Assembly: GCA_029863605.1 (NCBI GenBank)
Contig: JAOTVB010000020.1
Coordinates: 1-64,000, forward strand
Direction: 5' to 3'
DNA length: 64,000 bases
Source: Myxococcales bacterium
GTDB taxonomy: Bacteria > Myxococcota_A > Polyangia > Polyangiales > Houyiibacteriaceae
Made by a program: the position numbers and the translations under genes. The notes beneath the pieces are model-generated. The model was not told the DNA's origin. It was given only the letters and a program-made list of their open reading frames with translations, and ran no database searches. Shown here in pieces: positions 1 to 64,000 of the stretch; the first letter of the stretch is position 1, and every line of letters begins with the position of its first letter.

Positions 1-207
1 CTCGATAGCCGTCTGAGATGCCACAGAAAGCCGATCCCCCTCGAGGCTCCCCAGCAGAGGCCCTGCGAGCCAGGCATACCCCGCCGTGGCCGCCGCCGAG
101 ACAGCCATAAAGATGAGAGAGCCCACGACTAGGGGTAGTCGCCTGCTGATAGATTCCAGCAACTCGCGACGAGCAGGACTATCACTGGAATTATGGGACA
201 GAGACAC
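1..207 (-). CDS. N-terminal fragment of a membrane protein, possibly an ABC exporter (partial)
   Basis: Reading the minus strand from a GTG at 207 gives an open frame of 69 codons that runs off the window edge. An in-frame TGA lies five codons upstream of the GTG, so the start must be near here, and a GAGAAGGG Shine-Dalgarno-like run sits about 8 bases ahead of it. After a charged stretch (RRELLESISRRLP) comes a hydrophobic segment (LVVGSLIFMAVSAAATAGYAWL) and then GPLLGSLEG. This resembles the first membrane helix of MsbA-type ABC transporter permease/ATPase proteins, but the fragment is too short to prove it. The ORF track misses it; the plus-strand ORF 86..337 is its shadow. Confidence 0.5.
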   Translation of the reverse strand, partial: MSLSHNSSDSPARRELLESISRRLPLVVGSLIFMAVSAAATAGYAWLAGPLLGSLEGDRLSVASQTAIE

Positions 208-445
208 GCCGAATTGCCCTTCTCAAGGCCGTAGAAGGACCCATATACTCAAAAGTGCCCCTACGAGGAAGCGACACGCTAGAGGGCGAAATCTACGTTC
301 CGTGCGATTTCCGGCACGGCGCGTGCATCTCGTTTAGTCGAAACGGCTAGCTCACGTCCGAGGAACACTCGGGTGTGCTCTGGTGTTCAGCCAACATACG
401 GGGCGCCACTGATTACGAGGGGCGCCACCGGAGGCAAGAGGGAAA
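208..445. other. Divergent intergenic region
   Basis: This gap separates the minus-strand membrane-protein start from the plus-strand sigma-factor start and should hold promoters for both. The ribosome binding site of the sigma factor (AAGAGGGAAA) lies at its right end. I see no consensus sigma-70 promoter, repeat or RNA gene in it. Confidence 0.4.
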
Positions 446-1849
446 ATGGCACGACAGGCAGCGACACGACAGTCCACCAGCAAGGCCACTCGGAAGAGCA
501 GGGTTCAAGCCAAGGCATCCAAAGTGACGGAGCCGAAGGTTGCAGCAAACGAGCGCACAGTAGCGAAAGCTCACACCACCGCTCCCGCTCCGCAGTCGGC
601 CGAGCCCTCGAAGGAGCAACTGGAAAAGGCCCGACTCGAGAGCGAGAAGGCGCTCAAGGAATTCGAGCGCCAAGGCGCTGGCGATTCGACCCTCACCCGT
701 TACTTCCGCGAGATGATCGGTCATCGGGTCCTGACACCCCAGGAGGAGATCGAGGCGGCCAAGCGCGTCGAACGGCTCGAGATCGCTTACTGGGAGGCCC
801 TCTTCAGCTATCCAGCGTGCTTCGAGACGGTAGGCACGATCATCGAGCTGCGCGTCGAGGACAAGCCGCTCCCTGAGATCGCCGCGCTTCGCAAGCTCTC
901 CCGAAGCGCCAAGGCCGATAAGCTCGGCAAGCGCCAAGAAGCGCGCTGGGGCGACCTCTGTCTGCAGCTTGCCACCAAGATGCGGGAGCTCGATAGCGAC
1001 CGCCTCTTCGTGCAGGAGTCCGACCGTGCCGTTCATCGGCTTGCCGGCAACTTCGCAGACGAGCGCGACATCGTGGGCGACCACGTTCGCATGACGCCCG
1101 CGTTCAAGAAGTACCTGCAAGCAGTGCGCGCGGCGCAAAAGGCGCAGCAGCGTGCGAAGAATCGCTTCGTCGCGGCCAACCTGCGTTTGGTCGTTTCGAT
1201 CGCTCGCCGGTACAACCGCGGTCGCCTTCCGCTCATCGACCTCATTCAAGAGGGCAACATCGGTCTGATGAAGGCCGTCGAGCGGTTCGACCACAATCGC
1301 GGCTACCGCTTCAGCACCTACGCATCGTGGTGGATCCGCCACGCGATCAGCCGTGCTCTCGCCGACAAGGGCCGCGCTGTACGCATTCCAGTCCACATGC
1401 TGGACACGTACAACCGCGTCGCCCGCGCAACACAGGCCATCGCCACCCGCACCGGCAAGCAGCCGACGCCTGAGGAGCTCGAAAAAGAGACGGGCATCGC
1501 CGCCGAGAAGCTCGAAAAGATCAAGGGCTACTGGGCCGAGACCCCATTCTCGCTCGATCGTCCCGTCAACGACGAAGATGGGCGAAAGTTCATCGACTTC
1601 CTCGAAGAGGAAAACGTGCCGACCCCGTATGAGCAGCTCGTCTCCCGCAAGTGGAGCGACGAGGTGAGGAGGCTCCTCGACACGCTTACGCCGATGGAGG
1701 CGCGCATTCTCCGGTGGCGCTTCGGCCTCGACGATGAAGATGAGCTCACCCTCAAAGAGATCGGCGACAAGTACAATCTGTCGCGCGAGCGCATCCGTCA
1801 GCTTCAAGAGCAAGCGCTCGGGAAGATCCGACGACAGATCAAAGAATAG
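446..1849 (+). CDS. RNA polymerase sigma factor, RpoD/SigA-like (group 1/2, sigma-70 family)
   Basis: The product is a 467-aa sigma-70 family protein. Residues 1-75 are a basic, Ala/Lys-rich tail without a recognisable region 1.1. Region 1.2 is near 82-110 ([19 protein letters not shown]). A charged spacer follows to about 235. Region 2 spans about 240-310, including [30 protein letters not shown] and the -10 binding [13 protein letters not shown]. Region 3 is near 315-395. Region 4 carries the -35 binding helix-turn-helix [19 protein letters not shown] near 434-453. This is the architecture of primary or group 2 factors such as Myxococcus SigB/SigC rather than the flagellar or ECF type. The start ATG has a good AAGAGGGAAA site. 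Whether it is the housekeeping sigma is uncertain; the missing region 1.1 and short spacer favour an alternative, stress-type factor. Confidence 0.9.
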
Positions 1850-1874
1850 TGGGAAGCCCGTTGCCCACGACTCG

Positions 1875-1905
1875 AGCGCCGGCGAGGTCCCCCTACGCCG
1901 GCGCT
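1875..1905. terminator. GC-rich hairpin between convergent genes
   Basis: A perfect 10-bp inverted repeat, AGCGCCGGCG / CGCCGGCGCT, with an 11-base loop lies just after the sigma-factor stop and overlaps the last codons of the convergent HhH gene. It has no U-tract, so it could be a bidirectional attenuator or terminator needing a factor. The structure is seen directly; the role is inferred. Confidence 0.4.
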
Positions 1906-2798
1906 ACTAATTCACACTCGTCTTCGCGGCCGCGGACGACGCGCTTCCCAACGAGTGGGCCCCGATACTCGGTGACGACGGTGCATTGGCCCTCGTCTCC
2001 GTCTCGTTCGAAATAGATCACCACCCAGTCCCGCGTGCGACCGAGCTCGTGTGCGCGGTCGGTGTTGGAGAACAGGGCGGTGAAATGCCAGTCATCCTCG
2101 TAGGTGTGCAGGATGGGAAGCCAGGGTGCGCCGTCGGGGTTGTTTCGTCGCGGCGCGATTCGTGGAAGCGAACCGGCTTCCGCCTTCTCGCGATAGTCTT
2201 GGTCGACCTTCAAAAGAAGACCCACATCTGGTCGCGCGTGGGCACCCGGGGGCGCACTCACCTGGGCCCCTGCCTTCTCTAGCTCGTCGAACCTGCGGGC
2301 GCGACCGCGTGCAGACCGGGCCAGCATCGTCGCCAGGATGTCGCGGACGGCCTCGAGGCGTCGCGGACCAAAGCCTGCAACGGCGTCGAGCCTTCCATCG
2401 TGCGCGGCGACCTCCAGTGCCTCGAGCGTATCGATGTCGAGCTCTCGGTGGATGCGCTCTGCGAGCTCCTCGCCGATCCCTGGGACCCTCTTGAACAGCT
2501 CGACGGAAGAGAGCCGGCCGTGGAGTCGATCGAGCAAACGCAGACGCCCGGAATATGCGATCTCTTCGATCGAGCCCGACAAGCTAGACCCGATCTGCGG
2601 AAGGGCATCGAGAGCTTCGCGCCCCCCCGTCAGGGCCAAATCCTGAATGCTGCTCTCGTGCCCCCGCACCACCGCCGCGCCAGCGCGGTACGCATCGATT
2701 CGATAGATGTTGGCGTGTTGCGCCTCGAGTTGGTCGGCGACCTGCTCGAGGATGCTGGCGATCTGGTCGTTCGTGACGATCGGGGGAGTCGTGGCCAT
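1893..2798 (-). CDS. Helix-hairpin-helix protein, PolX N-terminal-like with a conserved C-terminal domain
   Basis: The track ORF starts at 3047, inside the divergent YhhN gene; I prefer the internal ATG at 2798 (MATTPPIVTNDQIASIL), preceded by AGGAG, giving 301 aa. Residues 5-75 resemble the 8-kDa-like domain of DNA polymerase X/beta (IASILEQVADQLEAQ...YRIDAYRAGA). Two helix-hairpin-helix motifs follow, one around FKRVPGIGEELAERIH and one around AVAGFGPRRLEAV. The polymerase palm and the PHP exonuclease of true PolX are absent. The C-terminal ~110 residues (LPILHTYEDDWHFTALFSN, ELGRTRDWVVIYFERDG) form a separate conserved block that I recognise only as a recurring partner of this HhH region. 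DNA binding is likely; catalysis is unknown. It ends in a shared hairpin with the sigma-factor gene. Confidence 0.75.
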   Translation of the reverse strand: MATTPPIVTNDQIASILEQVADQLEAQHANIYRIDAYRAGAAVVRGHESSIQDLALTGGREALDALPQIGSSLSGSIEEIAYSGRLRLLDRLHGRLSSVELFKRVPGIGEELAERIHRELDIDTLEALEVAAHDGRLDAVAGFGPRRLEAVRDILATMLARSARGRARRFDELEKAGAQVSAPPGAHARPDVGLLLKVDQDYREKAEAGSLPRIAPRRNNPDGAPWLPILHTYEDDWHFTALFSNTDRAHELGRTRDWVVIYFERDGDEGQCTVVTEYRGPLVGKRVVRGREDECELVAPA

Positions 2799-2922
2799 GG
2801 CTCCTGATGCATGCCATGCACGGTCTGACGCTGAGGCGCAAACCTTTCGGTTCTTCGCGGCGCTCGCCCGGGCGTGGACGTGGTACACCCCGCCGTAACG
2901 AACGGAGGGTGCGAACGCGACG

Positions 2923-3567
2923 ATGACTCTGAACGGACTAGGCGAGCTGGTGACTGCGGTCGGCCTCGGTGCCCTCCTCTGGGGCGAGTGGAAAGACCGT
3001 TCTATCGTCCGCGCCATCGGCAAGCCCGTAGCGTCGGCTGGCTTCATCGTGGCTGCGATCGGCTTCGGCGCCCTCGAGTCGCGCTACGGCAGCATTGTCC
3101 TGACGGGGCTGATCCTCGGGGCCGTCGGTGATGTCTGTCTGCTGGGCAGCGGCAAAGGAGCTTTCATTGCCGGGCTGGTTTCGTTCTTGTTGGGTCACGT
3201 CGCCTACGTCATCGCGTTCAGCTCTCTGCCGATGAGCGGCCCACAGGCGTTCATCGCCGCAGTTGCGATGGCCGCCATCATGGTCTTCATCGCGCGGTGG
3301 GTTTTCCCGCACGCCCCCGACATGCGCATCCCCATCGGGGTCTACATGCTCGTCATCGCCGCGATGTGCGTAGTCGCGATCGGCGCCGGAGCGGCGGGTG
3401 CGCCTTGGATGATTCCGGTAGGTGCTGTCATGTTCACCACTTCGGACATCGCCGTCGTGCGCGATCGATTCGTGTCACCCGGTTTCGTAAACCGCCTCTG
3501 GGGACTTCCGCTCTACTACGCAGCCCAACTGATCATCGCCTGGAGCATCAAAGCGGTCGCCGGCTGA
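2923..3567 (+). CDS. YhhN family membrane protein (putative lysoplasmalogenase)
   Basis: A 214-aa, very hydrophobic protein with about eight predicted membrane segments. It carries the paired acidic signatures of the YhhN/TMEM86 family, GDVCLLG in the middle and TTSDIAVVRDRF towards the C-terminus, followed by the typical ending LPLYYAAQLIIAWSI. Characterised relatives hydrolyse the vinyl-ether bond of lysoplasmalogens. It would act in the inner membrane. The gene is divergent from the HhH gene (124 bp apart) and convergent with dacB (17 bp between stops). Function in this organism is inferred from family membership only. Confidence 0.8.
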   Translation: MTLNGLGELVTAVGLGALLWGEWKDRSIVRAIGKPVASAGFIVAAIGFGALESRYGSIVLTGLILGAVGDVCLLGSGKGAFIAGLVSFLLGHVAYVIAFSSLPMSGPQAFIAAVAMAAIMVFIARWVFPHAPDMRIPIGVYMLVIAAMCVVAIGAGAAGAPWMIPVGAVMFTTSDIAVVRDRFVSPGFVNRLWGLPLYYAAQLIIAWSIKAVAG

Positions 3568-3584
3568 AGACGCATCGAGGCATG

Positions 3585-5027
3585 TCAGCGGCGCACCGGC
3601 TCTGGTTGACTCGCATACCTGGCTAAGAGGGTAACGATCTGGTCCGCGAGATCTCTTGCTTCGGCTTGTTTCCCTGCGATTCCATTCGCCAAGAAGCTGA
3701 ACGCAAACGACCTGTCGGGTTCTCCAAGAACGTACCCCGACAGCGCGATCACATCCCGAAGGGTCCCGGTCTTCGCCCGCACCATCCTCGGCAGCGGCAG
3801 ATTCTTGAAACGCGACTGGAGCGTCCCATCCGCCCCTCCCACGGCGAGCTGCGAGACGTACTCCGGGCCGATGGCAGGGTCACGATATGCGGCGACCAGC
3901 GTCTGGGTGATGTGATGTGGCGACACCTGGTTGCCGTCGAAAAGACCCGAGCCATTGATCATGATCAGCCCCTGCACGTCGACCCCGCGAGAGGCCAGCT
4001 CCTCGCGAACGACTTCGACGCCTCGGGAGGAGGTACCTGGGGTTTGCGATTCGGCGCCCATGATCTTGAGCAACATCTCGGCGGTGAAGTTGTCACTCCA
4101 CTTGCCGACCGAATAGAGGAGGGCGCTCAACTCTCCCGACGGCATATCGGCAAGAACCGGCAACCTTTCAGCGACGTGGGCGTACTCTACGTCGAGAGCA
4201 CCCCGCATTCCGGCTTGCCGGAGCGCGCGTACCCAGAGGCTAGCAGCGTGAGCGCGGGGATCGGGAACGCGGCGACGGTAGTACAGGGTCCGCGTCGTTG
4301 CGGGGACTTGGCCACCAACCCTGACCTCGAGGCGACCGTCTTTGGTCGGCGTGTGGTCGATTTGGATCTTTGGCGGTCCACTCGCCTTCGTGATGGTCTG
4401 ATTTTCGACCACGATGTAACCGTCGGCGAGGACGCGCACCCGCCCTTGGGCGCCGACCTTGGGCCCGGGTCCCACGTGAACGATGTAGCTGTTGTGGTCT
4501 ACCGAAAACGCGGAAATGGCCGCGCGAAACGCTGAAGTCTCAGCCGGCTGCTGGTCGAAGGCCGGGGGGAGCATCTCGCGATCGAAGTAACTGTCATCGA
4601 TGACGATCTGTTCCACCCGGTCGACGCCGCGCAGGCGCAGCGCTTGGGCCAGCGCGAACAAAGTGCGGTACCCGAGGCTCGGGTCCCCCGCTGCTCTCAG
4701 GATGAGTCGCTTTACGTTGCCGTTCTCGAGGATCCCTTCCACCTTGGTAGACGCTCGAAAGGTCGGGCCGAGATGCCAAAGGGCGGCCGCTGCGGTGAGT
4801 ATCTTCTGGTTGGACGCCGGATTCAGGGGGCGCTTGGCGTGTTTTTGATAGAGTTGGGCTCCGTCGTGCAATCGAACGATTTCGATCCCGATCCGATCCC
4901 CAAGCCCGGCCTTGCGTACGAGGTGGGAGATCGTTTGCGCGAGGGGCTCGGGGCCCTTGGCGAGGGCACCAGGGCTCACGACCAGGAAGCCGAACAGAAT
5001 CAGGCAAAGAAGCGCGCGGTGCGCCAT
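3585..5027 (-). CDS. dacB: D-alanyl-D-alanine carboxypeptidase/endopeptidase (PBP4 type)
   Basis: A 480-aa exported penicillin-binding protein of the S13 peptidase family. A signal peptide ends about residue 23 (LVVSPGALAKG). The three active-site motifs are intact: SxxK as SNQK at 72-75, SxN as SDN at 311-313, and KTG at 419-421. Between the first two lies the long insert domain expected for PBP4 (about residues 85-290). The family trims or cleaves peptidoglycan cross-links in the periplasm. The start codon at 5027 overlaps by 9 bp the GTG start I choose for the divergent SBP lipoprotein, so the two promoters must lie inside each other's reading frames. Confidence 0.93.
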   Translation of the reverse strand: MAHRALLCLILFGFLVVSPGALAKGPEPLAQTISHLVRKAGLGDRIGIEIVRLHDGAQLYQKHAKRPLNPASNQKILTAAAALWHLGPTFRASTKVEGILENGNVKRLILRAAGDPSLGYRTLFALAQALRLRGVDRVEQIVIDDSYFDREMLPPAFDQQPAETSAFRAAISAFSVDHNSYIVHVGPGPKVGAQGRVRVLADGYIVVENQTITKASGPPKIQIDHTPTKDGRLEVRVGGQVPATTRTLYYRRRVPDPRAHAASLWVRALRQAGMRGALDVEYAHVAERLPVLADMPSGELSALLYSVGKWSDNFTAEMLLKIMGAESQTPGTSSRGVEVVREELASRGVDVQGLIMINGSGLFDGNQVSPHHITQTLVAAYRDPAIGPEYVSQLAVGGADGTLQSRFKNLPLPRMVRAKTGTLRDVIALSGYVLGEPDRSFAFSFLANGIAGKQAEARDLADQIVTLLARYASQPEPVRR

Positions 5028-6548
5028 CGGTCGCAGACTAGCAGCGTGATCGCGCTGCTCCTAGTGATCGGCGCAGGGTGCTCCAATAAACCCGAACGTG
5101 ATCCCGAGGCGCTCGTCGTCGTCCTTCCGCGAGACGCCGAGCAGCTCGACCCCCGGTTCGTCGCCGATCCCTACGGCCTCCGAGTCTCGCGACTTCTCTT
5201 TGCGTCCCTGGTCACCATCGACCCGAGAACGCTCGAGGTGGTCCCTGATCTCGCCGAGTCGGTCGTGGCCCTGAGCCCCACCGAGTACGAAGTTCGGCTG
5301 AAGCGGGGGCTTCGCTTCAGTGACGGCACCTCGCTCGACGCGGAAGATGTCGCGGCGACCTTCCGAGGCGTCGTCGATCCCGAGCTCAAGAGCCGGTACG
5401 CGCACACGTATCGCCGGATCCAGAGCATCGAGATCCTCGATCCACGAACCCTCCGGTTCGTCCTTCGCGAGCCGCACGCGACCTTCCTGACCGATCTCGA
5501 GCTGCCGATCGTCCGGAGCCTCGATGCGCACCGTCGGGTCGCCACGGAGGAAGACCCATTTCCCGTGGGCGCAGGGCCCTATCGTTTGGTGAAGCGTTCG
5601 CCAGGCGTCCTCGAGCTTCGCGCCAATCCGCATTGGTACCGAGGCGCGCCAAGGCTCCCGAGCGTTCGACTGGTGGTGATCCGCGACGACAACACGCGGG
5701 CGCTGCGAATGCTCGCTGGACAGGGCGACCTCGCAATCGGCTCGATCCCACCGCTCCTGCTTCCGATGTTTCAAGATGACCCGCGCTTCGAAACGCGGAG
5801 CGCGCCCGGGGTCTCTACGATGTACCTCGGATTCCTCACCACTTCGCCCAAGCTACGAGACGTCCGCGTGCGGCAGGCGATTGGGGCCGCCATCGATCGA
5901 CAGCTGCTTGTCGAAGCCAAGTACGATGGGCTCGCTCGGATCACCGACAGCTGGATTCCATTCGACCACTGGGCGCATCTCGACTCACTCACAGCGCAGC
6001 TCTTCGATCCAAACCGAGCCCGTGAGCTTCTCGATGAGGCCGGGTTCGTCGATCCATCGGGGCCGGAGCCTAGAATGCGTTTGGTTCTTCGGACGACCTC
6101 GGATCGATTTCGGCAATCGGTCGCGAGGGCGATCGCGGCGATGCTCCGAGAGGTCGGGATCGAGGTCGACGTTCGCCCGTCCGAGGCTGCTACCCTGATC
6201 GCCGATCTGAACAAGGGCCGGTTCGAGCTCACGCTCCTTCAGGTTCCCGAAGTGCTCGAACCGCACGTGCTGAGTTGGTTCTTCGACTCCTCCCGGATTC
6301 CAGGCCCCGATAGCGAGGGCGCGAATCGTTGGAGGTACGAAAACCCAGAGCTCGACAAGCTCTTCGAGCGCGGAAGGACACGGATCGACCGTGCCGAGCG
6401 TCGCGCCGCATACGCACAGGCCCAGCAGATCCTCGCACGCGACATTCCCGTCCTGCCGCTGTGGCAACCGGATACCGTAGCCGTGGTGCGCCGAGGAACC
6501 GACTTCGACGTCCCCCGCGACGGTCGGTTCGGAACGCTGGCGTTCTGA
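5019..6548 (+). CDS. Peptide-type ABC transporter substrate-binding lipoprotein (SBP family 5)
   Basis: The track ORF begins at 4644 within dacB. The GTG at 5019 gives MRHRSQTSSVIALLLVIGAGC, a compact lipoprotein signal with a basic n-region and lipobox IGAGC, so I use it (509 aa). The mature part reads as a bacterial extracellular solute-binding protein family 5: DAEQLDPRFVAD near the N-terminus, FSDGTSLDAEDVAATFR, FPVGAGPYRLVKRSPG, NPHWYRGAP, VRQAIGAAIDRQ and IPVLPLWQPDTVAVVR at the end. Such proteins deliver oligopeptides or nickel-type ligands to an ABC permease. No permease or ATPase gene is adjacent, so it is an orphan here and the ligand cannot be named. Confidence 0.88.
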   Translation: MRHRSQTSSVIALLLVIGAGCSNKPERDPEALVVVLPRDAEQLDPRFVADPYGLRVSRLLFASLVTIDPRTLEVVPDLAESVVALSPTEYEVRLKRGLRFSDGTSLDAEDVAATFRGVVDPELKSRYAHTYRRIQSIEILDPRTLRFVLREPHATFLTDLELPIVRSLDAHRRVATEEDPFPVGAGPYRLVKRSPGVLELRANPHWYRGAPRLPSVRLVVIRDDNTRALRMLAGQGDLAIGSIPPLLLPMFQDDPRFETRSAPGVSTMYLGFLTTSPKLRDVRVRQAIGAAIDRQLLVEAKYDGLARITDSWIPFDHWAHLDSLTAQLFDPNRARELLDEAGFVDPSGPEPRMRLVLRTTSDRFRQSVARAIAAMLREVGIEVDVRPSEAATLIADLNKGRFELTLLQVPEVLEPHVLSWFFDSSRIPGPDSEGANRWRYENPELDKLFERGRTRIDRAERRAAYAQAQQILARDIPVLPLWQPDTVAVVRRGTDFDVPRDGRFGTLAF

Positions 6549-6555
6549 CCCTCCG

Positions 6556-7869
6556 GTGGTAGCGTGCAGGGTGATCCTCAGGGACCCGGTCCACGGTTTG
6601 ATCGCCTTCGAAGGTATGGCGGAGCGGGTGATTCGGTCGATCCTCGACACCCGCGAGGTGCAGCGCCTTCGACGTGTGCGGCAGCTCGGGCTTGCATCGT
6701 TGGTCTTTCCGGGGGCAGAGCACACACGGTTTTCCCACGCGATTGGCGCAGCGCACGTCATGCAGGCCTTGCTGCAACGCATCGACGCTTGCAGTCACGA
6801 GCTCCCGCAGGACCAACGCCTCGACGAAACGGCAAGAGCCGAGGCCCTGGCGGCCGCGTTGCTCCACGACGCTGGGCATGGCCCGTTCTCACACCTATTC
6901 GAAGAGGTGCTCCCCCACGCGAAACATCACGAGCTTTGGACCCAAGACATTCTTCTCGACTCCTCGACTGAGGTGCATCGGACGCTCGAAGGCATCTCGC
7001 GCGGCATGGCAGAGCGCGTCGCGGGGCTATTGGACGGGAAGTATCGCCTCGATTATCTCTGCCAGAGCGTCGCGGGGACCATCGACGTCGACCGAGCCGA
7101 CTACCTCCTGCGCGACAGCCACATGACCGGTGTTCGCTACGGGCTCTACGACCTCGACTGGTTGCTTCAGGCGTTGACGTTCGCTTGCGTCGACGGCCGT
7201 TGGGTCCTCGCGGTACAGGGGCGCAAGGGGCTGCCACCCGCCGAGAGCTTCTTCCTCGGACGGCACTTCATGTACCAGCAGGTGTATCACCACAAAGCCA
7301 CCCGCGCGGCTGAAGCGCTGGTGCGCGCGATCTTCTCGCGCGTGAGTGAGCTGATCTTCGACGGCAGCCCACCCGACCCTTTGCTTCCCGCGTTTCGTGC
7401 CGCGGCGCTCGGGGAGTCGCTTTCGCTGGGGGAGTATCTCCGAATGGACGACGCCGAGTTGCTGACCTGCCTCGCGGCGTGGGAGCACGGACCCGACTCC
7501 ACCTTGGCCAGCCTCAGCCGACGATTGCGCTCGCGCGCGCTTCCGAAGACCGTTCCCCTTCCGGAGAACCGCCCCGCACAGTGGCAAGCCGCGCTCGACA
7601 TGACGAAGCGAATCGTCGAGGCCCGAGGCCATCGGTCGGACCTGTCGGTTTGGCTCGATATCGCCGAAGACGTCCCGTACCAAGAACCGACGGACGGCAG
7701 CTCCGATGGGCTGTGGGTCACGCTTCGACATCAGCCGTTGCAGCGCCTCGGCGATGCTTCGTTCTTGCTCGGCCAGCTCCGGAACAAACGCATCCAGCGG
7801 CCGCGCCTGATTTTTCCCGCCGAATTTCGCGAGGACGTGCTTGCGGCGATGCGTCGGGTGCTCGAGTGA
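6556..7869 (+). CDS. HD-domain phosphohydrolase (dNTPase-like)
   Basis: A 437-aa soluble protein of the HD superfamily. The metal ligands are visible: H in HTRFSHAIGAAHVM, the HD pair in AALLHDAGHGPFSH, and a distal D in TIDVDRADYLLRDS. The opening RDPVHGLI with VRQLGLASLVFPGAEHTRFSHAIG is typical of the family that includes dGTP triphosphohydrolase-like and SAMHD1-like proteins. The nucleotide substrate is not predictable from this alone. Start is a GTG at 6556, seven bases after the previous stop; the in-frame GTG at 6571 (just before ILRDPVHG) is an equally good start. Likely co-transcribed with the SBP gene. Confidence 0.87.
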   Translation: MVACRVILRDPVHGLIAFEGMAERVIRSILDTREVQRLRRVRQLGLASLVFPGAEHTRFSHAIGAAHVMQALLQRIDACSHELPQDQRLDETARAEALAAALLHDAGHGPFSHLFEEVLPHAKHHELWTQDILLDSSTEVHRTLEGISRGMAERVAGLLDGKYRLDYLCQSVAGTIDVDRADYLLRDSHMTGVRYGLYDLDWLLQALTFACVDGRWVLAVQGRKGLPPAESFFLGRHFMYQQVYHHKATRAAEALVRAIFSRVSELIFDGSPPDPLLPAFRAAALGESLSLGEYLRMDDAELLTCLAAWEHGPDSTLASLSRRLRSRALPKTVPLPENRPAQWQAALDMTKRIVEARGHRSDLSVWLDIAEDVPYQEPTDGSSDGLWVTLRHQPLQRLGDASFLLGQLRNKRIQRPRLIFPAEFREDVLAAMRRVLE

Positions 7870-7960
7870 AGGCCGGGCGCTAACCCCTCGTTTGAGGTAA
7901 GGTTCGGGCGGTGAGGGGTGGTTTCATTCGGGGGCCCGCGGGTCGCGAACCACTGCAGCG

Positions 7961-9304
7961 ATGGCCAGGATTCTAATCGTCGACGACCAGGACAGCGCGC
8001 GCACCATGCTCGCCGAGATGCTGCGTGGGGAGGGGTACGACGTCGACCAAGCGCAAAGTGGCGAGTCCGCCTGCTCGATGGTCGTGGAGAACGGTTACGA
8101 CTTGGTGATCACCGACCTGCGCATGGGGGACATCGGCGGCCTGGAAGTCCTGCGACACACACGCGAGGCGTCGCCGGTGACCGAGGTCATCGTCATGACG
8201 GCCTTCGGCACGATCGAAGATGCTGTCGAGGCAATGCGGTTTGGCGCACGCGATTTCGTGCAAAAGCCGTTCGTCGAAGAGGAGCTGCTGCTCAAGGTCT
8301 CGCGTGCTGCACGCCTACGCGAAATGGCTGGCGAGCTTCGCGCCATGGCTCACGATTTTCGTGAGAAGTACAACTTCGGCAATATCATCGGCCAGTCGGC
8401 CGAAATCCGGGACGTCCTGGGCCGCATCGTCCGGATCGCACCGACCGACGCGACGGTTTTGATCACCGGGGAGAGCGGGACGGGCAAGGAGCTGGTCGCG
8501 CGTGCGATTCACGCCAACTCACTGCGTGCCGAGCGGCCGTTCGTGTCGATCAACTGCGCCGCATTGACCGAGACCTTACTAGAGAGTGAGCTCTTTGGTC
8601 ACATGCGAGGCGCGTTCACAGGCGCCGTGCAAACCCGAAAAGGCCTGTTCGAAGAAGCGAACGGCGGCACGTTTTTCTTCGACGAAATCGCGGAGACGCC
8701 GCCGTCGCTCCAGGCCAAGTTGCTACGGGCGATCCAGGAGGGTGAAATACGTCGGCTCGGCGACAACAAGCCCATCAACGTCGATGCAAGAATCATTGCG
8801 GCAACCAACCAGAACCTCCGGCGGCTCATCGAAGAGAAGCGTTTCCGCGAAGACCTCTACTACCGGCTGAATGTCGCGCGCTTCGAGCTCCCGCCCCTTC
8901 GCGACCGCAAAGAAGATATCGCACCGATCGTCGAGAGTTTCCTCGAAAAGTACGGCCAGAAGATGGGACGTAAAGCCTCGGTTGGCCCCGGCGTCCTCGA
9001 GTACCTGGTGAGCTACGACTTCCCCGGCAACATTCGAGAGCTCGAAAACCTCATCGAACAAGGAGTGGCGCTCGCACCGGACGGGCAGGTTCAGCTCCAA
9101 GACATCGTTCCGAGCTCGACCAACGGCGGCTCGCACTTGGGTCTGCGGTCACTCGCCGACATCGTGCAAGAGGCGGAGCGCGATGCGATCGTTCGAGCGT
9201 TGCGCGCCTCCGAGGGAAACAAAGAACGCGCCGCAGCGATCTTGGGGCTCAGCCCGACGACCCTGTGGCGCAAGATGAAACGCCTCCACCTAGAGTGGCC
9301 GTAG
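7961..9304 (+). CDS. Sigma-54-dependent response regulator (NtrC family) A
   Basis: A 447-aa three-domain regulator. The receiver domain (1-120) has the acidic pair near D9/D10, the phosphoacceptor D52 in ITDLRM, and K in VQKPF. The AAA+ domain (about 137-370) has Walker A GESGTGKE, the sigma-54 contact loop GAFTGA and Walker [13 protein letters not shown] Fis-type helix-turn-helix is at the C-terminus ([22 protein letters not shown]). It should activate sigma-54 promoters when phosphorylated. No histidine kinase gene adjoins it. It converges with a second regulator of the same type whose cluster ends at 9376. Confidence 0.95.
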
Positions 9305-9375
9305 CTAAGCGATAGCGGGGGGCGGGACCGATTGCCGACCAAAGGCCCGACTGGAACCAACCACGTGACCAGGTT

Positions 9376-9720
9376 CTAGCGAGACTCTTCTTCGCGAACA
9401 GCCTCGATGCGCTGCTCACGCCGATACACGGGGCCGGTGACGCCCCGAAGCTGGTCGGCGACCTTTTCGGGAACTTCGGACGCGCCAGCATCGACTTCGG
9501 GCGGTTGCGTCACGTCGTAGACCTGTTCGCCAATGTGCTTGGTGATCTTCTTGGTGGCGATGCCGACCTCGTAACCGAGCTCCTGAGCTTCGTCAGTGCT
9601 GATCACACGCATCAAGTGCTGGAACGGGGTTCGACCTCCGAGGCGGGCGAAAAACAACGCGTAGGTCAAGAAGCCGATGACGGCCCCCCTCCACAACAGC
9701 CTGATCGTTCGACGGATCAT
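9376..9720 (-). CDS. Small single-pass membrane protein of unknown function
   Basis: A 114-aa product that begins with a basic stretch and one hydrophobic segment (LLWRGAVIGFLTYALFFARLGG), then a polar tail ending in a charged ERRQ/EEESR-like run. I do not recognise a family. Its ATG overlaps the stop of the upstream NtrC-type regulator by 4 bp, which supports it being real and translated with that regulator. It could be a membrane partner of the regulator pathway, but nothing in the sequence says so. Confidence 0.6.
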   Translation of the reverse strand: MIRRTIRLLWRGAVIGFLTYALFFARLGGRTPFQHLMRVISTDEAQELGYEVGIATKKITKHIGEQVYDVTQPPEVDAGASEVPEKVADQLRGVTGPVYRREQRIEAVREEESR

Positions 9721-11114
9721 CCCTCTGCTCTACGGATACCATAAGTCCGCATTTTCTTGTGAAGATTGGTGCGCTCGACTCCCAAGATGGTGGCAGCTCG
9801 GGAGATGTTCCAACCCACCTCGTCGAGGGTTTGTAGGATGTAGTCCTTCTCGGCTCGGCTCCGGTATTCCCGCAGGGTCAAGCGCGCGCCTGACTCGTCG
9901 AGGGTGGGGGGGAGATCGCTTGGCGGCGTCGAACCGCGGCGTCCCTCGCTCAGCACGCCTTCCTCGGGGAGGTCGTCCATGGTGATGCGATCCCCGCTCA
10001 AGATCGCCATCCGTTCGACGACGTTGCGAAGCTCGCGGACGTTGCCCGGCCACGGTCGATCGGCCAACTCCTCGAGGACCTCGTCGTCGATCGGCTTCTC
10101 GCGAAGGCCATTCTCGAGCGAAAACTCGCGAAGGAAGCCCGTGGCCAGAAGCGGAATGTCCACCTTCCGATCGCGCAGAGGCGGGGTCAAAATCGGGATG
10201 ACATTGAGTCTGAAGTAGAGATCCTCCCGGAAGCGGCCTTCCTGGACCTCGACCTCGAGGTCTTTGTTGGTCGCCGCGAGCACGCGCACGTCCACCGCGA
10301 TCGACTTCTCGCTACCCACGCGAGAGATCTCGCCGCTTTGCAGAGCGCGAAGCACCTTCGCTTGAGCGCTAGCGCTCATGTCCCCAATCTCGTCTAGAAA
10401 AAGCGTGCCCTCGTTTGCCAGCTCGAACATGCCCTTCTTGCGACCCTGCGCCCCGGTGAACGCGCCTCGCTCGTAGCCAAAAAGCTCGCTCTCGATCAGC
10501 TCGGCAGGAATAGCCGCGCAGTTGACCTTGATGAAAGGACCGTCTGCTCGCGGGCTCAGCCGGTGGATCGCGCGCGCGATCAGCTCTTTGCCCGTGCCGC
10601 TCTCGCCCGTGATCAGAACGCGCCCGTTGGTAGGTGCGACCTTCTCGAGTTGTGCGAAGAGCTCCCGTATGGCCGGGCTCTCCCCGATCATTTCGTATCG
10701 GTGCTCGACGTCCGCGCGAAGCTGTTCGACCTCGCGCTGAAGCTGCCAGGTTTTGAGCGCGTTGCGCACGGTCACGAGAACGCGGTCGCGGTCGAGAGGC
10801 TTTTCGAAGAAATCGGTGGCGCCGAGTTGCACCGCTTGGACGGCCTCGGCAAGCGACGCGTGACCCGAGACCATGAGCACCGGCAATCGTCGGGTCTCGG
10901 GCTTACTGCGGATCTTGGAAAGTGCTTCGATGCCACTCATCTTCGGCAGCCGCACGTCGAGAATCACCAGGTCGACTTCGTGGTTCTCGAGCGCCTCGAG
11001 CCCCTCTTCGGCCGACCCTGCTTCGAGGGCGCTGAACCCCGAACCTTCGAGGACCATGCGAAGCGTGCGACGGATGTTCTTTTCGTCATCAACGACGAGG
11101 ATCGTGGCGCCCAT
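9717..11114 (-). CDS. Sigma-54-dependent response regulator (NtrC family) B
   Basis: A 465-aa NtrC-class activator. The receiver has DDE near the N-terminus, phosphoacceptor D53 in VILDVRLPKMSG, and K in FFEKPL. The AAA+ domain has [16 protein letters not shown] and GTLFLDEIGD. The C-terminus is a Fis-type helix-turn-helix (NISRAATILGVERTNLHKKMRTYG). The spelling of the central region is closest to NtrX-like regulators. No sensor kinase is next to it. It is divergent from the STAS gene (64 bp gap) and overlaps the small membrane protein by 4 bp. Confidence 0.95.
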   Translation of the reverse strand: MGATILVVDDEKNIRRTLRMVLEGSGFSALEAGSAEEGLEALENHEVDLVILDVRLPKMSGIEALSKIRSKPETRRLPVLMVSGHASLAEAVQAVQLGATDFFEKPLDRDRVLVTVRNALKTWQLQREVEQLRADVEHRYEMIGESPAIRELFAQLEKVAPTNGRVLITGESGTGKELIARAIHRLSPRADGPFIKVNCAAIPAELIESELFGYERGAFTGAQGRKKGMFELANEGTLFLDEIGDMSASAQAKVLRALQSGEISRVGSEKSIAVDVRVLAATNKDLEVEVQEGRFREDLYFRLNVIPILTPPLRDRKVDIPLLATGFLREFSLENGLREKPIDDEVLEELADRPWPGNVRELRNVVERMAILSGDRITMDDLPEEGVLSEGRRGSTPPSDLPPTLDESGARLTLREYRSRAEKDYILQTLDEVGWNISRAATILGVERTNLHKKMRTYGIRRAEG

Positions 11115-11178
11115 ACGACACGCTTATATCACGTGGCCGAATGACCGCCTCAAAGAGTGATAAGGTAGACGAAGCGTG

Positions 11179-11994
11179 ATGGACGCAGAGAAGACGGCGC
11201 GGGCGCGTTTGCGCGCACTGCTCGAGGACGCGAGGCCGCCGACAGGCGGGGTACCACTCGATGACATCGCGAAGGAGACCGCGCCCCTGCTTCCGCTGTT
11301 GAACGAGCTTTCGGAAGAGGAACGCGCTGCCGGCGATTACGAGTCGTTTCAGTTTCGCGAGTGTCTCACCGTGCTGACCTTGCTGGGCCGACGATTGGCG
11401 CTCTTGGATCTAACACCCACGGCCGCAGTGCAAGTCGTGCAGCTAGCGCTGCGCGCTGCCGATGACAGCGAAGCTCTTCCGGCAAGACGGTTCGCCGAAC
11501 GCGCGGTAGCCGCTGTGATCGAGGGTTTCGTCCTAGGGCGTGAAGAACGAGTCCTGCAGGAGCACGAAACGGGGGCGGCCAAACACCTCGGCCCGATTCG
11601 GATCGACGACAAGATCTTCGCGTTGATCATCTCGGGACTTCACGAACCTTCGACGCTCAGCGAGCATGTCGACGCCCTCGGGCGTGCGATGCTCGACGCA
11701 GATGCCGAAATCGCCATCGTCGATTTGTCGCAACTCGGAGAGGCCAACCGCGACAGGGCCGCAGCGATGTTCGCCGCGGATGAAGTCGTGCGCATGTTGG
11801 GAGGCTTGTGCTTCTTCTCCGGTGTCGACGCGCGGTGGAAGGCAGCCATGGCCGACGCGCGGATTGCGCTCGACCCGATGCAAATCACCGAAACCTTCGC
11901 GGCGGCCCTGGCCGCGGCTCGCGAAACCGCAAACGCAGCTACGCCGGGGCGTACCGCGAAGTGGCGCGGCCTTCTAGATCTCCTCCGGCGCTAA
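11179..11994 (+). CDS. STAS-domain protein, RsbR-like
   Basis: A 271-aa soluble protein. The N-terminal half (about 1-120) is helical and unrecognised. Residues about 128-235 read as a STAS fold of the RsbR/SpoIIAA type: PIRIDDKIFALIISG, then a helix, AEIAIVDLSQLGEANRDRAAAMFA and a final ITETFAAALAAA helix. RsbR-type proteins work as phosphorylation-controlled switches in stressosome-like partner cascades. No partner kinase or phosphatase gene adjoins it, although a PP2C gene lies at 32741. I choose the ATG at 11179 over the overlapping GTG at 11176. The residue normally phosphorylated (Ser/Thr before the long helix) is not clear. Confidence 0.55.
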   Translation: MDAEKTARARLRALLEDARPPTGGVPLDDIAKETAPLLPLLNELSEEERAAGDYESFQFRECLTVLTLLGRRLALLDLTPTAAVQVVQLALRAADDSEALPARRFAERAVAAVIEGFVLGREERVLQEHETGAAKHLGPIRIDDKIFALIISGLHEPSTLSEHVDALGRAMLDADAEIAIVDLSQLGEANRDRAAAMFAADEVVRMLGGLCFFSGVDARWKAAMADARIALDPMQITETFAAALAAARETANAATPGRTAKWRGLLDLLRR

Positions 11995-12019
11995 GGGCGA
12001 CGAGATCGATCAGTGTGTA

Positions 12020-12997
12020 CTAGTCGATGGCCAATTCTTCTAGGGCGGTTTGGGCGCGGGTCTTGGTTTTGGGGTGAGCGGCTGCGCGTTCTAGCCATGT
12101 GCGGGCCCGTTTCGCGTCGCCGAGCTTGGCATAGCAGCGCCCCAAGGCGAGCTCTTGCTCGGGGTCGGGCTTGACGCCCGCGTCGCGCCGGCGACGCTTC
12201 TCGAAGTCCGCGACGGTCTTTCGGCACGTGGCGTCGGTATCATCGCCGTCTTCCTTGACCTCTTTGTTGGCCTCTTGATCCGCCGACTCGTCCGCCAATG
12301 CCACGGTGCGTGCAGCGCCGGCAGCGCGTGCGTTGGCGGCCGGCGCCTGAACCATGTCCTCCATCCCCGCCACTGCACCAATGTCGGAGGCTTCTTCGGG
12401 CGCCGCTTCGACCGCTTTGGCTTGTCTCACAGGAGCAGAGGCGGCCCTACGCTTTTCTTGCGCGCGCTTCCGTCGCACGACCGAAGTCTTCGGTGGGCCC
12501 TCTGCCTGGCGCTCGGCCCGCGTTTCTTGATCGAGTCGCAACCCCTGTTCGGCTTTGTCGCTCACCGCCTCTTCGACCTCTACCGGGGCGCTCGCCGGCC
12601 TCGGCTCCGTCACGATGTCTTCGTCCGATTCGGCGAGGGGGGTGCCAAACCCATCTTCGGTTGCGAGCTCGTTGTCGCCCGGAATCGCCCACACGCCGAT
12701 GCCCACAGCCAGAAGGGCAATGGCTGCCATCGCCCACGGTGGCGCTTGAAAGCGGCGCTTGCCGACGCGCGCCACGTTCGTGCGTCGCATCACGGCTGCA
12801 CGCAGGATGTCGGCATCCACGCGTGCCGACGGGTCTTCCAGCGGAAGTTGGTCCACCGCGACGAGCGCGGCCTTCATCTCGTCGAACAGCGCTCGGCAAT
12901 CCGGACATCGGTCGAGGATCTCTCGCACTCCGGCAGGATCGACCGCCTCGCGTTCGATCAACTCGAGGACCTCCTCTTTGCATTGCTCACAGTTCAT
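12020..12997 (-). CDS. Membrane-anchored zinc-finger anti-sigma factor
   Basis: A 325-aa protein encoded 11 bp inside the end of an ECF sigma gene. The N-terminal ~45 residues have two CxxC pairs (NCEQCKEE and DRCPDCRALF), a variant of the zinc-binding anti-sigma domain. A hydrophobic segment around 90-108 (AMAAIALLAVGIGVWAI) should be a membrane helix. The rest is a long acidic/Ala-rich region followed by a TPR-like pair of helices (ELALGRCYAKLGDAKRARTWLERA). It would hold the ECF sigma at the inner membrane and release it on an envelope signal. The TPR-like periplasmic tail is an uncommon addition. Confidence 0.8.
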   Translation of the reverse strand: MNCEQCKEEVLELIEREAVDPAGVREILDRCPDCRALFDEMKAALVAVDQLPLEDPSARVDADILRAAVMRRTNVARVGKRRFQAPPWAMAAIALLAVGIGVWAIPGDNELATEDGFGTPLAESDEDIVTEPRPASAPVEVEEAVSDKAEQGLRLDQETRAERQAEGPPKTSVVRRKRAQEKRRAASAPVRQAKAVEAAPEEASDIGAVAGMEDMVQAPAANARAAGAARTVALADESADQEANKEVKEDGDDTDATCRKTVADFEKRRRRDAGVKPDPEQELALGRCYAKLGDAKRARTWLERAAAHPKTKTRAQTALEELAID

Positions 12998-13598
12998 GTT
13001 TCTGCGGCTCCACTTCGCGTACGTGCTCCTCGAGGTCGCTCAAGCCGTTCTGCAGGCGCTCGAGCGCGTATCGCATGCGGCTCTTGACCGTATTGGCTGA
13101 CACCCCAACGACCTCGGCGATCTCTTTGAAGGCAAGGCCTTGCACCTGGCGCATCAGGAACACCTCCCGCTGGTCTTCGGGAAGTTCCTCCACCGCTTCG
13201 GCGATTCGCCTTTGGAGGGTCCGCCGCATCGCCAGGCGATCCGTGGACGGCCCGGGGTTGGGAACCCGCTCGCCCAGGCTCCGCGCCGAGCCCGGACCCG
13301 TGGCATCGAGGGATGCATGTCGCCGAAAGACCATCTTTCGCTGATGATCGACGCAATGGTTCCGGGCGATGGTGTACAGCCAGGTCGAGAACTTGGCGTC
13401 CCCCCGGAACTCGTCGCACCGTTCGATGACGCGCATCCAGACATCCTGGTAGAGTTCTTCCGCCCTCTCGCGATCGCGCGCCGACCGCAATAGGAAGTTG
13501 AAGAGAGGCCGTCGGTATCGAAAGAGCAACATCTCGAAGGCTTGGGTGTCGCCGGCTTGATAGGCGCAAAGGAGCTCTTCGTCCGGGGGATCGCTCAC
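12987..13598 (-). CDS. ECF sigma factor
   Basis: A 203-aa sigma-70 family protein with only regions 2 and 4. Region 2 includes FEMLLFRYRRPLFNFLLRSA, AEELYQDVWMRVIE and FSTWLYTIARNHCVDHQRK. Region 4 is AVEELPEDQREVFLMRQ followed by a helix-turn-helix (FKEIAEVVGVSANTVKSRMRYALERL). Overlap with the downstream anti-sigma gene marks a classical regulated pair. The C-terminal HVREVEPQKHEL tail is short. The pair is divergent from the Glt/Nfs-like operon at 13849, so that operon is a candidate target, but this is only positional inference. Confidence 0.93.
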   Translation of the reverse strand: MSDPPDEELLCAYQAGDTQAFEMLLFRYRRPLFNFLLRSARDRERAEELYQDVWMRVIERCDEFRGDAKFSTWLYTIARNHCVDHQRKMVFRRHASLDATGPGSARSLGERVPNPGPSTDRLAMRRTLQRRIAEAVEELPEDQREVFLMRQVQGLAFKEIAEVVGVSANTVKSRMRYALERLQNGLSDLEEHVREVEPQKHEL

Positions 13599-13758
13599 GA
13601 TGCGCTCCCGTACCCCATAGCCAGCGTATGCATGCTCGAGTCACACATGGATCGACGGTTGACGTTGCCTGAGGATCTACCCGATCGGCGCCCTGCAAGT
13701 GAAGGACAATTCAGCGATTCTCGTCGGTCACGCTGCTCCGCGTCGCTCCCGACCTTCA

Positions 13759-13788
13759 TTGACCCACGTGCTGGCGCTTTGGTATAAG
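13759..13788 (+). promoter_or_regulatory. Putative sigma-70 promoter of the Glt/Nfs-like operon
   Basis: TTGACC and TATAAG are separated by 18 bases, about 60 bases ahead of the ATG at 13849. It is the best promoter match in the 250-bp gap between the ECF sigma gene and the envelope operon. Seen by eye only. Confidence 0.5.
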
Positions 13789-13848
13789 CGCGAGGACCAC
13801 CAAGGGGCAATTTCGCTTCAGATGGTGGTCACTTAGAGGGGAATCGCG

Positions 13849-14577
13849 ATGCGCGGGAAAGTTGCGCTTTCAGTCGTAGTGGCGTGCCTTTGGGCGGGCG
13901 GTGCCGTAGCGGTAGCCCAGACCGAAGCAGCGCCCCCACCGGATACGTCGACCGACACGCCGAGCGAAGCCGCGCCGAGCGAAACTGCGCCGACCCCGGC
14001 GGCACCTGTCACGGTGGCGCCGATCGATGCCGGCACGTATGCGGTCCGACTCCGAGATCTGGAACAGCGGATCAACGAGCTCAAAGAGCAGATTTTTCGT
14101 TCCAAGGCCCGGCTTTCGCTGCTCGCCGAAACAGTGCTCGAGGGCGTCGTTGGAGGTGGCCAGACGGTCATCGTCCACGAGAATCGAATGTCGGAGGGCT
14201 TCAAGCTCGTGCGCGTCGTGTACGCGCTCGATGGCGCTCCGATCTTTACCAAGGCCGATGAAGAAGGAGCCATCGGCGACCAAAAAGAGTTCGAGGTTTA
14301 CAACGGAAGCATCGTACCGGGCGAGCACACGTTGACGGTGAACCTCGAGTACCGTGGACATGGCTATGGGGTCTTCGCCTATTTGAAGGGCTACCGCTTC
14401 AAAGTTCGATCGACGTATACGTTCTCGGTCCCCGAAGGCCGCGTCGCGACCCTGGTCGTGGTCGGCTACGAGAAAGGTGGCCCGACGACTCCGCTCGAGG
14501 AACGACCTGCGGTGCGTTTCATCGAGCGGATCGAGCGTCAGGCGCGACCCGACGCAGAGGGTGAGGGCGTTCGGTAA
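13849..14577 (+). CDS. Exported coiled-coil/beta protein of unknown function, first gene of the envelope operon
   Basis: A 242-aa protein with a clear signal peptide (LSVVVACLWAGGAVAVAQ), a Pro/Ala/Thr-rich linker to about residue 60, a short coiled coil (VRLRDLEQRINELKEQIFRSKARL), and a C-terminal beta-rich domain with DGAPIFTK and GEHTLTVNLEYRG. I do not recognise a named family; similar short proteins recur in myxobacterial genomes. Its stop shares a base pair-level overlap (TAATG) with the next gene, a TPR protein, so it belongs to the Glt/Nfs-like operon and should act in the periplasm. The start ATG has a GGGGAA element upstream. Confidence 0.7.
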   Translation: MRGKVALSVVVACLWAGGAVAVAQTEAAPPPDTSTDTPSEAAPSETAPTPAAPVTVAPIDAGTYAVRLRDLEQRINELKEQIFRSKARLSLLAETVLEGVVGGGQTVIVHENRMSEGFKLVRVVYALDGAPIFTKADEEGAIGDQKEFEVYNGSIVPGEHTLTVNLEYRGHGYGVFAYLKGYRFKVRSTYTFSVPEGRVATLVVVGYEKGGPTTPLEERPAVRFIERIERQARPDAEGEGVR

Positions 14578-16967
14578 TGGGACGGCGTGGGGCGACTCCA
14601 TCGCCGCCCTCACCAAAACTTGGCAGAGGGCGAGCGTGGCAACGGCGGTTGGGGGCAGTCCTGGCCGGAAGCCTTCTTGCGTCCGCCGCGTCCGTCGCCG
14701 CCCAGGACCTCAATCAACTCAACCGCGACTTAGCGGACGTCGAGTCCGACACGCAGCGTCTGATGAGCAGGCCGGTCCCCGTGGATACCCGAAAGACCGA
14801 CACATTCGTCGAGGAACGCCTCACGGACGGGGAGCTCTATCTTCGCCTGGAAGATTACCTTCGCGCGGCAATCTTGTTCACCGACATCGTCGAGCACTAT
14901 CAGACGCATCAGGCTTACCCGGAGGCGCTCTTCCTTCTCGGTGAGTCGCTCTTTCTCGCTGGTGACACCCTCGGTGCGAGACGTCGTTACGAAGAAGTCA
15001 TCGATCGGGGAACCGATTCAGCATTTTCCGTCTATCTCGAACGCTCACTCAGTCGGCTCATCGAAATCGCGATCGAGACCCAGGACTTTAGAGGCGTCGA
15101 TGTCTACTTCGCCCGACTGGAGGCGTTGCCGTCCTCCACGTTGTCGGTAACCACGGCATACTTCCGCGCCAAGTATCTCTACAACCGCGCCGTTCCGGTC
15201 GACCAGGTGCTCAACGCGCCTACCGATCGAGCGATTCGCGGCATCGACCAAGCCCGCCTCGAGCAGGCCCGTCAAGCTTTTCTCGCGATTCCGAGCGGCA
15301 ATGCCTACTCGCTTCGCGCCAAGTACTTCGTCGGAACCATCTATATTCTTCGTGCAGAGTACATCGATGCGATTGCGGCGTTCCGCACGGTTCTCGGCCA
15401 CGAGCCAGCGAACGAAGATGAAGCCGAGGTCGTCGAGCTCACCTATCTCGCATTGGCAAGGCTTTACTACGAGACCAGCCAACTCGAACAGGCCATCGAT
15501 GCATATCGCGCCGTGCCCCAAACCTCCGACCGGTTCGACGCTGCGCAGTACGAGCTCGCCTGGACGTACATCGCCATGGGCGACGCGGTCCAGGCGGAGC
15601 GGGCGCTCGAGGTGCTGTCGATTGCAGCACCGGACAGCCCGCTCAACGCGGATGGAAAAGTGCTGCGAGGAGAGCTGCTGGCACGTGCCGCCCGCTACAA
15701 CGAGGCAGAAGCGGTTTTCGAGGAGGTTCGAGACCAGTTCGGGCCAATCAGCGCGGAGCTCGACCGGACGCGCCTCGAGCACCCCGATTTACCCGAGTAT
15801 TTCAGGGGGCTTGTCCGGCAAAACCTAACCAACTTCGACATCGATGCCTTCCTGCCCGAAAGTGCGCGCCAGTGGGCGCCAGTCGAGGGCAACTACCAGC
15901 GCGCGCTTGGCTTGCTGGCGGACCTCAGCGAGGCGACGCAGCTCGTGGACGAAACCGACGAGCTAGCAGCTCGGATCACCGCCGCCCTGGCCGCGCCCAA
16001 TCGACTGGCTGTGTTCTCGGATCTACGGCGGCAACGCGAGAGGACGACCGGGCTTCGGAATCGACTCGCCCAGCTGCGCGGAGCCTACATCGATAGCGAG
16101 GAGCGCGCTCTCGGCCGTCGGACGGCGCAGGCCGACCAGATTCGGACCAGGCGCAAGGAGCTCCAGGCCAAAGTCAAGAAGATGCCGGTCGACACCGAAG
16201 ACTTCGTCGACCGAGATTTCGAGAAGCTCGGCGAATACCGAGCGCTCGAACGCGAGCTCCAGGGCCTTCGCGTCGAGATCCTAGGCCTCGAAGCGCGCAT
16301 CGTTGCCTCGAAGACCGGGATGGCGTCGGTCGACCCCCAGAAAGTCGACAGAGCCGCGCTCGAGGCACAGCTAGCCGACCATCAGGCAGAAATCGCAGAT
16401 TACGAGGAACGTTTGGTTTGGATCCGGCGGCGACTCGAGGTTGGGCGACTGCACGTCGGTGTGGGCGACAAACGATACCAATCCGATGCTCTCGAGCGGT
16501 CGAAGTTCAATGACCTGGTCAGACGAGAGCGGGGCATCGTCGGTTCGGCTGGGGCTGCGTTCGACAGCGCCCACGGGCGCATCGCAGCCACGGAGCGACT
16601 CCTCGACCGACGTGATGCCGAGGTCGACACGGTGGTCCAGAAGAGGGTTTCGCGGATGATGGCCGTCGTCGACGAAGAGACCCGAAATCTCTCACGCTAC
16701 CGTCGCGCGCTGAAGTCCGTCGAAGGTGAGACGGAGGATGTGGTCGGCGCGATCACTTACCTGAATTTCGAACGCATCCGACGCCGTTTCTACGATTTGG
16801 TCATGCGGGCTGATGTCGGCAAGATCGACGTCGCCTGGGCCAAACGCGAGGACCACCGGCTTCGAATCGACGGTCTGACACGGGAGCGTGCGCGCGAGAT
16901 TCAAGCGCTGGACGACGAGTTTCGTGATGTGATGGACCAAACCGATGGTTCAGAGGGGGGGCGATGA
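14577..16967 (+). CDS. Periplasmic TPR protein with long coiled-coil C-terminus (GltC/NfsC-like position)
   Basis: A 796-aa exported protein. The signal peptide core (LGAVLAGSLLASAASVAAQ) is preceded by an odd 25-residue n-region rich in Pro and Arg, part of which is encoded by a palindrome. Residues about 75-420 contain repeated TPR-type helices (DYLRAAILFTDIVEHY, YPEALFLLGESLFLAG, LEQAIDAYRAVPQ). From about 470 to 770 the protein is highly charged and predicted coiled coil. By place and architecture it matches the periplasmic TPR components of the Myxococcus gliding (Glt) and sporulation (Nfs) machineries. The neighbour genes overlap by 1 and 4 bp. The family call rests on architecture and order, not on alignment. 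Confidence 0.72.
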   Translation: MGRRGATPSPPSPKLGRGRAWQRRLGAVLAGSLLASAASVAAQDLNQLNRDLADVESDTQRLMSRPVPVDTRKTDTFVEERLTDGELYLRLEDYLRAAILFTDIVEHYQTHQAYPEALFLLGESLFLAGDTLGARRRYEEVIDRGTDSAFSVYLERSLSRLIEIAIETQDFRGVDVYFARLEALPSSTLSVTTAYFRAKYLYNRAVPVDQVLNAPTDRAIRGIDQARLEQARQAFLAIPSGNAYSLRAKYFVGTIYILRAEYIDAIAAFRTVLGHEPANEDEAEVVELTYLALARLYYETSQLEQAIDAYRAVPQTSDRFDAAQYELAWTYIAMGDAVQAERALEVLSIAAPDSPLNADGKVLRGELLARAARYNEAEAVFEEVRDQFGPISAELDRTRLEHPDLPEYFRGLVRQNLTNFDIDAFLPESARQWAPVEGNYQRALGLLADLSEATQLVDETDELAARITAALAAPNRLAVFSDLRRQRERTTGLRNRLAQLRGAYIDSEERALGRRTAQADQIRTRRKELQAKVKKMPVDTEDFVDRDFEKLGEYRALERELQGLRVEILGLEARIVASKTGMASVDPQKVDRAALEAQLADHQAEIADYEERLVWIRRRLEVGRLHVGVGDKRYQSDALERSKFNDLVRRERGIVGSAGAAFDSAHGRIAATERLLDRRDAEVDTVVQKRVSRMMAVVDEETRNLSRYRRALKSVEGETEDVVGAITYLNFERIRRRFYDLVMRADVGKIDVAWAKREDHRLRIDGLTRERAREIQALDDEFRDVMDQTDGSEGGR
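14605..14632. repeat. Palindrome inside the signal-peptide coding region
   Basis: CGCCCTC and GAGGGCG form a 7-bp inverted repeat around a 14-base centre. In frame it encodes part of the Pro/Arg-rich n-region of the TPR protein. The pattern resembles REP-like intergenic palindromes found in other genomes, but only this copy was noticed in the window. Confidence 0.35.
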
Positions 16968-19900
16968 CCTGGGCGCGGCTCACGGCGTTCGCCTTGTGCG
17001 CGGCCTTGCTCCCAGTAACGCCCTCCGTCGGTGCGCAGGACGCGGAGCTCGAGCCGCAGCCCGACTCGGACGAGCCGGACCGTGACTCTCCACGAACCGA
17101 AGACGTCAAAGCAACCCCGTGGGAGGGTACGACCGACACCACCTTGCCGCCATTCTTGCAGGATACCGAAGAGCGCGTGGTGGACGAACGGCCGCGGCCC
17201 ACGGAGCAACAACTCGAGGGGTTGCGGCAGCTGGAAGGGGAAGTCGAACGGTTCCTCGAGAGCGGAGGTGCCTACCGCGACACGGTGACATCGCTGGTGC
17301 GTCGCGAATACCTTCAGCGACGACGCGCACGCGATCGTTGGTACGGCGCACAGATCGAGGCAGAGGACCGAGCCTTCAACGAGGCCCGGAAAGACGCGAT
17401 CCAAATTTTTGAAGAGTTCATCCGTCGTTATCCCGACCACCCGAGGTACAGCCCTGACGCGATGTTTCGCCTGGGAGAGCTCTACTTCGAGCAGAGCGCC
17501 ATCGAGTTTCAGCAGCTCTACGACCGGGCCCAGGCAGCTCGCGAGGCTGGAGACGCGACGGCGGAGGACGCTCTTCCGGCTGCGCCCGACTTCACCCCGA
17601 CGATCGAGCTCTACAAAGACTTAGCCCGCCGATTCCCGAAGTACGAGCGTTCCGACGGCGTGTACTATTTGATCGGATATACCCTGAACGAGACAGGTCG
17701 CCCCGAAGAGGCCATCGCCGCGTGGCTCGCCCTCGTGTGTGCCAACAAGTACGACTACGACCCCAATTGGCGCCCGCCACCTCCAGACGCCTCGGCAGCC
17801 GCGCAGGCCAGGTACCCGGCGCTGACCCTCGATGGTCGGCGCCTCGGCGCCTCGGTCGGCGGGAGGTTCGTCGACCCGTATGCGAACTGTGAGCCGATTT
17901 CGCCGGATGCTCGGTTCGTGAGCGAAACCTGGTTTCGAATCGGTGAGTACCACTTCGACGATTTCGGCGGCGAGAATGCCCTCGACCTCTCGATCGCCGC
18001 CTACGACCGAATCCTCGAGCAGCCCGATGATCGCAACTACAACCTCGCTCTCTACAAAGTCGCCTGGGCCTATTACCGCGCCAGCCGCTACCCCGAAGCG
18101 ATTCAGAACTTCGCCAAGCTCGTTCAGTGGTCCGACGACGCAGAGCGCGAAACTGGACGGGCTGGATCCGAGCTGCGACCCGAGGCAGTGGAGTACCTCG
18201 GCATCGCGTTCGCCTACGACGACTGGAACGAGAACCAGATCCCGGATCGTGCCGAGGGGAAGCGCACCGGCATCCAGCGAATCCAAGACGAGTCGTTGCT
18301 GCCACAAGACCGCGCCTGGACGCCGGAAGTCTACTTCCAGCTCGGCCAGGTGTACTTCGACGAAGCCAAGTATCCCGAGGCGATCGCCGCCTGGCGGCTC
18401 GCGCTGTCGAGGTGGCCCAATCACCACCGGACACCGGAGGTTCTGAACGACATTGCAGTTGCACATCAGATGCACAACGAGTTCGAAGAGGCGATCATCG
18501 CGCGCACCGAGCTCACCGGTTACGTGCAGGGGAGCACCTGGTGGAATGCAAACATGGATCGCCCGGCGGAGCAGCGAAACGCCGAGCAACTGGCCGAGAA
18601 CGCCCTGATCGTGACCGCCGTCCACCACCATTCTCGAGCGCAGCGCTTACGGCAACAATGCGTGGAGGAGCGGAACGTGCGGCTTTGTCGAGACGCTCAG
18701 CGCGAGTATGCACTCGCAGCGGCGGCGTACCGAGGATATCTCGAGCACTATCCCAACAACCCTCAAGGCTACGAACTACACTACAACCTGGCCGACGCGC
18801 TCTATTGGTCGGAGAGTTACGAACAAGCGGCCACCGAGTATGCGGAGGTTCGCGACTCCAATGTCGACGACAGCTATCTGGCCGAGTCCGCTCGTCGAGT
18901 CGTCGAGTCCTTGAAGCGAATTTCGGACCGGGACATCGAAGAGGGCCGTCTGGCCGTGCGGGATAAGGCCCCCGCAGTGGCGGGGGAGCCGCCGACCGCT
19001 CAGCCCGTCGCAATGCCGGGGACGGTCCAGCGTCTTGCGCGCGCGCGCGAAATCTATCTGACACGGGTCAGCCCGCAGCGCGACACCGAGGCCGTCCGCG
19101 CCGCCTACGACTACAACAATGCGTTGCTGCTTTATTGGTACGGCTACTGGCCACAGGCCAAAGCGCGCTTCAACCGCATCTACGAGGAGCGCTGCTCAGG
19201 AGCGGAAGCCGACGCCACGGGGCAAGTCGCGTGGGAGAATCTGCGCGCCATGGCGGTGGCCGAACGAGACTCCGAAGAGATCCGACGACTCGCGACCGAC
19301 ATTCAAGAGCGCGGTTGCACCTTCTCGGCGCGTGCCGCGGCGATCGATTGTGGCAAGCCCGCCAATCGTGACAAACCGATCTGTCGCGCCGGCTCCGATC
19401 TCAACGCGCTCGTCTATCAAGACGCGCTCGAGGTCTACAAGAGTGCGGCCGAAGCGACAGGCGCCGAACGCCAACGGCGCTACGAGCAGTCAGCGACGAT
19501 GTTACTCGGGGCGGTCAACGCCAATCCAAATGACAAGCAGGCTCCGATCGCGCTCGAGTATGCCGCGTTGGCACTGGAGGCGACCAACCGCTACGAGTCG
19601 GCCGGCACGCTGTATCAGCGAGTCATCGACGAGGTGGGGCCGCGTCGAGCAGAAGACGCAGAAGAGCAGAAGAGCCTCGACGCGATCCTTGCCAATGCAC
19701 ATTTCAAGCTCGCTTACAACGCAGCCCGCTACTTCGACTTCGACCGTGCCGTCGAAAACTACCGCGTGCTCGCCGACTCGAAGCGATTTGCAAGCTCCGC
19801 CGACCCGGCGGTCCAGCAGCAACGGACCAATGCCCTGGTCAACTCGGCCATCATGCTCGAGCAACTCCAGCAATACGAAGAGGCAGACAGATATTACAGG

Positions 19901-20845
19901 CGCGTCTACACCACCGTGGATGACCCCGACGTGAAGCGGACCGCCCTCTATCGAATCGCCGAGATGGCGTATCGACAAAAACGATACCCGGAAGCAATCC
20001 GAGGGATGCGCGAATTCATCAACGCGTACAGCAATGATGGCCAGGCCGGTGACCTCGTCGTGCAGGCCCATTGGCGAATCGCAGAATCGGAAAAGGCCCG
20101 AAGACGCTCTCGCGAGCATCGCGCAGCCCTGCTCGATGTGACCAAAGCGTATGAGCGCACCGGACAGCCGCCAGGATCGCTGGCTGCGGGTTACGCCGCA
20201 GAGGCCCGCTTCATTCTCGCCGACGGCAGGATCGACGATTTCGAGAAGTTCCAGATCAAAGTCAGCAAACCGAGGACGATCGAGGCGTACACCAGCAGTT
20301 TGGCCAAGCAGATCGAAAGGGGCAGCGCCGAGGCCCAGTCGATCGTGAAGGGATATGAGCCGGTGCTCGAGTATCGCCGTCCTCGCTGGACCATCGCGTC
20401 GTTCGTCCGCCAAGGCCGAACCTACGAGCTCCTGGCTCGTTCTATCCTGAACGCGCCGTTCGTCATGCCGCTCGACATGCAGAAGCAACTCCGTAAGGTC
20501 GACCAATACGACCGCGAAGACATTCGACTCGAGGTCGAAGATCGGGTGCGTCAACTGCTCGATGAAAAGGTGCGCCCCGTCGAATGCTTTGCGGTTGCGC
20601 GCTACGCGCTTGCGGCTCGGGCCGCGCGTGCGGGAAGCTTCGATGACGAGTACACCCGCATCGCGACCGATCGCTTGCAGGCCTATGGAGACGAACGCAT
20701 CGCGGAGTGCATCGCTGAGGCGCAAGCGCGAGACGCTACCTTCCAGGGCTACACACCCGGCGAGTTTGCCCGTGCTCCGCGTGGCAAGCCGATGGAGATT
20801 CGACCAGGCGTAGCACCCCCTGCTATCACGAAGGAGGAACGGTGA
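16964..20845 (+). CDS. Very large periplasmic TPR protein (GltD/AgnA-like)
   Basis: A 1293-aa exported protein with signal peptide (LTAFALCAALLPVTPSVGAQ). Nearly the whole mature chain is made of TPR-like helical repeats, for example RYSPDAMFRLGELYFEQSA, YYRASRYPEAIQNFAKLVQ, VYFDEAKYPEAIAAWRLAL, and YRQKRYPEAIRGMREFI. Cys residues are scattered in the central part (ERCSGAEADA, CGKPANRDKPICRAG). Size and order, between a TPR/coiled-coil protein and a TPR lipoprotein, match GltD/AgnA of the Myxococcus gliding complex and NfsD of the sporulation complex. It overlaps both neighbours (ATGA at the 5' end), so translation is coupled. Function: probably a structural periplasmic scaffold, inferred from the relatives. 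Confidence 0.75.
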   Translation: MTWARLTAFALCAALLPVTPSVGAQDAELEPQPDSDEPDRDSPRTEDVKATPWEGTTDTTLPPFLQDTEERVVDERPRPTEQQLEGLRQLEGEVERFLESGGAYRDTVTSLVRREYLQRRRARDRWYGAQIEAEDRAFNEARKDAIQIFEEFIRRYPDHPRYSPDAMFRLGELYFEQSAIEFQQLYDRAQAAREAGDATAEDALPAAPDFTPTIELYKDLARRFPKYERSDGVYYLIGYTLNETGRPEEAIAAWLALVCANKYDYDPNWRPPPPDASAAAQARYPALTLDGRRLGASVGGRFVDPYANCEPISPDARFVSETWFRIGEYHFDDFGGENALDLSIAAYDRILEQPDDRNYNLALYKVAWAYYRASRYPEAIQNFAKLVQWSDDAERETGRAGSELRPEAVEYLGIAFAYDDWNENQIPDRAEGKRTGIQRIQDESLLPQDRAWTPEVYFQLGQVYFDEAKYPEAIAAWRLALSRWPNHHRTPEVLNDIAVAHQMHNEFEEAIIARTELTGYVQGSTWWNANMDRPAEQRNAEQLAENALIVTAVHHHSRAQRLRQQCVEERNVRLCRDAQREYALAAAAYRGYLEHYPNNPQGYELHYNLADALYWSESYEQAATEYAEVRDSNVDDSYLAESARRVVESLKRISDRDIEEGRLAVRDKAPAVAGEPPTAQPVAMPGTVQRLARAREIYLTRVSPQRDTEAVRAAYDYNNALLLYWYGYWPQAKARFNRIYEERCSGAEADATGQVAWENLRAMAVAERDSEEIRRLATDIQERGCTFSARAAAIDCGKPANRDKPICRAGSDLNALVYQDALEVYKSAAEATGAERQRRYEQSATMLLGAVNANPNDKQAPIALEYAALALEATNRYESAGTLYQRVIDEVGPRRAEDAEEQKSLDAILANAHFKLAYNAARYFDFDRAVENYRVLADSKRFASSADPAVQQQRTNALVNSAIMLEQLQQYEEADRYYRRVYTTVDDPDVKRTALYRIAEMAYRQKRYPEAIRGMREFINAYSNDGQAGDLVVQAHWRIAESEKARRRSREHRAALLDVTKAYERTGQPPGSLAAGYAAEARFILADGRIDDFEKFQIKVSKPRTIEAYTSSLAKQIERGSAEAQSIVKGYEPVLEYRRPRWTIASFVRQGRTYELLARSILNAPFVMPLDMQKQLRKVDQYDREDIRLEVEDRVRQLLDEKVRPVECFAVARYALAARAARAGSFDDEYTRIATDRLQAYGDERIAECIAEAQARDATFQGYTPGEFARAPRGKPMEIRPGVAPPAITKEER

Positions 20846-22194
20846 TGCGTCTTGAGGTACAGACGACTATGGCGTTCGTAGCGGTGATCTTCGCTGTGCA
20901 GGGTTGCAAGGGCGGCGGGCCGTCCATGCCCTCGGACCCCGAGGTCACGAGCGGCGGCGAGCTGCCGACGCAGAGCGACAGTGTCGAGAATGGTGGGCCA
21001 TCGCCGGCCATCGCGTCCACCGACCCGTCAGCAAGCCCATGGGGCGCTACGCGAGCAGAGCAATGCCGTCGCCCTGAGCGTACACCGATGTCGTCCAAAG
21101 CGAACAGGGCGTTCAAGCGCGGTGTAGACGCAACGCAGGCTAACGATGTCGCCTCCGCTCAAGAGCATTTCCAAGATGCCCTAAAGAAAGACGCGCGAGC
21201 ATACCCGGCACTCTACAACCTCGGCGTGCTCGCCGACCGATCCGGTAACGAGCAGAAGGCCCTCGATTATTATAAACGGTCTTTGGGAGTCCTTCCGGAC
21301 TACGAACCGGCGGCGCGCGGAATCGCGACGATCGAGATCCGTCAAGGAGATGTTCAACGCGCCGTGGCATCCGTAGAGCCCCTTGCCCGGGACCATCGAA
21401 CCAACCTGGAGATGCAAGCGCTCTACGCGGAAGTATTGGTCGAGGCGCGACGCTATGATGAAGCATGGATGGCGGCTAGGCGTGCTCTGAGGTGCGACGA
21501 GCGGTTCGTGCCGGCTCTGATCGCACTGACCAAGGCAAGCCGTGCGCAGGGTCGTGATGAGCTTGCTGACTCGATTTTGGACCAAGCGATGTCCATCGAC
21601 GCAAACGTGGCCGAGCTTCACTTCCTGATGGGTGAGAAGCTCAAAGACGAACCCGGTAGGCTCCGTGACGCGCTCCAGGCTTATCAGAAGGCGGTGCAGT
21701 TGCGTCCCGACTACACCGAAGCGCGGATGGCGCTCGGCATTCAGCTCTTGGCGGGTGGCAACTACGCCGGTGCTCTTTCCCATTTTCAGGTGGCGCAGAG
21801 GCTGGTGCCGGGCCTGCCAGCGGTCCACGTCAACCTCGGAGACGCCTATCGGGCCTCCGAACGATGGACCGATGCCCAGCAAGCCTACCGCCGCGCCCTC
21901 GAGCTCGAAACGAAGCTTCCGGAGGCTCACTTCGGCCTTGGGCTGCTATACCTGTCGGCAGCTGGGGATTTCCCGGGGCTCGACGAGGTCAGCGCGCTCG
22001 AAAAATCGGTCGACGAGTTCAAGCTGTACCGAAACCAGATGGGCCCCCGCCTTCGCCGTGACGACCAGTCGGAGGAGTACTTGCGCGACCTCGACCGCAT
22101 GATCCAACGCGCGAGGCGTCGGATCGAGCGCGACAAGGAGCGTGCCGCTCGAGAATCCGAGCGGGGCGCGAGAGAGGAGGAAGGGGCCGAATGA
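20845..22194 (+). CDS. TPR lipoprotein (AglT/GltE-like)
   Basis: A 449-aa lipoprotein: the N-terminus ends in the lipobox VFAVQGC-like sequence AVQGCKGGG. Four or more TPR units follow from about residue 85 (KANRAFKRGVDATQAN, PALYNLGVLADRSGNEQKA, YPKAVQLRPDYTEARMALG-like, YRASERWTDAQQAYRRALE). The C-terminus is highly charged (RARRRIERDKERAARESERG). AglT/GltE of Myxococcus is an outer-membrane TPR lipoprotein at the same place in its cluster. The ATG at 20845 follows AAGGAGGA by about 8 bases; the overlapping GTG at 20842 is the alternative. It ends with an ATGA overlap with the next gene. Confidence 0.75.
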   Translation: MRLEVQTTMAFVAVIFAVQGCKGGGPSMPSDPEVTSGGELPTQSDSVENGGPSPAIASTDPSASPWGATRAEQCRRPERTPMSSKANRAFKRGVDATQANDVASAQEHFQDALKKDARAYPALYNLGVLADRSGNEQKALDYYKRSLGVLPDYEPAARGIATIEIRQGDVQRAVASVEPLARDHRTNLEMQALYAEVLVEARRYDEAWMAARRALRCDERFVPALIALTKASRAQGRDELADSILDQAMSIDANVAELHFLMGEKLKDEPGRLRDALQAYQKAVQLRPDYTEARMALGIQLLAGGNYAGALSHFQVAQRLVPGLPAVHVNLGDAYRASERWTDAQQAYRRALELETKLPEAHFGLGLLYLSAAGDFPGLDEVSALEKSVDEFKLYRNQMGPRLRRDDQSEEYLRDLDRMIQRARRRIERDKERAARESERGAREEEGAE

Positions 22195-22445
22195 AACGCT
22201 ACGTATCCACGATTTGGCTCGTCTTTCTGCTGGCCGCGATCTTCACGACGACCGCTCTCGGCCAAGGCAAGAAGAAACGACAGCCGCGTGTGATTCAGCT
22301 CGAGGAGATCGTCATCGAAGGGCGCGTGCAAAAACCGAACGCGTTTTACATCCTCAATCGCTCCAATTTGGGCTATGAAGTGCTCGAGCTCCGCACGAGC
22401 TTCCTCCGCGAGGTCGCCCGGAGCGTGCAGGAGGAGCCGTTTTGA
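22191..22445 (+). CDS. Small exported protein of the Glt/Nfs-like cluster (GltF-like position)
   Basis: An 84-aa protein with a signal peptide (IWLVFLLAAIFTTTALGQ) and a short mature part, KKKRQPRVIQLEEIVIEG then KPNAFYILNRSNLGYE. The spelling EIVIEGR..KPNAFYIL recurs in similar proteins next to AglT/GltE-like genes of myxobacteria as I remember them. The start overlaps the lipoprotein gene by 4 bp, so coupled translation is likely. It probably sits in the periplasm with the TPR proteins; biochemical role unknown. Confidence 0.65.
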   Translation: MKRYVSTIWLVFLLAAIFTTTALGQGKKKRQPRVIQLEEIVIEGRVQKPNAFYILNRSNLGYEVLELRTSFLREVARSVQEEPF

Positions 22446-22512
22446 TGATCCGCACGCCCACCAGATCCTTGGTTTCGGCCAAACGTCTCCTCGAGATACG
22501 GAGTAGGGCACG

Positions 22513-23979
22513 ATGACGCAACCGGAGAGTCCGAGGACGGGAACACGACCCGGCGCCATGACGATGGCCATGCAGGCCGTGCCGATGAAAAGGGGCGGCC
22601 CAAAGGTCCTGCGTATCGGTCTCTTCAAAGAGAAGAAGATCGTCGAAGAGCGGATCATTCGTCGCCGAGAGACCGTCTCCATCGGAACTGCGGCGAGGAA
22701 CCATCTGATCATCAAATCTGGTACGTTGCCGGCGAAGCTGGAGTCGCGCTTCGATCTCTTTCAACTGGTAGGCGACGACTACATCCTGAACTTCACCGGG
22801 GACATGAGCGGCAAGGTGGCGCTACCCGGGGGCGTCCAAAAGCTCGAACATCTTCGAGAAACGGGCGCAGCTCGCAACGCCGGGACGCACTATCAGATCA
22901 AGTTGGCAGACAGCTCCCGCGGCACCATTCGGATGGGAGACTTCACGGTTTTTTTCGAGTTCGTGGCCGCCCCGCCGATCACGCCGAAGCCGCAATTGCC
23001 GGCGGCGGTTCAGCGAGGCTTCGTCAAGAACATCGACTGGGCCTTCACGATCTCGGTGATCCTCTCCTACCTGTCGTTTTTCGGGTTCATCATCTATCTA
23101 GAGAACGCCGACTGGGAGATCGAAACAGGCACCCAAGAGATGCCCGAAAATCTGGCTCGCCTGATCTTCGAAGCGCCCGTCGAACCCCCCGAGGTCGAGG
23201 AAGAAGTACCGGGAGACGACGCCGAGGAAGAGTCCGAGGAAAAAGAGGCAAAGGCGGAGCGGCCGGACAAGAAACCCGACGCCCGAGAAGCCCAGGAGGC
23301 CGCAGGCAGCGCGGAAGACCCGGCCGTTAGCGCCGAGGCCCGTGCACGGATCGCGCAGGAAGCAGCGGCCCAGGCCGAAGCGATGTTGCTCGGCGCGCTG
23401 GGTGGCGACGGAGGGGCGCTCGGTGACGTACTCGCCGGGGGCGCCGTGACAGGCAACGCCGCCGATGTGTTGGCGCAGGCCTCGGGCGTCGGGGTCGCCA
23501 CCAAAAGCGAGACCGGAACGCTCCGCACGCGTACCGGAGGTGGCAGCGGGCAAAGCGCAGGCCTCGGCTCACTCAAGGCTTCGAAAGGCGCTGGCAGAGC
23601 CGCCAAGGAGGGCGCCGCGGTCAAGGAGCGCCAGGTCCGTGGAAACGTGGGGGTCCGAACGGGTGGTGACATCGGCGGCAGCGGCGAGTTCGATGCAGCG
23701 CTCGTCCAGCGGCAGATCAAACAGCGCATCAAGTCGATCACTCGGTGCTACGAATCCGAGCTTCGGAAGAACCCGGGCCTTGCCGGCAAGGTCACCGTGA
23801 CCTTCACGATCCAAGAACGCGGAAACGTGACCGGCGCCAAGGCGACAGAGAATACGACGGGTAGCCCTGCCGTCGCAGACTGCGTGACCCGAACGATCAG
23901 CCGCTTTCGATTCAATCCGGGACCGGACGGCGGCAGTGTCACCTTCCGCTATCCCTTTGTTTTCCAGCCCCAGAACTGA
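22513..23979 (+). CDS. FHA-like/TM/TonB-C protein (PglI/GltG-like)
   Basis: A 488-aa inner-membrane protein. The cytoplasmic N-terminus (about 30-150) is beta-rich and FHA-like (VLRIGLFKEKKIVEERII, RETVSIGTAARNHLII). One membrane helix lies near 173-196. A long acidic then Gly/Ala-rich periplasmic linker follows (230-390). The C-terminal ~95 residues are a TonB-type/AgmX-PglI domain (QRIKSITRCYESELRKNP, KVTVTFTIQERG, RFRFNPGPDGGSVTFRYPF). In Myxococcus, GltG/PglI and GltJ/AgmX of this design couple the inner-membrane motor to periplasmic and outer-membrane parts. No AglRQS/ExbBD-like motor gene is in the window. Ends the operon; a fresh promoter follows. Confidence 0.82.
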   Translation: MTQPESPRTGTRPGAMTMAMQAVPMKRGGPKVLRIGLFKEKKIVEERIIRRRETVSIGTAARNHLIIKSGTLPAKLESRFDLFQLVGDDYILNFTGDMSGKVALPGGVQKLEHLRETGAARNAGTHYQIKLADSSRGTIRMGDFTVFFEFVAAPPITPKPQLPAAVQRGFVKNIDWAFTISVILSYLSFFGFIIYLENADWEIETGTQEMPENLARLIFEAPVEPPEVEEEVPGDDAEEESEEKEAKAERPDKKPDAREAQEAAGSAEDPAVSAEARARIAQEAAAQAEAMLLGALGGDGGALGDVLAGGAVTGNAADVLAQASGVGVATKSETGTLRTRTGGGSGQSAGLGSLKASKGAGRAAKEGAAVKERQVRGNVGVRTGGDIGGSGEFDAALVQRQIKQRIKSITRCYESELRKNPGLAGKVTVTFTIQERGNVTGAKATENTTGSPAVADCVTRTISRFRFNPGPDGGSVTFRYPFVFQPQN

Positions 23980-24028
23980 TTTTCTTGGAGCAGCGACACA
24001 TTTACCGCATAACTGGACGGTCAATCCA

Positions 24029-24056
24029 TTGACTTGAGTGACACGCCACGTATAAT
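24029..24056 (+). promoter_or_regulatory. Near-consensus sigma-70 promoter
   Basis: TTGACT and a perfect TATAAT are separated by 16 bases. Transcription should begin near 24063, leaving room for the AGGAG site at 24070 and the ATG at 24082. This is the strongest promoter-like sequence seen in the window and drives the beta-barrel/OPX genes. Confidence 0.75.
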
Positions 24057-24081
24057 TCTGCGCAAGTTTAGGAGATCGTTG

Positions 24082-24678
24082 ATGTTTACACGGATGAGGC
24101 CGTTGGTGGGGGTGTGCCTCGGCTTGTTGCTGGCTGGAAGCGGGCTCGACTACGGCATGGCTCAGGGCCGCGACGCGACCGTCGAGGTGCTCAAAGTCGA
24201 ATCCGTCAACGCGAGAGCCGAGCCGACGATCCTGTCTCCGAAACAGCAGGCGCAAGCGGCAGACGCTGCCGTGACGGAGGCCACCTCTACGTGTGCAGCG
24301 CAGGCTCAAGCCCTTCAAAGCGCCAAGAGTGAGAAAGACATCATCCGTGCGACTTGCCTCGATGACAAGCTCGCGCAGTGCAACGCAAACCTTCAAAACC
24401 TAAAGCGCCGCCAAGCCGCGCTGAACGAGTCGATCCAGGCCAACGACGCGGGGAGTCGCAATCACGAGTTTGCAGTCATCGGTGTCTTGTCGCAGAAGTT
24501 CAAGATGCTTCAACAGGCAGCCAACCAGTGTATAGGGCAAGATCTCTTCGACACTGGAGATACGAAAGTGAGGCAAGAGGTTGATCTATTCGCGCCCGAC
24601 GCGGACCCCGCGGTCGTAACCGGAGTTCCGGAGCCGCCCATCCCCTACATTCCCCCACCGGTGAGTGGTGTCAGCTAA
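24082..24678 (+). CDS. Exported protein of unknown function
   Basis: A 198-aa protein. The track begins at a TTG (24034) that overlaps the promoter; I use the ATG at 24082, which has AGGAG seven bases ahead. A signal peptide (VGVCLGLLLAGSGLDYGMAQ) is followed by a helical, Gln/Ala-rich region with a Cys pair (TSTCAAQAQALQ, IIRATCLDDKLAQCNANL) and a helix about 110-160 with one more Cys. A Pro-rich tail (PPIPYIPPPVSG) ends it. No family recognised. It leads the group with the beta-barrel and OPX genes, so a role in polysaccharide export or assembly is a guess. Confidence 0.7.
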   Translation: MFTRMRPLVGVCLGLLLAGSGLDYGMAQGRDATVEVLKVESVNARAEPTILSPKQQAQAADAAVTEATSTCAAQAQALQSAKSEKDIIRATCLDDKLAQCNANLQNLKRRQAALNESIQANDAGSRNHEFAVIGVLSQKFKMLQQAANQCIGQDLFDTGDTKVRQEVDLFAPDADPAVVTGVPEPPIPYIPPPVSGVS

Positions 24679-24714
24679 CTAGCGGAGTGCGATGCGTAGG
24701 GGGGGTACTAGTTC

Positions 24715-26031
24715 ATGCGCTGCTGCCTGAAGCTAGGGCTCTCTCTGGCTGCAGCAGTCCTGGCGTTTTCGACGCTTGCAGAGGCTCAGCCGTTTCTCGA
24801 GGACCGTGCTGCAAACGAAGGCCCGGGTTTCAAGACCGGCCGCTTCGTTCTTCATCCAGGCATAGCAGTCGATGGCGGGTACGACTCGAACGTCTTTCTC
24901 GAAAGCTCGAATGCCGAAGACTCATTCATCCTTCGTCTGACCGGCTACTTGGACTTCGCAACGCTGAGCGCGCAGCGCCAGGCTGAAGGCGAGAGCAGGA
25001 AAGTCGAGCCACAGAAGATCACGTTTCGAGGCGGTGTCGGCGCGACCTACTACCACTACTTCAGTAACCGCGTGCAGGACAATGTGGGGGCCGACGCCCA
25101 CGTAGACTTCGCCTACAACCCCTCGCGCGTGTTTTCGCTGCAGATACGGGACACATTCCGTCGGACCATCCGGCCATTTTCTGATCCGGATACCGTGACG
25201 GGGGAGACGACCAGCTACGGACGCAACATCAACAATGCGACGCTCGATCTCGTCGGGCGTAGCAAGAGCGAAGTGCTGGAAGGGCGGGTCGGCTATAAGA
25301 ACTCCATCGAGCTCTTCGACGCGGAGATCTATCAGTACGGCGACAACCTAACCCATCGGGTTCCGGCGCAGCTCAGTTGGCGCTTTTTCCCAAGCTCTGC
25401 GATCGTCTACGACTTCGAGTTCGCCCACCAGCAATACCTCAACCCAGATCTCGTCGCGCTCTCCCCGACCGAACTGTCAGACAACAATAGGGTGCGAAGT
25501 CAGATCGGGTACAACGGCGCCCTCACCAATACACTGTCGCTTACGGCACTTATCGGATACGCGGTAGGGTTCTACGAGGTGCTCCAAGACTTCGACGACG
25601 TCACGGCAAGAGTCGAAGCACGGTGGACGCCACGCCCCACGATTTCTCTCGATGGGGGCTACATCCGCAATATTCTTCCGTCGTTCATCGGCAATTTCAC
25701 GGTGATGAATCGCCTCTATGTCAACGCGACATTCACCGCCGCGGGGGCCTTGTCGCTTGGGCTCAAGGCATGGGTGTCGTTCGACAAGTCGGGACTGGCG
25801 CTCACCCCAGAGGGCTCTTTGCTCGGGACGGAGCCCGAGCGTAAGGATATTCGGACCCGCGTCGCACTCTGGGGCGAATACCGCTTCAAAGCGTGGTTCT
25901 CGGTGTTTGCCGAGGTCGGTTACCTGGCAGACTTCACCGACTTCCAGTACGTGGGCGTCACACCATTGCTGGATCCGTCTGGGGAATACCAGAAAGTCGA
26001 AGCATGGATCGGCCTTCGCGTCTTTTACTGA
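24715..26031 (+). CDS. Outer-membrane beta-barrel protein linked to polysaccharide export
   Basis: A 438-aa exported protein. The signal peptide (LGLSLAAAVLAFSTLAEAQP) precedes many amphipathic beta strands with aromatic girdles (VDFAYNPSRVFSLQIRD, SIVYDFEFAHQQYLNP-like, VEARWTPRPTISLDGGYI) and a C-terminal strand VEAWIGLRVFY ending in an aromatic residue, typical of outer-membrane barrels. It overlaps the OPX lipoprotein gene by 28 bp. In myxobacteria, OPX lipoproteins that lack an outer-membrane helix are paired with separate integral barrels (WzpX/EpsX/ExoX-type); the arrangement here fits. Family call by architecture and neighbour. Confidence 0.75.
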   Translation: MRCCLKLGLSLAAAVLAFSTLAEAQPFLEDRAANEGPGFKTGRFVLHPGIAVDGGYDSNVFLESSNAEDSFILRLTGYLDFATLSAQRQAEGESRKVEPQKITFRGGVGATYYHYFSNRVQDNVGADAHVDFAYNPSRVFSLQIRDTFRRTIRPFSDPDTVTGETTSYGRNINNATLDLVGRSKSEVLEGRVGYKNSIELFDAEIYQYGDNLTHRVPAQLSWRFFPSSAIVYDFEFAHQQYLNPDLVALSPTELSDNNRVRSQIGYNGALTNTLSLTALIGYAVGFYEVLQDFDDVTARVEARWTPRPTISLDGGYIRNILPSFIGNFTVMNRLYVNATFTAAGALSLGLKAWVSFDKSGLALTPEGSLLGTEPERKDIRTRVALWGEYRFKAWFSVFAEVGYLADFTDFQYVGVTPLLDPSGEYQKVEAWIGLRVFY

Positions 26032-26612
26032 TAGTTGTCCCGCTCATCGCTGGAATTGGTGCAACTGCTTGCAGCAAACGCCACGTTCAGGTGACCGAGG
26101 TGCCCCCACCTGCGACGGATGACACGACACTCGGGCCGGGAGACTCGTTCTCGATCCGGGTCTTCGGCGAAGACGCGCTGTCGGGCGATCATCAAGTGGC
26201 TCCCGACGGCACGATCAACTTCCCGCTTCTCGGCGCAGTGGAGGTCGACGGCCTCGAGCCCACCGAGGTCGCAACCAAGCTCGAGAACGAGCTTCGCGAA
26301 CGGGATCTGCTTCGTAATCCAAATGTCTCCGTCTATGTTCGGGAGTACGCGTCAAAACGGATCAGCGTGGTCGGGGCGGTCGCAAATCCAGGCGCCTTCC
26401 CGCTCGAACCAGGCATGACAGTCGTCCAGGCGATCAGCATGGCGGGAGGGTTTTCGTCGTTGGCTGACCGAGACGGCACGGTGGTCACGCGTCGCATCGG
26501 TGACGAGACCGTGCGCTACCGGGTTCCCGTGGAGCGCGTGACGCGGGGTCAAGCTAAAGATATCGAGGTCGCCGCCGGCGACATCATTTTCGTCCCGGAA
26601 AGACTCTTCTAG
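26004..26612 (+). CDS. Polysaccharide export lipoprotein, Wza-like OPX (short form)
   Basis: The track ORF starts at 25893; the ATG at 26004 gives a proper lipoprotein signal (RLLLIVVPLIAGIGATAC) and 202 aa. The Poly_export domain is about 35-115 (LGPGDSFSIRVFGEDALSG, PDGTINFPLLGAVEVDG) and one SLBB domain about 118-195 (ISVVGAVANPGAFPL, TVVQAISMAGGFSSLADRDG). It stops at IIFVPERLF without the C-terminal amphipathic helix that forms the outer-membrane pore of E. coli Wza. Hence it likely needs a separate barrel, such as the upstream overlapping gene. Its stop shares a CTAG tetranucleotide with the convergent dehydrogenase stop. Confidence 0.88.
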   Translation: MDRPSRLLLIVVPLIAGIGATACSKRHVQVTEVPPPATDDTTLGPGDSFSIRVFGEDALSGDHQVAPDGTINFPLLGAVEVDGLEPTEVATKLENELRERDLLRNPNVSVYVREYASKRISVVGAVANPGAFPLEPGMTVVQAISMAGGFSSLADRDGTVVTRRIGDETVRYRVPVERVTRGQAKDIEVAAGDIIFVPERLF

Positions 26613-27886
26613 AGGCTCCAGTATCTCAAGTCGCTTCTCAGGCCGCTCGGGTCTACTAACGACTTCACATCGACGAACACACCACCGCTCCGCACGCAGT
26701 CGACGATGTGATCGAGCCGATTGAGATAGCGTGCGTGGGGTACCACCAACACGACGCCATCGAGATCGGTCAGCGCGTCCCAAGGGCGGAGCTCGATCCC
26801 GTAGGTGCGGCTCGCTTCCTCGCCCGACGCCAAGGGATCGTGCACGAGGGGCTCGATGCCGTAGTCACGAAGCTCCTCGATCATGTCCGGGACCCGGCTG
26901 TTGCGAAGGTCCGGGACATTCTCCTTGAACGTCAAACCGAGAACACCGATGCGGCAGTCCTTGATTGGATGACCTTGCTGCCGCAGGAGCTTCACGACTC
27001 GCTTGGCCACGTAGCGCCCCATGTCGTCGTTGATCCGGCGGCCGGCGAGGATCACCTCGGGATGATAGCCCACTGCCTCGGCCTTCGAAGTCAGATAGTA
27101 GGGGTCGACCCCGATGCAATGCCCACCGACCAACCCTGGTGAGAATCGGAGGAAGTTCCATTTCGTGGCCGCCGCATCGAGCACATCCTTGGTACGAATG
27201 TCGAGCCTGTCGAAGATCAGCGCAAGCTCGTTCATGAGCGCGATGTTGAGGTCTCTTTGTGTGTTTTCGATCACCTTGGCTGCCTCGGCGACCTTGATCG
27301 ACGGGGCGCGGTGGACGCCGGCGTCGACGACTCGTTCGTAAGCGCTGGCGACTCGTTCGAGGGTTTCGGGATCTTCGCCAGCAACGACCTTGATGATCTT
27401 TTCGAAGGTGTGTTCCCTGTCGCCTGGGTTGATGCGCTCTGGCGAATATCCGAGCTTGAAGTCTCTGGACTGCGTCAACCCTGAAGCTTCGGACAAGACA
27501 GGCCCGCAGCGTTCCTCGGTCACGCCGGGGTAGACGGTCGATTCGTAGACGACCACTCCACCCGGCGCCAGAGCGCTGCCGACGATCTTCGTCGCCGAGA
27601 TGAGGGCGCTGAGATTTGGTCGCCGATCGTCGTCGATCGGGGTAGGCACCGCCACGATGAAGAAGGTGCACCCGCGGAGATCGGCAGGGTCGCTGGTCAG
27701 TTGCAGCGTTGACTCGGCAAGCTCCGACTCGCTCATTTCCCGCGTGCGATCCTCGTTGGCATGCAATGCCTCGATGCGTTCGGCCGACACGTCGAAGCCC
27801 ACAGTCTTTTCGAACTCACGGGCGAAGGCCAACGCCACAGGAAGCCCCACATACCCGAGACCTATCACTGCGACCCGTTCACTCAT
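26609..27886 (-). CDS. UDP-sugar 6-dehydrogenase (WbpO/TviB-like)
   Basis: A 425-aa member of the UDP-glucose/GDP-mannose dehydrogenase family. The ATG at 27886 (MSERVAVIGLGYVGLP) is the start; the track's extension overlaps the upstream gene. N-terminal Rossmann GLGYVGLP, central domain with KVIENTQRDLNIALMNE, catalytic Cys in GGHCIGVDPYY, and C-terminal domain with GLTFKENVPDLRNS. This spelling is typical of the TviB/WbpO/WbpA group that oxidises UDP-N-acetylhexosamines to uronic acids, rather than UDP-glucose dehydrogenase, but the acceptor cannot be fixed by eye. Its start overlaps the epimerase stop (ATGA). Part of a four-gene sugar-nucleotide operon. Confidence 0.9.
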   Translation of the reverse strand: MSERVAVIGLGYVGLPVALAFAREFEKTVGFDVSAERIEALHANEDRTREMSESELAESTLQLTSDPADLRGCTFFIVAVPTPIDDDRRPNLSALISATKIVGSALAPGGVVVYESTVYPGVTEERCGPVLSEASGLTQSRDFKLGYSPERINPGDREHTFEKIIKVVAGEDPETLERVASAYERVVDAGVHRAPSIKVAEAAKVIENTQRDLNIALMNELALIFDRLDIRTKDVLDAAATKWNFLRFSPGLVGGHCIGVDPYYLTSKAEAVGYHPEVILAGRRINDDMGRYVAKRVVKLLRQQGHPIKDCRIGVLGLTFKENVPDLRNSRVPDMIEELRDYGIEPLVHDPLASGEEASRTYGIELRPWDALTDLDGVVLVVPHARYLNRLDHIVDCVRSGGVFVDVKSLVDPSGLRSDLRYWSL

Positions 27887-28827
27887 GAAGGCTCCGATTC
27901 GAAGCGAAACCAATCGGTCGTAGCTTCCAAGCCTTCGGCTAGCGGGGTTGGATCTCCCAGCATCGACGTCATGACTGTGGGATCGAGGACCGAGCGCTCG
28001 AGATCGCCGGCTCGATGCTCGCCGTCGCGAACGATGGCAGGCTTGTTGACCAGACTGGCGATCTTCTCGGCGAGCATTCGCGTCGATGTCCCGATCCCCG
28101 TCGCGATGTTGATCGTGCGCCGTTCGAGTACCCCTTCGAAGGCCGCGAGATTTGCTCGAACCGCATCACGAACGAAAACGTAGTCACGAACGCAGCCGTC
28201 GTCCCCGAGGCGCGCTCGCGCGTTGACCTGGATCGGTTCGCCTCGGAGGAGCCTTCGGAGAAAGATCGCAACCACGCCAGCTTCGCCGTGGGGGTTCTGT
28301 CGGGGGCCGTAAACGTTTGCGTATCGCAGAATCGTATAGTTCAGGTCCGCCGTCTCCGCGAAGGCTTTGAGATAGAGTTCGAAGCTCGCCTTACTACATG
28401 CATAGGGGCTCAACGGCCGTGCTGGGGACCCCTCTCCGGCCGCAGCGCCATCGGCAACCTCTCCGTAAAGCGCGCCTCCCGTGCTTGCGAAGATCAAGCG
28501 GCTGCTGACCTCGCAGGCGACCTCCGCCACGTTGAGCGAGCCAAGAACGTTTACCTCGGCATCGTAGCCCGGCTCTCGAACGCTGATGGAAACGCTGGCC
28601 TGTGCAGCGTGGTGACTGATCGCGTCGGGTCGAAACTGGAGCGCCAGCTCGCGGAATACTTCTCGATTGCGAATGTCGACGGGATGGAAATCCACACCCG
28701 GCGGAAGGTTTTCCGTGCGCCCGGTACTCAGATCGTCGACGACGAGCACATTGTGACCCGCCTCGCTTGCCGCTTCGGCCACGTGACTTCCTATGAAGCC
28801 GGCTCCCCCGGTTACGAGCACTCTCAT
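27883..28827 (-). CDS. NAD-dependent nucleotide-sugar epimerase/dehydratase (extended SDR)
   Basis: A 314-aa extended short-chain dehydrogenase. The true start is the ATG at 28827 (MRVLVTGGAGFIGSH), which overlaps the upstream stop by 4 bp. It has the GxxGxxG nucleotide site, ISHHAAQASVSISV, the active-site YxxxK as YACSK, and TILRYANVYGPRQNP. Resembles UDP-glucose 4-epimerase-like proteins (GalE/WbpP group); the exact sugar is uncertain. It likely supplies an epimerised UDP-sugar for the polysaccharide whose export genes converge with this operon. Confidence 0.88.
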   Translation of the reverse strand: MRVLVTGGAGFIGSHVAEAASEAGHNVLVVDDLSTGRTENLPPGVDFHPVDIRNREVFRELALQFRPDAISHHAAQASVSISVREPGYDAEVNVLGSLNVAEVACEVSSRLIFASTGGALYGEVADGAAAGEGSPARPLSPYACSKASFELYLKAFAETADLNYTILRYANVYGPRQNPHGEAGVVAIFLRRLLRGEPIQVNARARLGDDGCVRDYVFVRDAVRANLAAFEGVLERRTINIATGIGTSTRMLAEKIASLVNKPAIVRDGEHRAGDLERSVLDPTVMTSMLGDPTPLAEGLEATTDWFRFESEPS

Positions 28828-30758
28828 AGCGTCCCCAGCGGTTTCGAGTCGCGGAGAGGGAGCGCGCTCGCGGAAGCAGCAGACGGCTCGCTGTCCGCAG
28901 CCTCGACCTGGAGCTCGGGAACGAGACGCTCCAACGCTCTTCGGAGCGATGTAGAGTCGGAATTGCAAAGACCCCCCACCGCGTCGAGATTCTCACGAAG
29001 GTCCTCGAGGCTGGGGCAATCGTAGGTTCCGACGAAGATCTTTGGGTGCGCTGTTCGTTGGATCCCCTCGCTTGCGGTCGAAAGCTCTTCAAAGAGCTTC
29101 TCTCCGGGCCGAATCCCCGTGAACCGGACCTCGATGTCCTTGGGCTCGAAGCCGCTCAATCGGATCAGGTCACGCGCTAGATCCACGATGCGCACCGGCT
29201 GCCCCATGTCGAGGATGAAGATCTCGCCGCCCTTGCTCAACGCGGCTGCTTGAGTCACCAACTGAACCGCCTCCGGGATCGTCATGAAGTATCGGGTCAT
29301 GTCGGGATGGGTCACCGTGATCGGCCCGCCATCTCGAATCTGCTTCCGAAAGATGGGGATGACGCTTCCAGCCGAGCCCAAGACGTTGCCAAATCGAACC
29401 GTCGCGAAGTGGGTTGCGCTGTTGCTCGAGAGGGCCTGGATGTATAGCTCCGCGGCTCGCTTCGTCGCGCCCATGACCGACGTCGGGTTCACTGCTTTGT
29501 CGGTGGAGATCATGACGAATTTTTCGACAGCCAGACTGTCTGCCAGGTCTGCGACGATCCGCGTCCCGAGCAAGTTGTTTTTCACAGCCTCCGTGGGATT
29601 CCACTCCATCATGGGAACGTGCTTGTGGGCAGCGGCATGAAAGACGATCAACGGCCGGTGGTCGCGAAAGACCTGAGTGATGCGTGGAATGTCGGTGATA
29701 TCCGCGATGACTGGGGTGAGCTCGAGGCTGGGGAACCGCGTGCACAGCTCGGCGTGGATCTCGAAGAGATTGTTCTCGCATCGCTCTACCAAGACCAAAT
29801 GGGACGGCCGATAGACCGCCACCTGGCGGCACAGCTCCGCGCCGATGCTGCCCCCGGCCCCGGTCACCATCACCGGTTGAGATCGAATGACATCGGCTAC
29901 CGATTCGGTATCGAGTCGGACCTGCTCGCGTCGTAGCAAGTCCTCGATCGCCACGTCCCGGATTCGAGAGAGATTCACTCGGCCGCCCACGATCTGATAC
30001 GTGCCGGGCACGATCTTCACCGCGAGTCCCGCGTCTTTGCATTTCTCCGTGATGCCTCGAATAGCCGTGCCCGGCGCATTGGAAATCGTGATGAGCGCCT
30101 GTTTCACCTCGTACTTCCGTGAGAGGCGACCGAGGTCGTCGGTCTTGCCCATGACCTTGATTCCGTTGATCAGCGCTCCCTGCTTCACCGGATCGTCATC
30201 GACGAAGCCGACGGCCTTGATGCCGAGGTCCGGCCGTCTTGCGATCTCTTGCGCGACCAGCACGCCGCCCTGACCGGCGCCGACCAACAAGGTTGGCACC
30301 CGAGTCTCCTGACTTTGTGGATGTTTCTGTGATGCGATTCGCTCGCCTAGCATTCGGCGAAGCGCCCGCACACCCGTGAGGCCGATGAACGCCAGAACGA
30401 AGTCACCGAGCAACACTCCAAGCGGCACGATGCCGTACCGCGCCACCGGGAAGTCCTGCGCAAGACTCGGGCTCAACAGACGCAGGAGTACGAGGAGCGC
30501 CGCAGCGGAAGCGACCGCGACGAAAATGCGCACGGTGTCCCGGAGGCTGATGTACCGCCAAGAAAAACGCGTAGTGCCAAATGCGGACAGAAGGGCGTAT
30601 TGCAACAACACGATGTAGGGCATCACGATGAGCAATGGGCGCAGCGTCGTCCACGGGACATTCCAATCAAACCGCACCATGGTCGCCAACAAGAAGGCGA
30701 GCATCAGAACGCCGATGTCGATCACGAACTGGGACGTTCGCCAGAGGAACCGAGTCAT
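28824..30758 (-). CDS. Membrane-bound nucleotide-sugar 4,6-dehydratase (CapD/WbpM-like)
   Basis: A 644-aa protein. Residues 1-150 hold four membrane helices (FVIDIGVLMLAFLLATMVRF, LLIVMPYIVLLQYALLS and two more). A first Rossmann-type domain (about 155-270) is the CoA-binding-like part (LLVGAGQGGVLVAQEI). The catalytic SDR domain (about 300-600) has TGAGGSIGAELCRQ, HAAAHKHVPMME, and STDKAVNPTSVMGATKRAAE, where Met replaces the usual Tyr, as in WbpM/FlaA1-like dehydratases. It should act on UDP-GlcNAc-type sugars at the inner-membrane face. Both ends overlap neighbours by 4 bp. The track start at 30794 is too long. Confidence 0.92.
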   Translation of the reverse strand: MTRFLWRTSQFVIDIGVLMLAFLLATMVRFDWNVPWTTLRPLLIVMPYIVLLQYALLSAFGTTRFSWRYISLRDTVRIFVAVASAAALLVLLRLLSPSLAQDFPVARYGIVPLGVLLGDFVLAFIGLTGVRALRRMLGERIASQKHPQSQETRVPTLLVGAGQGGVLVAQEIARRPDLGIKAVGFVDDDPVKQGALINGIKVMGKTDDLGRLSRKYEVKQALITISNAPGTAIRGITEKCKDAGLAVKIVPGTYQIVGGRVNLSRIRDVAIEDLLRREQVRLDTESVADVIRSQPVMVTGAGGSIGAELCRQVAVYRPSHLVLVERCENNLFEIHAELCTRFPSLELTPVIADITDIPRITQVFRDHRPLIVFHAAAHKHVPMMEWNPTEAVKNNLLGTRIVADLADSLAVEKFVMISTDKAVNPTSVMGATKRAAELYIQALSSNSATHFATVRFGNVLGSAGSVIPIFRKQIRDGGPITVTHPDMTRYFMTIPEAVQLVTQAAALSKGGEIFILDMGQPVRIVDLARDLIRLSGFEPKDIEVRFTGIRPGEKLFEELSTASEGIQRTAHPKIFVGTYDCPSLEDLRENLDAVGGLCNSDSTSLRRALERLVPELQVEAADSEPSAASASALPLRDSKPLGTL

Positions 30759-31735
30759 GGGGTTTCCGCCTCCAGCACTGCATGCCGGTACCAATGAAAG
30801 AACTTTCGCACTCCGGCGGCAACCCCGGTCTTGGGGTCGTAGCCGAGCAGCTCCCTGGCCTTGGTGATGTCGGCGTAGGTGTATTCGATGTCGGCCGGTG
30901 GCATCGGGCTGTCGATTAGGCTCGCCGATCGGCCGGCCTGCGCTTCGATCAGTCGCACGAAGTCGGCGAGCAGGGTGGGCTCGCCCCGTCCGAGGTTGAT
31001 GATCTCGTACCCGAGGGGTCGGTCTGCCGCTGCGACGATTCCCTGCACGATATCATCCACGTAGGTCCAATCGCGATGCATCTTTCCGCTGTTGTACAGA
31101 GGGACCGCGGCCCCACGAAAAATGTTGTCGAGGACCTTATACGCCATCATGTCGGGTCGACCACGGGGACCGTAGACGGTGAAGAAACGAAGCGCCGTGA
31201 AGTCCTGTTCGAACAGATGAAAATACGAGTGACCGAGGAGCTCTGCTGCCCGCTTGGTGGCAGGATAAGGCGCAAGAGGGCGGTCCGCACGGTCGGTTTC
31301 GATGAACGGAATCACCTCGGTCGCCCCGTAGGCGGAGGACGTCGACGCGAACACGAACAGAGGCTGCCCATGTAGCTGGCCACTTTGCAAGAGGTTCAAG
31401 GTCCCCCTGAGATTCACATCCAGGTAAAGCGTCGGGTCCTCGATCGAGGCGCGCACCCCTGCCATCGCAGCGAGATGAATCACGGCGTCGAAGCGATGCT
31501 TGGCGTAGAGCGCGTCGATCCCCTCCGCGTCCCGGATATCGATCTCATGAAAGATCAGCTTCTCGGGTTCGGGAGCATCGGCTCGAACCTCACGCAAGTT
31601 CGCGCGTTTGCGGGCGGGATCGTAGTAATCGTTGAGGTTATCGACCCCGACCACCAAGTCGCCACGCTTCAGAAGGGCCGCAGCCGTATTGCTTCCGATG
31701 AACCCAGCAGCCCCGGTCAACAGGATGGTCTTCAT
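30755..31735 (-). CDS. UDP-uronate 4-epimerase-like protein
   Basis: A 326-aa extended SDR with TGAAGFIGSNTAAALL, VDNLNDYYDPARKRANL, HLAAMAGVRASIEDP, YPATK as YxxxK, and FFTVYGPRGRPDMM. DNLNDYYD and MAGVR.S are hallmark spellings of UDP-glucuronate 4-epimerases (CapI/LspL/WbpP side). With the UDP-sugar dehydrogenase in the same operon it would convert a GlcA-type into a GalA-type uronic acid. First gene of the operon on this strand; the 83-bp divergent gap to the nucleotidyltransferase at 31819 must contain its promoter. Confidence 0.9.
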   Translation of the reverse strand: MKTILLTGAAGFIGSNTAAALLKRGDLVVGVDNLNDYYDPARKRANLREVRADAPEPEKLIFHEIDIRDAEGIDALYAKHRFDAVIHLAAMAGVRASIEDPTLYLDVNLRGTLNLLQSGQLHGQPLFVFASTSSAYGATEVIPFIETDRADRPLAPYPATKRAAELLGHSYFHLFEQDFTALRFFTVYGPRGRPDMMAYKVLDNIFRGAAVPLYNSGKMHRDWTYVDDIVQGIVAAADRPLGYEIINLGRGEPTLLADFVRLIEAQAGRSASLIDSPMPPADIEYTYADITKARELLGYDPKTGVAAGVRKFFHWYRHAVLEAETP

Positions 31736-31760
31736 GTCCCCACTCGTGTGGATCTAGCTC

Positions 31761-31776
31761 GGGACTTTATGGTCCC
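31761..31776. promoter_or_regulatory. Inverted repeat in divergent promoter region
   Basis: GGGAC and GTCCC flank a 6-base centre within the 83-bp gap between the sugar-nucleotide operon and the nucleotidyltransferase gene. Possible operator. No clear -10/-35 pair was found. Confidence 0.3.
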
Positions 31777-31818
31777 ACAATGCTTGGTGCGAATCTCAGC
31801 GGAGTTTAGGATGCCGTA

Positions 31819-32748
31819 GTGCAGGCCATGCTTCTAGCAGCTGGGCTTGGAACGCGCCTCAAGCCGCTGACCGACCTTCTCCCCAAACCAGTGGTTCCGG
31901 TGGCAAATCGCCCACTTGGGGCGTTTGCAATGGACCATCTCGCACGGTCGGGGGTCCGGGCGATCGTGGCCAATACGTACCCCCGCCCGAAGCTCGTCGA
32001 GGGGCTACTCAGGAGCCATTGCCCAGCTGGAATCGATCTTGCGTTCTCCAGGGAGACGACGCTCTTGGGGACGGGAGGAGGCCTTCGAAAGGCCCGCACA
32101 CGCTTCGGCGACCCGGCAGCACCGGTGATCGTCATGAATGGCGACATGCTTTTCGCCCCCGACCTCGCCGAAGCCTACCGACTGCATCTCGAAAAGGGCG
32201 CCGTTGCAACCATGATACTTCGCCGAACCCCTCACCCCGCGCGGTTCGGGGCGATCGGAATCGACCACGAGGGCTGGGTGACCACGCTTCTTGGAGCCCC
32301 GAGCGGCCGGAACGTGGACGAGGAACTGATGTTCACCGGAGTGCACATCCTCGCGCCGCGGGCATTCGACGCCATGCCAGCGTCCGGGTGCATCATTCGG
32401 TCCGCATACCGAAGTTGGGTGGACGCCGGCGCGCCTGTCCTGGGGCTCATCGACGACTCACCCTGGGCGGATCTAGGTACCGTGTCGGACTATCACCGAG
32501 TAAACCTAGAATTGGCTTCAGGTTTGCGTCGGTGGCCAGGGGTCGTGCCGGTCGACGGAAGCTTGCTGGCGCCCGATCGAGTTGCAGTTGCCGATCGCAG
32601 CGCAATCCGAAACTCGGTGGTGGGAGCCGGCGTGCAGATCGCGGGGGGCGCTTCGGTCGATGCATGTGTCGTCTGGCCGGACTCGGTGATCACGCGCTCC
32701 GCCAGCCGAGCGGTCATCACTCCGGAGCATCGAATCGAGCTCAGCTGA
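31819..32748 (+). CDS. NDP-sugar nucleotidyltransferase with left-handed beta-helix tail
   Basis: A 309-aa protein of the sugar-1-phosphate nucleotidyltransferase family. N-terminal signature LLAAGLGTRLKPLTD.LPKP, then NGDMLF as the metal-binding site, and WADLGTVSDYH. The last ~70 residues contain hexapeptide-like turns (DRSAIRNSVVGAGVQIAGGASVDACVV). It should make an NDP-hexose from NTP and hexose-1-phosphate; mannose-1-phosphate or glucose-1-phosphate are both possible. Start is a GTG with an in-frame ATG three codons later as alternative. Divergent from the sugar operon, so a link to it is plausible. Its stop overlaps the PP2C stop by 8 bp. Confidence 0.86.
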   Translation: MQAMLLAAGLGTRLKPLTDLLPKPVVPVANRPLGAFAMDHLARSGVRAIVANTYPRPKLVEGLLRSHCPAGIDLAFSRETTLLGTGGGLRKARTRFGDPAAPVIVMNGDMLFAPDLAEAYRLHLEKGAVATMILRRTPHPARFGAIGIDHEGWVTTLLGAPSGRNVDEELMFTGVHILAPRAFDAMPASGCIIRSAYRSWVDAGAPVLGLIDDSPWADLGTVSDYHRVNLELASGLRRWPGVVPVDGSLLAPDRVAVADRSAIRNSVVGAGVQIAGGASVDACVVWPDSVITRSASRAVITPEHRIELS

Positions 32749-33517
32749 GCCCCATCACCTTGGCCAGCACGACTGTGATGTTGTCAGGCCCGCCGTTGTC
32801 GTTCGCCTCTTCGATCAACCGGTTCGCAGCCGTCTGCAGATCCGGCTGCGAATGCACGATGCGATGAATCGCCTCGTCGGTGACCGGGCCACACAGGCCA
32901 TCGCTGCACAGTACGTAGATGTCGCCGATTTCGGGGCGGTCGAGGAAAGTGTCGACCTTGACGGTGGACTTCATCCCCAACGCTCGAACGATGACGTTCT
33001 TGAGCGGAAAGCTCTCGATCTCTTCTTCGGAGAGTCGCTTCATTTTGATGTAGTCGTTGAGAAGCGAGTGATCGCTGGTCAGCTGCTCCAGTTTTCCCTC
33101 GCGGATACGATAAACGCGGCTGTCACCAACGTGCGCGATGAGCACGCCATCCTCGATGACGAGAATGCCGGCGACGGTGGTACCCATGCTGTGCATCTGG
33201 GGATCGTTCTGGGCCGCTTCGTAGATGCGGAGATTCGCGAGTTTGATGCCGGTGATGAGACGGTTCTCTTCATACCCCCGCGCCTTGTCCATTTTGTAGG
33301 GCCAAGTCGCTTCCGGATCTGCGCTCGTCGCGCGGAAGAACTCCCGGAGGGTGTCGATCGCCATGCGGCTCGCAACTTCACCCGAGGCGTGCCCGCCCAT
33401 GCCATCGGCTACGACAAAGAGGTTGTCCTCATCGGCAAGCATGAAGCTGTCCTCGTTGTGAGTTCGCTTCATCCCGATGTGGGTGTCCCCAATGGCGAGA
33501 ACTCGTGCCCGTGACAT
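32741..33517 (-). CDS. PP2C-family serine/threonine phosphatase
   Basis: A 258-aa soluble PPM/PP2C phosphatase. All metal-ligand motifs are seen: KRTHNEDSF, VADGMGGHASGEVAS, AHVGDSRVYRI, SDGLCG and GGPDNITVVL. It is close to the bacterial Stp/PstP type without extra domains. Typical partners are Hanks-type kinases, none of which is adjacent. It is convergent with the nucleotidyltransferase (8-bp overlap) and divergent from the uracil-DNA glycosylase. Confidence 0.94.
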   Translation of the reverse strand: MSRARVLAIGDTHIGMKRTHNEDSFMLADEDNLFVVADGMGGHASGEVASRMAIDTLREFFRATSADPEATWPYKMDKARGYEENRLITGIKLANLRIYEAAQNDPQMHSMGTTVAGILVIEDGVLIAHVGDSRVYRIREGKLEQLTSDHSLLNDYIKMKRLSEEEIESFPLKNVIVRALGMKSTVKVDTFLDRPEIGDIYVLCSDGLCGPVTDEAIHRIVHSQPDLQTAANRLIEEANDNGGPDNITVVLAKVMGLS

Positions 33518-33597
33518 ACCCCAAAACCCCCGTGAGATCTGAGCTTAACGATCCCAGCGCGGCCAAGTCAACGAAACAGGCTTATACTCGCCCCGAC

Positions 33598-34326
33598 GTG
33601 GCGAACAGACCCGACGACGAGCTCGCATCGGTGGTGGCCAGCGCACAGGAGCTCCTGCGCTGGGAAGACGCGCTCGGGGGGAGTGGATTCCCCGGCGTCG
33701 AGCGCGGACGAGCTGCATCGCCGTCCGAAACGGGGGGAGACGCCGCAGCTTCGGAGGGCGCGCAGGTTTCCCACACACACCTACAAATGCTCGCGTCCGA
33801 GGCAGCTGAGTGCACTCGTTGTGAGCTTCATCGAAGCCGCACCAAGAGCGTGTTCGCGCGCGGCACACCCGACACCAATCTGGTATTCGTCGGCGAGGGC
33901 CCAGGCTTTCACGAGGATCAGCAGGGCTTGCCCTTCGTAGGCCGGGCGGGACAGCTTCTCGATCGGATGATCGCCGCGATGGGGTACGACCGAGAAGGCG
34001 TCTACATCTGCAACGTCGTGAAGTGCCGTCCGCCGGAAAACCGAACGCCGCTCCCGACGGAGGCTGTCGCATGCGCTCACTTCCTGGTGCCGCAGCTCGA
34101 GGCCGTATCGCCGAAAGTGATCGTCGCGCTTGGTCGGTGCGCCGCCGAAAATCTGCGGTGCGTGCCGCCGTCTGGGAAATGGAGGGGAATCTGGGGCGAA
34201 TGGCGCGGCATCCCGGTCATGCCGACGTACCACCCGGCTTTTCTGCTGCGGAGCCCACAATTCAAGAAGCCTGTCTGGGAAGATCTCCAAGAAGTGCTTC
34301 GAAAGCTCAACCGGGAAGAGCGCTGA
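33598..34326 (+). CDS. Uracil-DNA glycosylase, family 4 (4Fe-4S)
   Basis: The track start at 33505 overlaps the PP2C start; I prefer the GTG at 33598 (242 aa) though it lacks a clear ribosome site. A TATACT hexamer lies about 10 bases before it. After a low-complexity N-terminal ~70 residues, the catalytic domain shows the iron-sulfur Cys set (CTRCEL, then VVKCRPPENR and AVACAHFL), motif A GEGPGFHED..GLPFVGRAG and the C-terminal motif PTYHPAFLLR. It removes uracil from DNA to start base-excision repair. The N-terminal extension is unusual for the family (usually ~200 aa). Confidence 0.9.
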   Translation: MANRPDDELASVVASAQELLRWEDALGGSGFPGVERGRAASPSETGGDAAASEGAQVSHTHLQMLASEAAECTRCELHRSRTKSVFARGTPDTNLVFVGEGPGFHEDQQGLPFVGRAGQLLDRMIAAMGYDREGVYICNVVKCRPPENRTPLPTEAVACAHFLVPQLEAVSPKVIVALGRCAAENLRCVPPSGKWRGIWGEWRGIPVMPTYHPAFLLRSPQFKKPVWEDLQEVLRKLNREER

Positions 34327-34351
34327 ATAAAGGGGACAGTCCCTTTTATTT
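34326..34351. repeat. AT-flanked palindrome between convergent genes (terminator or REP-like)
   Basis: AATAAAGGG and CCCTTTTATT are nearly perfect complements around GACAGT. It begins at the stop of the glycosylase gene and covers the stop of the small convergent gene. T-runs on both sides suit a bidirectional intrinsic terminator. The same GGGGACAG word recurs at 52811 and 52841. Confidence 0.5.
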
Positions 34352-34672
34352 GCGGCGGCAGCTGCCGAACGGCTTGAACTCTTGCTGTTCCGAGTCGCTC
34401 GTGGTCTGCGCTTCCTCGCTCATGTCGGGGCCGACGGTCAGCATCACGGGAGGCCGGGGATTGACGTCCGTCCAGACCGTGCACTGAAGCCAGTACTCGC
34501 AGTTGTTTTTGACGATGACGATATGTGCCCAGCCGCTCCCGAGGTTTCGCGACTTGCCCGAGATCTCGTAACAACCAGCTGCGCTGACCTCGTCGGGACC
34601 GACTTCCGATAGGGGGGAGAGCAGCGCGAGACCGATCCCAAGCGCGCATAGCGCGGCACTGATTGCCTTCAT
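34346..34672 (-). CDS. Small exported Cys-containing protein of unknown function
   Basis: A 108-aa protein from the ATG at 34672, with a signal peptide (MKAISAALCALGIGLALLSPL). The mature part has four Cys (AAGCYEISG, KNNCEYWLQC, FGSCRRK) that could form two disulfides, and short beta-type stretches (WAHIVIVKNN). No family recognised. Its stop falls in the palindrome shared with the glycosylase gene. Confidence 0.65.
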   Translation of the reverse strand: MKAISAALCALGIGLALLSPLSEVGPDEVSAAGCYEISGKSRNLGSGWAHIVIVKNNCEYWLQCTVWTDVNPRPPVMLTVGPDMSEEAQTTSDSEQQEFKPFGSCRRK

Positions 34673-34741
34673 AGCGGCTGATCGTACGGGACACGTGACC
34701 ACGCAACAAGAGGCGTGGTTTTCCGAAGACTCAGGCCCAGC

Positions 34742-34783
34742 TTGACGGAGATGCCAAATGGCCTTAGGATAGTGCCAAATGGC
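34742..34783 (+). promoter_or_regulatory. Promoter and twin operators of the toxin-antitoxin module
   Basis: TTGACG (34742) and TAGGAT (34765) have a 17-base spacer. Two identical copies of GCCAAATGGC (34753 and 34774), each a near-palindrome GCCA-N2-TGGC, lie 21 bp apart: one in the spacer, the other across the ATG. A transcript would start within a few bases of the ATG, so the message may be leaderless. Two turns of helix between the sites suits cooperative autorepression by the antitoxin. Confidence 0.7.
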
Positions 34784-35234
34784 AACAGCAAGCGCCGCAG
34801 ATCTATATCACGAAACGTATCGGCTTCTCGGCGGTGTGAAGACGCTCAAAACCCGGCGGCGCACTCCGGACGCCTGGGTGTCGCTGATCCGCCGGGGTTT
34901 TCGACCGAGCACGCTCACCGCCATCGCCGACAACACCGGCGTTCCCGTGAAATCCCTGCTGGAGCTCATCTCGCTCCCCGAGCGGACGTGGGCCCGCAAG
35001 TCCAAGAAGGACGAAGCGCTGTCACTCCCCCAGTCGGACAGGCTCTATCGCATCGCGCGCGCCGTGGCGCGAGCAACGGAAGTTTTCGAGCGTCGCGAGA
35101 CCGCGGTGGACTGGTTGCGCACACCGAACCGGGCGCTTTCCGGCGCCACGCCATTCGCCATCTTGGACACCGAGGTGGGCGAAGAGCAGGTACGAACACT
35201 GCTCGGGCGAATCGAGTACGGGGTGTACACGTAG
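34779..35234 (+). CDS. Antitoxin, Xre/MbcA/ParS type
   Basis: A 151-aa protein. The N-terminal part (about 20-75) is a Xre-like region (WVSLIRRGFRPSTLTAIADNTGV), and the C-terminal ~60 residues are the DUF2384/ParS toxin-binding domain (SDRLYRIARAVARATEVF, AVDWLRTPNRALSGATPF). These proteins bind and neutralise RES-domain toxins and repress their own promoter. Its TAG stop overlaps the GTG start of the RES gene by one base, so translation is coupled. The start codon sits inside the second operator copy. Confidence 0.93.
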   Translation: MATASAADLYHETYRLLGGVKTLKTRRRTPDAWVSLIRRGFRPSTLTAIADNTGVPVKSLLELISLPERTWARKSKKDEALSLPQSDRLYRIARAVARATEVFERRETAVDWLRTPNRALSGATPFAILDTEVGEEQVRTLLGRIEYGVYT

Positions 35235-35701
35235 TGCGGGTCTACCGACTGTCTGCACCAAAGCACGTCAAGACGTCGTTGAGTGGAGAGGGCGCTCGCC
35301 TGTTTGGTGGGCGGTGGAATCCTCGAGGCCTGGCGATGGTCTACACCTCGGAGCACCTTTCGCTCGCAGTGCTCGAGAACCTCGTCCATCTCGAGCCTGC
35401 ACAACTGCGGCCCGATCGACTGGCGCTCACCATCGACGTGCCGGATCGAGACGTCGAGGTCCTTGTTCCTTCCGACCTCCCCAAGAATTGGCGCGCCGCC
35501 CGCTCTCACAGGCTGCTCCAAGACTTGGGAAAGGCCTGGATCGTCGAGGGACGCTCGCTGGCGCTGCGGGTGCCGTCTGCGGTGATTCCGCAGGAGTACA
35601 ACATCTTACTCAACCCGACCCATCCCAAGCACGAGAGGCTCTCGGTCGAGGCGCAGGAGCCCTTTTCCTTTGACCCACGGTTGTTCAGGTTCCCGACCTG
35701 A
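35234..35701 (+). CDS. RES-domain toxin (NAD+-degrading type)
   Basis: The GTG at 35234 gives a 155-aa RES protein; the track's longer frame from 34715 is the antitoxin region in another frame. Conserved residues R, E and S/N of the family are visible in RVYRLS, GARLFGGRWNPRG, YTSEHLSLAVLE and EYNILLNPTHP. Characterised relatives (MbcT, ParT, Xre-RES) consume NAD+ or modify phosphoribosyl pyrophosphate synthetase. Forms a type II module with the upstream antitoxin. No sign of gene decay. Confidence 0.92.
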   Translation: MRVYRLSAPKHVKTSLSGEGARLFGGRWNPRGLAMVYTSEHLSLAVLENLVHLEPAQLRPDRLALTIDVPDRDVEVLVPSDLPKNWRAARSHRLLQDLGKAWIVEGRSLALRVPSAVIPQEYNILLNPTHPKHERLSVEAQEPFSFDPRLFRFPT

Positions 35702-35736
35702 CAGTTTCGGGCGAAAACCAGTCTCGAGGTTTATCC

Positions 35737-37542
35737 TTGAAGAAGCGCGTGACCAACAGAACTGAACCGAACTGGACCGCTCTCGAGCACTTCCTCCGGG
35801 AAGGCATCGCCAGCACGGAGTACGGGGATCCTAGAGAAGAGCTGGGTCGCGCACCGGACGCAGAAGACCGCGAGGTGGCCCGCGAGTTGGTGCGGGCCGC
35901 GGCTACCTTCGACATCGAGGAGATTGGCACTGAAAGCCTCCACCCAGAAGCGGTGCGACACCCGTCAGTCCGGCCTCTGCCCGAAGGAGCCGCCGACCCG
36001 TCCTTCCTCGGGCGACTGTCGGCGACCGGGACGGGCGACATGTCGGTCGATCAGATCGACGACGTTCCGACGATTCTGGCGGTGCTGCGCGCGGGGTCCC
36101 GCAAGCAGCGGCGCGCGGCTCTCGAACGACTGGGTGAGCGTCTCCGCGAGCGGCGCGGAGTACCAAACGAGGCTCTCCGAGCTGCGACACAGACCATCAC
36201 CGAGCTCCGGGACGTGGAGCTCGGGCACGAGCTGGCCCGATTGCGCGCCGAGCTTCCGGGTGCACCCGGTCGCAAAGCGCGGAGCGAAGACGAGCGTTGG
36301 AAACGATTAGCCGCCGAGACCAAAGAAGCGGTCCGAAGCTTCTGGGACGGGCTACTGGACGTCGAGCCCATCCACGTGCTTCCCGGCGACCAAAGAGCGC
36401 TTCTCTTGATGCGTACGCCCGAGCTTCCGGCGATGGTGTTGCATCACATCAACGCGATCATCGAGGGAAGCGACGGATGTGTTCCGCGAGAGTCCCGCGT
36501 CGGGCTTCTCGCGTCGCTCCGATATGCGACCGATCGACGCCTGGTTCCTGCCCTCGTAGCGGTAATCGAGTCCGCAAGAGGCGAGCTACTTGCCGAGGCG
36601 GCCCGCGTTCTGGGTGGCATCGACGATCCGCGGGCGCACCCTGCGCTCGTCGAGCGATTCGAACGAAGCATCGTCAGTGAAGAGCGGGTCGCTCTGGCTG
36701 GCGCGCTCGGGTTGCACGGAGACTGTCGCGGTCTCCCCGAAGTACGGAGCCTCCTTCAACAGGAGCAACCCTCGTCGATCCTACACGCGCTCGAAGCCAT
36801 GGAGAGCTTGGGGTCGTCCGAGAACAGCGAGCTCGTCGTTCGGTTTCTCGATCACTCCGATATCGGGATAGCGGTTCAGGCCGTCCGCACGTTGGCTCGC
36901 ATTAGCGACGGACGCGTCCTTGATGAGCTAGGTGAACGCTACAACACCACTTCGGTACCCGCGCTGCGCGCCGCGATCGAAGACGCACTCTCCGCGATCG
37001 CGGCACGCATGGAGCTTCGGGGTGAGGAAGTGGCCGAGATCGATTGGTCGGAGGTCGGCAACAAGCCCGCGCCCCGCAAGAAGGGCGCCCGGGACAGCTT
37101 GCCCGCGATCGTGCTCGGCTGGCGCGACTACTTCATGGGGCGCCTGTGGTTGCTGCTCGGACGCATCAACTGGGCCGTCGCGCGCTTCGAATCGGCTGCG
37201 AGAAGGCGTGCGGGATGGGTGGTCCCGTTGATCGGGATCGGGATGGCGTTTGCGCGCGGAGAACAGTACGCATTGGCCTTGCCCGCTTTCCGCCGGGCGA
37301 TCGAGCTCGACCGGCCGCGCATCGAACGTAATCCCATTCTCGTGCGGGCCATGGCGAAGTCCTTCCTTCATCGAGCCGAGCAGGTGGAGCGGGAGGGCCG
37401 CGACGACATCGCGAGAGGGCTCGTGGGCGAGGTGCTGACACTCGATCTTCGACGGGCACCTGGCACGGTTCGCTTCGAGCTCAAACGCAAGCACGATGTC
37501 CTAGGCAAACCGGAGCATGACGATGTCCACTCGGCTGCGTGA
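35737..37542 (+). CDS. HEAT-repeat/TPR-like scaffold protein
   Basis: A 601-aa soluble protein with a TTG start. The first ~110 residues are charged and unrecognised. From about 105 to 440 it is built of HEAT-like helical pairs (VPTILAVLRAGSRKQRRAALERLG, VPALVAVIESARGELLAEAARVLG, VVRFLDHSDIGIAVQAVRTLARI). The C-terminal 120 residues look TPR-like (WLLLGRINWAVARFESAARR, YALALPAFRRAIELD). No catalytic motif. It overlaps the next gene by 26 bp, so the two are probably one functional unit. Start choice is uncertain because no Met lies near the beginning. Confidence 0.65.
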   Translation: MKKRVTNRTEPNWTALEHFLREGIASTEYGDPREELGRAPDAEDREVARELVRAAATFDIEEIGTESLHPEAVRHPSVRPLPEGAADPSFLGRLSATGTGDMSVDQIDDVPTILAVLRAGSRKQRRAALERLGERLRERRGVPNEALRAATQTITELRDVELGHELARLRAELPGAPGRKARSEDERWKRLAAETKEAVRSFWDGLLDVEPIHVLPGDQRALLLMRTPELPAMVLHHINAIIEGSDGCVPRESRVGLLASLRYATDRRLVPALVAVIESARGELLAEAARVLGGIDDPRAHPALVERFERSIVSEERVALAGALGLHGDCRGLPEVRSLLQQEQPSSILHALEAMESLGSSENSELVVRFLDHSDIGIAVQAVRTLARISDGRVLDELGERYNTTSVPALRAAIEDALSAIAARMELRGEEVAEIDWSEVGNKPAPRKKGARDSLPAIVLGWRDYFMGRLWLLLGRINWAVARFESAARRRAGWVVPLIGIGMAFARGEQYALALPAFRRAIELDRPRIERNPILVRAMAKSFLHRAEQVEREGRDDIARGLVGEVLTLDLRRAPGTVRFELKRKHDVLGKPEHDDVHSAA

Positions 37543-38743
37543 CGCTGCGATTCGTCATCTTCGGGCGCAGGGTGCGGTCTCGCCGGAAGGATTGGTACAC
37601 CGCCTGACGATGGACATCGAGGTGGACGGCAGGGTCGAGATGGTGACCCTGAGTCTCCGCGACGGAGAGCTTCAGTGCGTGTCCAGCGACGGTCAGAACG
37701 ATGGTCGACACGTGATCTGCGCGCTCGAGTGGGTCGCCGGTCTCGAACAGCGCGCCGACTCGCTGCAACCGGGGGTCGAGGCAGTCATCGGTCGGCGCTC
37801 GCTCGAGCCACCCCAACAAAGCGAGCTCGCAGACGCCCTAGACGAGCTCCTCATCGCGGTCACCAGAGTCGGGATCGACAAAGCCCGTTACGCGCCCTCG
37901 GTCGATGCGGCACTGGAGGGCGTCGTCGAGGTTGCCGCCGAACCGACACCCCCGGGTCTCGGACGCTTCATCGGGCGACTTCGACAAGAGGTCCTTTCAG
38001 GCCAACCCCGCCGTGCCGCTCGGATTCTCGAGGGAGCCGCGAGGCTTGCGGACGCCCTCCGGGTCGAGTCTCGAACCGAGGCCTCGGAGGAGCGCATCCG
38101 GGCCTGGCTTGGCGCGCGCCCCGGATCTGTGCCCGAGCTCGAGCTCCTCTACGACCGCACGATGGTCGAAGTCGCACGCGAGTGGCTTGCCGGCACGACG
38201 CGGGCGAGTGTCGAGCGACGATACCTGATCGATTTGACGGCGGGCGCGATCTATCGTGAGGATCGGCCCAGCCAAGCAACGGCTTCGCTTGGGCCGTGTC
38301 CGCGGCAGATACACGTGGGATTGGCCGAAGTCGAGCCCGGGCCGGCGCCGCAACGCATTCGTGTCCTGCAGTATGAGGTTCGCCCCGAGGTTTCCGCGGA
38401 AAGCTGGGAGCGGCTCCACCAAATCGCAAGACGAAGCTTCGCCCAGCTGACGGAAACCTATCGCCGAGCCGTGCAGATCTACCCGACGCTTGCCGAGCCC
38501 TTCGCCCTGATCGCGCCGTATCGCATCGAGCACGACGACGGCTTCATCGCGATCGACTCGGAAGGTCATCGGCTCGCGCTGGAGCGCACCGAACGAAGGG
38601 GCAGTGTGCTCGCGTTCTACGAACTTCTAAACGAGGGCATCGAACCCACCTGGTTGGCAGGCCGTCTGACGGACGCTGGGAGCACGCTCTGCATCTCACC
38701 GTTCGCCTTCGCGACCCGGAATCACGACTACACGCGTTTATAG
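37517..38743 (+). CDS. Unknown protein with a degenerate SWIM-like region
   Basis: A 408-aa soluble protein translated with the HEAT-repeat gene. Near residues 45-70 the pattern VTLSLRDGELQCVS..GRHVICALEWV recalls a SWIM zinc-binding domain (CxC...CxH) that has lost its first and second ligands. The remainder is alpha/beta without recognised motifs. Something like DNA or protein binding is conceivable, but no function can be given. The start ATG at 37517 has no strong ribosome site. Confidence 0.6.
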   Translation: MTMSTRLRDAAIRHLRAQGAVSPEGLVHRLTMDIEVDGRVEMVTLSLRDGELQCVSSDGQNDGRHVICALEWVAGLEQRADSLQPGVEAVIGRRSLEPPQQSELADALDELLIAVTRVGIDKARYAPSVDAALEGVVEVAAEPTPPGLGRFIGRLRQEVLSGQPRRAARILEGAARLADALRVESRTEASEERIRAWLGARPGSVPELELLYDRTMVEVAREWLAGTTRASVERRYLIDLTAGAIYREDRPSQATASLGPCPRQIHVGLAEVEPGPAPQRIRVLQYEVRPEVSAESWERLHQIARRSFAQLTETYRRAVQIYPTLAEPFALIAPYRIEHDDGFIAIDSEGHRLALERTERRGSVLAFYELLNEGIEPTWLAGRLTDAGSTLCISPFAFATRNHDYTRL

Positions 38744-38807
38744 GTCCAAGTCGAGCTAACGTATCCCCAACGCTTGCGTAGGGGCCTCACGGAGCCAAAA
38801 TCCGACG

Positions 38808-39878
38808 ATGTCATCCGGCGCCGCACCCAAGACGACTCGACCCGGCTCACTCAAGTCGCGTCATCTGCCGCTGGCATCGGCCGAGTATCAACTCGCCGAG
38901 CTCGGCCGGCTGCCGATGGACAAGACCTTCGACGAGGCGCTCACCCCCGAAGGCCTTTGGCCGCTTCGACCCACCTCGATCGAGATCCTTCAAATCAACG
39001 TCGGTAAGCTTTGCAACCAAACCTGCCGGCATTGTCACGTCGATGCGGGACCCGATCGAACCGAAGTGATGTCGCGCGAGACTGCCGAGCATTGCATCGA
39101 CGTCCTTCGACGTTTCGCCATTCCGACGGTCGACATCACGGGCGGCGCCCCCGAGCTCAACCCGAGCTTTCGATGGCTCGTAAAGCAATGCGCCTCCCTC
39201 GGCCGCCACGTCATGGACCGGTGCAACCTCACCATTCTCGAGACCGGCGCGCATCGCGATTTGCCCGAGTTTTTCGCTGAGCACGGGGTCGAGCTCATCT
39301 GCTCGCTCCCGCACTACCAACCGACCTGCACCGACATCCAGCGCGGCGACGGCGTCTTCGACAAGAGCATCCGGGCTCTGCATCGTTTGAACGCTCTCGG
39401 CTACGGGGAGGGCAAGTCGGGGCTTCGTTTGGTGCTGGTGACGAATCCGGTCGGCGCAATCCTTCCGGCAGCGCAGGCATGTCTCGAGGTCGAGTGGAAG
39501 CGCGAGCTCAAGGAGCGCTACGACGTGTCGTTCGATGCCCTCTACACCATCACCAACATGCCGATCAGCCGATACCTTGAGTGGCTTCTAAAGACCGGGA
39601 ATCTCGAGGGTTACATGCGAAAGCTCGTCGAGTCGTTCAATCCGCAAGCGGCACACGGCGTCATGTGCAGGAGCACGATCTCGGTCGGCTGGGACGGGCG
39701 CCTCTTCGACTGCGACTTCAATCAAATGCTCGACGTCCCGGTCACTGACGGGGCCCCGCGCCACATCCGCGACTTCGACCTGTTGGGGCTCGAGGCTCGC
39801 ACGATCGTGACCGACCGACACTGCTTCGGCTGCACCGCAGGCGCCGGCTCGAGCTGCGGCGGTGTAACGGCCACCTAG
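38808..39878 (+). CDS. arsS: Arsenosugar biosynthesis radical SAM protein ArsS-like
   Basis: A 356-aa radical S-adenosylmethionine enzyme. The cluster motif CNQTCRHCH (CxxxCxxC) lies near residue 69; TVDITGGAPELNP follows. The C-terminal region has the DUF3641 hallmarks FDCDFNQML and RHCFGCTAGAGSSCGG. This spelling is that of ArsS, which attaches a 5'-deoxyadenosyl group to dimethylarsenical in arsenosugar synthesis. No ArsM methyltransferase is adjacent, and many ArsS-named homologues have unproven roles. The N-terminal 60 residues (STEYQLAELGRLPM-like) are also typical. Confidence 0.85.
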   Translation: MSSGAAPKTTRPGSLKSRHLPLASAEYQLAELGRLPMDKTFDEALTPEGLWPLRPTSIEILQINVGKLCNQTCRHCHVDAGPDRTEVMSRETAEHCIDVLRRFAIPTVDITGGAPELNPSFRWLVKQCASLGRHVMDRCNLTILETGAHRDLPEFFAEHGVELICSLPHYQPTCTDIQRGDGVFDKSIRALHRLNALGYGEGKSGLRLVLVTNPVGAILPAAQACLEVEWKRELKERYDVSFDALYTITNMPISRYLEWLLKTGNLEGYMRKLVESFNPQAAHGVMCRSTISVGWDGRLFDCDFNQMLDVPVTDGAPRHIRDFDLLGLEARTIVTDRHCFGCTAGAGSSCGGVTAT

Positions 39879-39884
39879 TGGGCG

Positions 39885-41108
39885 CTACTGCGGCGGTGGC
39901 TCCGGAAACCCGATCGGGAAGCAGATCTGGTCGAGGGACAGGTTGATGTCGACCAAATCGTCTTCCGGCAAGTCAGGGGTGCCGTTGTCGTTGACGGTGC
40001 CACCCTCGCACTCGATCGCGAGGGACGCTGCGTCTGCGGTGACCCGGATGCCGGTCCTGATCGGAAGCCCGACATCAGGGTCGGAGGCATCGCCAGCGAC
40101 ATCGAAGCAGACCTCACCGGAGCGGAACGCCCCGTAAATCGCCCCTTGGATCGTCTCGAGGCGCAAGACGAGGCCGCCGGTGACCAGGTTAGCGCAATTC
40201 TCTGGAAAGCATCCGGGGCCACATGCACACACGCACCGACCCGCGAAAGCGCACAGCTGTCCGAATTCCCCAAGCGGGCAGTCGTCGTGGGTCTCACAAA
40301 GCTGCCCGCTACGGTCACCCGGATTGGCGACTTGTGGAATCATGACCGTCTGTGGCAGCGGGGCCAAGGTCGTGTTCACGGGTGTGCCGGAGGCTACGCG
40401 CGTGGTGGCGATCTCGGCGCGCGCACCGGTCACTTCGATGCTGGGCAACGGGGTTGGGAAGCTCGCTATGACCGCTTGTTGCAGGAGCGCCTGGGGAATC
40501 AACAGCGCGGAATCGAGGGTAGCGTTGAACTGCGCGGCGGGCATGATCGGGGTCGGCGCGACGGTCAAATCCATCGACGAGTCGAAGAGCGCCGGAGAGA
40601 ACGAGCTCCCACAAGCGATCGGAACGAGCTTCCGGGTGGGAGCCCACGGGCCCGAGCAAACACCCGATCTACATTCGCCACTGCTACAGGGAGTGCCGTC
40701 AGGCAAAGGGTCGGGAGGTGGACAGGCCTTATTGATGCACTGTGAATCCTCGAGGCACTCGTCGGGAAAGAAGGCTTCGCACTGTTCGTCGACGTTGCAG
40801 CCCACACAGCGACCCTCACCATCGCAAACGAAGATCCCATTCTGGCCGCAGGGTGTGTTTGTGGGCTCTACGCCAGCCCCGACGCATTGGCCCGACATGG
40901 GCTCGCACATTCCGTCGGTCGTGCAGTCGTTGTCGTCCTGACAACCGGACTCGACGCAGCTCACCCCTGCATCCGGCATCCCTGCAATGCCTCCGATTCC
41001 TGCGCTTCCACCGGAACCTCCGGTGTTTCCAGCACTGTCGGCGCAGCCGACGAGCACGAAGATCGCAACGAGAGGACAAGGAAGGATCATCCAAGGACGC
41101 GTGACCAT
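39885..41108 (-). CDS. Cys-rich lipoprotein with disintegrin/EB-like repeats
   Basis: A 407-aa lipoprotein from the ATG at 41108 (lipobox VLVGC). A Gly/Ser-rich linker (GGSGGSAGIGGIAG) is followed by Cys-rich repeats (ESGCQDDNDCTTDGMCEPMSG, CVGCNVDEQCEAFFPDEC), typical of large exported proteins of myxobacteria. A second Cys cluster is near GQLCETHDDCPLGEFG. The rest is beta-rich and binds nothing obvious. The function is unknown. The track start at 41198 is too long and overlaps the divergent transglutaminase-like gene. Confidence 0.75.
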   Translation of the reverse strand: MVTRPWMILPCPLVAIFVLVGCADSAGNTGGSGGSAGIGGIAGMPDAGVSCVESGCQDDNDCTTDGMCEPMSGQCVGAGVEPTNTPCGQNGIFVCDGEGRCVGCNVDEQCEAFFPDECLEDSQCINKACPPPDPLPDGTPCSSGECRSGVCSGPWAPTRKLVPIACGSSFSPALFDSSMDLTVAPTPIMPAAQFNATLDSALLIPQALLQQAVIASFPTPLPSIEVTGARAEIATTRVASGTPVNTTLAPLPQTVMIPQVANPGDRSGQLCETHDDCPLGEFGQLCAFAGRCVCACGPGCFPENCANLVTGGLVLRLETIQGAIYGAFRSGEVCFDVAGDASDPDVGLPIRTGIRVTADAASLAIECEGGTVNDNGTPDLPEDDLVDINLSLDQICFPIGFPEPPPQ

Positions 41109-41141
41109 CGCGGGAGAATAGCTCAGAATCGCATTCACGAA

Positions 41142-41804
41142 ATGATCGATTCCAAAAGTCCCACCCTCATCGTCGACTCCGAGCACCCCCGCGTCCAAGC
41201 GTTCGCTGCGGCTGGAGCCGACGGGGCCGACGACGACCGAGACCGTGCCATCAAGCTCTACTATGCCGTGCGAGACGGGATCAGGTACGACCCGTACGAC
41301 CTCGACTTGACCCCACAGGGTTTGCGCGCGAGCCGGACACTAGAGCTTGGTCGTGCTTGGTGCGTCCCAAAGGCGGTGTTGTTGGCCGCGAGTTGCCGCG
41401 TGCTCGGGATCCCGGCCAAGGTCGGTTTTGCGGATGTCAAGAACCACCTATCGACGAAACGGCTCCGCGAGCGGATGGGGACCGACGTCTTCTATTGGCA
41501 CGGCTACACCGCGATCCAACTCGGGGGAACATGGGTCAAGGCGACGCCTGCCTTCAACATCGAGCTTTGTCAGCGCTTTCGAATCGAGCCGCTTGAGTTC
41601 GATGGCCTCGCGGATTCGATCTACCACCCGGTCGATCTCGAAGGCCGAAAACACATGGAGTATTTGAAGTTCCGCGGCGAGTTCGACGATGTCCCACTCG
41701 AGGAAATGCTCGCGACCTACACGTCGAAATATCGGCCAGCCACATACGAGTCGACTGGCGCAGACTTCGATCGAGACGTCGACCTCGAAACCGGAAGCTA
41801 CTAG
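41142..41804 (+). CDS. Transglutaminase-like protein
   Basis: A 220-aa soluble protein. It begins at ATG 41142; the track's longer ORF lies over the divergent lipoprotein gene. Transglutaminase-fold residues are Cys in RAWCVPKAVLLAASC and His in YWHGYTAIQLGG; the third position is in VKATPAFN, the usual spelling of this bacterial subfamily, where the acidic residue is not obvious. These proteins are predicted cysteine proteases or amidases of unknown substrate. No signal peptide. It abuts the next convergent gene at 41805. Confidence 0.78.
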   Translation: MIDSKSPTLIVDSEHPRVQAFAAAGADGADDDRDRAIKLYYAVRDGIRYDPYDLDLTPQGLRASRTLELGRAWCVPKAVLLAASCRVLGIPAKVGFADVKNHLSTKRLRERMGTDVFYWHGYTAIQLGGTWVKATPAFNIELCQRFRIEPLEFDGLADSIYHPVDLEGRKHMEYLKFRGEFDDVPLEEMLATYTSKYRPATYESTGADFDRDVDLETGSY

Positions 41805-42740
41805 CTACGCATCACTGAGATCGACCTCGACCGGCGCGTGGTCGTCCCCGAGGTAGATCACTGCATCGGCCCGACCGGGCATCTCCTCCCAGATGAAGCG
41901 TGTCAGGCGCTCGAAGTGCATGACGAAGCGGCGCACGGCGGTGGGCGTCATCACCGCGGGGCCTCCCGCGGCTCGGAGCCGGGCCTCCTGCTTTTCCCGC
42001 CACGCGTAGACGCGATCGAAGTCGGGTGGCCGCAACAAGATCAACAAGTCGAGCTCGGCGAAGAGCTTCTGATAAGCCCCGGCGAGCTGCCGATTCACAT
42101 ACCACCGCCAATCGCCGGTGGAGTCCTCGAGGCGTTCGAGCCCGTTGACCGGCGCTTCGAGCTCGTCGCCGCGCTGGGGTCGGGCGCCCACGCACCAACC
42201 CTCGAACAGGACCACGTCACAAGGACCGTTCCAGATCGGCCATTTGAACTTGGGGAAGGGCTCGTCGGTGGCCTTGTCGAAGCGGGGTAGCGCGACGCTT
42301 TCCCCGGCCCGCAGGCTTCGGAGAACGTGAAGGCCGAGCTCGACATCGTGGGTGCCCGGAACGCCTCGCGTCACGAGCAGAGGATGGTAGGTTTCGGCTC
42401 GGTGCCCGCGCGCAGCCTTGCTAAGGTAGAGATCGTCGAGCGACAGGATTGCGACACGCAGGCCAAAGAGTTGCTCGAGGAGCCCTTTCGTGAGCCGGGC
42501 GAGCGCCGACTTGCCCGTCCCCTGCGCGCCGCTCAGCCCAACGACCACCGTGCGGTCGACGACGTGCTCGGCGATCCACTGAGCCATCGGCACGTAGAAG
42601 TCCGCGATCAATGCATCGGACGGCCGGGCGATTCCCTCAACGTCGCACCACGCCTCGACCTGAGGGCGAACGTCGGGCACTTCGGCATGCAGGCTACGGA
42701 CGGAAGACAACGGCCAGAGCACGAGGGATCGGAACCACAA
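41805..42740 (-). CDS. P-loop kinase, D-glycerate 3-kinase-like
   Basis: A 311-aa protein with a Walker A GLSGAQGTGKSALAR near residue 68, LSLDDLYLS, HPLLVTRGVPGTHD and VVLFEGWCVGARPQ. These spell the glycerate 3-kinase/uridine-kinase-like family (plant GLYK, bacterial YggC type), which phosphorylates glycerate or related small acids with ATP. The substrate is not certain. Start is a TTG at 42740; an in-frame GTG at 42680 is an alternative, neither with a strong ribosome site. Confidence 0.8.
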   Translation of the reverse strand: MWFRSLVLWPLSSVRSLHAEVPDVRPQVEAWCDVEGIARPSDALIADFYVPMAQWIAEHVVDRTVVVGLSGAQGTGKSALARLTKGLLEQLFGLRVAILSLDDLYLSKAARGHRAETYHPLLVTRGVPGTHDVELGLHVLRSLRAGESVALPRFDKATDEPFPKFKWPIWNGPCDVVLFEGWCVGARPQRGDELEAPVNGLERLEDSTGDWRWYVNRQLAGAYQKLFAELDLLILLRPPDFDRVYAWREKQEARLRAAGGPAVMTPTAVRRFVMHFERLTRFIWEEMPGRADAVIYLGDDHAPVEVDLSDA

Positions 42741-42770
42741 ACCCCAACGACTCGCAACCCCATTGACGCC

Positions 42771-42816
42771 GTCGCTGGCGCTGACACTGACGCGGTCGCC
42801 GACACTGGCGCTGGCA
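42771..42816. repeat. Low-complexity CTGACACTG-type repeat in intergenic region
   Basis: A short stretch of imperfect copies of the words GGCGCTG, CTGACACTG and CGACACTGG lies in the gap upstream of the B12-binding gene. A 13-bp core GGCGCTGACACTG recurs in inverted orientation at 52870-52882 inside the E2 gene linker. Nature unknown. Confidence 0.45.
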
Positions 42817-42847
42817 CCAAAGCATTCCCTGAAGTAGATCTCCCCCC

Positions 42848-43261
42848 GTGCCCGCTCCCAAGATCCGTATCCTCGTCGCGAAGCCCGGGCTCGACGGGCA
42901 CGATCGTGGGGCGAAGGTGGTGGCCCGAGCGCTCCGTGACGCGGGCTTTGAGGTGGTCTACACGGGGCTTCATCAGACCCCCGATATGATCGCCGTTGCG
43001 GCAGTCCAAGAAGACGTCGATGCCGTCGGCCTCTCGATCATGTCCGGCGCCCACAATACGCTTTTTCCCGCGGTTCTCGACGCGCTCAAGGCACGCGGTG
43101 GCGAAGACATCATCGTGTTCGGCGGCGGGATCGTTCCCGAGGCAGACGCGGATGCACTTCGAGCGCGAGGCGTCGGCGCCATCTTCACGCCGGGCGCGCC
43201 ACTCGAAGAGATCATCGCATGGGTGCGTACGAATGTCGCGCCCAGGTCGCTCGGGTCATGA
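42848..43261 (+). CDS. Cobalamin-binding protein, methylmalonyl-CoA mutase C-terminal type
   Basis: A 137-aa B12-binding domain. The base-off signature DGHDRGAK (DxHxxG) is present, followed by [11 protein letters not shown] and [15 protein letters not shown]. This is the size and spelling of the small subunit of an acyl-CoA mutase (or the C-terminal domain of methylmalonyl-CoA mutase). No large subunit gene is in the window, so it must partner in trans or serve another role. GTG start; the next gene overlaps by 4 bp. Confidence 0.9.
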
Positions 43262-44022
43262 AGCAGCTTGCGCTCGCCCTCGCCCTCATCACGCTTGTCG
43301 CGTGCACGAGGGAAGGGCAGCGAGAACCGCTGCACGAACCCACATCCCCCTTCGAGGTCCTCGGGAGCGAATTCGGAGTGAGCATGGCGAGAGTGCACCT
43401 CGGCCCTTCACGAACCTTTCGGTTCGAGGCGGGCCCTTGCCAGGAGGTCTTGGTATTCGTCGAGAAGGGCACCGCGCGCGTGGGGCTAACGTGGCTCGAT
43501 ACGGGGAGGGCCGCGCGCTTTCACGCGCCAGCGCTGCTCCAAGGGATGTCCAATGATGGTACCGTGATCTTCGCAGTGGCGGCGCTCTCGAAGGAGGCCG
43601 CGATCGAGCAGATCGACTGGGCACGTGTGCCAAAGAACCCGTCGTGTCCCCCACGATCCAACGAAGTGGTCCTTTCCGACCCGGAGCGAAGCGGACCCTT
43701 CGTCCATGCCGGGGGTCGCCTTTCGGTCATGATCTATCTCGACGGCGTTCGGGACGGACCGCCTGTGGCAAGCCTTGGAACACTCACCGCCGATTCGACG
43801 CTTGCCGTGCCAGAACACCTTCACGAGCGCTCCGCTGAAGTGCTTTGGATTCAGGACGGCTCGGGGACGATGCGCGTCGGCGACCAGACGCGCGCGATCC
43901 GGCCGGGCACATTCGTCCGGGTACCGCCACAAACCCTTCACGGCTTCGTTCCAGACGGCACCAGGCCCCTATTGGCATACCAGGTCTATACGCCCTCAGG
44001 ACCCGAACAGCGTTTTCGCTAA
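43258..44022 (+). CDS. Cupin lipoprotein
   Basis: A 254-aa lipoprotein from the ATG at 43258, which overlaps the previous stop. The lipobox is LVACT. Two beta-barrel halves are seen; the C-terminal half is a clear cupin ([33 protein letters not shown]) with two His and one Glu as metal ligands. The N-terminal half lost the His ligands. Probably attached to the outer or inner membrane. Function not predictable; sugar or small-ligand binding is usual for cupins. Confidence 0.8.
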
Positions 44023-44035
44023 CTCCGCCCGCGGC

Positions 44036-45553
44036 TCATGGTTCAACGGGCGGAAGCCCATGGCCGGGTACGATCAGCGTTTTCTTGTACGTCTCATAGT
44101 CGAACTGGTCGCTGTGCTCTTCGTTGTGGCAGGGCAGACACGTCGACTCCGGCGCGTCCTCGACTATGTCGATCTCGGGATTCTTGGTATGCGCCGCGCC
44201 GGGTCCATGGCAGCTCTCACATCCGACGTTCACCAGCGCGCCCTTCAAGTTGTGTGTCACCGTGGAGCCGCCGGGCTGATCGTACCCCGTCACGTGACAA
44301 CCGACACAGTCGAGGTTGAACTCTTTGTTGCGCGTTTGCAGCGTGAGGTACGCGTGGCCGTGCGGATGAGACTGCCACCATACGTAGGCGGGGTTATGGC
44401 ATGTGCCGCAGGCTTCGCTTCCGACGTAGGCGATGTCGTCGGGCCCGAGCGGGCGAGGAGCTAGGTCTGCGAACGCTTCACGGTTGGCTTGATTGACTGC
44501 CTTGTCGTGCTCCCTCATCAGCTTGGTCACCTCTTGGTCCGTGGGGGCTTCCTTGGGCAGCTCCACCCACCTTGCCGTGAAGGAATTGCCGCGAGGTGAG
44601 CGCGGAGGCGCATCCATCGCTTCCCGTTGGGTCTTCAGCGCTGCGAGTCGATCGGATTGCGCACGAAGGTCTGCAGGATCGACGTCCTTCGATCTTTCCC
44701 ATTCCAGAATTTTTTCGGACAAGTCTGCGATCTGTGCCTCGAGTTGCCGGATTCTTTCTTTTTTCGACCACTCACTCAGGTCGGCGAAGGCTTCATCGGT
44801 TTTGCGATGCAGGTCGACGACGGTGAGTCCTTGGCCCTGCCGCCCGGCATTCAAGACCCACGCTTCGCCGGCTCGGTGGGGTGGGAGGGGCGCGTCTTGG
44901 TCGAGGCCACCGTGCACGACGAAATCGACGCCGTCGATCGCCCCGATCCGATTCGCGTCGCGCCGTGAGCCGTGCACCAGCGCAATCGTCAAGTCGGTTT
45001 CAGCCTGCGCAGAGCCAACCGCCGCCATCACCGCGTCGCGCTTGGCGCCCGGGCGCACACCCACGACAGCAATGCGGAGCTCACCAGCTTTAATCCGCAC
45101 GACCTCGGCAGCGCCCTTCATCGCCAGCCACGGGAACCTCGACGCGGTGTGCAAACGTGCGAGTTCTTCTTGTGGCTGCGCCCGATCGCGCCGACCGGGC
45201 AGCGCCGCATCGATCTCCAAGTGATCGAGGATCCCGAGGAGCGTACTGGCGTTTCGGTTCGCTTGGTCTACCCGCGCCGGCTCGAGAGCGTCGGTATCGA
45301 AGAACAGGTCGCCAGCCATGAGCACTACCAGCGGCACGGAGCCATCCCGCAGGGCCCGGATCTGGGCAGCGAGGCGATCGATGCCACCGAGCGGGCGGCT
45401 CGTGCAGCCGCAGGGCTCGAGATACCCCTTCAGGTCCGTCACGACGGCCAGGCGCAGCGTCGGGCTAGGCTTCCCATCCGGAGCCTCCTTCGACTGGCCA
45501 CGATTGCAGCCGGCGGTAGCGCCAAGGGCCAGAAGGACGAGCAAGCATCGCAT
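44036..45553 (-). CDS. Tetrahaem cytochrome lipoprotein with a degenerate phosphoesterase-like domain
   Basis: A 505-aa exported lipoprotein from ATG 45553 (lipobox TAGC). Residues about 35-270 resemble 5'-nucleotidase/calcineurin-like phosphoesterases (VVTDLKGYLEP, VLMAGDLFF, VDFVVHGG), yet the metal-binding His residues of that fold (D-x-H, GNH, GHTH) are not there. A coiled linker follows (about 285-340). The C-terminal part has four CxxCH haem sites: CGTCH, CVGCH, CESCH and CLPCH, as in multihaem cytochrome c554-like proteins. Likely a periplasmic electron-transfer protein. The track start at 45625 is over-extended. Confidence 0.82.
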   Translation of the reverse strand: MRCLLVLLALGATAGCNRGQSKEAPDGKPSPTLRLAVVTDLKGYLEPCGCTSRPLGGIDRLAAQIRALRDGSVPLVVLMAGDLFFDTDALEPARVDQANRNASTLLGILDHLEIDAALPGRRDRAQPQEELARLHTASRFPWLAMKGAAEVVRIKAGELRIAVVGVRPGAKRDAVMAAVGSAQAETDLTIALVHGSRRDANRIGAIDGVDFVVHGGLDQDAPLPPHRAGEAWVLNAGRQGQGLTVVDLHRKTDEAFADLSEWSKKERIRQLEAQIADLSEKILEWERSKDVDPADLRAQSDRLAALKTQREAMDAPPRSPRGNSFTARWVELPKEAPTDQEVTKLMREHDKAVNQANREAFADLAPRPLGPDDIAYVGSEACGTCHNPAYVWWQSHPHGHAYLTLQTRNKEFNLDCVGCHVTGYDQPGGSTVTHNLKGALVNVGCESCHGPGAAHTKNPEIDIVEDAPESTCLPCHNEEHSDQFDYETYKKTLIVPGHGLPPVEP

Positions 45554-45610
45554 TCTTGGGGTTCTAGCAACCGTGTGGCCAACCGCAAAAACAGGAGCGG
45601 AGCCCGCGAC

Positions 45611-45639
45611 TTGACGCACGGGCATACGCTGACTACTTT
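45611..45639 (+). promoter_or_regulatory. Putative rpsP promoter
   Basis: TTGACG and TACTTT have a 17-base spacer, 45 bases ahead of the rpsP ATG, whose ribosome site is GAGGA. The match is good for a ribosomal-protein promoter. Confidence 0.6.
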
Positions 45640-45684
45640 CCGGTCGCTTTTGGCGGGGCTTTCCGCCTTTTTGACGAGGACTCT

Positions 45685-45945
45685 ATGGTCAAGGTTCGAC
45701 TGAGGCGTGCAGGCGCGAAGAAGCGTCCCTACTATCACATCGTGGTGACCGATAAAGAAAAGCCCCGAGACGGGCGGTTCATCGAGCAAATCGGCACTTA
45801 TGACCCGAGCCGTCCCATCGCGGAGGCCAAGGTCGATCATCCCCGCCTCGACTACTGGGTTGGAGTTGGCGCGCAGGTGAGCGACCGCGTGCGCGACGTC
45901 GTCAAAGAGCACAAGAAGGCCGCAGCCGGCGGCGAGGCTTCCTGA
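45685..45945 (+). CDS. rpsP: 30S ribosomal protein S16
   Basis: An 86-aa protein with the S16 signature MVKVRLRRAGAKKRPYYHIV, RDGRFIEQIGTYDPSR and DYWVGVGAQVSDRV. A component of the 30S subunit that binds 16S rRNA during assembly. Usual length is 80-90 aa. It is followed by khpA at 11 bp; the rimM, trmD and rplS genes that normally come next in bacteria are not there. Confidence 0.98.
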   Translation: MVKVRLRRAGAKKRPYYHIVVTDKEKPRDGRFIEQIGTYDPSRPIAEAKVDHPRLDYWVGVGAQVSDRVRDVVKEHKKAAAGGEAS

Positions 45946-45956
45946 GCGAGCGACCC

Positions 45957-46202
45957 GTGGCAGGAGACAGACTGCAGGACCTGATCGCGTACATCGCGAG
46001 CTCGCTCGTGGACGACCCCGACGCCGTCGAGGTCAACATCGTCGAAGAAGACCGTGCCGTCGTGCTGGAGCTCACGGTGGCACCGGACGACCTCGGCAAG
46101 GTCATCGGGAAAGAGGGTCGCACCGCGCGTGCAATGCGAACCCTGCTCGCGGCCACCTCGGCTCGACTCCACAAGCGCGCCATCCTCGACATCCTCGAGT
46201 GA
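45957..46202 (+). CDS. khpA: KH-domain RNA-binding protein KhpA
   Basis: An 81-aa single KH-domain protein with GTG start. The nucleic-acid binding loop is IGKEGRTARAMRTLL. KhpA works with KhpB/Jag as an RNA chaperone in many bacteria. It sits directly behind rpsP, as is usual. A 150-bp gap with short inverted words (AATTACG/CGTAATT) precedes the next gene. Confidence 0.95.
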   Translation: MAGDRLQDLIAYIASSLVDDPDAVEVNIVEEDRAVVLELTVAPDDLGKVIGKEGRTARAMRTLLAATSARLHKRAILDILE

Positions 46203-46352
46203 GCGCCGAGTTGGGCCAATTACGAGGCGCACCGCGTTCGCGTGATCTCCGAGGCCACGCGTAATTTGCGCTTCGCGTGATGTCGTTGGATCGCCGAGAT
46301 CCCGAACGTTAGCGGGCACCCAAGTATCTTCGTATCTTGGCGCGCCGGATGC

Positions 46353-48665
46353 ATGTACGGTCAGCGCATGGCGGCGAGCACGGCGGATGTCGAGTTCATT
46401 CGAGGTTTTTCCACGTTGGGGCGTACCGACACCCCCGTGGCTGGAGGCAAAGGAGCGAACCTCGGTGAGCTGACGGCGGCTGGCTTGCCGGTGCCTCCGG
46501 GGTTCGTCGTGACCGGGCAAGCCTATCTGCACGCGCTCGACCTGGCAGGGTGTCGTCAGCGAGTCATCGACATCGTGGGCGACGCCGATCTCGACGACTC
46601 CGGCGCGCTCAAGCTGGTGTCCGAGGAGCTCAGGGCCACAGTCCAAAACGCAGGCATCCCCGACGACGTGCGGTCTCAAGTGCGCGAGTCGTTCGAGGCG
46701 CTCGGTCCCGGCGTTCGCGTCGCGGTAAGGTCTTCGGCGACCGCGGAGGATACTGCGGAGGCGTCTTTCGCCGGAATGAACGAATCCTTCACCAATGTCG
46801 ACGAGGCGACGTTGATGAACCGCATCGTCGACTGCTGGGCATCGCTTTGGGGTCCGCGGGTGATCGCCTATCGGCACAGCTTAGGGTTTACCGAGGAGCC
46901 CGCGATCGCCGTCGTGATCCAGAAAATGGTCGACTCCGAAGCGGCTGGGGTCATGTTCACGGTCGATCCCATTTCGCGAGACACGGGGCGCATGTTGATC
47001 GAGGCCGCCTACGGTCTTGGCGAGGTCGTCGTTGGAGGACAAGTCGAGCCGGATACCTACGTCGTGTCGCGTTCGCCTGATCTTTCGAATTTCGACGTCC
47101 AGCTCCTGAGCGCGCGAATCGGAAGCAAATCGCATAAGATCGTTCGCGGGCCGAGCGGAGCTCAAACCCGAGCTGACGTGCCGACCAGCGAGCGCGAGGT
47201 TCGAGTGCTCGACGATGCCCAGGTGCGCGAGATCGCAACGCTCGGGCTTCGGATCGAGCAGCACTACGGCAGCCCGCAAGACATCGAATGGGCCCTCGAA
47301 GGGGGTTCGTTCTCCATCGTCCAATCGCGTCCCATCACGACGCTCGAGGCGGAGCCCGGAACGCCGTTGGTGCGCGGTCTCGGAGCGTCCCCAGGGCGCG
47401 TCTCCGGAAAAGTTCGCGTGATGCGGACTCTCCAGCCGGAAGCGAGAATCGGCAAGGACGAGATCCTCGTGGCGGAGATGACGAGCCCCGATTGGGTGCC
47501 GGTGATGCGTCACGCGGGGGCACTGGTGACGGACGAAGGTGGTGTGACGTGCCACGCGGCGATCGTCAGTCGCGAACTGAGGATTCCGTGCGTGGTCGGC
47601 ACCGGCAATGCGACAAAGCTTCTTCGGAGCGCACAGGCGGTAACCGTCGACGGGAGCCGGGGCGAGGTGCTGGCAGGCACCGAGACGAGCCTTTCGTCCG
47701 CTCCGACCGACGTCAAGCCCACCGTGATGGCGGCACCGGAAATGACGCTCGAGCCCTTGGCGACGCGACTGTACGTGAACCTCGCGATCGCCGATGCCGC
47801 CGAAGAGGCTGCGGCTTTGCCGGTGGATGGGGTCGGTCTGCTGCGCGCGGAATTCATGATCATCGACGCGCTCGACGGCGCGCATCCGAAGGCCCTGATC
47901 ACCGAGGGGGGTTCCGAGGAGTTCGTCACCAAGATGACGGAGTCGATCCTCCGGATCGCGAGACCCTTTTTCCCCAGGCCCGTGATCTACCGAACCTATG
48001 ACTTCCGGACGAACGAGTTCAGCGCCCTGCGCGGCGCAGAACAATACGAGCCCCACGAGGAAAACCCGATGATCGGGTACCGCGGGTGTTATCGCTACGT
48101 GAAGGACCCCGAGCTTTTCGATCTCGAGCTCGAGATCTTGGCGCGTGTGCGCGAGGCGTCGCCCAACGTGCAGGTCATGATTCCTTTCGTCCGAACCACA
48201 TGGGAGCTCGAGGCGTGCCTCGAACGCATCGACAAGCACCGTCTCGGAGACGACCACGGGCTCCTCCGTTGGGTCATGGCAGAAGTGCCTTCGATCGTTT
48301 ATCGGATCCCCGATTACGCCAAACTGGGCATTCACGGAGTTTCGATCGGATCGAACGACTTGACCCAGCTGATGCTTGGCGTCGACCGCGATTCGTCGAT
48401 CTGCGCCGAGCTTTTCGATGAGGCCGATGAAGCCGTCTTGTGGGCGATCGAACGGATTGTGCGAACCGCCGAAGAGTGCGGCCTGACTTCGTCGCTATGC
48501 GGACAGGCACCCTCCAATCGCCCCGAGTTTGCGGAAAAGCTGGTCCGATTCGGCATCACGTCGATTTCGGTAAACCCCGATGCGGTTTCCCGCACGAGAC
48601 AAGTCATCGCTTCGGCCGAGCGGCGAATGCTTCTCGACGCAGCACGCCACGGAGAGCACCCATGA
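46353..48665 (+). CDS. ppsA: Phosphoenolpyruvate synthase
   Basis: A 770-aa PEP synthase. N-terminal ATP-grasp part (about 20-335) begins [24 protein letters not shown] and has [16 protein letters not shown]. The swivelling phosphohistidine domain has [13 protein letters not shown] with the catalytic His. The C-terminal TIM barrel ends with [18 protein letters not shown], where Cys is the acid catalyst. It converts pyruvate, ATP and water to PEP, AMP and phosphate, the gluconeogenic step. The ATG at 46368 ([10 protein letters not shown]) is a second possible start. Its end overlaps the 79-aa gene by 4 bp. Confidence 0.95.
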
Positions 48666-48901
48666 ACGAAGAGGAACTCAAAGCGCTATATGCTTCATTT
48701 GCCGAGGTCTTTGCAAACGGCACACCGATTCGACGACCGATCGAGCTCGTGGCCGCCATTCGCGCCGCCGGCATCGAGCCGAAAGCCGTCACGACGGAGT
48801 GGCTGAGAACACTCAACGAGGACTGGGTCTATGGCAAGGCCATTCTTCCCTTCCAAGATGCGGTCGCCAATCGCCTATATCAGCAAATACTCCGCGGATA
48901 G
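48662..48901 (+). CDS. 79-aa protein of unknown function
   Basis: A small soluble protein with ATG overlapping the ppsA stop (ATGA), thus translationally coupled to it. The chain is mostly helical ([30 protein letters not shown]). No family recognised and no Cys or metal motif. It sits between PEP synthase and acetyl-CoA synthetase with 11 bp to the latter. The track version from 48440 is over-extended into ppsA. Confidence 0.6.
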
Positions 48902-48912
48902 CGAGGGTCACG

Positions 48913-50670
48913 ATGCGCATCGAAAAACCCGCAGCTTCCTCTGAGGGACCTCCAAACCTGGCCGACTACGAACAGGCGCGAGCAGCGTTCTCGTGGGAAG
49001 CCGTGAGGCGTGAGCTCGATGGGTTGCCCAACGGGGGCGGGCTCAACATTGCCTACGAGGCGGTCGGCCGCCACGTTCAAAGCGGGCATGGCGGTCAGAC
49101 CGCAATGATTTGGCTCGGCAAGAAGGGTGAGCGCGAGGAGATCACCTATGCGGAGCTCGACGGGCTCACGAATCAGCTGGCAAACGTCCTTGCGAACCTC
49201 GGGGTGGAGGCTGGAGATCGCGTCTACTCGCTTGCGGGCCGCATCCCCGAGCTTTACGTCTGCGCCCTCGGCGCGCTGAAGCACCGCGCGATCTTCTGCC
49301 CACTCTTCTCCGCATTCGGGCCCGAGCCCATCGCTCAGCGGATGCAGCTCGGTGAAGCGAAGGTGCTTCTCACCACCGAGCGCCTCTACCGACGGCGGGT
49401 CATGGAGATCCGCGACCGCATACCGTCCCTCGAGCACGTGATCATCGTACCCGACCCGAAAAAGCCGAGGTCACCCGAGAACACGATCGACTGGAACAAT
49501 GCAATGGCTGGGGCATCACCGGATTACCGAATCGCTTCGACGAACCCCGCGACGCCGGCACTGTTGCACTTCACCAGCGGCACGACCGGGACACCGAAGG
49601 GCGCCCTGCACGTGCACGAAGCGGTGCTCACCCACTACGTGACCGGCAAGCTGGCACTCGACCTCCATCCCGAGGACATCTATTGGTGCACCGCCGACCC
49701 CGGCTGGGTCACAGGAACGTCGTACGGGATTATCGCGCCGCTCACGAATCGGGCGACGATGGTCGTCGATGAGGCCGAGTTTGATTCCCAGCGTTGGTAC
49801 CGAATCCTCGAAGAGGAGAGGGTGCAGGTCTGGTACACGGCCCCGACTGCGATTCGCATGCTGATGCGGTCCGGACCTGAGCTTCCACGAAGCAGGAACC
49901 TCTCGGCCCTTCGCTTCATGGCGAGCGTCGGCGAGCCTTTGAATCCGCAGGCGGTGGTCTGGGGCTACGAAGTGTTTGGACGACCATTTCACGACAACTG
50001 GTGGCAAACCGAAACCGGCGGAATCATGATCTCGAACTACGCTTCGATGGACGTGAAGCCGGGCTCGATGGGAAAACCTCTGCCGGGCATCACCGCGGCC
50101 ATCGTCCGCGAGGGCAACGATGGCCACATTCACCGGGTCGATGATCCGAAAAAGGACGGCGAGCTCGCGCTTCGCCCCGACTGGCCATCGCTCTTTCGCG
50201 GATATTGGAACAACCAGGACCGATACGATGCCTGCTTTCGAGATGGCTGGTACCTATCAGGCGACCTCGCGCGCCGCGACGAGGAAGGGTACTATTGGTT
50301 CGTCGGACGTTCCGACGACGTGATCAAGTCCGCTGGGCATCTGATCGGCCCGTTCGAAGTCGAGAGCGTCATCATGGGGCATCCGGCTGTCGCCGAGGTT
50401 GGGGTGATCGGCAAGCCCGACCCCGTGGCTGGCACGATCATCAAGGCGTTCGTAAGCTTGCAGCCTGGTCACCAATGGAGTGGCGAGCTCGAGAAAGAGC
50501 TCCTCGGCTTTGGCCGAAAGAACTTGGGAACTGCGGCGCCGCGCGAGATCGCCTTCGCGGAGAGCCTTCCCAAGACACGAAGCGGAAAGATCATGCGACG
50601 CTTGCTAAAGGCGCGTGAGCTCGGCTTACCCGAGGGGGATACGTCGACGCTGGAAGGAGAAAACGGTTGA
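48913..50670 (+). CDS. Acetyl-CoA synthetase (AMP-forming), AcsA type
   Basis: A 585-aa acyl-adenylate ligase. Starting at ATG 48913 with GAGGGT ahead. The P-loop [10 protein letters not shown], the acetate-pocket motif NWWQTETGG, the hinge DGWYLSGD and the acylatable Lys in [10 protein letters not shown] are all present. It activates acetate with ATP and CoA. Length fits the shorter, AcsA-like group of Bacillus (about 570 aa). The TTG start of the downstream E1alpha gene overlaps by 4 bp, indicating coupling with the 2-oxoacid dehydrogenase. Propionate as substrate cannot be excluded. Confidence 0.92.
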
Positions 50671-51644
50671 GTATCGATATTTCACGCGACCACGCCCTTG
50701 ATCTCTTGTCGCAGATGCTTCGCATCCGCCGGCTAGAAGAGAAGAGCGCCGAACTCTACGCGAAGCAGAAGATCCGAGGTTTCTTGCACCTATACATCGG
50801 AGAAGAGGCCGTCGGGGTAGGCGCGATGCGCGCGCTTCGCGATGACGATAACGTCGTGGCCACCTATCGCGAACATGGCCATGCGCTGGTTCGGGGAATT
50901 CCCGCCGGTGAGATCATGGCCGAGATGTATGGAAAGGCGAACGGGTGTTCTGGAGGTCGCGGCGGCTCCATGCATCTATTCTCGGTCGAACGCAGGTTCT
51001 ACGGGGGTCATGCGATCGTTGGTGGCGGGCTGCCAATCGCAGTCGGGTTGGCGCTTGCCAACAAGATGAAGGGTGAATCTCGTGTGACCGCTTGCTTCTT
51101 CGGCGATGGCGCCACCGACGAAGGGGAATTCCACGAGTCACTCAACCTCACCGCCTTGTGGGAACTACCGGTCTTGTTCATCTGTGAGAACAACAGGTAT
51201 GCAATGGGCACCGCTTTCGCGCGTCACGTCTCCGATAACGACATCGTGAACAACCCGCCCGCCTATGGGGTTCACTCGGAAACGGTAGACGGTATGGATG
51301 TCGTGGCGGTCGAACGCGCCGTCCACAACGCCGCCGAGTCGGTCCGTGAAACCGGCGAGCCGCGTTTCATTGAGCTTCGCACTTATCGGTTTAGGGCCCA
51401 TTCGATGTACGACGCCGAGCTTTACCGATCAAAAGCGGAGGTCGAAGAGTGGAAGAAGCTCGACCCGATCGAGCAGCTCAAGGATCGCGCGCTCGCGGCG
51501 ACTTTGATCACCGGGGCGGACATCGAAACGATCGAGCGGGACGTCGCGCGGGAAATCGAAGAAGCTGTACAGTTTGCTGAACAAGGCGAGTGGGAGTCGA
51601 TCGACGACCTCGCCCGCCACACGTATGCGAGGGATCTGTCGTGA
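50667..51644 (+). CDS. 2-Oxoacid dehydrogenase E1 alpha subunit (pyruvate/acetoin type)
   Basis: A 325-aa thiamine-diphosphate enzyme subunit with TTG start. The TPP motif is [19 protein letters not shown]. It also has [23 protein letters not shown] and GGSMHLFS, which match pyruvate and acetoin dehydrogenase E1alpha (PdhA/AcoA) rather than branched-chain enzymes. It pairs with the E1beta gene, overlapping by 4 bp. It would decarboxylate pyruvate and pass the acetyl group to E2. Confidence 0.92.
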
Positions 51645-52615
51645 CCACGTACAGAGAGGCGATTCGCACGGCCTTACGCCGGCTTCTGCTCGAGGATTCG
51701 AGGGTGTTCTTGATGGGCGAGGACGTCGGCAGGTACGGCGGCGCCTATGCGGTGAGCAAAGGCCTCCTAGACGAGTTCGGCGAGGACCGTATTCGTGACA
51801 CCCCGCTTTGTGAGTCGACGTTCGTCGGCGCCGGCATCGGAGCCGCGCTCGGCGGGATGCGCCCGATCGTGGAGGTGATGACAGTAAACTTCAGCATGCT
51901 CGCCCTCGACCAGGTCGTGAACAATGCAGCCGTCATGCGTCATATGTCGGGCGGGCAGTTCGAGGTCCCGATCGCGGTCCGAATGGCAACCGGCGCCGGC
52001 AAACAGATCGCTGCCCAGCACTCCCACAGCCTGGAGAACTGGTACGCATCCATCCCGGGCATCAAAGTGCTCGCGCCCGCGACAGTGCAGGACGCGCACG
52101 ACATGCTCCTGGCGGCGGTCGAAGACCCGGACCCGGTGTTCATCTTCGAGCATCAAATGCTCTATGGCATCGAGGGACCATTTGATCCGAACGCGACACT
52201 CTCGTCACCCTGGAAGGCCGCTGTGCGGCACCCCGGCAGCGACGTGAGCCTGATCGCCTACGGCGGCTCGGTCCACAAGGCAATGACAGCTGCCGAGGAG
52301 CTCGAAAAGGAGGGGATCAGCGCAGAAGTCATCGATCTGCGGAGCCTCCGGCCGCTGGACCGACCGGCGATCAGCGCAAGCGTCTCCCGCACTCATCGTG
52401 CGATCGTCATCGACGAGGCTTGGAAGACCGGAAGCCTGGCATCCGAGGTCAGCGCGACGTTGGCCGAGGAAGCCTTCTACGAGCTGGATGCGCCGATCGC
52501 ACGGGTCTGCACACGCGAAGTACCGATTCCGTATGCGAAGCACCTCGAGGATGCGGCGCTTCCGCAGGTGCCCGCGATCGTCGAAGCAGCGAAGAGGAGT
52601 GTGGGCAATGGCTGA
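51641..52615 (+). CDS. 2-Oxoacid dehydrogenase E1 beta subunit
   Basis: A 324-aa subunit with GTG start overlapping the E1alpha stop. It has [39 protein letters not shown] and [11 protein letters not shown], all standard for PdhB/AcoB. With E1alpha it forms the heterotetramer that decarboxylates the 2-oxoacid. The next start (E2) overlaps by 8 bp. Confidence 0.94.
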
Positions 52616-53903
52616 ATTCGTCATGCCCTCGCTCGGTGCAGACATGACGGCGGGCACTCTCGGGAGATGGCTCGTGACCGTCGGGGATCGCGTCTCGCAG
52701 GGAGATATCATCGCCGAGGTGGAAACCGATAAAGGAACGATCGAGGTGGAGGTGTTCACAGGCGGCGTCATAGAAGCGCTGTTGGTGGGGGAAGGCGAGA
52801 AGGTCCCGGTGGGGACAGCGCTAGCGGAGATCGGGGAGGCGGGGACAGCGTTAGAGTCAGCGTCAGCTCCAGTGTCAGCGCCGGCGTCCGCGTCGGCCTC
52901 CCGATCTCGGGGGATCATGACTTTGGGGGGCAGTGGCGACTTGGATGGGCCGATGGCGACTCCGGCCGTTCGGCGTCGGGCGCATGAGCTAGATGTGCCT
53001 TTGCAGGGCCTCTCGGGCACGGGGGAGCATGGGCGGATCACCCGGGAGGATGTCGAGCAAGCGGCGGTCGCCGAGGTACAAGCGCCGTCCGGGGACCGAG
53101 TGCGGATCTCGCCCTACGCCAGGCGGCTGGCGCGTCAACGCCAGATCGACTTCACCGACGTTCAGGGAACGGGTCCCGAAGGAGCGATCGCCGCACGTGA
53201 CCTCGAAGGGGCGCCGGCCAAAGCCTCGGCCGAGTCACCGAAAAAGCGAATGCAACGGGCGATCGCGGCTGCCATGACGCGCGCCAATGACGAGATCCCG
53301 CACTACTACGTCGAACACGCGATCGACATGGGCACGGCGCTCGAATGGCTTCGCGAAAAGAACCAGTCTTTGAGCGTGAACGAGCGTCTTGTCTCTGGTG
53401 TCTTGTTTCTGCGGGCCGTCGCGCGCGCGTTGCGCAAGCACCCTCTGCTCAACGCCACTTGGCAGGGCCGCGAGGTCATTCAGGGTGATGGCTCTCACGT
53501 CGGTCTCGCGGTGTCGCTCCGGGGCGGTGGATTGGTTGCGCCGGCGCTTCGCGATGCCGACCAAGGGAGCCTCTCCGAATTGATGGCGCGGATGACCGAT
53601 CTGGTGAGCCGTGCGCGTGCCGGTGCAATGCGCAGCTCGGAGATGACCTCGGCGACGATCACTCTGACTTCGCTAGGCGAGCGCGGAGTCGAAAGTGTAA
53701 CGCCCATCATCTTTCCCCCTCAGGTCGCCATCGTCGGTTTCGGCGCGATCCTCACACGACCTTGGGTCGTCGACGACCAAATCGTCGCACGTCCAATCGT
53801 TCGAGTGACGCTAGGAGCCGATCATCGGGTGAGCAATGGCCACCAGGGAGCGCGATTCCTCGTTGCACTCGATCGCTTCTTACAGGAGCCAGACAAGCTA
53901 TGA
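52608..53903 (+). CDS. 2-Oxoacid dehydrogenase E2 (dihydrolipoamide acyltransferase) with two subunit-binding domains
   Basis: A 431-aa acyltransferase starting at ATG 52608. A single lipoyl domain (1-78) has lipoyl Lys42 in [11 protein letters not shown]. Two peripheral-subunit-binding domains follow: [25 protein letters not shown] near 105-140, and [25 protein letters not shown] near 165-200. The catalytic domain (about 215-431) ends [15 protein letters not shown] and the following loop are intact though the usual DHRVVDG is altered. The linker around 70-100 is made of a duplicated 10-codon unit and a Ser/Ala repeat. No E3 gene is near. Ends with ATGA overlap with the ACP. Confidence 0.93.
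52811..52907. repeat. Tandem duplication and Ser/Ala repeat in E2 linker DNA
   Basis: GGGGACAGCG-C/T-TAG occurs at 52811 and 52841, 30 bp apart and in frame, duplicating the GTALAE/GTALES unit. It runs straight into a GTCAGCGTC-type repeat that holds the reverse complement of the 42777 core (52870-52882). The DNA codes for the flexible linker between lipoyl and subunit-binding domains. Confidence 0.5.
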
Positions 53904-54142
53904 AACGAGACGAAATACGGGCGACTTTGATGGCGTGCTTGTCAGATGTCGCTCCTGAGATCGCCGAAGAAGAGGTCGAGGACGATGTAGACATTCGCGA
54001 CGAGCTCGACCTCGACTCGATGGACATCCTGCGGTGGGTTCAGGGGATCCACAAAGCGCTCGGCGTCGAGATCCCCGAAGAGGACTATGGGAAAATGACG
54101 AGCCTCGGGGATGCCATCGATTATGTCGCAGGCCGCATCTAA
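53900..54142 (+). CDS. Acyl carrier protein
   Basis: An 80-aa acidic protein with the phosphopantetheine attachment Ser40 in DELDLDSMDIL. It has the expected four-helix spelling (IRATLMACLSDVAPEIAEEEV; SLGDAIDYVAGRI) and the usual length. It is translated with the E2 gene (ATGA), an unusual place for an ACP. It is not beside fatty-acid synthesis genes. The role could be lipoyl or acyl delivery to the complex or acceptance of a product, both conjecture. Confidence 0.9.
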   Translation: MKRDEIRATLMACLSDVAPEIAEEEVEDDVDIRDELDLDSMDILRWVQGIHKALGVEIPEEDYGKMTSLGDAIDYVAGRI

Positions 54143-56813
54143 CACGACGCCGTGGGCGACAGAGCAGGAGCAAATCCTCGGCGACCTCGCCGTCCGGGCG
54201 GACCAAGGACTCACCGTGCAAGAGGCCCAAGCTCGTCTCGAGCTTTTCGGGCCGAATGTTCTCACCGATTTTCGAGCGACTTCTTGGCTGACGATTTTAT
54301 GGAGACAGCTCCGCAGTTTCATCATGTTCCTGCTAGTGGCCGGAGCCGCCCTTTCCTTTGCCCTCGGCGACCACCTCGAAGGGGTGGCGATCGTCACGGT
54401 GATCGTGCTCAACGCCATGATCGGGTTCGTCACCGAGCTTCGCGCCGTTCGGTCCACCGAAGCGTTACGTGAGCTCGGAAGTACGGAGACTACGGTGCGG
54501 CGGAGCGGTGGCATCCGACGTCTGCCCGCGGAGGAGCTCGTGCCAGGAGACATCGTCCTATTCGAAGGCGGCGACGTCATCACGGCCGATGTTCGAATTC
54601 TGACCGCCTCTCGGCTCGAGATCGACGAATCGATGCTGACTGGAGAGTCCGTTCCCATCGAAAAAAAGGTGGACGTGCTTCTAACGGACACCGCCGTCGC
54701 CGATCGGAACAACATGCTGTTCAAGGGAACCTCGGTCGCCAAAGGAAGTGCCGAGGGCGTCGTGGTCTCTACCGGGATGGACACCGAGCTCGGACGGATC
54801 ACGGCGTTGGTGCAAACCGCGTCCGATCGACGAACACCGCTCGAAGAGCGCATCGATGCGCTCGGTCGCGTCATGGGATGGCTTTGCATTGGGTTAGTCA
54901 CGATCGTCGGCATTCTCGGCGCGATCGGCGGCAAGGACACGGCGGAGATCATGAAGACGGCCATCGCCCTCGCAGTTGCGACCGTTCCCGAGGGATTGCC
55001 GATCGTCGCGACCCTCGCGCTGGCGCGCGGCGTTCTTCGAATGGCGCGGCGAAATGCGCTCGTCGAACAACTCTCAGCGGTGGAGACCCTCGGATCGACC
55101 AGAGTGATCCTCACCGACAAGACCGGGACCCTGACCGAGAACCGGATGAGTGTGACCGATCTCGTCGTCGCGGATAACGACATGCAACCGACGCGTGTCG
55201 CGATCCCAGAGTCGATGGAAGTCACCGAAATTGGCGAGGGCGTCCGAGCGCTGTTGACCGCGGCGGCGGTGTGTAGCGATGCCGCGATTAGTAGCGACGA
55301 AACCGGTCAGGAGATGCGGGTAGGCGACCCGATGGAGGTGGCGCTGCTCGTCGTCCTCGATCGAATCGGCGTCGACCGCGAGCAAGCTCTCGCCGAGCAC
55401 CCCAGGCTCTCAGAGGAGGCGTTCGATCCCGACACCAAGATGATGGCCACCTTTCATCGATATCGAGATGAGACTCGGATCATCGTCAAGGGCGCCCCAG
55501 AGGCTGTCTTCGCCGCGAGCCGTTTCGTTCGAAGCCCGCGGGGCACTACGGCTTTCGATGCGCGGCAATCCGAGTTGTGGCGCGCCGAGAACCTGCGACT
55601 GGCCACCAAGGGCCTTCGAATGTTGGCAGTCGCAGAGCGCGTGGCCAAATCTCCGAGCGAGCCTTATCGTCACCTTACGCTCCTCGGTCTGATCGCGCTG
55701 TCCGATCCTCCGCGTGCCGATGTCGTGGATGCGATCGAGCGGTGTCGTGCTGCGGGCGTCGACGTGGTGATGGTAACTGGAGACCAGGGCCCCACGGCCG
55801 AGCACATCGCTGCATCGGTGAAGATCATGGACGATGCAGATAGAGGCAGCGCGGTGAACGGCGGCGAGCTTCGGTCCTTGCTCGACGGCGGGGAAGCGGG
55901 AAAGGAGAAGCTGCTTTCGACCCGGGTGTTCGCCAGAACAGACCCGAAACAAAAACTTCAGCTCCTGTCTTTTTACCAAGCGCAGGGCGAAGTGGTCGCG
56001 ATGATCGGCGATGGCGTGAACGACGCCCCCGCGCTCAGGCGGTCGGACATCGGCGTTGCAATGGGAAAACGCGGTACCCAGGTTGCTCGCGAAGCTGCCG
56101 ACATGATCCTGCAGGACGATCGGTTCTCGACCATCGTAGTCGCGATTCAGCAAGGTCGGATCATCTTTCGCAACATCCGGAGCTTCGTGTTTTATCTCTT
56201 GTCCTGCAACCTCAGCGAGATCATCACAGTCGGTTTGGCCGCCGCCTTGAACGCACCGCTCCCCATCCTCCCGATGCAGATTCTGTTCTTGAATTTGGTG
56301 ACCGACGTGTTTCCCGCGCTGGCTTTGGGCGTCGGCGACAGCGGTCGAGGCATCATGAGAGATCCGCCCCGACCGAAGACCGAACGGCTCTTGACGGGGC
56401 GACACTGGGCCGGGCTCGTGGGCTATGGCCTGGTCATGAGCGCCGCCGTGCTCGCAGGGCTTGGTATCGCGCTCCTGGTGTTCGAGATGGAAGTGAAGCG
56501 AGCCGTCACCGTGTCCTTCCTGATTCTCGCCGGCGCCCAGCTCGGTCACGTGTTCAACATGGCCTCTCCGAGCTCGGGCCTCTTGTGCAACGAAGTGACG
56601 CGTAACCCTTGGATCTGGGGCGCGATCATTTTGTGCGTCGGCTTGCTGATCGCATCTGTGTATGTCCCGCTGCTATCGGAAGTGCTCGGCACGGAGGAAC
56701 CGGGGAAGGAGGGATGGCTACTCGTGTTGACCTTGAGTCTCGCGCCGACGTTCGTCGGCCAGGGTATGCGTGCAGCGCGGGAGATCGCCGGACGACTGGG
56801 GAGGCCACGATGA
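54123..56813 (+). CDS. P-type Ca2+-ATPase (IIA-like)
   Basis: An 896-aa cation pump from ATG 54123 (20 bp inside the ACP gene). Actuator loop LTGES; phosphorylation site DKTGTLTEN; the M4 Ca site VATVPEGLP; nucleotide-domain KGAPEAVF; hinge GDGVNDAPAL; the M5/M6 site with NLSEIITV and NLVTDVFPALALG. The N and D residues in M5/M6 and PEGLP in M4 point to a SERCA-like calcium pump; Mg or Mn are less likely. It is translated together with a CaCA exchanger. No sign of decay. Confidence 0.9.
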   Translation: MSQAASNTTPWATEQEQILGDLAVRADQGLTVQEAQARLELFGPNVLTDFRATSWLTILWRQLRSFIMFLLVAGAALSFALGDHLEGVAIVTVIVLNAMIGFVTELRAVRSTEALRELGSTETTVRRSGGIRRLPAEELVPGDIVLFEGGDVITADVRILTASRLEIDESMLTGESVPIEKKVDVLLTDTAVADRNNMLFKGTSVAKGSAEGVVVSTGMDTELGRITALVQTASDRRTPLEERIDALGRVMGWLCIGLVTIVGILGAIGGKDTAEIMKTAIALAVATVPEGLPIVATLALARGVLRMARRNALVEQLSAVETLGSTRVILTDKTGTLTENRMSVTDLVVADNDMQPTRVAIPESMEVTEIGEGVRALLTAAAVCSDAAISSDETGQEMRVGDPMEVALLVVLDRIGVDREQALAEHPRLSEEAFDPDTKMMATFHRYRDETRIIVKGAPEAVFAASRFVRSPRGTTAFDARQSELWRAENLRLATKGLRMLAVAERVAKSPSEPYRHLTLLGLIALSDPPRADVVDAIERCRAAGVDVVMVTGDQGPTAEHIAASVKIMDDADRGSAVNGGELRSLLDGGEAGKEKLLSTRVFARTDPKQKLQLLSFYQAQGEVVAMIGDGVNDAPALRRSDIGVAMGKRGTQVAREAADMILQDDRFSTIVVAIQQGRIIFRNIRSFVFYLLSCNLSEIITVGLAAALNAPLPILPMQILFLNLVTDVFPALALGVGDSGRGIMRDPPRPKTERLLTGRHWAGLVGYGLVMSAAVLAGLGIALLVFEMEVKRAVTVSFLILAGAQLGHVFNMASPSSGLLCNEVTRNPWIWGAIILCVGLLIASVYVPLLSEVLGTEEPGKEGWLLVLTLSLAPTFVGQGMRAAREIAGRLGRPR

Positions 56814-57829
56814 GCGTCTGGCAGGCCAGCCTGATTTTCATCGTCACAGCCGCCATTCTGGTACAGGCGGGCGCTGCGCTCGCCGCATATGGAGACCAGA
56901 TCGCCGAGCGGATGCGACTCAGCCGCCTCTTCGTGGGGACGCTGCTCTTGGCTTTCGCCACGTCCTTGCCGGAGTTGGTAACCGATGTCACGGCTGCGCG
57001 AGCAGGAGCGCCGGACCTCGCCGTCGGCGACCTCTTTGGCTCATCGATGGCCAACATGGCAGTTCTCGCGATCATCGATCTCCTCTACCGAGGAAGGGTG
57101 TGGCCTACGGTCGAGCTTGGTCACGCGAGAGTCGCGGCGGTCGCCATCGCGCTCACAGCCCTGGCCGCGCTGAGCATCTACGTGCCTCCAGATGCGAGGC
57201 TAGGATGGGTTGGCGCCACGCCGATTCTGATCTTCGCACTCTACATCGCCTCCGCTGCATGGTTTCGCCGCACGCCACTGATGGAACGGCACTTTATCCA
57301 GCCGAAGGGCATCCCCATACAAGCGCCGACCGGATGGAGCCGCGACGCCGCTCGGGTGTCGGTTCGGCGTCTCTGGATTCGTTTCGGAGCCGCAGCCGGC
57401 GTGGTACTGGTCACCGCGCCGTTCACGACCCTCAGTGTGAAGGCCATCGCGGACGCCACGGGTATCGCACAGACTTTCCTGGGGGCGGCTGTGCTTGCGA
57501 TCACCACTTCGTTGCCGGAGCTCATTGCGTCACTCGCTGCCGTTCGCATGGGCTCCTACGATCTGGCTGTTGGCAATCTCTTCGGTAGCAATGTCGCCAA
57601 TATGACCGTGCTCCTGTTCGCAGACCTAGCATACACCGACGGGCCCATCCTCGCCGCGGTCGCACCCACCCAGATCGTCGCTGCGCTGGGTGCGATCCTG
57701 CTGATGGCGATTGCGGTCGCCGCGATCGTCGGTGACTCAGAGACGCGCGCGAGGCGACTGGAGCCCGACGCTATCGTGCTTCTAGCCGCCTACGTCGGCG
57801 CTCTGGTCGCGGTTGCTCTGGCCCGTTGA
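56810..57829 (+). CDS. CaCA-family sodium/calcium exchanger
   Basis: A 339-aa membrane protein with about ten helices. The two alpha repeats are plain: ATSLPELVTDVTAARAG with GDLFGSSMANM, and TTSLPELIASLAAVRMG with GNLFGSNVANM. These are the ion-binding GS/NxxxN motifs of YrbG/NCX-type exchangers. A central hydrophilic loop (PKGIPIQAPTGWSRD) separates the halves. Start ATG 56810 overlaps the pump stop by 4 bp, so the two Ca2+ transporters are made together. Confidence 0.92.
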   Translation: MSVWQASLIFIVTAAILVQAGAALAAYGDQIAERMRLSRLFVGTLLLAFATSLPELVTDVTAARAGAPDLAVGDLFGSSMANMAVLAIIDLLYRGRVWPTVELGHARVAAVAIALTALAALSIYVPPDARLGWVGATPILIFALYIASAAWFRRTPLMERHFIQPKGIPIQAPTGWSRDAARVSVRRLWIRFGAAAGVVLVTAPFTTLSVKAIADATGIAQTFLGAAVLAITTSLPELIASLAAVRMGSYDLAVGNLFGSNVANMTVLLFADLAYTDGPILAAVAPTQIVAALGAILLMAIAVAAIVGDSETRARRLEPDAIVLLAAYVGALVAVALAR

Positions 57830-57839
57830 GGCCCTCGAG

Positions 57840-58241
57840 TCAGACCAACCCGAACATCGCCCGGATCACGTCGTGCCGACTTACCATCCCGACGAGCCGG
57901 TTTTCCTCCACCACCGGATAGCTGCGGTACCTATGTTCGACGAACCGCGTGGCGACATCCATGAGGCTTTCCTCAGCGTCCACCGCCTGAACGTCTCGGG
58001 TCATGTAGTCGTCTACGCTGCCTCCGGTGTCGTGGTGATAGGTGGCCGACAGAACCGCGTTTAGGTAGTCGCGTTCCGTGAGCATGCCAACGAGATTCCC
58101 TAGCGCGTCCACCACTGGTGCGCCCGAAGCGCGTCGGTCCAGAAGCATGCGAGCTGCCTCGAGCAAATCCATGTCGGGCGCGAATGCCAGCGGCTTCCGC
58201 GTCATGAAGTCTCTGGTCCTTATCGGCTTTTCGTCATTCAT
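57840..58241 (-). CDS. Two-CBS-domain protein
   Basis: A 133-aa protein from the ATG at 58241 (track start 58634 is inside nqrF). Two CBS domains: MTRKPLAFAPDMDLLEAARMLLD with GNLVGMLTERDYL, and MTRDVQAVDAEESLMDVATRF with RLVGMVSRHDVI. Such pairs bind adenine nucleotides. Its start overlaps nqrM by 8 bp, so it is the last gene of the nqr operon and may report energy state to the pump, an inference. Confidence 0.88.
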   Translation of the reverse strand: MNDEKPIRTRDFMTRKPLAFAPDMDLLEAARMLLDRRASGAPVVDALGNLVGMLTERDYLNAVLSATYHHDTGGSVDDYMTRDVQAVDAEESLMDVATRFVEHRYRSYPVVEENRLVGMVSRHDVIRAMFGLV

Positions 58242-58407
58242 GGCTGCTCCGTCCACTTCGCTCGCCATCGCAGAAATCGCAGTCGCTCTCTGTTCCGCCG
58301 CGACCGCCGCAACTGCCACGAATGGCTCCGCGACCTGCAAGCACCCCGAGCGCCAGCCCGACAAAGGCGAGGGCGAAGACCGTGAAACTGAGCAAATAGA
58401 TCTCCAT
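58234..58407 (-). CDS. nqrM: Na+-NQR maturation protein NqrM
   Basis: A 57-aa membrane protein (start ATG 58407 right after nqrF, with GGAGCG ahead). One membrane helix (FTVFALAFVGLALGVLAG) is followed by a Cys-rich tail SCGGRGG...CDFCDGE with four Cys. NqrM (DUF539) is needed to load the iron centre of Na+-NQR. The position after nqrF is the usual one. Confidence 0.9.
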   Translation of the reverse strand: MEIYLLSFTVFALAFVGLALGVLAGRGAIRGSCGGRGGTESDCDFCDGERSGRSSHE

Positions 58408-58408
58408 G

Positions 58409-59632
58409 TCACGCTCCAAAATCGTCGAACATGATGTTCTCGCGCTCGACGCCTAGACCTTCGAGCATCTCGAGCACCGCCGTCATCATGAGGCCCGGGC
58501 CGCAGATGTAGTATTCGCAGTTCTCTGGGTCGGGGTGGTCCTTGAGATAGCGGTCGTAGACCACTTGGTGGATGAAGCCGCGCGGGCCAGCCCAATGGTC
58601 CCCCGGCTCCGGCTCGGATAGCGCGACCGTCCAATCGAAGTTGTCGTGCGACGCTGCGAGCTCCACGAAGTCGTGGTGATAGAAGATCTCTCTCTCGCTG
58701 CGGGCGCCGTACCAGAAGCTGATCTTTCGGTTGCTATTTAGACGCTTCAGCTGATCGAGGACGATGGAACGCAATGGTGCCATGCCGGTGCCGCCCCCGA
58801 TGAAAACCATTTCTCTGCCCGTCTCTTGCGCGAAGAACTCTCCGTAGGGCCCGGTAATGGTCAGCGTGTCACCCTGGTTGAGACCGAATAGATAGGAGGA
58901 AACGACTCCTGGTGGCACCCGCCCACCGGCCCCGGGCGGTGGCGTCGCAATCCGAACGTTGAGGATGATGACCCCCTTCTCGCCGGGGTAGTTGGCCATC
59001 GAGTAGGCGCGCGTCGTTGGCTCACCGGTGCCCGCTTCGAATCTCCAAAGCTTCCGCCGGTCCCACTCCTCTCGGTAAGGCAGGTCGATGTCGAAATCCG
59101 CGAAGCTCATGCGATAGGGAGGGCACATGACCTGAATATACCCTCCCGCTCTGAAGGGGATCTGTTCATCGTGAGGGAGCGCGAGGACGAGCTCCTTGAT
59201 GTAGGTCGCGACATTGCGGTTTGATTGCACCACGCACTCCCACTGACGGACTCCGAAAACCTCGTCTGGGATCCGAATGCGTAGATCGCGTCGAACACTG
59301 ACCTGGCAAGCCAGACGGACCTGTGCATCCGCCTCGCGTCGGCTGATGAGCCCCATTTCAGTCGGTAGAAGCGGGCCCCCGCCGTCGAGGACTTGCAGGC
59401 GACACTGTCCGCAGGTGCCCTTGCCGCCGCAGCCGCCGGGCATGTGGAGGCCGACACGGGCTAGCGCAGTGATGAGTTTGCCGCCAACGGGGACCCGCAA
59501 GCGACGATCGTCGTTCACGATGATCTCCACGTTTCCCACCGGAACGAGCCGGGAGCGTGCAAGCAGGATGATCATGGACAGCATCAGGACGATGCCCGTG
59601 AAGAATATCACGCCGAAGATGACTTCTAACAT
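58409..59632 (-). CDS. nqrF: Na+-translocating NADH:quinone reductase subunit F
   Basis: A 407-aa subunit. N-terminal membrane helix (VIFFTGIVLMLSMIILLA), ferredoxin-like [2Fe-2S] domain with CGGKGTCGQC, then a FAD-binding domain (RAYSMANYPGEKG) and an NADH-binding domain with GGGTGMAPLRSI. It takes electrons from NADH and passes them through FAD and the iron-sulfur centre. Length and order are standard. Followed by nqrM at 1 bp. Confidence 0.97.
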   Translation of the reverse strand: MLEVIFGVIFFTGIVLMLSMIILLARSRLVPVGNVEIIVNDDRRLRVPVGGKLITALARVGLHMPGGCGGKGTCGQCRLQVLDGGGPLLPTEMGLISRREADAQVRLACQVSVRRDLRIRIPDEVFGVRQWECVVQSNRNVATYIKELVLALPHDEQIPFRAGGYIQVMCPPYRMSFADFDIDLPYREEWDRRKLWRFEAGTGEPTTRAYSMANYPGEKGVIILNVRIATPPPGAGGRVPPGVVSSYLFGLNQGDTLTITGPYGEFFAQETGREMVFIGGGTGMAPLRSIVLDQLKRLNSNRKISFWYGARSEREIFYHHDFVELAASHDNFDWTVALSEPEPGDHWAGPRGFIHQVVYDRYLKDHPDPENCEYYICGPGLMMTAVLEMLEGLGVERENIMFDDFGA

Positions 59633-59646
59633 GATCGTGCTCCGTC

Positions 59647-60255
59647 CTAGAGTTGAATTCCTGAGAAAGCCATGAAGCCTAGGGACATCAGGCCGACGAT
59701 AATGAATGCGATGCCCAACCCTTGAAGACCCGCCGGGACGTCGCTGTATTTGAGCTTTTCGCGAATGCCCGCAAGCGCGACGACAGCCAGGGCCCAGCCG
59801 GTCCCACTACCTACGCCGTAAACGACGCTCTCCGCAAAGGTGTAGTTGCGTTGCGCCATGAAGAGCGTTCCGCCCAAGATCGCGCAATTGACCGTGATGA
59901 GGGGAAGGAAGATCCCAAGTGCGTTAAATAGCCGAGGAAAGTATCGATCGAGCGTCATCTCGAGGATCTGCACCATCGCAGCAATCACACCGATGTACGC
60001 GACCAGGCCGAGGAAGCTAAGATCTACATCGTCGAGGCCTGCCCAGCTCAGCGCTCCTGGTTTGATGACGAACCGATAGAGGAGATTGTTGGTCGGTACC
60101 GTGATCGCCTGTACGACGATCACGGCCGCCCCCAGCCCGAGGGCGGTTTCGATGCGCTTGGACACCGCCAAGAAGGTGCACATCCCCAAAAAGAATGTGA
60201 GCGCCAGGTTCTCTACGAACACCGATTGGATGAAAAGCTCGAGATAGCTGGACAT
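59647..60255 (-). CDS. nqrE: Na+-NQR subunit E
   Basis: A 202-aa integral membrane subunit (start ATG 60255, sharing a base with the nqrD stop). Six predicted helices, with the signature [23 protein letters not shown] and [14 protein letters not shown]; Cys residues in these helices form the membrane-buried iron site with subunit D. The track start at 60339 extends into nqrD. Confidence 0.96.
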
Positions 60256-60917
60256 CACAGGACCTCCGTTCGATGAACCTCGTGGATCTGGAACTCCGGT
60301 TTCTCGACCTGCTCGACCCTCCACGAGCGCACAGCCCAAATGATCAGACCTATGATGAAGAACGCGCTCGGTGGGAGCATCATCATCCCGTTTGGGTTGT
60401 ACCAGCCACCGTCGGCGGTCGTGGGAAGGACGGTGATCCCCATTAACGTTCCGGCCCCTAACAACTCCCGTGCGCTGGCCACGATGATGAGAATTAAGCT
60501 GTACCCCAATCCGTTGCCAATACCATCAAGGAAGCTGAGTCCTACGGGGTTGCTCATGGCGAAGCCCTCGGTTCGTCCTAGGACGATGCAATTGGTGATG
60601 ATCAACCCGACGAATACCGACAGCTCCCGACTGGTTTCGAACGCGAACGCCTTCAGCGTCTGGTCGACGACGATCACCAAGGACGCGATGATGGTCATCT
60701 GGACGATGATTCGGATGCTGCTCGGCAAATAGTGCCGGATCGCGCTCACTGACGCATTCGCGAGCGCAGCTACCGTGGTCAGCGCAAGGCACATGTAGAG
60801 TGACGGCAGAAGCGAAGTCGTTACGGCCAGCGCCGAGCAAACGCCGAGGATCTGCAAGGTGATCGGGTTGTCGTCCACGATCGGGTTCAGAAGCGCCCGT
60901 TTCATCTCACTTCTCAT
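60255..60917 (-). CDS. nqrD: Na+-NQR subunit D
   Basis: A 220-aa integral membrane subunit with [23 protein letters not shown] and [12 protein letters not shown], homologous to NqrE. The two conserved Cys (LGVC, TNC) take part in the membrane iron centre. Start overlaps the nqrC stop by 4 bp. Confidence 0.97.
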
Positions 60918-61717
60918 GATCCCTCCGGCTGGCTACGAATGCGTTGCAGATAAGGCCCGTACCCATGGTCGCCGAGCCAATACTGTAAAGCGCTGGTTAC
61001 GCCCCGGCCGGTCAGCGTCGCGCCGGATATGCCGTCGACATGGTAAGGGGCGAGCGGGCTATCAGGTGGGACGCGCCCCTTGACCACTTCGATCTTGAGA
61101 TCGTTGGACTCGTCGAACAGCTGTTTCCCAGACCATGAATCGCGCCACGGTCGCTTGCTGATCTGATCTCCGAGGCCGGGAGTTTCCCCGTGCTCGTAGA
61201 AAGTGATCCCTACGATGGTGTTGGCATCGGGCTCGACCGCGAGCAGTCCGTAGATCATCGACCAAAGACCTCGGCCGCGAACAGGCAGCACGATCGTCTC
61301 CAGCACACCGCCTTTACGGACCAAATAGACGGAGCCCCATTTGGACCGACGGCCGATTCCGGCCGCGTCCAATTCTTCGGGGATGGCCAGACTGAGCGCC
61401 GGATCTCTCGCGGCTTTCACGGGGTCGAAGCGCAACTCATCAACATGGTCCACATAGCTCCCCGTTTGGAGGTCGACGACGCGCGTCTCGATATGCCCTA
61501 ACAGCTCCTCGAATTCCTGCCCGGACTCGAGGAGCCCGGCCACATCGACGATGTTGCGGCGCATGTGGCGAGCCTCGTTGGCCTCCTGCCGAGGTTTGAG
61601 GAGCACCGCGGCCGACGCAACGAGCGAAGAGCACAGGAGGCTGACCAGGAACGCGACCAGCAGCGTTCTCCGGATGGTGTCTCTTTCGGACGTGATCTTT
61701 GGTTCCGCATCAGGCAT
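60914..61717 (-). CDS. nqrC: Na+-NQR subunit C
   Basis: A 267-aa subunit. The ATG at 61717 has AAGGA nine bases ahead and is preferred to 61741. One N-terminal helix ([20 protein letters not shown]), then a periplasmic FMN-binding domain with covalent attachment motif SGATLTGRG. It accepts electrons in the NQR chain. Overlaps nqrB by 8 bp. Confidence 0.95.
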
Positions 61718-62921
61718 TTCGTCGAATCCTTCGACGGACATTGGCCCGCACGACGAGGTGATCGATGGTAGGCGCGAAGATGTTTGCGAAGAGGATCGCC
61801 AACATGATTCCCTCAGGGAGCGCGATGTTTACCACCCGGATGACGACCGTTAAAAACCCAACCAGCAGGCCGAAGACCCATCGCCCGGCGTTGGTCACGC
61901 AAGCGGTCACCGGGTCGGTTGCCATGAACACCATGCCGAACGCGAACCCGCCCAACGCCAAATGCCAGTGCCAGGGCATCGCGAACATTGGATTGGTGTT
62001 CGACCCAATCGCGTTGAAGAGAAACGCCGTTGCCACCATCCCGGCGAATACGCCCGCAATGATTCGCCACGAGGCAATCCCGGTGTAGATCAAGAACGCG
62101 CCGCCCAGCAGACAGGCCAGAGCGGAGGTCTCGCCCAGAGAGCCTTGAATCGGTCCCAGGAAGGCGTCCATCCACGTGACCCCGTGATCGACAACGCCTG
62201 CGACCCCACTCTCTGCCGCCACGGCAAGAGGGGTAGCGCCCGTAACCCCATCGACCGGCGTCCATACCGCGTCTCCGGACATTTCAACCGGATAAGCGAA
62301 ATAGAGAAACGCACGTCCGGCAAGGGCGGGGTTCATGAAGTTCTTACCGGTGCCCCCAAAGGCCTCTTTGGCGATGACGACACCGAAAGAGATCCCCAAA
62401 GCGACTTGCCACAGTGGTGTCGTCGCCGGCAGGATCAATGCATACAGGATCGACGTGACGAAAAAGCCTTCGTTGATCTCGTGGTTGCGAAGTCCCGCGA
62501 ACAAAAGCTCCCAAAGCCCGCCTGCAAGGATGGTGACGGCGTAGATCGGAACGAAGTAAAGAGCCCCAACCAGAATGTTCGTGCCCACATTGGTGGGCTC
62601 GACGCCGACTTGCAGCGCACCGATCAGCCGCCCTTGCCATCCCAGAGGCTCGCCGAGGCCAAGCTGCTGCATGGAGAGTGCCGCCTGGTGCCCCGTGTTC
62701 CACATCGCGAATAGGGTGCACGGCACAACCGCGACCACGACCAGCCACATCACCCTCTTCAGGTCGGTGTTATCTCGAACATGCGGCGCGTGCCTCGCGA
62801 TATCCGATGGCGAATAGAACAGGGTGTCGACCATCTCGTACAGCGCCCGGTACTTCTCGAACCTGCCACCCTGGTCGAAGTGGGGCTCCAAACGGTCCAA
62901 CAGTTTTCTTAGCGGGCGCAT
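61710..62921 (-). CDS. nqrB: Na+-NQR subunit B
   Basis: A 403-aa, ten-helix subunit from ATG 62921, one base overlapping the nqrA stop. GVTGATPLA is the covalent FMN site; FGGTGKNFMNPALAGRAFLYFAYP is typical of NqrB. It carries FMN and riboflavin and forms the Na+ path. The track start at 63377 extends into nqrA. Confidence 0.96.
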   Translation of the reverse strand: MRPLRKLLDRLEPHFDQGGRFEKYRALYEMVDTLFYSPSDIARHAPHVRDNTDLKRVMWLVVVAVVPCTLFAMWNTGHQAALSMQQLGLGEPLGWQGRLIGALQVGVEPTNVGTNILVGALYFVPIYAVTILAGGLWELLFAGLRNHEINEGFFVTSILYALILPATTPLWQVALGISFGVVIAKEAFGGTGKNFMNPALAGRAFLYFAYPVEMSGDAVWTPVDGVTGATPLAVAAESGVAGVVDHGVTWMDAFLGPIQGSLGETSALACLLGGAFLIYTGIASWRIIAGVFAGMVATAFLFNAIGSNTNPMFAMPWHWHLALGGFAFGMVFMATDPVTACVTNAGRWVFGLLVGFLTVVIRVVNIALPEGIMLAILFANIFAPTIDHLVVRANVRRRIRRNA

Positions 62922-64000
62922 TAACCTTCCTTCTCGATCAGGTCGAGGTTGTCCCGCAGGGCCGGGCCGTACTCGTATTTGCTGCAACAGACAAAAGAAC
63001 ACAGAGCGAGGTCCTCTTCGGCGAGCTCCAAACACCCCAGAGCTCGTGCCGCCTCGGTATCCTGAATGAGCAGCGCCTTCAGAAGCGGTGCCGGCAAGAT
63101 GTCCAGCGGCATCACGCGTTCGAAATTGCCGATCGGCACCATTGCGCGCGGGCTGCCATGCTGTGAAGTCGTCATCGGGAACCTGTGCCCGGGGCGCAGA
63201 CTCGATGCAAACGCGTGGATCGCCGAGTACTTCTTGAAGCCTGGCGCCGCCCAGCCGAGGAACTCGCGCTCCCGGTCCTCCTGCAACACGCTGACCTGCA
63301 AATCGTGAGGGCCCAGATAACGCGCCCAGCCCGCAGCGGGTCGCCCGCTCAGGATCGAGCCCGAAACCACCCGGCACTCGGTCTGTTGTAGCTCACCTTC
63401 GAGCAAGTCGACCGTGCTCGCACCCACCCGAGCTCGGAGCAGGCGTGGACGCAGAACCACAGGCCCCCCGAGAGCGACCACGCGCTCGACCTGGACGCGA
63501 CCGGTCGTGACAAGCCCGCCGATCGCGATGACGTCTTGGTAGTTCAGGTGCCAGACAGTTTTGTTTTCTCCCGCGGGGCCGAGGAAGTGGATGTGTGTCC
63601 CGGGCAGGCCCGCCGGATGCGGCCCACTGAAGGTCACTGTGCTGATCGAGTCGGCGTGAGGCACCGGTAACTCTGAGCCCGGTCCCTGACACACATAGAC
63701 CTCGCCGTCCGTCAGGCGGCTCAAAACTGCAACACCATCGGAGAATTCCCTTCCGCGCTCGCCGATCACGAGCCGCGGATCGGCGGCGAGCGGGTTGGTG
63801 TCGATCGCCGTGACGAAGATCGAGTGTGGCGAGTCCGTCGGTCGGGGGATCTTGCTGAAGGGACGCGTGCGGAAGGCGGCCCAGAGCCCCGAGGACAAGA
63901 GGAGTTTCCGAACCGACCGTCGATCGAGCGTCAGCAGTCTCGCCTGATCGTAAGCATCGAAGCGTTCCTCTTCGTCACCTTCGAGTCGGACTACGATCGA
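62921..64000 (-). CDS. nqrA: Na+-NQR subunit A (5' end outside window)
   Basis: The frame stays open from the window edge: the residues before the track's TTG start read [20 protein letters not shown] and [14 protein letters not shown], as in NqrA, so the gene is truncated by the edge rather than starting at 63898. 359 codons are visible of about 450. Motifs seen: [14 protein letters not shown] and, near the C-terminus, [13 protein letters not shown]. NqrA is the cytoplasmic quinone-site subunit and first gene of the operon, so the promoter lies outside. Confidence 0.95.

What the first reader, a model, noticed from the sequence alone, without database searches (positions are those of the whole stretch)
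44036..45553. Phosphoesterase-like domain without metal ligands fused to four haem sites
The N-terminal fold recalls 5'-nucleotidase-type phosphoesterases, yet DxH, GNH and GHxH positions are replaced (DLK, GRR, GGLDQ). Its coupling to a tetrahaem tail implies it has become a binding or structural domain in electron transfer.
Basis: partly seen in the sequence, partly recalled or inferred. Interest (0 to 1): 0.5.

Follow-up and report, generated by a model that had tools for sequence, protein, structure and literature searches.

The report
Dead-phosphatase fold with heme-wired cysteine pair
A membrane-anchored myxobacterial protein has lost the metal site of a phosphate-cutting enzyme, carries an invariant cysteine pair next to where that site was, and is joined to four haems; relatives use selenocysteine at one of these positions, so it is probably an electron-transfer enzyme of a known but uncharacterised family.

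Summary
The N-terminal domain is homologous to 5'-nucleotidases (family profile against CD73, E 3e-14), its catalytic and metal residues are replaced (DLK, GRR, GGLDQ), and it is fused to four CxxCH haem sites. The loss is family-wide: of 58 homologues from the phylum none keeps all seven ligands and 57 keep at most three. The protein is a Cys-type relative of the UshA-like selenoprotein family (NCBIfam NF041198, full-length E 2e-73, below the curated cut-off). 'Binding or structural domain' is therefore unlikely. Best reading: a lipid-anchored thiol/selenol oxidoreductase on a retired phosphoesterase scaffold, exchanging electrons with a tetrahaem c554-like tail. Haemless paralogues keep the Cys/Sec motif, so the haems are an optional module. 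Substrate and electron direction are unknown. The family is known from bioinformatic surveys; I found no functional study.

The parts
44036..45553 (-). whole gene, 505 aa from Met25 (longest ORF starts at 45625)
   Evidence: start chosen for the lipoprotein signal
45506..45553 (-). lipoprotein signal peptide ending at lipobox Cys40
   Evidence: sequence LGATAGC; Cys40 conserved 58/58
44801..45463 (-). 5'-nucleotidase/SoxB-like domain (residues 55-275), phosphoesterase site lost
45428..45436 (-). DLK (D64-K66), position of the DxH metal ligands
   Evidence: hhalign map; His kept in 1/36 Cys-type and 2/22 Sec-type
45404..45415 (-). PCGC (71-74), proposed redox site; Cys74 is Sec (TGA) in 22 homologues
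45188..45196 (-). GRR (144-146), position of GNH (metal Asn and catalytic His)
   Evidence: Asn in 1/58, catalytic His in 0/58
44897..44911 (-). GGLDQ (239-243), position of GHxH
44591..44776 (-). predicted helical (coiled-coil-like) hairpin linker, residues 284-345, in place of the nucleotidase C-terminal domain
   Evidence: two long helices in the model; no PF02872 match
44051..44443 (-). tetrahaem c554-like domain (residues 395-525)
   Evidence: PF13435 52 bits over cut-off 20.8; PDB 1bvb cytochrome c554 E 1.4e-9
44396..44410 (-). haem 1 CGTCH
   Evidence: sequence; 58/58 conserved
44294..44308 (-). haem 2 CVGCH
   Evidence: sequence; 58/58 conserved
44207..44221 (-). haem 3 CESCH
   Evidence: sequence; 58/58 conserved
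44126..44140 (-). haem 4 CLPCH
   Evidence: sequence; 58/58 conserved

Best explanation
A periplasm-facing, lipid-anchored oxidoreductase. An ancestral 5'-nucleotidase-like domain lost its di-metal site and gained a Cys-Gly-Cys (in relatives Cys-Gly-Sec) motif in the loop that follows the old DxH ligands. The Cys72/Cys74 pair is proposed to cycle between dithiol and disulfide (Cys/Sec: selenenylsulfide), exchanging electrons with a substrate on one side and with the C-terminal tetrahaem c554-like relay on the other, which links it to the quinol/cytochrome pool. Shown: fold homology, ligand loss, invariance of the motif, Cys/Sec interchange at position 74, and the fused four-haem tail. Inferred: that the pair is redox active, that electrons pass between it and the haems, and the periplasmic location. 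Unknown: the substrate and the direction; reduction of an oxidised thiol, sulfur or peroxide species is a guess.
For: Full-length match to NF041198 UshA_like_PCGU, E 2e-73. PCG(C/U) invariant in 58/58, with TGA exactly at position 74 in 22. Sec-type genes keep GGT for Gly81 in 21/22, against 3/36 in Cys-type genes and 15% of all Gly codons in the Sec-type genes, as expected for a SECIS loop. SelA is found in 21 of the 22 Sec-type genomes and SelB over cut-off in the remaining one; the window's genome (100% complete) lacks SelA and has no SelB over cut-off. No homologue keeps all seven ligands; catalytic His 0/58. Haem CxxCH sites 58/58, with three further invariant His (422, 479, 522) as candidate distal ligands. 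Published tables list this family with a CxU motif (PMC13188914; PMC2398784).
Against: Haemless paralogues carry the same CGC/CGU motif, so haem input is not obligatory for the domain. One of them reads PSGU, so the first Cys is not always needed. No substrate gene is conserved beside it: the neighbours look like housekeeping genes, rpsP with its usual companions on the Cys side and TsaD/RsmA-like genes on the Sec side (names other than rpsP are by eye). Cys/Sec could instead bind a metal. The distance from the Cys pair to the haems could not be measured; the models are of modest confidence.
Confidence: 0.55

Rival explanations
1. The Cys72/Cys74 (Cys/Sec) motif, perhaps with D64 and D106, binds a new metal or metalloid (Cu, Zn, Hg, As or similar), and the haems reduce or sense the bound metal.
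For: CxC motifs commonly ligate soft metals; D64 is kept in 34/36 Cys-type members. The Cys-type arsenosugar gene ArsS lies about 4 kb away in the window, and a homologous radical-SAM gene lies near it in seven loci.
Against: D64 is N, H, S or R in 21/22 Sec-type members and D106 varies in both groups, so no fixed further ligand set remains. Sec used as a metal ligand is rare.
Confidence: 0.2
2. One reading: the domain is only a binding or structural module on a tetrahaem electron carrier.
For: Phosphoesterase residues are lost and most of the domain varies, apart from the PCGC/GG loop.
Against: Selenocysteine at position 74 in 22 homologues and absolute conservation of PCG(C/U) point to chemistry at that site; haemless forms keep the motif.
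Confidence: 0.12
3. It still acts as a hydrolase on phosphate or sulfur esters, SoxB-like, with an altered one- or two-metal site.
For: Same fold as SoxB and CD73; D64, D106 and H218 persist in this copy; some Sec-type members keep the equivalents of D84, H217 and H252.
Against: Asn and catalytic His of GNH are lost in 57/58 and 58/58; GHxH is lost in all Cys-type members; H218 is H only in this copy among 36.
Confidence: 0.06

Closest known systems
UshA-like (seleno)protein, NCBIfam NF041198 (UshA_like_PCGU)
   Same: Full-length match (profile 29-519 of 519, E 2e-73); PCG(C/U) motif; degenerate 5'-nucleotidase domain; tetrahaem tail
   Different: Scores 247.7 bits against a curated 275; Cys instead of Sec; separate, well-supported Cys clade; extra invariant His504 (Q in 18/22 Sec members)
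UshA-like (seleno)protein family 2, NF049981
   Same: Weak match over the N-domain (E 6e-6); CxxU motif listed in the literature
   Different: Model of 262 positions only; far below its cut-off
5'-nucleotidases (CD73, UshA, YfkN)
   Same: Fold and length of the N-domain
   Different: Metal and catalytic residues replaced; no PF02872 C-terminal domain
SoxB thiosulfohydrolase
   Same: Fold; weak sequence match over residues 194-275
   Different: Metal ligand set not kept; SoxB has no haems (established knowledge)
Cytochrome c554 (Nitrosomonas; PF13435)
   Same: Tail residues 405-474 over the Pfam cut-off; PDB 1bvb E 1.4e-9
   Different: Here it is a C-terminal module of a larger lipoprotein

Membership tests
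NF041198 UshA-like (seleno)protein | Full-length profile match | tested here: met
   E 2e-73, profile 29-519/519
NF041198 UshA-like (seleno)protein | Score over curated cut-off (275 bits) | tested here: not met
   247.7 bits; so it is described as a Cys-type relative, not as a formal member
NF041198 UshA-like (seleno)protein | PCG(U/C) motif | tested here: met
   P71-C72-G73-C74, aligned with Sec in 22 homologues
5'-nucleotidase (metallophosphoesterase) | Fold | tested here: met
5'-nucleotidase (metallophosphoesterase) | Seven metal ligands and GNH catalytic His | tested here: not met
   3 of 7 ligand letters; catalytic His is Arg146
5'-nucleotidase (metallophosphoesterase) | C-terminal PF02872 domain | tested here: not met
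   absent in Pfam scan
Cytochrome c554 family PF13435 | Pfam gathering score | tested here: met
   52 bits against 20.8
Selenoprotein | In-frame TGA decoded as Sec | tested here: not met
   the window gene has TGC at position 74; the genome lacks SelA
Redox-active Cys-pair protein | Reversible disulfide and electron exchange with haems | not testable with these tools
   needs purified protein

The most novel reading that the evidence does not exclude
A distinct class of extracytoplasmic oxidoreductase in which a retired metallophosphoesterase fold hosts a CxC/CxSec redox centre directly wired to a fused tetrahaem cytochrome, with the haem module gained or lost between paralogues.
Probability: 0.45. 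Interest if true: 0.65.

Novelty: new member of a known kind. Interest (0 to 1): 0.4.

Why it matters
The UshA-like family is tabulated in selenoprotein surveys, but I found no functional study of it, and the 2008 marine survey set it apart from families with clear Cys-based redox motifs. Family-wide loss of the phosphoesterase site, Cys/Sec interchange at one invariant position and a fused tetrahaem tail together give a concrete, testable redox hypothesis. The Cys-type myxobacterial form could be expressed without selenocysteine machinery.

Tried and rejected
A genome-collection scan with the single protein found only one near relative. A two-sequence AlphaFold model of the whole protein was poor (pLDDT 49.5); the N-domain alone was better (pLDDT 69, pTM 0.73). 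Loci from the genome search were not given to structure prediction because its stated rules do not list them. Neighbourhood analysis gave no functional partner (a first ORF caller was misled by antisense ORFs). RNA folding of 45 nt after the TGA showed no more stability than shuffles (mean z -0.15), and the alifold consensus was weak; only the codon constraint supports SECIS. A scan of haemless paralogues against NCBIfam failed on coordinates and was not repeated. Paper searches for the fusion found nothing beyond the three surveys; one query was malformed.

Full report
What is there. Window 44036-45553 (minus strand) encodes a 505-residue lipoprotein; the longest ORF starts at 45625. From N to C: signal peptide with lipobox Cys40, a domain of about 220 residues, a predicted helical hairpin, and four CxxCH sites in a c554-like tail (PF13435, 52 bits against cut-off 20.8; PDB 1bvb cytochrome c554, E 1.4e-9).

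Fold. Pfam's metallophosphoesterase model does not match this single sequence, but a profile of 27 homologous N-domains matches CD73, snake-venom nucleotidase, YfkN and SoxB in the PDB (best E 3e-14). The N-domain model (pLDDT 69, pTM 0.73) retrieves the same proteins by structure (best E 7e-9, TM to query about 0.5, large rmsd), and so does the poorer full-length model. hhalign against nine canonical 5'-nucleotidases of the same phylum gives 99.75% probability, E 2e-27.

Ligands. The hhalign register places D64/K66 on DxH, D106 on the GD Asp, R145/R146 on the Asn and His of GNH, H218 on the later His, and G240/D242 on the two His of GHxH (the roles of these residues in E. coli UshA are from established knowledge). 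In 58 homologues (36 Cys-type, 22 Sec-type) the DxH His is kept in 3, the GNH Asn in 1, the catalytic His in 0, and the first GHxH His in 0 Cys-type and 8 Sec-type. Of the 58, 57 keep at most three of the seven ligands, one keeps five, none keeps all seven.

PCGC (71-74) lies in the loop between DxH and the GG motif. Cys72 and Cys/Sec74 are invariant in 58/58. In 22 homologues position 74 is TGA, always at exactly this codon. The sampling matters: these are the best-scoring NF041198 matches from 58 relatives and 284 phylum genomes, not an exhaustive set. Supporting selenocysteine: SelA in 21 of the 22 genomes and SelB over cut-off in the remaining one, and Gly81 codon GGT in 21/22 Sec-type against 3/36 Cys-type genes, while GGT makes up 15% of Gly codons in the Sec-type genes. 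Folding energy alone gave no SECIS signal. The window's genome lacks SelA, consistent with its Cys. A maximum-likelihood tree separates Sec-type and Cys-type with full support, so the sample needs only one change; the root, and hence the direction, is not known.

Known family. NCBIfam NF041198 'UshA-like (seleno)protein' matches over its full length at E 2e-73 but at 247.7 bits, under the curated 275. Surveys list it as a CxU selenoprotein family (PMC13188914; PMC9312934; PMC2398784). I found no functional study.

Modularity. Nine paralogous genes that match only the N-domain and helical part have no CxxCH; they carry PCGU, DCGC or in one case PSGU, followed by the LGGL motif. The Cys/Sec loop is thus the constant feature and the haem tail is optional. 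In the haem-bearing form three further His (422, 479, 522) are invariant, and His504 is invariant only in the Cys-type; bis-His ligation of three or four haems is an inference.

Mechanism. The most likely reading is a lipid-anchored extracytoplasmic oxidoreductase whose Cys72/Cys74 pair does thiol chemistry and exchanges electrons with the fused tetrahaem relay. Shown: homology, ligand loss, motif invariance, Cys/Sec interchange, domain fusion. Inferred: redox activity, electron path, location. Unknown: substrate and direction. Gene neighbours do not help.

Verdict. The interpretation as a binding or structural domain is only partly supported. The protein is a Cys-type relative of a known, functionally uncharacterised selenoprotein family.

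Noticed in passing
window 38808-39878 (+): Radical SAM gene matching arsenosugar biosynthesis (seleno)protein ArsS, TIGR04167, 434.6 bits over cut-off 300; it ends GSSCGGVTAT. The literature lists TIGR04167 with Sec-containing members, so the window holds Cys forms of two selenoprotein families about 4 kb apart; homologues of the ArsS gene lie near the UshA-like gene in seven loci.
   Followed up: partly
window 42848-43261 (+): Stand-alone B12-binding methylmalonyl-CoA mutase C-terminal domain (TIGR00640), with no mutase large subunit noticed among the adjacent ORFs.
   Followed up: no
window 43219-44022 (+): Protein of 267 aa, convergent with the finding, that looks cupin-like by eye; no NCBIfam match.
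   Followed up: no
L103-L111: Haemless paralogues of the N-domain with DCGC, PCGU or PSGU motifs in the same phylum; the PSGU form (L111) lacks the first Cys but keeps the TGA.
   Followed up: partly
L075-L082: Around Sec-type genes, recurring neighbours include TsaD-like, RsmA-like and PP2C-like genes on one side and ABC-transporter-like genes on the other (names by eye).
   Followed up: no
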